From contig NAVB01001345.1 in NCBI GenBank assembly GCA_002179805.1, forward strand, positions 1 through 29,538: a stretch of DNA of 29,538 bases, given 5' to 3'. This DNA is from Acanthamoeba lenticulata. Lineage: Eukaryota; Discosea; Longamoebia; Acanthamoebidae. The position numbers were made by a program, and so were the translations under genes. Below, piece after piece: positions 1 through 29,538 of this stretch (position 1 is its first letter; every line of letters starts with the position of its first letter). Below the pieces are notes generated by a model. The model saw only the letters and a list, made by a program, of their open reading frames with translations. It did not search any database and was not told the DNA's origin.

Positions 1-1298
1 ACCCCACAGCTGTATCTGCGGAATAACATCAACGCGGTGCCAATGCACGTGCTGGTGCAAATGGCCAAGGACATCGTGAGCGGGATGGAACACCTGCGGG
101 CCAACGACGTCGTGCACCGGGACCTGGCAGCGCGCAACCTCCTCCTAGAGATTCGCTCCAACGGCGAACACCGAGTCAAGGTCCGCCTTCGTCCTCGGAT
201 TTATTTATTTGTTTGTTGACTTTTCAAAGTGTTGATTTGATATTTATTCATTTCTTTATTTGAAATGGTGATTAGGTGAGCGATTTTGGACTGTCGCGTC
301 CGCTGATGGAGAGCGAGTACTACAAGACGGGCGACGCATCGCGGGGCCACATCCCGGTCAAGTGGACGGCACCCGAGGCCCTCAAATGGCTCAAGTACTC
401 ATCCCAGTCCGGTACGTTCCCCTAATTAAACCATCGAGCAAACACATTCACTTGAATAACGTTCAATCAAACTATGATTGCAGACGTGTGGGCGTTTGGA
501 GTGGTGCTGTGGGAGATCTTCTCGTACGGCCAGGCGCCCTACCCGGGGTTGTCCAACTCGGAGGTCATCCAGGAGGTGTCCAAAGGCTACCGCATGCCCT
601 CCCCGGACAACTGCCCACGCCAGGTGCGCCTCTACCTACATTTTCCCTTTTCTTTCTAGATATTTCCTATTTTCTATTTGCTATTTTTATTTTTATTCTC
701 ATTATTGACGGTTTTTGTGTGTGTGTGTGTGTGTGTGAGCAGATCGTGGAGTTGATGAACGAGTGTTGGCACGATGATCCGTCCAAGCGACCACAATGGG
801 TCAATATTTTTGTCAAGCTCGCCGCCCTCGAGGAGCAGTACGCACTCCCCCGCCAGTGCGCAGTGGCTTGGCCACCAGTCCGCTGACAGTCCGTTGGCCG
901 AAAAGGCTTTTGGACGAGTGGGAGGAGAAGGAGAAGCAACGGGAGAAGAGCGAGCAGGAGAAGCAGAAGGAGATGGCCGACCTCAAGCGGCGGTTAGACC
1001 TTCAAGAGGAGATCGAACGGGAACTCGAAAACGCGGCACGAAACTACTCATCCCAGGTACGCCTCCTTGTGCTGCTTCATGATGGCGGTGATGAACGAAC
1101 ATGACGACGATGCTGATGCTGATGACGACGATGATGGGCGATGTGCAGCACGAATGCATAGCGCAGATCGAGCGGATTCTCGATGAGTTGGATCGGAAGG
1201 TGGACGAGTCGGCCAGCCGTTCGGTCTCGCCCGTCTCGTCGTCCTTCAGCTCCTTCCCAGGCGATTCGTCATCGACGTCCTCGCTTCCCTCGTCCTGA
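1..1298 (+). CDS. Tyrosine-kinase-like protein, 3' part (5' end outside window)
   Basis: This is the C-lobe of a protein kinase followed by a coiled coil. Proposed exons are 1-180, 276-411, 484-623, 743-837, 906-1056 and 1149-1298; they give 283 residues plus a TGA stop. The catalytic loop reads HRDLAARN, the AARN form typical of tyrosine kinases and TKL relatives. DFG begins exon 2, the APE motif is present (TAPEAL), SDVWAFG follows across an intron, and WxxDPxxRP marks the end of the domain. The tail ([15 protein letters not shown]) is a charged coiled coil and then Ser-rich. The splice at 837/906 is the least certain: the kinase frame and coiled-coil frame differ, and this 68-nt intron joins them as LEEQLLDEW; a 41-nt version (838-878) also keeps phase. 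Substrate and upstream receptor or regulatory region cannot be seen. Tyrosine versus dual specificity is inferred from the loop only. Confidence 0.85.
715..738 (+). repeat. (GT)n microsatellite inside a kinase intron
   Basis: A run of about eleven GT units lies just before the acceptor of the third kinase intron (624-742), where a pyrimidine tract would normally be. It is likely length-variable between strains. Confidence 0.9.
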
Positions 1299-1679
1299 TC
1301 GGCCGAGATCAATGAACAACAACAAGAGAATGCATGAAGAAGATGATGATGATGATCGTGATCAGGATGGAAAACAAGCTGCTTGTATTTTGTGGAGATG
1401 ATGATGACGACGATGATGATAACGGTAATCTGCTGCGACCAACCAACAACAACCAACAAAGCGAGGACGAGGAGGACACACGCCCCAAATATCAACAACA
1501 ACCAACCAACCAACTTTTTAAAGGACGACGACATACACGTCTTTGTATTTATTCCCAAACACCAACAAACGCCTCCCGCCTTGATTCAACACTTGTGCAC
1601 ACAGTCTTTGCCACTTCATCAGCCTCGGGTGGCTGATCATTCCCGCGAGCTTCTCTTTTCTTAAAATCGAGTTCCATGT
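1299..1679. other. Convergent intergenic spacer, kinase and PH genes
   Basis: The stretch lies between the stop of the kinase gene on + and the stop of the PH gene on -. It holds GAT-rich simple sequence (about 1336-1425) and CAA/CCAACC-rich sequence (about 1440-1515). Open frames here are low-complexity and unconserved in appearance. I see no gene; it is probably the two 3' untranslated regions. Confidence 0.6.
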
Positions 1680-2592
1680 TCACCAGCGCCGTTGCTTGGG
1701 CGGGGGCGCCTGGACCACTTGGCCTCCGCACTTCTGCACGACGGCGAGCCACGCCTGGATCTGCAGCGCGTCGGCCGCCTGGTTCTCCTTGCACGGGAAG
1801 AGGTGGAAGGTCTTGTGGTTCTTCCTGTCCTCGATCACGAGACACTCCCGCACTGCGGCCCAAGTCGTCGTCGTCAATTTCAGCCGACTTGTCAGGCACG
1901 CAGGAAGCAGGACGCACCCCCGTAAGTGGTGTCGGTGTGGCGCGTGGCAAGGTGCACGCGAGAGCTCTTGAGCTTGATCTGGCCTTTCCTCGTCTTGTCG
2001 TGCTCAGACTTGTAGTACGTCACTTTCGATTCCTTCAAGACGAACCACCTTTTCTTCCACGACTTACGCATGTGGCCTGTGGAGACGCGCACAATGCCGT
2101 GGTGGTGAGGTTCAACCACCACGCGGCCAGGAGATGTACACAATGCAGGGAGCAACCGCAGGTCGACCTTCTTTCACGAAGTAGTCCGCGATAGTGGTTG
2201 GCTTGGCCTGGTGTTTCTTTTCCTTCCTCTTGTCCCACAGGTCCACGCCTACCTCGACCGCGCATTCTCCCAAGTGGAGCCCCACCTCGACCAACGCCTC
2301 CACCATGCTCTGCTGCCTTGCTCTGGCCAGAGCCTTCAACTGGCCGAAGCAGCTTTCAACTCTGTGACGCCCACGGACCGAGAACAGTTCGCCAATCACA
2401 AGAAACGATCGTTTTTTAATTCATTTGTGGACTTAGCCTCCTTTGCGTTCAAACGCTTCGCGTCTTCAGCATAAGTTCGTGGAAGTGGATCTTTCAAGCT
2501 CAAGTAGGATGCGAAGCGCTTGATCACACGCCAATGCCTAAAGCGCCTTTTTTCTTTTGGCTGCACGCTCACTCCCTTGGACGTGAGCCCAT
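1680..2592 (-). CDS. PH-domain protein
   Basis: A single pleckstrin-homology domain, expected to bind phosphoinositides or protein partners at membranes. Proposed exons on the minus strand are 2592-2573, 2361-2168, 2076-1918 and 1852-1680, giving 181 residues. Residues 1-70 are helical (KALARARQQSMVEALVEVGL) and resemble the end of a BAR-like or coiled region, but are too short to call. The PH domain starts at KEGHMRKSWKKRWFVL, the classic KEG...W..RWF.L beginning, and ends with the helix containing QIQAWLAVVQ. The introns 2167-2077 and 1917-1853 both keep phase inside the PH fold, which supports them. The first exon is an inference: the ATG at 2592 lies about 115 nt below a TATA box and joins in phase to 2361. 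An alternative start is the in-frame ATG near 2307. Confidence 0.78.
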
Positions 2593-2997
2593 GCCACGTT
2601 CGGGTGGGTGGAAGAGGTTTCTTGCACACACCCGATGCGAACGATACGACGAGGTTAAGCGGACTTTGAGATACACACGCCCAGCGCACAAGCCTTAATT
2701 CGGGCTTTTATATCCAGCCACCATCCAATCGCAGTGCTGCAGACCTGGCTCATTTGGGTCTACGAAGCAACTGCCTATTGGCGCATCGGGGGGAATGAAA
2801 GTCTAGTTGCACAACAGCTAGTGGTGTGCTCGGTCCTCCCTCCGGCAAGTCTCCGGCCCGGGCGCTCCAGTAGGTGATTGGTGCCGTACCTCCGGCTTAT
2901 GCGCGCATCAATCACCTTACCACTTTACCGGCTCAGTCTCTCAACTGGCCACACACTGCACAACACACTCAAGGCAGGAGGTACATACGCACGAACC
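2593..2997. other. Divergent promoter region, PH and GH5 genes
   Basis: This gap separates the starts of the minus-strand PH gene and the plus-strand glycosidase gene. The only recognisable element is the TATA box facing the PH gene. On the GH5 side there is no clear TATA; pyrimidine-rich CTCAGTCTCTC at about 2933-2943 could be an initiator. Short open frames here look like chance. Confidence 0.5.
2706..2712 (-). promoter_or_regulatory. TATA box of the PH-domain gene
   Basis: The minus strand reads GGATATAAAAGCC, with TATAAAA at these bases. A start site about 30 nt downstream, near 2680, would leave about 88 nt of leader before the proposed ATG at 2592. Confidence 0.55.
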
Positions 2998-5806
2998 ATG
3001 ACCAAGCTCCTCAGCTGCGTTGTGCTGCTGCTCTCTCTTGTGGTTGCCGGTGCGCGATTGCCCTTAACCTTCCTATTTTGGGGTCATTAATGATCCGACC
3101 AGAAGCTTATCTTGTTCCACCTTGACACTTTCCTCTAGGTTCGCATGCCCAAAAGTATTGGGGAACGAATATCGCCGCCCTTGGCTGGGGCGAAGCTGCG
3201 ATTCCTGGCGTTGCGGGCCAAAACTTTCCCCTCATCTCCACGTCCGAGGTCGACTACTTCTCGAGCCGCGGCATGAACACGATCCGCGTCTCCATCCTCT
3301 GGGAGCGCATCCAGCCCACGCTCTTTGGGGCGCTGGACACGCTCTACCTGAGCTACATTGTACGTCTGCCGAGCTCCTCCGGTATAGAATCTCTGGACCT
3401 TTGTCTCAACCTTCTTCTTCAACAGACGGACAGCGTCAACTACATCACCAGCGTCAAGGGCATGTACTGCGTGCTAGATCTCCACAACTATCACCGCTAC
3501 CGCGGGAACGTGATCGGGTCGGCGGCGGTGCCCTACGACGCCCTCACCGACGTGTGGCAGAAGTTGGCCGGCGTGTACAAGACCAACCCGCGCATGATCT
3601 GGGGCACCATGAACGAGCCCCATGATGTGACCTACCTCGACGCCCGCCTCGGCGCCAACGCCGCGATCAAGGGCATCCGTAACGCCGGCGCCAACCAGCT
3701 GATCACGCTCTGCGGCAACGACTACTCGGCCGTGTACTCTTGGGTGGGCACCAACAGCGAGTGGATGGGCCCGGCCAACATCACGGACCCCCAGAACAAC
3801 TGGTACACGCGTTTTCGATAGAAGAGGTCCGTTTTTACTTCTCTTAAACTGGCCGTTGTCGTCGAAACCAGGGTTTATGAGCTTCACCAGTATTTCGATG
3901 GCAATGGCGGCTCAACTGTTTGCCAACCGAATTTCCCCGTGAGCTTCTGGTTCGATCCGGCGACCCAGTGGGCCAGGAGGAACAACGTGTACGTTCCTCT
4001 TTCGCTGGAACCGTTCAAGAATGCCCAGTTGGCTAATCATCATCAACCAAATAATCAGAAAACTGTATCTCGGAGAGTTCGGCATCAATGACTCGGACCA
4101 GTGTCTTCCGCTTCTTCACACCGTACTCCAGTACCTTCAGGTTCGTCGGCCACCCTTTCTTGAGCACAAGTTTGTGTTCTCACCTGACGCACCCACATCA
4201 GGCCAATAATGACGTGTGGATCGGGTGGACCTGGTGGGCCGCGACTCCGATGTTGGACAACTACATCTACAACATTGAGCCTCTTCCCAACGGCGCCGAC
4301 CGCGGCCGCCTGATGGGCGTGCTGCAGCAGTACTTCCCCAAGCCCAGCGCATCCCCCTCAGCCACACCCAAGGTGTCGCCCTCGAGCAGTCCCAAGGCCT
4401 CGCCATCAAGCAGCCCTAAGGCCTCGCCCTCGAGCAGCCCCAAGGTTTCCCCTTCGAGCAGCCCTGCAGTCTCGCCGTCGAACAGCCCCAAGGTGTCGCC
4501 CTCGACCAGTCCCAAGGTGTCGCCCTCGACCAGCCCCAAAGTGTCGCCCTCAACCAGTCCCAAGGTGTCGCCGTCGGCCAGCCCCAAGGCGGCCACGGGC
4601 AGCAAGGCCAAGTATTATGGTGTCAACGAAGTCGCGCTCAGCTGGGGCGCGAGCGCCATCCCGGGCGTGGTGAACACCAACTTCCCCCTCGTCAGCCAGG
4701 CATCGATCGACTACTTTGCCGCCAAGGGCATGAACACCATCCGCGTGCCCTTCCTCTGGGAGCGCCTCCAGCCCGTGCTCTACGGCGACTTTGACTGGAC
4801 CTACGCTGGCTATATTGTACGCTCGCTCCACGCTCCTCGCCCTCTTCAATGAATGCTGATAGCATCTCCTCGATGGACAGACCGACACGGTGAACTACAT
4901 CACCAACACCAAGGGCCTCAACTGCGTCCTTGACATGCACAACGGCCACCGCTTCAACGGGCAGCTGCTGGGCTCTTCTGCCGTGCCGTATTACACCATC
5001 ACCAACGTGTGGTACCGCCTCGCGGGCCTCTTCCTCAACAACCCGCGCGTGCTGTTCGCCGTGATGAACCAGCCCTACGGCGTGTCCTACTATGACGCAC
5101 AGCAGGGCGCTCAGTACGCCATCAACGGCATCCGCGGGGTCGGCGCCACTGTACGTTCTACATCCAGCAGCTCTCCTAATCTTACTGGCAAGATGACTCA
5201 CGAGCCATCCCTTCTTCAGCATCCAATCCTGGTCGATGGCAGCGACTACTCGGCCGTGTCCACGTGGGTGGGCACCAACAGCCAGTGGATGGGCCCTGCC
5301 AACCTCACCGGTGCAGGCACGTTCTACTACGAGATGCACCAGTTCTTCGGCGACCAGGGCGCCCAGACTGTGTGCAACCCCAACACCAACGTCGCCGCTC
5401 TGTTTGGCTCCACGACCACCTGGGCTCGCTCCGTTGGCGCGTGCGTGGCTCGCCTCGCTTTCTTGTCCTCGCACAAGTCCACAACACACTCTCACACCTG
5501 TGCTACCTGTACAGGAAGGTGTTCTTGGGCTCGTTCGGAATCAATGACTCGGACCAGTGCTTGCCCCTGCTCGACAGCCTCATGACTTACCTCAACGTGC
5601 GGACATGTCCTCCTCTTCCCCAGAATTGTGATCGCTGACTGACCTGACGCGCCAACGCACTGCAGGCGAACTCGGACGTGTGGGTGGGATGGACCTTCTG
5701 GGCGGCGGGCCCGTGGCTTAGCGCGGATTACCCGTTCAACATCGAACCCAAGGCTGGCGGCACGGATGCGAACCGCATCATGGCCACCCTGAAGAAGTAT
5801 TTCTGA
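2998..5806 (+). CDS. Secreted tandem GH5 protein (active plus catalytically dead domain)
   Basis: An endoglucanase-like protein of 725 residues. Exons: 2998-3049, 3139-3359, 3426-3802, 3872-3988, 4059-4140, 4202-4816, 4881-5150, 5220-5440, 5515-5596, 5666-5806. A signal peptide (MTKLLSCVVLLLSLVVAG) precedes the first GH5 domain (about 22-325), with NTIRVS, the acid/base glutamate in MNEPHD (E155) and the nucleophile in LGEFGIND (E262). A Ser/Pro/Lys linker (about 328-413) follows. The second domain (about 418-725) keeps NTIRVPFLWERLQP, LDMHN, YEMHQFF and VGWTFW, but has MNQPYG (Q552) and LGSFGIND (S658), so both catalytic residues are gone. Introns sit at matching positions in the two halves, pointing to internal duplication. 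Domain one is expected to hydrolyse beta-glucan outside the cell or in phagosomes or the cyst wall; domain two may only bind glucan. AATAAA follows at 5830-5835. Confidence 0.9.
4336..4590 (+). repeat. Coding 24-bp minisatellite (SPSSSPKV linker)
   Basis: About ten imperfect 24-bp units encode SPSSSPKV/SPSTSPKV-type octapeptides between the two GH5 domains. It is a flexible linker, probably O-glycosylated, and likely variable in copy number. Confidence 0.9.
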
Positions 5807-6359
5807 TGAGATTCTGAGCCCAGTGTACGAATAAACGAAATGATGCTTGAAGCAAAAGCAGCAAGCAAGAAGATCGGTCGGCTGAGTGGCTCAGGCGTCA
5901 TCTGCCAGAACTGCTGCTTGCAAAGGAGTAACACCAGAAAAAGAGGTGGTGAGACGCTCCCAGAGTCGAACTGGGGCCTCCTTGAACGCCAAGAACTTGG
6001 AACACTTGCAAACGAGTGAGCCTTGACTTATGAACCGGCTGTGTAAGAGCCACAATGTGGAGGCCCTGGAAACACGACGAAATCAAGGCGGGATGCCAAC
6101 TTACCCCAAGCGCTCACCACCAAGACTCTTTGCATGCAAGCGGCTTTATAATGTTCAGCTCCGACGAACGCTAGCTCTTGTGGTTGGTGACTTTTATTTG
6201 TTCAGCGCAATAATTTAGGCAGCTAAGCAGGAGGAGCAAGACGGTCGTCCTTCCGCCAGATACAACGGGGCGAAGTTCGGAAAAGTTGCTCCTGCCGCAC
6301 CAGCGTGGAGAACAAAGTGATGATGCCACTAAAGAAGAAGCGTGACACAAAAAGAAGAT
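5807..6359. other. Intergenic region, mostly without recognisable features
   Basis: The first 30 bases hold the GH5 polyadenylation signal. At about 5965-5982 a 5-bp stem with a TTCGACT loop on the minus strand looks like an isolated tRNA T-arm, but no matching acceptor stem is found. Nothing else is recognisable up to the first tRNA. Confidence 0.5.
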
Positions 6360-6439
6360 ACAGGCCTGCTGGGGGTCGAACCCAGAATCTCCTGATTCGT
6401 AGTCAGACGCCTTTCCATTGGGCCACAGGCCTGGCTTGC
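6340..6439 (-). repeat. 100-bp duplicated block with tRNA-Arg, copy 1
   Basis: These 100 bases appear identical to 8931-9030, covering the tRNA plus about 20 nt of its 3' flank with the terminator and 6 nt of its 5' flank. Outside the block the flanks differ. Confidence 0.9.
6360..6433 (-). tRNA. tRNA-Arg (ACG), copy 1
   Basis: A 74-nt cloverleaf on the minus strand. The 7-bp acceptor stem (CAGGCCT with AGGCCTG) is perfect, the B box reads GGGTTCGACCCC, and the anticodon loop CTACGAA gives anticodon ACG (6398-6400), read as I-C-G for CGN arginine codons. There is no intron and CCA is not encoded. A T-run (TCTTCTTTTT) just downstream is the Pol III terminator. Confidence 0.95.
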
Positions 6440-6506
6440 CAGTGAGATGGTACAAGTAGCGAAGTGCAAAGCTGCTGGTGTACTCATCAAATAAACGAAA
6501 AAAGGT

Positions 6507-6588
6507 TGAGCGAAGTGGGATTTGAACCCACGCATCCGAAGATAACAGTGCCTTAAACTGTCGCCTTAGACCGCTCGGCCATCCGCCC
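6507..6588 (-). tRNA. tRNA-Leu (AAG)
   Basis: An 82-nt class II tRNA on the minus strand with a long variable arm. The acceptor stem GGGCGGA pairs with TTCGCTC with two G-T pairs, and the discriminator is A. The A box TGGCCGAGCGG and B box GGTTCAAATCC are canonical. The anticodon stem-loop ACAGT-TTAAGGC-ACTGT gives AAG (6552-6554). A T6 run (6498-6503 region) terminates Pol III. Orientation is the same as the neighbouring tRNA-Arg. Confidence 0.95.
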
Positions 6589-6696
6589 AATGCTGTAAAA
6601 GATGATTCTGCAGCTTACACTTAACAGGCCCTGTCGGTTGTAAAGACGGCAATGTACATTTTAAAGAATAAGAACATTGCTCCATGAACTTCTTGT

Positions 6697-8706
6697 TCAG
6701 AGCTCCTCCTTTGTGAGCACCAGCGTAAAGACGCCGTGCTCATGGGTGGACTGTGTCAGGCTCTTGTCGATGAAAAAGTTGGGCAGCTCAAGATGCTTCT
6801 GGAAGCAGCCCGCAAACCGCTCCTCCCGTAGCGTACGATCAAAGTCGCCCTCCACGTCTCGACATCCTCTGCATTCACCACAAGCCACCATCAGCGCTCG
6901 CGATTGGCCAAAAGATATAGTTTAAGAAGTAAAAACGAACCGGATGACGACTTGATTGCCGACTGTCTTCCACTCGACCCGCTCCACGCCAGGCAAGTCG
7001 ACGGTGATTGTGACGACGCCCTCTTTTTCGCCTACCGTCATCGGCTGAGTGAAGAGACCGTTGAACATGAAGTCGACGAAGCCGTCCTCCTTGAACTGAA
7101 GGTAGGGCGAGATGCTGACGTTAGGCCCGAGCGGCGCCGTGGGCCGGATGGCCGGGATGAAATTGGTCGTCTTCCCAGCCTCGGTCACCGTCCCGGCGGC
7201 CTCGCTAAAGGCCAGCTCGAAGTTGACGTGGCCGTTGATATCAATCTCCTCCCCGATCCCGGCTTGGCACCGGACGCTGGCCCCGGCAGGCTGCGACGGC
7301 ACCGAGAGGTCGAGCAGGTAGCGCACGCCCAAGTAGTTGGCCACCCGCCGCAGCAAGCTGCCCGCGCCCTGGTTGGCGGGCTTCTCGTTGTCATCATCGT
7401 CGTGAAGAACGCCAGTCGTGTCCCGCGGCTGCGGGGCCTTGACGAGGTACTTGGTCTTGAGCAGCCGCTTGGCGTGGTGCATGAGGTCGGGCAGCAACGA
7501 ACTCACCTCGCGGCGGTCCATACGTCCGCCGAGCACGTTGGTCAGGAATCCGATCGTGCGTTCGTTGTAGTGGCGCCCGGCCGGCGTGCCTTGGCGCGCG
7601 ATCTGCAAGAGGCCACGAGTCATCAGCGTGTGGCCCTGGAGGCTGTAGAGCGGGAAGACCGGGGGAGACGTACGACAAAGTGGTAAAAGTGCTCCGAGGT
7701 AAAGAAGGTGCCCTGGTTGTCCCCGTCCGTGGCATTGAAGGCGCCCCGGATGTCCGTTGCGATGACCTTTTCCACGTCGGCCACCTCCTCGATGTCCTTC
7801 AAGTTGTGCAGAAGCAACAGCCGCTCCTTCACCTTCTGGTGCGGGTAGTCCCGCTGCAGGCGGCGCTGAAGGGCGGTGAGGTAGACTTGGTCCTGGAGAG
7901 TGACCTGGTTGAGCACGTAGATGTCGGTGTCGCACAGCGAAAAGACGAGCTCTTGGAGGAAGGAGTCCGTGAGCCGCCTGTCCAGCTGCTGTTGCTCGTC
8001 TGTACGAGACACACGACGGCGGGTTAAAATGAGCCAATCACAATCTTTTGCTGGTTTACGCACTCTGGACGGGGACGTCGGTGCCGGCCGTGTCGATGAA
8101 GAGGACGTCGAGTCCGCTGGACATGTTGACGTACTTGACGCTGAGGCCAGGCGTGTGGAGGGTGTAGCCGTTGGGCGGAGGCGCACCGGCCAGCATGCCC
8201 AACACAAAGGTCTTGCCCCGGTTGAACCCGCCCTTGAAGCATGTGCGCACGGCCTTGCGGGACCCTACGCGTTCCAAGAAGCGTGCATAGCCCTCCTCGA
8301 AGATGACGTCCCAGCCGTGCCCTTGGAGCAGAGCGGCCACCGAGTTGATGTCCACTACGCCGTCGTAAGGCAGCACCTTGACGTTATCAGGGCCGGTGGG
8401 AAAGACGAAGCGTATGAACTCGTCCCACATCTCGGTGGGCTTCTTCTGCTTAAGCAGCTCAAAGGCCTCCTGCAGAGCCGAGGTGGCGGCATGCATCATG
8501 AGCCTGGCACGACGCAAATCATCACGCCACGAAACACTGAACGTCAGCGAAGCCGCGGCTTGAGTACTCTGGCCTTGGGCAGGAGGTTCTTGGTACCGGT
8601 CGACGAGCTGGGTAGCTTGCGCCATGCTGCCCGTTCCTTCACCCAGGACCAGAAAAAGCAGTAGCAGGCCCGTCGCCGTGGTCTTTCGGCTGAGCTCCAT
8701 CACCAT
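6697..8706 (-). CDS. Signal-peptide P-loop GTPase with C-terminal Hsp20 domain
   Basis: Exons on the minus strand: 8706-8064, 7999-7674, 7602-6941, 6868-6697 (600 residues; an ATG at 8739 would add 11). An N-terminal hydrophobic segment (TGLLLLFLVL) suggests a signal peptide or anchor. A dynamin/GBP-like G domain follows: P-loop GGFNRGKT near residue 160, a switch-I-like TPGLSVK, and Walker B DTAGTD; LLHNLKD may serve as the base-recognition motif. The C-terminal 110 or so residues form an alpha-crystallin fold: TITVDLPGVERVEW, a phase-1/2 split intron, then RFAGCFQKHLELP and the GVFTLVLTK end strand. Known: such GTPases remodel membranes and Hsp20 domains hold unfolded clients. Inferred: an ER or vesicle protein coupling the two. 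The intron 7673-7603 has an alternative 38-nt form. Two tRNA genes lie downstream on the same strand. Confidence 0.82.
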
Positions 8707-8930
8707 CGTGTACTGTGTCTTCGAGTCTTGTGCTGGCAAGGGTTCAGCGGTGTGTTGGTTGCGCAGAGCGTCGGGTCTGGCGTAATGCCTGGCAGTCGAC
8801 GTGGCGCACGTAATTTAGGCTGGGGTATGTCATAACCTGTCCTCAAAAACACACGCAAGTGTTTCCGGAGAATCAACCACGCCCTTTTCCGCCACGTGTC
8901 TCATTGCCAAAAAGAAGCTGAAGCCGTTCT

Positions 8931-9030
8931 GCGTGACACAAAAAGAAGATACAGGCCTGCTGGGGGTCGAACCCAGAATCTCCTGATTCGTAGTCAGACG
9001 CCTTTCCATTGGGCCACAGGCCTGGCTTGC
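8931..9030 (-). repeat. 100-bp duplicated block with tRNA-Arg, copy 2
   Basis: Identical to 6340-6439 over 100 bases and in the same orientation, 2591 bp away. Sequence outside the block does not match. Confidence 0.9.
8951..9024 (-). tRNA. tRNA-Arg (ACG), copy 2
   Basis: Identical in sequence to the tRNA at 6360-6433, with the same anticodon ACG (8989-8991) and the same downstream T-run terminator. It lies upstream of the GTPase gene, so the two copies bracket that gene. Confidence 0.95.
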
Positions 9031-9154
9031 GAACAAATCGGCCTGGCTGATTATTAATAGTAGACTAGTTGCAGAGTGCTGCGTCCCTCCTTGTAAACGT
9101 GCCTGTACAGTCCCTTCGTGCTCACAGCATTACGATGAATAGAATAAAATAAAT

Positions 9155-11148
9155 TCAAATCTCGTCTCGCAGGATCTTCTCACGGAGACCCCTGAAGTAC
9201 TCGAGCATGAAGTGGAGGTTATGGATCGTTGTAAGCATCATCCCCACCGGTTCGTAGGCCTTGTGCAGGTGGTACAAGTAGCCTAGGCCCATGCATCACA
9301 AAACACCGTGAGGCACCATCAACTCAAGCAAGGGGGAGGGAGGACGACGCACTCGCGGTGTAGTTCTGGCACGTGAAGCAGCTGCACTCAGAGTCCATGG
9401 GCTCATGGCGGTGCTTGTTCTCGATCTTCGTGATCGATTTCTTGCCCTGCCTTGTGAGGATGGTCCCGTGCCGGCCGATCCGCGTCGGATAGGCCGAGTC
9501 AAACGTGTCGATGCCAAAAACCACGCAGTCGCCGATGCTCTCCACGTCCCCTGCGGTCGCGGCCACAGCAAGCGGTCCACAGTCAGCACGCCGACCTGGT
9601 CAATCACGCGGCAGCAACATGAACACACCGATGCCGAGCAGGTGGCAGGGCTTGTCCTTGGGCAGCCGGGGCGACATCCACTCGACCAGCGACGTCAGGT
9701 CCGCCCTGTTGCGCCCGACGCTGCCACCTGTGTTGATGAAAGAGTCAGTCCCAGCGTTGTTGTTGTCCTTTCGAGTGGACGAGCGGGCGAGGCCGGACCG
9801 ATGGCAAAGCCGTCAAAGGGCAGCTGGGTGAGGTAGTCGATGGACAGCTGGCGCAGCTCGCGGTCGATGCCGCCGTGGAGGACGCCGTACATGGCCTGGT
9901 CACGCGGGTCCCGCTTGTGGGCCAGCAACGACCGCGCCTCCCACCGGTGTGTGCGGTGGAGCGAGTCGAGCAGCCGGCGGCGGTCGGTACAATTGACGGG
10001 CGGCAACTCGTCGAGCGGGATGATGATGTCAGCCCCGAGGCTCTTCTGGTAGCCCACGGAGGACTCGGGCGTGAGGATCACCTCGGCGCCGTCCCGGTAC
10101 GATTTGAAGAAAACGCCGTCCTCGTTGATCCGCTGCACGAGGCTGATGTAGCCCTGCTCCTCGTTCCGCTCGCGCTCGCGGGCTCGGGCCAGCAGCCGCT
10201 TGGACCGCTCATCGCCCACGCCGAGCTCTTCTATCGGTGGCTCCCCGTCGGCCTCGGCCTGCCCCGAGGGCAGCTGGTGGGAGTAGATAAACTGGTCGCG
10301 TGACGCCATTGACATCACCTGGAAGCCGCCGCTGTCGGTCATGATGGGCGCCTTGTGGCGGATAAACTTGTGCAGGCCGCCAGCGCAGCGGACCACCTCG
10401 GGACCCGGATGCCTGACGTCGCAGGACCAGCGGTCAGCCAATGAGCATGCCGAGGAGAGGAGAAGAGAAGGTGCTCTACAGGAGGAGGTGGTAGGTGTTC
10501 ATGAACATGGCCTGTACGCCCATCTCGCCGCCGTGGATAGTCGAGATCTGTCCCAGGCAGCACAGCAGGTCATGCTTGGTCATGAATGCTGCGCGCGACT
10601 TCGCTAACGTTGCGCGACGCGGCACAGGGGCATGCACGTACATGTTTGAGCGTGCCGTTGGTGCCAACGGCCACGAAGCCAGGCGTCTCGATCACGCCTG
10701 GACTCAAGCCAAGACAGAACGTCAGCACAGGAAGAAACAAGCGAGTGATCAAGCACAAGCACAGGGCAAAGGCCAAGGGATGAGCACCGTGCGGAGTGTG
10801 GATGCGGCCAACTCGAGCGCCCGACCGCTTGGACTGGTGAAGTACTTCGAAGTGGAAGTAAGAAGCGGACGAGTGAGACGGGAAGGAAGCCGGGGCAAAG
10901 TGAGCAGCCTCGCCGGACTCAGGTGGCGGTGGGTAGTGGGCCAAATCAAACGAGGACGATGCATGCCGCACCGGGAACGATTCAATTTGATTGCATCGCG
11001 ATTGAAGAAGAGCTGTAAGGCAAGAAACAGGCCGGGCAGTTCGCGAAGTGGACGACGGGAGAAGGGCACGAATTGGACTCAACGTGCAGCCCGCATCTCT
11101 CGCTCTTCCCGCCATCCTGCTTGAGTAGTGTCGACAGAAAGTTTGCAC
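9155..11148 (-). CDS. tgt: Queuine/preQ1 tRNA-guanine transglycosylase with N-terminal extension
   Basis: Exchanges guanine-34 for queuine in GUN-anticodon tRNAs. Exons: 11148-10788, 10697-10642, 10598-10480, 10412-9799, 9727-9629, 9550-9353, 9282-9155 (524 residues). In order: an Arg/Ser-rich extension of about 95 residues resembling a mitochondrial presequence, then RIHTPHGVIETPGF, NTYHLLLHPG, TDSGGFQV (general-base Asp), PLDELPP, GVLHGGID, GGSVGR, FDSAYPTRIGRHG (nucleophile Asp) and the zinc site CSCFTC plus TTIHN. An insert of about 50 charged residues follows TDSGGFQVMSM. The PLDELPP form looks more like bacterial or plastid enzymes than animal QTRT1; this is an impression from memory. 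The small intron 10641-10599 (43 nt) could instead end at 10575. A second ATG at 11115 is an alternative start. It shares a 114-bp divergent promoter with the JmjC/P4H gene. Confidence 0.92.
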
Positions 11149-11262
11149 AAGAAATTCGTCAGCTATGCCGCGTGACTTTCGATTCTATGCACGAATCGTG
11201 GCCAAGAGAACCAGGAGCAGCGATTAATCGCGATCTCGCAAGATTATCCTGTGTTGGAAATC
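11149..11262. promoter_or_regulatory. Short bidirectional promoter, TGT and JmjC/P4H genes
   Basis: Only 114 bp separate the two divergent start codons (147 bp if the TGT gene starts at 11115). There is no clear TATA box on either strand. Confidence 0.5.
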
Positions 11263-14200
11263 ATGAAGAGGAGGTGGGGACTGCCTGCATCCAACGGAAA
11301 GCGAGGTAAGCAAAAGAGCAACACTAAAGCCGCCGACGATTCCAAGCGTCGCAAGAAGGAAACTGAGATGGCCAGTCCCGCGCCCGAGGAGAAGCTGTAC
11401 GGGCTCTTTGCATCCGCTCTGACGCTGCCGTCACGCGATGAGGCTGAGGCCTTCTTCACCCAAATGCTTGCTCCACTCTCCACGCTCGAATTTGAGGAGG
11501 AATTCGAGGGCAAGCAAGTGCTGGTCGCCAACAACGAAAGCGAAGACGCAGAGGGTGAGGAAGATGGTTCCTCTGATTTCGTCAAGCAGAATGTGTTTGG
11601 CGATTGGGCTGCGCTCAAGACGCTTCTGGACGACTCCACGTACCAATTCACCTTCAAAGATGACATTCTCGTTCTGCCCACGCCCGGCGTTTGCGCCAGC
11701 ACTCAAGGTATGCCCCATTCATCTTGCCTGTGCCTGCGCTTCCACCAGAATCAGGATTTAACCCACGAAAACGCTCCAGGCTTGCCTTCACGCAAGATGC
11801 CGGTGAGCGCCGAGGCTGTCTACGCCTACGTCGCCAAGGGCCACACGGTGCGCTTCTTCAACCTGCCGTCGCATGTAGCGTCCTTGGCTCGCCTGCTGGC
11901 CATGACCGACGCCTTCTGGGGCGCCGCGGGCGCCTCCCTCGAGCTTGTGCTCGCGCCCATCCCGTCCACCTCTGCCCCATCGGCAGCTTCTTCTTCCTCT
12001 TCGTCATCCTCGTCGGCTCCCAAGTTCGACTTCTCCAACCTGACCATTCCGACCTCCGCTACCTCTTCGTCCTCGATCTCGTTCAACTTTGGCGCTTCGT
12101 CCTCTTCCTCTTCTTCGTCTTTCGACTTCTCGAAGCTGACGGTTCCTTCATCGGCGGCTTCAACAATCACCTTTGACATCCCGGTTGCTCCCTCCACCTC
12201 ATCTTCGTCTACATCCTCGTCTTCCTCTTCTTCATCGTCATCATCAGCAGCGGCCACCACAGAAGATGGCGAAAAGGCTGCGGCAACACGCGAGCAGCTG
12301 CTGGTCGACGTCTTTGTGTTCCAATGCGAGGGCGCTCAGCTCCTCCGTGTCTTCTCTCGTGCGTCTCTTCTCCTCCCACGACCATTGCCATGCTGACGTG
12401 GCATGGCCCTGTGCTGACGTGTCATCTGCGTTTCCTGTGTGGCGAACACAGAGAGGCCCGCGGGGCGTGCTGGCCGAGACGACGAAGAAGATGGCGAAGA
12501 CGAAGAGCAAGAGGAGGAAGAGGAAGAGGAAGACGGCATGGTGGAGATGGTGGAGGAGGTCGAGGAGTTCACTCTCGGGGCTGGAGACTTGGCCTACATT
12601 CCCAAGCAGATGGCCTTCACCCTGACGCCCCTCCACAGCAACAAGGCTGAGGCTCCCAAGCACTCGCTACACGTGCTCCTGGCGCCGGGCAAGCGGGCCA
12701 CCTGGAGCCGCCTGTTCCAGCAGACGCTCGCGTCGGGCCTCCAATGCCTCGAGAAGGAGAACATCGAGGCCCGTAAGTCGTTGCCTCTCGGCTATTTGCA
12801 GTACATGGGCCTCGTCCACTCTGACAACGAGGTACAAGCTTTTTCTGTTGTTTGTTTGTTTGTTTGTTTTTTTTTTTTTTTTTTAAACTTACTAATGAAA
12901 TTGATCCACAGGATGACCCGAGGCGCAACGCGTTCATCGAGCAGGTGAGCGAGCTGATGGGCTCTGTGATGGACATGGACTCGGGCGAGGGCCGCTTCAA
13001 GATCTCGCAGTGGATCGACGCCGCTGCCGACCAATTCGCGTATGTCATCGCCTACAAGAGCCCAGTGCCCTCCTCGGAGGACTTGCTTTTGGACTTGCTC
13101 ATTGTGTGCTGCGGTCATTTGTTGACTGAGCAGAAAAGCGTCGCTCTATGGACGGCTCCACTTTGAGCTGGGCGACTGGATGCGGCAGTACGACGACCTG
13201 CGTGAGCGCGTCCGCCAGAACGGCGGCCTTCTTAAGATCTCCAACTTTTTGCCGGAGCCCGTCGCCCGCCGCATCCTCCACACCTTTGAGCATATGAGCA
13301 AAGGCACGCACGCATTTCTCACATTCCGCGCTATGAATTCCACAAGATTGATGTTGCTGACGTCAGCACATGGAACCCCTGACACAGAGGAGTGGCTCGA
13401 GTCCAAGGCCAACTATGACCCGAGCGATCCGACGACCTACAACAACGCGCAGCACCATTTCATGTCCTCCAAGCTGTTCCCCAACAGCGACGCCATCCTG
13501 AACATCTTCTCGCAGCAGCTCCTCAAGCCCGAGAAGAGGCAACGCGCTGACGAGCACGGTACGATCTCGTGTGCACTCGACACAAACGCAAACGTTGAAG
13601 ATGAGGACGAACAACTCGTGTGGTCTCACCGGCTCGCCACTATGGACGTCACAGATGTTGAGGACGTAATCGAAAACACGTTCCAGGCCGCGCGCTACGT
13701 TGGTGGCGACCACATTGCCGCACACGACGACAAGTACATCTTGCCCGTCTCTCATCACGCCACTGACGATGATGTTAATGATGGTGAGGACCGCAGGGCC
13801 TTCAAGACGATCGACGGAGTCGAGTACTCGCGCGAGCTGGCAGTGATCTACTACCTGACCGAGGACTGGAAGGAGGAGTACGGCGGCCTGCTGGAGGACC
13901 TCGAGGGCGGCCGCACCTACGTCCCCGAGTTCAACTCGGTGGTGGCCTTTGAGGTCCCGCGCGACCACGTCGTCACGCCCGTCACCGGCTCACGGTAGTG
14001 CTGCACGTCTTCTCCCCCGGCCTTTTGAATCGTGTCCCATATAAGTCTAGGCGCTTACCCGCGCGCGCAGGCCACGCTACTCGATCTTTGGCTGGATGCT
14101 GCGCAAGGGCCGCCTCTACGAGATGCCCATCGACGAAACCGCTGCTGTCGACGCCGATGCGGATGCCGACGGCGCTGACGTCGACGCCGCGTCGACCACG

Positions 14201-16194
14201 CAGAATGGCGGCGAGAGCCAGGACAAGGGCAAGGGCAAGGGCCACGACGAGGAAAAGACGGGCGGCGCTCCCTGCGGGTGGGCGGGCAAGCGCGACCGGG
14301 CCCTGTTCGAGTGGTTGCTGGGCGGCACCACGACGGCCGACGACTTCTTTGACAAGTACTGGGAGCAAGCCCCGCTCCTCGTGCAGCGACCGCGGCCTCT
14401 CCAAGGTGCGCCACCACCGCCGCCGTCGTCTGGTCGACGCGTCGCGGCTGACTCACCAGATTCACGTGCAGATTATTACGCGGGGCTGATTACCAAGGAC
14501 GACCTCACGCGCGGCCTCCTGGAAAAGTTTGACATCCACTTCACCCGCAACCTCGACATCACGTCCTACCAAGGTATGGAATGCTTGGAATGAATGCGTA
14601 AGGCACCACCAGCGTGGACTCACGCGGCCACGCCTCTTCTTTGCGTGCGACCAGACGGGAAGCGGCGGACGCACAACCCGGACGGCCGGGCCGACCCCGA
14701 GTCGGTGCAGCGGTTCTTTGACGAAGGCTGCTCGGTGCGGATGCTCAACCCGGCGACCTACAGCGACGGCGTGTGGGCCCTGCTCGAGGGCCTCCAGGAG
14801 TACTTTGGCTACGGCATGGGCGCCAACGTGTACCTCACCCCGGCGGCCACCCAGGGCTTCTCCCCACATTACGGCACGTATTTTTATTTTATTTTATTTT
14901 ATTTTACTTGATTTTTTGGACATCAAATTCTGATCAAAAACTAATAAATAAATGAAAAATCCAGACGATATCGAGGCGTTTGTGCTGCAACTGGAGGGCA
15001 GCAAGCGGTGGCGCATCTACGCGCCCCTGGACGAGGCCTCCAACCTGGCCCGCTTCTCCTCGCGTACAGAACACCTTCTTCTTTTTCAGCATCATCGTCA
15101 CCCCCACCAACCTCTTGCATCAACAATGTGTTGACTACTTTGTCGACACGACAATGGCCATTGCAGGCAACTTTGAGCAGAGCGAGATCGGCGAGCCTGT
15201 GATGGACGTCGTGCTGCACGCCGGGGACTTCCTCTACTTCCCGCGGGGCTGGGTCCACCAGGCCGTCGCGACTGACGACGCCCACTCGCTCCACCTGACC
15301 GTCTCCACGGCCCAGAACTGCTCTTGGCTCGACCTCCTCGAGAAGGTCCGCCGCCGCCTCGGCTCTGGTCTCTAAAGCCATCTTTGGCTTGTGCTCATCC
15401 CCCTCCTCATCGTCCTCCTTCTCCTGTTCCAGATGGTGCCGCGCGGGATCGAAGTGGCCGAGGAGGAGGTCGGGCTGGTCGCGGCCCTCCCGCGCAACTA
15501 CGCCAGCTTCCTCGGGTCGGCCAAGGCCAAGCTGCGTGCCGTGCGCGAGGAGCGCGGCCACTTCCTCGAAACCGCCAAGCACCTGCTCGACGGCCTCCTC
15601 GCTGTGCGTCTTTTGCCTCATCTCTCCCTCTTTGACCGAGAACGCGAAAGGGCTGATCGTTCATTGGCCGCACGCGCCACAGGCGATGCCGGTGGACTTG
15701 GCCGCCGACCGGATGGGCGTGGCCTACATCCACAACTGCCTGCCGCCCTTCCTGACGGCCAACGAGCGCGAGGCCCTGGCCCGGAGCGCGCAGGTCGACT
15801 TGGCCGCCGCCACCGACTGCGAGGTGCGGCTGCTGCGCCGCGAGTGCCAGCGGCTCGTGGTCGAGGAGCAGGCCGCCGTGCTCTACTACGCCGCGCGCAA
15901 CCCGCGTACCTACGGCGCCAAGCAGCCCCGCTCCCTCGAGTTCCCGCTCGACGTGCGTGCCGGCCCGCCCGCTCGCGCCCAAGCAGCCAGCCAACGAAGA
16001 GGCCTCTAACGTATTTGTGCGTGTTTTTTGTGACTGCCCAGTCCGCGGTCGGGATCGAGTACATCTTGCTCCACGCGCAGCACGACTGGATCAAGCTGGG
16101 CGATGTCCCGCTGGAGACCTGGGCCGAGCGCGAAGTGCTGGCCCGGACCCTCATCGCCAACGACATCCTCCTCGCCCGTCCCGCGACAGCGTGA
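11263..16194 (+). CDS. Pseudo-JmjC / prolyl-4-hydroxylase / JmjC ribosomal-oxygenase fusion
   Basis: Sixteen exons (1225 residues): 11263-11707, 11780-12358, 12452-12831, 12912-13039, 13134-13303, 13388-13558, 13655-13733, 13797-13994, 14071-14405, 14472-14573, 14655-14873, 14965-15063, 15167-15345, 15433-15603, 15683-15952, 16042-16194. A Lys/Arg-rich nuclear-type N-terminus leads into a RIOX/NO66-like unit (to about 510). That unit keeps the C-terminal signature [15 protein letters not shown] and DDPRRNAF, but a Ser-rich insert replaces the HxD site and IPKQMAF replaces the distal His. Next comes a 2OG-Fe(II) domain (about 515-730): H648, D650, H708, R717. After an acidic linker, an intact RIOX JmjC (about 780-1225) has H934, D936 and H999 in YFPRGWVHQ. 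Expected role: nuclear hydroxylation of ribosomal or other proteins. Introns 13304-13387 and 14874-14964 are GC-AG. A split into separate genes is possible but no in-frame stop or promoter supports it. Confidence 0.85.
11980..12260 (+). repeat. Coding poly-Ser tracts (TCN repeats)
   Basis: Three long serine runs separated by FDFSNLTIP- and [13 protein letters not shown] segments interrupt the degenerate JmjC domain where the metal-binding HxD loop should be. The FDFS spacers themselves look duplicated. Confidence 0.85.
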
Positions 16195-16446
16195 TGTGTG
16201 TCAGGTCCAGGTTGTTGTTGTTTTCATTACATTTTCAAGAGTCTTTGTTCCCCTTTACTCCCGGCTGGTCCGCGGCCCGGGGTGGGCGGGCACACCAGAC
16301 TTGCTTCGCGCCTGCTCGGGCTTGATACTTGAGCTCCGACAGGCTGGCGTACTTGCGCTCCGCCCACGCTCTGCGCCCAGCAAACGACCTCGTCACGTCG
16401 TTGCATCGTTGCCTTGGGGCAAGCAGGCAAGCAAGCGCAAAGAGAG
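16195..16446. other. Convergent spacer, JmjC/P4H and F-box genes
   Basis: Two genes end on either side of this 252-bp gap. I see no gene or RNA in it. Confidence 0.5.
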
Positions 16447-18124
16447 TCAATGGTACCGGAAGCGGCCGTGCCAGAGGCGGGTGGTCTGCACGCAGGCCAG
16501 GTGGGCCGCGTGGTGGCAGTGGGCGAGGTGGGCCCACAAGGGGTCAACGAGTGGTTCTCCCTTTTCGCGCCAGTGCGCCTCGAGCGCCGCCACGTCCCAC
16601 CGAAGCACCAGCGGGTCCGCCGAAGGCCGCGATGTGATGACGGACACCGGAGGAGGCGCTTTGCGCTGCATGTCGAGCATGAAAGGCCCGTAGTATTGCA
16701 CGTCCTGTGCGTTTTCGCTCGTGGTCAGCCACGAAAAGGACGATGTTGGTTGAGTTCTGTACCTGGCCAAAGAGAGCGACAACGCTGCGGCGGTGGCGAT
16801 CCGAGAAGCAGAAACCAATCGCCACGTCCAAGTGGCGTTGAGCGCCACAGGCTCGCAGCGTCCATTGCACGTTATCGCTGCACACATGTACACGAAGAGG
16901 AGAGGAGGCTTGGTCAGCTCAAGTCGCGAAGATCGCACGCGCGGACATACCGCACGTCAAGTGTCAGCGTTCGATTCGCCGACAGACCTGTGTCGTAAAA
17001 TGTGTGGAAGATACCCACCAAGACGTCTGTACGAATGCACGCCAGCTGAATCAAGAGCGTAAAGAGAGTGAGCTCTGGCTGGACCAACGCTTGTTGGTCG
17101 TGAAAACAAAGAGGTTAAAAGGGTTTAAAGGCCGCTACTTTGTAGGCCAGGGCGTGGTGGTAGGGCGGCACTCGGTCGAGCGCCACCTCGACCGCCAGGT
17201 GGAAGCTTTCGGGCTGGTCCACGCCCAACTTGTTTGCAACGTTGGCCGCCTGGGAGCCGGCGTGAAGGCTCACGCCGTAGAAGAACCTGTCGTACTGGCG
17301 CTGAAGCCACGCGGTGATTCCGCCATCACGTCTCATCACCTGCTCCACGTCAGCGTCATCGTCGTCCTTGTCTTCTTGATTGCCGTCGATGGGTGGCTCC
17401 ATCCACCGAAGGGGGAGGAAGGGCACACGGCACAGCAGGAAGAGCGTGCGGTCGACTTGCTGCAGGCGGATGCAAACGCGATCAAACTCGTAGAAGACCT
17501 GGCCGGGGAGCAACGGACCTATGGCCAGGGTCAGCAGCCATTATTGAGGTACGAGATGACCAACATGGACGAGGTGGCGGTCACCATCCACTTGCTGGCC
17601 TGGAGGGCTGTCCAGGCTATGCTGGATCAGCGTGGCCACGGATGGATTGGGGCCTCTCCATGTTCTGGTCCACATAAAGAGGCAAGTCAGGCCGCGCAGC
17701 GCAGCACAAAGAGAAGCCTTGGGCATTCACACCGTATCATGCCCTGCCTCCACTGTGTGGCAAGGTCGTGGACGCCTTTCGCCCTCATCCACTGCTCTCG
17801 TCGTGTTAGGCCAGCTGGTGCTGGACGACTGTCCGTGCTTGGAGGCCAGAGGTCCAGCCACTGGGGCCAGTCCGAGAGGAGGTGCAGCCAGCGGCGGCAG
17901 ACCAGCATCAAGCGCGTCGCCTCCCGCAGCCTCGTGCTGGCCCACACCAAGCGGCGCTGTTCAAGCTCCCTCTGCTCGCGCCAGTTCAGCGCCCCCTCTG
18001 GCTGCAGCGGCGCTGAAGCGGCCGAGCTTCGGCTGCCGACGGCATAAACATCAGGCGTGAAACGGGCGCGGACGACCACGAAGCTCAGTATCTGCTCTTC
18101 CAACTCGGGCGGCAGCGCCTCCAT
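16447..18124 (-). CDS. F-box protein
   Basis: Likely substrate receptor of an SCF ubiquitin ligase. Minus-strand exons: 18124-17733, 17664-17585, 17518-17139, 17078-16951, 16877-16763, 16704-16447; the sum is 1353 nt, 450 residues. The start MEALPPELEEQILSFVV is the classic F-box beginning, and CRRWLHLLSDWPQWLDL closes the F-box near residue 75. I recognise no repeat (LRR, WD40 or Kelch) in the rest. A short Asp run sits in the middle, and the C-terminal third (DNVQWTLRACG, LDVAIGF, VQYYGPFMLDM) looks like a folded beta-rich domain of unknown type. A 27-base GT...AG stretch at 17014-16988 is better read through, since it is in frame. All introns keep phase, but without a homologue the second and third junctions are only moderately certain. 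Confidence 0.7.
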
Positions 18125-18292
18125 GCTCCTGGTTTCAGTTCGGTTCTGCTGCCGGGCGCTTGGGGGAGGCTTCGCACGAATTGCTGGCAGTTTGCTCGTC
18201 AACTCCACTGCGCGGAACAGTCATGGTCAGAGAAAGAGGCCGGGCCACTGGCCGGTCCAGTAACAAGACAGTCCAAGAGCACGATTGATTGA
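18125..18292. promoter_or_regulatory. Short bidirectional promoter, F-box and CorA-like genes
   Basis: 168 bp separate the divergent start codons. No clear TATA box is visible on either strand. Confidence 0.45.
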
Positions 18293-21200
18293 ATGGGTAC
18301 CTCCGCCTGGCCGATTCCGAGACGTATGCGGTTCCAATTGATTTAATTAATTGAACAGCAGAACAGCCGCAGTCAGAAGAGCAACAGCGCCAGTCGTATG
18401 AGTGCCTGGTGGCACAGACGGCGCTGGTGCTGCCGTTCCACTGGGGCGACCTTCCTGCTGCCAACAACAACGAACCCGCAGAAGGGGTCCGCCTCGCGCG
18501 CTACCTCCTCATGGACAAGCTCCTCCAGCGCTTTGTCGTCCGCCCAGACACCGGCCAGCGCGAGTTCCTGTGGGACATCAACCGCACAGTCCCCTTTGAG
18601 CTCGGTACGCCGCCCACAAGAACAACAACTTGCTGTGCCCGCCCCTTGGGCTGACACCTGTGCCTCGCTGTCGAGTAGCCGAGCTGTCGGCCTACCTCAA
18701 GCACATCCTCGGGTGGGACGACACCGTCAAGTACTACCGGGCCAACCGCTCGGCCAAGGAGCAGGCCTTTGGGCTCGGCCGCCGCGGTGCTGACCACGAC
18801 AGCAGCGACAGCGATGAAGACGTCAACGCCGCGGCCACCACGACGCGCGGGTGGCGTCCCGCCGCGAGCAAGGCCGACGGGGCCAACGGCCACGGGGACG
18901 AGGAGGAGATGGTCGAGGAGGTCGTCGGCGGGGAGGACACCAAGGGCTTCGAGGATATGGAGGTGTGGAAGTGCCAGCGCCTGGTCATGAACGACAGCGT
19001 GCGCCGCATGGTCTTCCCGCACGTGTCCCTGTGGGCCCATCCCCACGCGGACCGCATCTCGATCGAGAGGTTCGTCCGTCTTCTTCTTCTTCTTCTTCTT
19101 CTTCTTCATCATCATCATCATCATGCTCATGAGCGACGTTGTCGTCGTGCGCAGTTCGAGCAACACGCTGGGCGGCGACCCGCACGATCCGCTGGCCGGC
19201 GAGGGCGACCCCTTGTCTGGGGATGGCGACAACATTGAGGATGGCGATGATGATGATGATGGTGACCGAGAGTGCTGCCAGGTGGCGGTGACCAAGGTGG
19301 AGCTCATCCTGTACCCGCTGGGCAACGGCCTCCTCTTGTTCCACCTCGACTGGCGGCCCGACCCCATGCAGCGCCTGACGCTCGACCGCCTGCGCACGTG
19401 GCTCTTCATGGCCAAGTTCAAGCACAAAGTGCGCGGCGTCTTCCACGGTTGGGCGCTGGGGCAGGAGGAGGACCGGGACGACAAAGCCGGCGACTACGGC
19501 GGAGCCGGCTCGACGCTCGCGGCGCCCCACTTTGGGCCTCACGCCGACTCGCTCGGCAAGCTGGCCCGCGCCCTCTACGGCGACGGGCGAGTGTCGCTGA
19601 GCTGCATCGGGAACTGGCTCGTCCATCTGCCCCACGAGAACTCGCTCCATCCGCCCCGCCGCATCTCCTACTCGGCCGTACGTCCTCTTTATTTATTTAT
19701 TTATTTATTTATTTTAATAATTTATTTCTTATTATTTGTTTTGGCGCTCCAGTACGCCCATCACCACTCGGTGGTGGTGATCGATCGGCAGCCCACCAAG
19801 CGCGACCTGCGCGAGTACCTTCACCACCTCACCCGAGGTACAACCCTCTCCTTTTATTATTTATTATTATTATTATTTATTATTATTATTTTCAATGATT
19901 TACTCACCAAAAACTCAAAAATTGCGCAAATTCCAGCGTCCAATGTCGACAGCATGACGCCGGACGTGTTGCTGCCAGAGGCCATGCACCACGGCCGTCG
20001 CGGCTGCCGCGGCGGCGGAGGCGGCTCCGGGCTGGAGCAGATCCTGCCGCACCGGCGCAACCGATACCTCGGCCTGTCGGTCGAGGGCAACGTGGCCTTC
20101 AGCTGGCTCGGCCAGGGCGCCCGCCCGCGCTTCGAGTGCGTGACGTGGCCCCGCGTCTACCAAGGCGTCTATCTCCTCCTCGACCTCCACACGTGCGTCT
20201 CCTCCTCCACCAACGCCGCCGTCGCCATCTGTGTGCAAACAAAGCCGGAGAGCTGATCATGCCGCTGCGAGCAGGCGAGGCGAGTCGAGCGTCTTGTCAG
20301 AGCTTTCGCGCATGTCGGCCCGCGTCGCCGAACACCTCCACTTGTCTTCCTTTGACGCGCTTGAGCGCGACCGCCTTCGCCTCCGCGCCGTCGCCGTACG
20401 GCTCTATATTATATTTTTTAATTTTTTAATTTTTTAATTTTTTGTTGTTTGTTTGCTTGTTTTTCTAATCATTTATTTATTCATTTTTTTTCTCCTACAG
20501 ATGCAAATGATCAAGTATTCGCTGGGGCTGTCGAGCGACGCGTGCAGCGGGATGTCCGAGTACGCCGAGTATTTCACGACGTCGCGCCGGGTGTTGGGCA
20601 TTGCGAGCGCCAAGCAGAAGATCCGGGAGGAGATCGAGCACGTCCTGAGCATCGTCGAGTCGGTCCACCTCGAGACCCAGCGTCGGCTGCGGCGCGCGGA
20701 GAAGCGCGAATCGCGGCGGCGCGAGCAGGCCCGGCGGCGGGCCGAGGCCCGCAAGGAGGCCCGGCGGCAGCGCTTCGAGGCGCTGATCTCGCTCACCGGC
20801 ACGGTCACGCTCCCGCTCGTGCTCGTGGGCGGCCTCATGGGCATGAACCTGCACGACCTGCCCGAGGTGGGCTTCTGGCCCCTCATGGGCTACACCGCCT
20901 TGGCCTCCCTGAGCCTCTTCGTTCTCCTCCTTCTCTGGTTGCGCCATCTCGCCCGTTCTTTACATTTTTCTCTCTTTTTGCATTTAGTTAACTTATTATA
21001 TTTGTATCATAATTTTTTTAAAAGAACTTAATTAATATTTGTATGGCAGGTACGGCAAGGTGTTCCCCTATGTGTGGCGGTGCCTGCTGGGCCGACACTG
21101 CAACGGCGGCGCCGACGACCGGGACGAGGAGGTCGAGGAGGTGGACGAAGAGGAAGGGGACGACGAGGGCATGAGCCTGACCACCAAAAGCCGCGCGGGC

Positions 21201-21329
21201 AGCCCAGGCCTGAACCAACTGTTCGATGAGCCCACGTCGCGGCCCCGACGCCACTTGTTCTTCCGCTCCAAGAGGGACGACCTTCCCGCCGAGAACAGCT
21301 CCACAACTCCTCTCCTCTTTCGCGGCTGA
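18293..21329 (+). CDS. CorA-like divalent-cation channel with long N-terminal region
   Basis: Exons: 18293-18296, 18359-18604, 18679-19069, 19155-19677, 19753-19837, 19937-20192, 20275-20395, 20501-20937, 21050-21329 (780 residues). The C-terminal part has the CorA plan: a long basic stalk helix (RRAEKRESRRREQARRR), a first membrane helix ending in the signature GMN (LVGGLMGMN, about 656-658), a short loop HDLPE and a second helix (LASLSLFVLLLLW). Known: CorA-family pentamers carry Mg2+ or related metals. The cytoplasmic region, over 600 residues, contains acidic low-complexity inserts (about 150-190 and 230-255) and is longer than bacterial CorA (about 320) and Mrs2. The tail after the second helix is acidic, then basic. 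The four-base first exon (ATGG) is an inference: it splices in phase and gives MAEQPQSEEQ. The second loop lacks the usual MPE and reads LPE. Confidence 0.82.
19078..19125 (+). repeat. TTC/ATC microsatellite in a CorA-gene intron
   Basis: A run of TTC units followed by ATC units fills the intron 19070-19154 of the CorA-like gene. Confidence 0.85.
19686..19895 (+). repeat. AT-rich simple repeats in two CorA-gene introns
   Basis: (TTTA)n at about 19687-19712 in intron 19678-19752 and (ATT)n at about 19854-19890 in intron 19838-19936. They contrast with the GC-rich exon 19753-19837 between them. Confidence 0.85.
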
Positions 21330-21397
21330 GAGACATCCTTGGAATGAATGAATGCTGCTTTATTTGGTTGATCTGGTGAGACGAAGTCTCGTCCAGC

Positions 21398-21991
21398 TCA
21401 CTCATGGCCAGGAGGATCTTCCTGCGGCTCTGTGGCAAGGGGACTGGGATAAAGATGACTGTGCTTGCGGACTGCTTTCCTACCCTCAGAAATAGCGTGC
21501 CCACCCAGCTCCCCTTTACCAAAACACCAGAGTTGACGTCAGAAGGGACCCGTCGCCTGCAGTGATGTATGGACCGTACCGGGCAAGAGCCGCTTGACAG
21601 CCGCTTCGATCTCACGGCAGGTGAGGGTGAAGTTTTGTCGTTGATGGTAGGTCTCGCCTACTCGGAAAGCCTCCTCTTTGATGTGTTCGAATAAGAGCAC
21701 AACCATGTCGTTCATGATCCCCATGGCCTTCTTGGACATGGTCAGGTCTGGGTGCACTTGCTGGCACACCTGCCAGATGAAAGGCGAGAAGTCGTCCTCA
21801 GCCAGCTCCTTCTTCTTCTTCTTCTTTACCTCCTTGCCTTCATTTTTCGTTGTGCTACCCTTTCGCTTCCTCTCATTTTCTTGACTTTGCAAGTCGAGCA
21901 GTGTTGCCGCAGCCGTAGCCTTGTCCTCGGCAGGTTCTTGTAGGGCTTCCCCCCTCACGTTGTTGCCAGTTTGATTTGCTGGCGCCTCCAT
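21398..21991 (-). CDS. Divergent histone H2B
   Basis: Core histone partner of H2A in the nucleosome. Minus-strand exons 21991-21580 and 21513-21398 give 175 residues. The N-tail (about 65) is long, with a six-lysine run (VKKKKKKELAE). The histone fold matches H2B: FIWQVCQQVHPDLTMSKKAM, IMNDMVVLLFEHIKEEA, then FTLTCREIEAAVKRLLPG. The second exon supplies the H2B C-terminal helix, GELGGHAISEGRKAVRK, followed by a 25-residue Pro/Glu-rich tail. Many positions that are near-invariant in H2B are changed (for example GIMN then DMVVLL in place of SFVNDI, and TYHQRQNFT for YNKRSTI), so it is a variant, not the canonical replication histone. The intron falls at the same codon as in the H2B-HMG gene downstream. 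A 68-bp gap separates it from the convergent CorA-like gene. Confidence 0.92.
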
Positions 21992-22161
21992 CTATTGCCT
22001 GTCTTGTTTATTAAAAAGCAATTTCACGCAAGGGCCCCAAGAAGAGAAAAGCAAGCCAAACCAAAGACCATGCATTGTTTTCCGCAAGGAGAGCAAGTCG
22101 TAGAAGGAGCACAAGTTTGTATCTACATGATAGCGTAAAAGAGGAAGCAGCAAAAGGAAGG

Positions 22162-22280
22162 AGGATACGACACGGTGGATTCCCGGGTGGTCGCCCACCC
22201 CAGTACTAACACCGCCTGGCGCAGCTTAACTTCGCTGTTCGGATGGGAAGCGGTGCTTTCTGCGCAGTGTGGCCGTATCC
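22162..22280 (-). rRNA. 5S rRNA
   Basis: A complete 119-nt 5S gene. The minus strand begins GGATACGGCC and ends GTCGTATCCT, which pair as helix I. The internal region with CCCATCCGAACAGCGAAGTT (box C/loop region) and GTTAGTACTGGGGTGGG is typical. It resembles the Acanthamoeba castellanii 5S as I remember it. A TTTT run lies about 10 nt downstream. It is a single copy here, not in a tandem array. Confidence 0.97.
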
Positions 22281-22442
22281 ATCAGCGCATGTACATGACA
22301 TGAAGACATTCAGCCGAAAAAATAACGCTTCCGGCGAACTTGATTTGAAAAAGAGAAGAAAAAGTTATCCGTCTATCCCACAACCCAGCTTACCACCATG
22401 AGTTGTAGAGAACAAAGCAGCTGGCAAAGGAAGTGCATGATG

Positions 22443-22551
22443 GACCTCCCGAAAGGGAGGCTCCACCTGTTAGAAATTGGAACAATACAGAGAAGATTAG
22501 CATGGCCCCTGCGCAAGGATGACACGCAAAATCGAGAAGAAGCAACCCTTT
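22443..22551 (+). ncRNA. U6 spliceosomal snRNA
   Basis: The core TTGGAACAATACAGAGAAG, with ACAGAGA at 22487-22493, the AGC triad at 22499-22501 and GGCCCCTGCGCAAGGATGAC, is unmistakable U6. The 5' stem-loop is CCTCCCGAAAGGGAGG, so the 5' end is near 22443; the 3' end is set by the T-rich CCCTTTCTTTT near 22547-22556. Both ends are approximate. No clear upstream TATA or PSE was recognised. Confidence 0.95.
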
Positions 22552-22672
22552 CTTTTGATCGCTCAAACGAATGAAGAAAACTTGTATCATAAGCCTCATA
22601 TGAGCAATGCACTTTAGTGGGAAGTGACGAAGGGATATGTGCTGGTGATGTTGTCTTTTTTTTTTCCAGATT

Positions 22673-23989
22673 CTAGCAACTTAATGAAAGCTGGCCTGGT
22701 CGGGTGTTGGTTTGCGTGAGCTCTTGATGTCTGCCGATCAGCAGGCGCTGGTGGCAGTCGAGCTTCTTCAGGAGGCGGAGATTGCGCCTGCGAGTCCACT
22801 CGGGGTTCTCGTGGCCCGCCTTGGCACCACAGCCCTTCTCGAGCTGTGCGACGAGCAGCTCCAACTCGGCTGGCACTGGCTGCTCCTTGCGCTCCTTGCG
22901 CTCGGCCATCCTGGCCTGACATTGCTCCTTCATGGTATTCAGATGCTGGGCCACTTGCTCCACGTTGCCGCCAAACTTGGCCAAGAGGCGCATGTTGCGC
23001 CTGCGGAGCCTCTCCGCCGCGTTGGGCCGGCCGGTGCCATCGTCATCAAAGCCCATTTCGTGGAGCTTGGCCAGCTGCGCGGCATACTCGGCCTCGGTAG
23101 TGGCGACCTTGTGCTGATGACCCCGCTTCTTTTCCTGCTGCTTGGTGGACCAGGACAGAAGCGCGGCTTTGGATGCTTCGAAATCGCCGCCGCTCCTGCG
23201 CAGGGCCGCCACGCACTTGCCGCGGCCAGCCGTCAAGCCCTTGTCGGCCATGAAGGCAACCAGGGCGTCGACCTCGGGCGGCAACTCGGAGACCTTCTTT
23301 TCCTGCTGCTTGTCCACGCACTTGGAGCGCGACTCCTGGCGAGCAAGGCGAGCTGCGAGCCTTTCGTTGTGGCGGGCCTGGCGCCGCTCTGCACGAGCCT
23401 CGATTTGGTGTTCATCGGGCTTGTTCATCGCGCGGAGCTGCTTGCGCAAATGACAGCGTTGGATGGCCTCAGCGGCCTTGTTCATGTCACCGTCAAACCT
23501 GGCGAGTACGCGGGCGCAACGCTTCTCAGGAATGTCGACGATGCCCGCTTTAGCAAGCTCGAGCATCAGCGCCGCGGCTCCAGTGGCACATGCTGGTTCC
23601 TCTTGATCGGCCTTGATGATGATGGTGGTCGGTTTGGCCTCGCTGGCTTCTTGTTCAACACCAGCGGGCTCGGTGGGCGTGATGTCAGCGGCCACTGGAG
23701 TCGACGGCACAACGGTGGTGTCCACAAACAGGCGGAGAAGACGGCCAGGGGCGACCAAGGCAAGAGCGCATGCGAGTTCGTCGTCCGACGAGACGCTGAT
23801 GCGGTCGCCCTCGTCATCGGTGTAGTGCACTTGAACGGTGGCGGCTTTATCAATGTTGAAAGCGCGGTAGATCTTGTCCGAGAGCTGGGCAAAGGACGCG
23901 TGAGAAGATAGCGCGATGAAGCGGTTCTCCGCGAAGGTGATCTTGACGCTGGTGTTATCCGGATGAGTCTGCTGTTGCCGAGCGTTCAT
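22673..23989 (-). CDS. PB1-domain protein with UBA-like repeats
   Basis: An intronless gene of 438 residues; an in-frame ATG at 24085 would add 32. Residues 5-80 form a PB1 domain: the basic strand SVKITFAENRF and the acidic OPCA loop DDEGDRISVSSDDEL, so it could bind other PB1 domains from both faces. After a linker come four helical repeats of UBA type: one with GIVDIPEKRCARVLARF, one with KGLTAGRGKCVAALRR, one starting LHEMGFDDD with RRRNMRLLAKFGGNVEQV, and a last with RRRNLRLLKKL. Between repeats one and two is a very basic stretch (EARAERRQARHNERLAA). The PB1-plus-UBA order is that of p62/NBR1-type autophagy adaptors, but no ZZ domain or LIR is evident, so that role is inference only. 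Confidence 0.8.
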   Translation of the reverse strand: MNARQQQTHPDNTSVKITFAENRFIALSSHASFAQLSDKIYRAFNIDKAATVQVHYTDDEGDRISVSSDDELACALALVAPGRLLRLFVDTTVVPSTPVAADITPTEPAGVEQEASEAKPTTIIIKADQEEPACATGAAALMLELAKAGIVDIPEKRCARVLARFDGDMNKAAEAIQRCHLRKQLRAMNKPDEHQIEARAERRQARHNERLAARLARQESRSKCVDKQQEKKVSELPPEVDALVAFMADKGLTAGRGKCVAALRRSGGDFEASKAALLSWSTKQQEKKRGHQHKVATTEAEYAAQLAKLHEMGFDDDGTGRPNAAERLRRRNMRLLAKFGGNVEQVAQHLNTMKEQCQARMAERKERKEQPVPAELELLVAQLEKGCGAKAGHENPEWTRRRNLRLLKKLDCHQRLLIGRHQELTQTNTRPGQLSLSC

Positions 23990-24085
23990 GGTGGTGCTCC
24001 TGTTACGGGTGGTTGTGCTGCGTGTATCGGTAAGCCACGAGTCTGGTGTGTCTTTCGTGTGCCGGTTTGCCTTTTTATTTGCCAT

Positions 24086-24169
24086 TCCGGCTGATTCGCC
24101 GAACCCGCGAGGAGATACGGGAAAGACCGGGCTTCCCTGCTTCTTAATTTATTACGTGTGGAAACCGAC
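24086..24169. other. Spacer between H2B-HMG and PB1 genes
   Basis: 84 bp between the stop of the H2B-HMG gene and the upstream ATG option of the PB1 gene, both on the minus strand. No motif was recognised. Confidence 0.4.
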
Positions 24170-25127
24170 TCAAGAGGATTGGGAGGCGGCCATCTCTGCT
24201 TGATACCTCGCCTTGTCCTGGTTGGCCAGCTCCACAAAGGCGGCCCTGCCCTCTTCGTCTGCTTCGCGCCACCGCTGCCCCAGCACCTTCATCACTTCGG
24301 TGAAGGGCAGGTCCGGACGCTCTCCCTTGATGAGTGACCTGTGATGTTCGCAGAAGAACATGTAAGCCGTCTTGGGCTTCTTGGGCGCCTTCCGTTCACC
24401 TTCGGCCTTGATGGCCGGTGGCTCCTTCTCCACTTCGTGGGCGACCTCTTCCTTCTTCTCGTCATGCTCGATCTCCTTACGCGGTTCGACCTCATCCGAC
24501 GCGGGTACGTTCTCCTTCCTTTCCTCCTCTTCTTCCTCCTCTTCCTCATCTGCAACTTCTTCATCATCATCATCGTCATCATCATCGTCTTCGTCCTCGT
24601 CATCGTCATCATCATTCTCTTGCTCCTCATCAGCGACTCGTGAGTCCTCGAAATGGCTGCAATACTTGGTGATTGCTTTCGTGCCTTCGGAGATGGCGTG
24701 CTTTGCCAGTTCACCTTTCGCGCACCACCAGCAAGACAACCCACGTTCAGCACAAAGTCCATCAACAGGAGACAGCGTCAGCGTCCTCGAGGGGCGTACC
24801 AGGTAAGAGCAGCCGGACGGCCGTCTGTATTTCGCGCGAGCTGATGGTATGCCGTTTGTTGTAGCGGGCCAGCAGGGCTGCCTCCGAAGCGATGCGTTTG
24901 AGCAAATCGTTGACAAAGCTGTTCATGATCACCATGGCGGCCTTCGAGATGCCCAGGTCGGGGTGCACCTGCTTGAGCACCCTCCATATGTAGATCGAGT
25001 AGTTCGCACTGGTCTTCTTCTTCTCCTCCGCCTTGCCCTCGTCGCCGTTCTTCTCCGCTACAATTTGCTCCTCCTTCACTTCCTCAGTCGTTTGGCTGCC
25101 ATCTTGTCCATCTTCCAACGTCGCCAT
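24170..25127 (-). CDS. Histone H2B fused to acidic tract and HMG box
   Basis: Minus-strand exons 25127-24800 and 24714-24170 join in phase to give 290 residues. Residues 1-40 are an acidic tail, unlike the basic tail of normal H2B. Residues 41-130 are a good H2B core: [60 protein letters not shown], then across the intron [19 protein letters not shown]. An Asp/Glu tract (about 137-175, almost pure) and a mixed charged linker lead to an HMG box (about 218-283): [45 protein letters not shown]. It would place an HMG DNA-bending domain on the nucleosome surface. Frame continuity across the acidic region is direct; the only splice needed is inside H2B, at the same place as in the other H2B gene here. 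A gene-merging error is therefore unlikely. Confidence 0.92.
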
Positions 25128-25251
25128 TGTTTGCTTCGTTTGTGGTGCTTTCTTCGCTTTTATTTGTTGTAGACTCTTTTAAGTTCATTTGGAGTTGGAA
25201 AAATTTCACAAAATATTACATTTTATTTTTTTCTTTTCAGAATAATAAATC

Positions 25252-27301
<2,050 letters not shown>

Positions 27302-27446
27302 CTTCTTCTCTCGTGCTTCGTTGTTGTTTATTTCGCCTACGAATTTCCTTTGTTGTTGTTGTTGTTTTTTACAAACGAGTCCTTTTTCTGTCCACTGTCT
27401 CTTCCGCATCGTCAGCGCGCGGACCCGCTGTGCGATTCAGGAGAGC

Positions 27447-28620
27447 ATGTCGTCAGAAGACAAAGAAGGCCTTGTGGCCAGACTGGAACGTCTGGAAAGG
27501 TTGTTCCACGACAACAAAGTGGGCTCAGACAACAAGGAAAAACTGAGCCCTAACAATTCATCTTCATTGCTGCTGTCGCCTGCTGTTAAGAAATCAGTGT
27601 CTGGGCCTTTGGTTGCTGACTCCAACCATTTTGACAACTTCAACCTCAACATCTTCACAGAGGATCTAGATGATCTTTTTGAGGATGCCAAGCACTTTGC
27701 TTTGGCCCCTCTCTGCAGCCTCACCAAGTTTCCACCCAATGACAGGTGTGACTTTTCCAAGGAGGAAGCTGCAGCCATCCAGCTATTGCACAAGACCTAC
27801 AAGGCCAACAAGGTTGTCCTTCACGCCGCTCTGACTGGGATCAGTGCCCACCCAGAGGCAGAGGAGGAGTTCAGCGCAGTCATCTATGTGTCTCTCTTTG
27901 CCATCCAAGGCCTTCTCATCTTAGCAAGCAAAGCTATCCAGCCTCTCTCACACCACAAACAAGCCCTGTTGTCACCCATGGGCACAGTGCCCAAGAAGTC
28001 TGGACTGTTGAGGATGATCATGGACCTGTGCTTCCTCAACAACTTCGTCCAGTCTCCCAAGTTCAAGTTTGACACGCTGTGCGAGCTAGCAGCCCTAGCC
28101 AAGCCAAGTGACTGGGCAGTTACAATCAACTTCAAGGACAGCTTCCATCACGTCAAAGTTGACCCACCCCACTATCACCTACTGGCCTTTGAATGGAATG
28201 GTGTGCGGTATGTGTTCCAAGTCCTCCCATTCAGCCTGAGTATCTCCCTGTAGGCTTTCACCTGGTTTGTCCAGCAAACAGTCCACCACCTACGAGACAG
28301 GGGCATCTGCTTGCTGGCCTACATGGACAACCTCATTGACCTAAGTCACTCTCAGCTGGACGTGTTGTCTTCTGCTTGGACAATGTCACCATGGTCACTT
28401 ATCTGAACAAGATCAGCAGCCACAACCCTCACCTCAACAGAATGGTGGCAAAAATCCTGAACTGGGCCAAAACCCAAAGTGTGCAAGTCTGGGCAGTACA
28501 CCTCCCAGGCTCCATGAACTCCAGGGCAGACACCCTGAGCTGACTCCACCAACACCATGAATGGTGCATGAGCCAGTTGGTATTCAGCCAACTTGATGCC
28601 AAGTGGGGACCTCATATAAC
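27447..28620 (+). mobile_element. Broken DIRS-like retroelement (gag-like, RT, RNase H remnants)
   Basis: One open frame (27447-28253) starts with an acidic coiled-coil region of gag-like type and runs into a reverse transcriptase: MGTVPKKSGLLRMIMDL, then a motif A region reading TINFKDSFHH and the strand FEWNGVRYVFQVLPF. A TAG stop (28251-28253) interrupts it; the frame then resumes with AFTWFVQQTVHHLRDRG and YMDN. The usual first Asp of motif A is Asn, and the second Asp of the YxDD box is Asn, so it is inactive. Immediately after, in a shifted frame (about 28362-28620), come RNase H remnants: CLDNVTMVTYLNK, VHLPGSMNSRADTLS and HHEWCMSQ. The VPKK...LPF...HLPG..N..AD.LS order is that of DIRS/Ngaro elements. 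No tyrosine recombinase, LTR or split repeat was seen, so part is deleted. Confidence 0.8.
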
Positions 28621-28621
28621 A

Positions 28622-29143
28622 TGGGCTCATTTGAAATGAGAGGTCAAAAATGACTGGTGAAATAATATGGAATCAAAATTAACAATAAGGCAATAAACCT
28701 CCATTTGATTTATATAAAAGCATTTTAACCACATTAAACTGATAATACAAGCATTTTTACGTAAGTGAAAATAATATTACATGCTTATTATGCATATTAA
28801 GTTCAAAAATAAAATTACATAAAATAAATTAAATGCATTTAGAAAAATAAAATAAAACGAGATTTATTATAAATATTTTAAATTAGGTAAGTTGTTTGAT
28901 TGAAGACAAAAAAACCAAAAAAGGATAAATTAGAGTTTATCAGAAAAGGTGGATGACGCGAATTGGATGTTTATTTCAAAAAGAAGAAAATTTAAAAATC
29001 GCGGGGCCACAGGTAAAAAACGAGACCGCGTACGCGTACGCGGTGCTGACACTTATATATTAACCAGACCGCGTACGCGTACGCGGTACCCAAATTCGGC
29101 TTGTTCAGTGAGTTGTAAAGATGATAAAATAGACGCACCCAAT
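28622..29143. other. AT-rich segment without recognisable gene
   Basis: Base composition changes abruptly after the retroelement: 28640-28930 is strikingly AT-rich with A/T runs, in a window that is otherwise GC-rich. A small plus-strand frame at 28949-29194 runs through the palindromes and has no conserved look. Apart from the palindromes I see no gene here. Confidence 0.6.
29023..29087. repeat. Two tandem copies of a 20-bp perfect palindrome
   Basis: ACCGCGTACGCGTACGCGGT occurs at 29025-29044 and again at 29068-29087, each preceded by AG. The 20 bases are their own reverse complement. A 23-base spacer containing TATATAT-like sequence separates the copies. Possible roles are a protein dimer-binding site, a transposon end or a replication element; the sequence alone does not decide. 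Confidence 0.95.
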
Positions 29144-29491
29144 TCATACATCTTCAGACCATTTTGTTCTAAGTATTTCAAGACGAGACCATAAAGAAGG
29201 CCTGATGCGATTGTCAAGATCAAGGGCGACATCAGGATGAAGAAGAGTAGAATAAGAAACAAAGTCAGCGTCACCATCCATTCTTTGCCAAATGTCGTCG
29301 TCTCCTTTTTGCAGCCAGTTCAGATAGATACGGGTGCGAGTGGTACGCTGGACAACACCAAGCCAAATCTCATCAGATTCACCAGCAACAGCAACAATAG
29401 CGCCTTTATCAGGTTTTTCCTTGGTGAGGTCCATTGTGGCATCTCCCGTCAAAACAAGGCTGGCTTCATATGGGGGATTAATTGAGTCCAA
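29144..29491 (-). CDS. Exon of an unknown gene leaving the right edge
   Basis: A minus-strand open exon of 115 codons ending in TGA, or possibly in a GTATG donor just before it. Its upstream boundary is a strong acceptor (CTTCTTTTTCCCAG at 29492-29505), so the gene begins beyond the window. The protein (VAVAGESDEIWLGVVQRTT, IYLNWLQKGDDDIW) looks like a small beta-barrel of SH3/Tudor/BAH type as seen at the ends of some element-encoded or chromatin proteins. I do not recognise a family. Codon use is more AT-rich than in the other genes here. A hydrophobic frame overlapping at 29053-29277 is judged a shadow. Confidence 0.45.
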   Translation of the reverse strand: MDSINPPYEASLVLTGDATMDLTKEKPDKGAIVAVAGESDEIWLGVVQRTTRTRIYLNWLQKGDDDIWQRMDGDADFVSYSTLLHPDVALDLDNRIRPSLWSRLEILRTKWSEDV

Positions 29492-29538
29492 CTGGGAAAA
29501 AGAAGCAGTGGTAAGGTCAGTAATATAATTATAAACCC

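What the first reader, a model, noticed from the sequence alone, without database searches (positions are those of the whole stretch)
24170..25127. Histone H2B fused to an HMG box through an acidic tract
One gene encodes an H2B core with its C-terminal helix, then about 40 nearly pure Asp/Glu residues, then a full HMG box. The acidic tract plus HMG box resembles an HMGB/FACT (SSRP1)-type module attached permanently to a nucleosome subunit. The N-tail is acidic instead of basic. I know of no such standard histone architecture.
Basis: partly seen in the sequence, partly recalled or inferred. Interest (0 to 1): 0.9.

Follow-up and report, generated by a model that had tools for sequence, protein, structure and literature searches.

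The report
Histone H2B fused to HMG box
An Acanthamoeba-type amoeba genome carries two open copies of a gene that joins histone H2B, an acidic stretch and an HMG box (a fold that bends DNA in its relatives) in one protein, which is predicted to build nucleosomes that likely loosen their own DNA; a 2021 review names only one other folded domain attached to a histone.

Summary
One two-exon gene (ATG 25127, intron 24799-24715, stop 24170) encodes 290 residues: an acidic N-tail (net -6; canonical H2B +14), a complete H2B core with its C-terminal helix (74% identical to the organism's canonical H2B over 94 residues), an acidic linker (29 D/E of 31 at 144-174) and one HMGB/Nhp6-type HMG box (Pfam 66.7 bits). 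H2B helix and HMG box share one stop-free exon. A second copy on another contig encodes the same 290-residue architecture with no indel and an identical intron (dN 0.020, dS 0.073), so a frameshift, assembly join or pseudogene is unlikely. The genome is Acanthamoeba-like. A protein search listed one other histone-HMG fusion among its 120 best rows, an H2B-acidic-H2A-HMG transcript from an unnamed EukProt species. [quoted passage not shown] This organism's SSRP1 shows no HMG box (as reported for Dictyostelium, Physarum and yeast), so a box carried by H2B could supply it in cis; that is inference. Expression, deposition in nucleosomes and conservation in named Acanthamoeba species are untested. 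A second, unfused H2B variant 2.2 kb away shares the intron position.

The parts
24800..25127 (-). Exon 1: ATG at 25127; N-tail and H2B histone fold to the first base of the Gly codon of LLLPG
   Evidence: Pfam Histone 25-106
25008..25127 (-). N-terminal tail, residues 1-40, net charge -6 (canonical H2B of this genome +14 over 61 residues)
24715..24799 (-). Intron, 85 nt, GT...AG, phase 1; identical base for base in the second genomic copy
24170..24714 (-). Exon 2: H2B C-terminal helix, acidic linker, HMG box, TGA stop at 24172-24170
24656..24712 (-). H2B C-terminal helix region (residues 111-129, [19 protein letters not shown]); keeps the TKY lysine that corresponds to human H2B K120 (number recalled)
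   Evidence: helix 2-25 of the model, with block pLDDT only 53-68
24521..24613 (-). Acidic tract, residues 144-174, 29 D/E of 31, inside linker 131-217 (net charge -40); coded by imperfect short repeats
24188..24385 (-). HMG box, residues 220-285, HMGB/Nhp6 type
   Evidence: Pfam 66.7 bits; HMGB1 and Nhp6A in the PDB; three-helix model with block pLDDT 88-97
24148..24153 (-). AATAAA motif starting 17 nt beyond the stop; no AATAAA between the ATG and this one
21398..21991 (-). Second, unfused divergent H2B variant: exon 1 21991-21580, intron 21579-21514 at the same codon and phase, exon 2 21513-21398, 175 aa

Best explanation
The gene encodes one continuous protein that joins a complete H2B histone to an HMGB/Nhp6-type HMG box through an acidic linker, and it is predicted to pair with H2A, enter a subset of nucleosomes and there likely bend and loosen the neighbouring DNA. 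Shown here: the continuous frame (given the one predicted splice inside the H2B part), both domains, a second open copy, an overall dN/dS below 1, and an SSRP1 in which no HMG box was found. Inferred: (1) pairing with H2A and deposition, from the conserved core and C-terminal helix; (2) the HMG box reaching linker or entry/exit DNA on its roughly 90-residue tether and bending it, as HMGB1 does; (3) the acidic tract holding the HMG box or the H3 tail as the HMGB1 acidic tail does, or shielding the basic surface of the H2A-H2B dimer, so that such nucleosomes assemble and open easily; (4) supply in cis of the HMG function that FACT lacks in this lineage.
For: Frame and domains. Core 74% identical over 94 residues to the canonical H2B of the genome, with matches through the C-terminal helix to PDB H2Bs. 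Second copy: 290 codons, no indel; 13 nonsynonymous and 11 synonymous codon differences, dN 0.020, dS 0.073; in the acidic/linker part 6 of 10 changed codons are synonymous. HMG box: top PDB row HMGB1 (71.7 bits over two boxes), top single-box natural chain Nhp6A (51.3 bits); the 50 listed of 117 Foldseek matches are HMG-box entries. SSRP1 in both copies reads to a stop after an acidic tail, with no HMG match on its contigs (read by eye, splices presumed); SPT16 present. The same absence is reported for Dictyostelium, Physarum, Tetrahymena and yeast (passage of PMC9864664), with Nhp6 supplying the box in yeast (passages). HMGB1 bends linker DNA, strains the core and binds the H3 tail with its acidic tail (abstract of PMC3902940).
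Against: No transcript or protein data. No FACT-type D/E-x-x-F/Y motif in the linker; F131 is its only aromatic residue. The genome holds several free single-box HMG proteins that could serve FACT (by eye). The N-tail has lost its basic charge. No fusion orthologue was listed from a named species (only proteins of 160-507 aa can be found there), so wider conservation is unproven. dN/dS rests on 26 base differences; taken alone the H2B core (2 nonsynonymous, 1 synonymous codon) and the HMG box (2 and 1) carry too few changes to show constraint, and gene conversion between the copies is possible.
Confidence: 0.55

Rival explanations
1. The protein is not a nucleosome part but an H2A escort: the H2B fold captures H2A, and the acidic linker and HMG box act as a soluble HMGB-like chaperone that is not deposited.
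For: Acidic N-tail and linker of net charge -40 look like histone-chaperone sequence; the stretch before the core is less basic than in canonical H2B; the histone fold is used outside nucleosomes in NF-YB-type proteins (recalled; Pfam CBFD_NFYB_HMF hit of 28.2 bits).
Against: The core, L2 loop and C-terminal helix included, is 74% identical to own canonical H2B, more than escorting H2A alone would seem to need; no D/E-x-x-F/Y motif in the linker.
Confidence: 0.25
2. The locus makes two products: intron retention gives a short H2B without C-terminal helix, and only some transcripts give the fusion, so the fusion is a minor or regulated isoform.
For: The retained intron reads 11 further codons before a stop; the intron is 85 of 85 bases identical between copies, which could mean it is functional.
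Against: The unspliced product would lack the H2B C-terminal helix; the frame stays open through the HMG box in both copies; the neighbouring unfused variant has an intron at the same place.
Confidence: 0.1
3. The HMG box serves targeting rather than nucleosome opening: it recruits the variant H2B to bent or damaged DNA.
For: HMG1/2-type boxes prefer kinked or bent DNA and SSRP1 was found by binding cisplatin-modified DNA (passages of PMC8639466).
Against: No direct evidence; linkage to repair genes was not looked for.
Confidence: 0.08
4. Assembly error, frameshift or pseudogene.
For: The acidic tract is repeat-rich, the kind of place where assemblies slip.
Against: A second contig, C1110, has the same frame, the same length and 96% protein identity in exon 2; no stop or frameshift in either. 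It is the same assembly, not an independent one.
Confidence: 0.02

Closest known systems
macroH2A
   Same: A core histone with a folded domain fused to it; [quoted passage not shown]
   Different: H2A not H2B; macro domain not HMG box; animals only according to that passage
HMGB1/HMGB proteins
   Same: HMGB-type box plus long D/E tract; top PDB row is HMGB1
   Different: One box, not two; acidic tract lies before the box; a histone is attached
Nhp6A (yeast)
   Same: Best-scoring natural single-box chain in the PDB (51.3 bits); supplies the HMG function of yeast FACT (passages)
   Different: Free small protein, no histone, no acidic linker in front
SSRP1 (FACT)
   Same: Acidic region and one HMG box; H2A-H2B biology
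   Different: No SSRP1 body domain, no D/E-x-x-F/Y motif in the linker, lower box score (24.3-34.3 bits)
P0111, H2B-acidic-H2A-linker-HMG transcript of an unnamed EukProt species
   Same: H2B first, acidic linker after it, HMG box last
   Different: Contains a full H2A between; almost no N-tail; HMG boxes 46% identical over 67 residues, tree unresolved; one Trinity transcript, possibly chimaeric
Pandoravirus H2B (viruses of Acanthamoeba)
   Different: No HMG box described there ('HMG' occurs 0 times in that paper); sequences not compared here

Membership tests
Histone H2B | Histone fold of H2B type | tested here: met
   Pfam 80.4 bits; 74% identity over 94 residues to own canonical H2B; single PDB H2Bs to E 1.3e-41
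Histone H2B | C-terminal helix (ELAKHAxSEGTKAxTKY) | tested here: met
   Sequence and alignments
Histone H2B | Basic N-terminal tail | tested here: not met
   Net -6 against +14; so it is a variant, not a canonical H2B
Histone H2B | Incorporated in nucleosomes with H2A | not testable with these tools
   Needs biochemistry
HMGB proteins | HMG box of HMGB type | tested here: met
   HMG_box 66.7 bits, HMGB1 and Nhp6A lead in the PDB, fold; DNA binding itself untested
HMGB proteins | Acidic tail C-terminal to the box(es) | tested here: not met
   Acidic tract 144-174 precedes the box 220-285
SSRP1/FACT | SSRP1 body (SSrecog domain) | tested here: not met
   No such Pfam hit; the SSRP1 genes lie elsewhere
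SSRP1/FACT | D/E-x-x-F/Y H2B-binding motif in acidic region | tested here: not met
   Only DLPF inside the HMG box
macroH2A | H2A core plus macro domain | tested here: not met
   H2B core and HMG box, no macro hit among 9 Pfam families listed

The most novel reading that the evidence does not exclude
A self-opening nucleosome: Acanthamoeba built the Nhp6-like DNA-bending module that its FACT complex lacks directly onto histone H2B, so that depositing this variant marks and pre-loosens chosen nucleosomes without a separate HMG protein. It would be the second folded domain known to be fused to a core histone and the first on H2B.
Probability: 0.3. Interest if true: 0.9.

Novelty: new variant of a known kind. 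Interest (0 to 1): 0.78.

Why it matters
[quoted passage not shown] An HMG box fused to H2B would be a second and would place a nucleosome-loosening activity inside the nucleosome, at fixed dose and position. It also offers a test of what the HMG box of FACT does: in a lineage whose SSRP1 seems to have none, deleting the box from H2B should show whether nucleosome reorganisation needs it in cis.

Tried and rejected
Orthologue searches: the full protein against 5.8 billion proteins gave 3010 matches, 120 listed, of which 1 (P0111) carries both PF00125 and PF00505; the other 2890 were not shown. HMG region alone: 2 matches from 19 candidates, neither with a histone domain. P0111 as query: 3083 matches, 120 listed, none but P0111 itself with PF00505. 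can find only proteins of about 160-507 aa, so a shorter or longer gene model in another Acanthamoeba would be missed. Viral contigs: no relative; one search gave 3 loci with the same match, of which I read 1 (L062): its frame is not a histone, so I treat the hits as spurious. Genome contigs (prokaryotes): none. These scans start from short exact patterns and reach close relatives only.

HMG-box tree of 16 rows: 0 of 13 inner branches supported, so the origin of the box is undecided. It used 11 of the 21 HMG matches (this box and 10 others); second copies and the boxes of L002/L003, L043/L045 and L044 were left out. 18S identification failed because the server was busy each time; the organism was placed by actophorin instead. 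That 1AHQ is from A. castellanii, and that the window's 5S rRNA looks like that of Acanthamoeba, are recalled. The AlphaFold model covers residues 111-290 only, from 4 sequences; linker and H2B helix have low confidence, so it supports nothing beyond the HMG fold. Viral origin from pandoravirus H2B (acidic N-tails) was considered; no pandoravirus sequence came up, so it is untested.

Papers: of ten answered searches, eight (17 with 0 papers, 18, 32, 33, 47, 61, 80, 81) looked for histone fusions or variants and two for FACT and HMGB1 background. No listing showed a histone-HMG fusion; I saw listings, not texts, for most, and the library lacks most subscription journals. Seen further: passages of PMC8639466, PMC9864664, PMC13365592 and PMC4751559; abstract and outline of PMC3902940; passages plus section 8 of PMC9145170; passages plus section 9 of PMC8015243.

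Full report
What is there. The window's minus strand holds a two-exon gene: exon 1 25127-24800, an 85-nt GT...AG intron 24799-24715, exon 2 24714-24170 with a TGA stop. The 290-residue product has a Histone match at 25-106 (80.4 bits, cut-off 26.4) and an HMG_box match at 220-285 (66.7 bits, cut-off 25.4). The splice gives [22 protein letters not shown], which the canonical H2B of the same genome reads in one exon. Reading through the intron meets a stop after 11 codons. Because the H2B C-terminal helix, acidic tract and HMG box share one stop-free exon, the link from H2B helix to HMG box does not depend on a predicted splice.

Anatomy. Residues 1-40: tail of net charge -6 (canonical: +14 over 61). 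Residues 41-134: H2B core and C-terminal helix, 74% identical over 94 residues to canonical H2B. Residues 131-217: linker of net charge -40, with 29 D/E of 31 at 144-174. Residues 218-290: HMG box region, net +2. The D/E run is coded by imperfect short repeats. An AATAAA starts 17 nt beyond the stop; none lies between the ATG and that point. A model of residues 111-290 gives a three-helix HMG fold with block pLDDT 88-97 and a disordered linker. Foldseek gives 117 matches; the 50 listed are HMG-box entries and the 3 at E <= 0.001 are HMGB boxes.

Which HMG box. In the PDB by sequence (63 matches, 60 shown) the top row is HMGB1 with 71.7 bits over its two boxes (box B alone 42.5). The best natural single-box chain is yeast Nhp6A, 51.3 bits; TFAM reaches about 50; SSRP1 boxes reach 24.3-34.3. 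In the same genome the closest box by BLAST among those compared is the one of L001, 45% over 67 residues.

Second copy. Contig C1110 carries a second copy (L009, ATG at 143), 97.3% identical over 1134 bp; the stretch beyond is 88% identical over 1438. It encodes 290 residues without an indel, with an identical intron. Nonsynonymous and synonymous codon differences: all 13 and 11; N-tail 5 and 3; H2B core 2 and 1; acidic/linker 4 and 6; HMG 2 and 1. Overall dN 0.020, dS 0.073. So the ratio below 1 comes mainly from tail and linker; core and box have too few changes to say. Other genes also come in similar pairs by eye (C7/C320, C72/C1620), though SPT16 showed one match; the copy may be an allele or a homeologue. 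It is another contig of the same assembly, not an independent species. The low divergence of the gene against its flank fits constraint or gene conversion; I cannot separate them.

Organism. Its actophorin exon is identical in 80 of 84 residues to PDB 1AHQ 'ACTOPHORIN'. That this entry is from Acanthamoeba castellanii is recalled. So: Acanthamoeba or a near relative.

Surroundings. A second divergent H2B variant lies at 21991-21398 on the same strand, with an intron at the same codon and phase (Gly of LLPG) and an ordinary end without an HMG box. The canonical H2B genes read lack this intron. The simplest reading is a local duplication of an intron-bearing H2B variant, one copy of which gained the acidic tract and HMG box (inference). 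Of 24 histone-family matches in the genome, 2 sit directly upstream of one of the 21 HMG matches: this gene and its second copy. Both lists are lower bounds.

Relatives. Among the 120 listed of 3010 protein matches, 1 has both domains: P0111, 406 aa, a EukProt Trinity transcript read as H2B - acidic linker - H2A - linker - HMG box. Its HMG box is 46% identical over 67 residues; a tree of HMG boxes is unresolved, so common origin or convergence is open. A search from P0111 showed no second case in its 120 listed rows. [quoted passage not shown] No listed row bore the name Acanthamoeba; for A. castellanii that could mean absence, a gene model outside 160-507 aa, or strong divergence.

How it most likely works. 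The conserved core argues that it still pairs with H2A and can enter nucleosomes (inferred). HMGB1 binds linker DNA next to the nucleosome, bends it and transmits strain to the core, while its acidic tail binds the H3 tail (abstract of PMC3902940). Fused to H2B by a linker of about 90 residues, an HMG box would be held beside the DNA of its own nucleosome. FACT gives a second frame: SSRP1 of this genome reads to a stop after an acidic tail in both copies, with no HMG match on either contig, and SPT16 is present (the SSRP1 end was read by eye with presumed splices). The same SSRP1 form is reported for Dictyostelium, Physarum, Tetrahymena and yeast, with Nhp6 supplying the box in yeast (passages). 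Supply in cis by this H2B is possible but not needed, since the genome has several free single-box HMG proteins (by eye). Against a FACT-like dimer cap stands the absence of the D/E-x-x-F/Y motif from the linker.

Novelty. [quoted passage not shown] Eight paper searches aimed at histone fusions or variants listed no histone-HMG fusion. I file it as a new variant of a known kind (histone variant with a fused domain), with an architecture that is new as far as I could see. What is missing is expression and biochemistry.

Noticed in passing
window 21398-21991 (-): A second divergent H2B variant (32.7 Pfam bits, 175 aa) with the same intron position as the fusion gene and no HMG box: the two look like old tandem duplicates.
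   Followed up: partly
window 22162-22280 (-) and 22442-22553 (+); 6361-6432, 6507-6588, 8952-9023 (-): 5S rRNA and U6 snRNA genes sit between the two H2B variants, with three tRNA genes (Arg, Leu, Arg) further away in the window.
   Followed up: no
L049 and L050 (G000:C72, C1620): Both SSRP1 copies read to a stop after an acidic tail without an HMG box, as reported for Dictyostelium, Physarum and yeast.
   Followed up: yes
L030, L031, L032 (G000:C739, C1261, C1224) and L033 (C275): Further H2B-type genes with a short basic tail and other introns (MARKKRIVPVTQK...), and another divergent one in L033: H2B looks diversified in this genome.
   Followed up: partly
P0111 (EukProt): A transcript-derived protein reading H2B-acidic-H2A-HMG in one chain, from an unnamed species; if not chimaeric, a single-chain H2B-H2A dimer with an HMG box.
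   Followed up: partly
window 22673-24148 (-): Downstream neighbour is a PB1-domain protein (49.4 bits); this stretch is only 88% identical in the second copy against 97% for the H2B-HMG gene.
   Followed up: partly
window about 25252-26100 (-): Upstream neighbour looks like a LanC-type protein from its WCHG and CHGISGN motifs (recalled, not tested); it ends about 125 bp before the H2B-HMG start codon.
   Followed up: no
PMC13365592: Melbournevirus proteins cross-link to an amoebal 'HMG box domain-containing protein' (passage); whether that host protein is related to this one was not checked.
   Followed up: no
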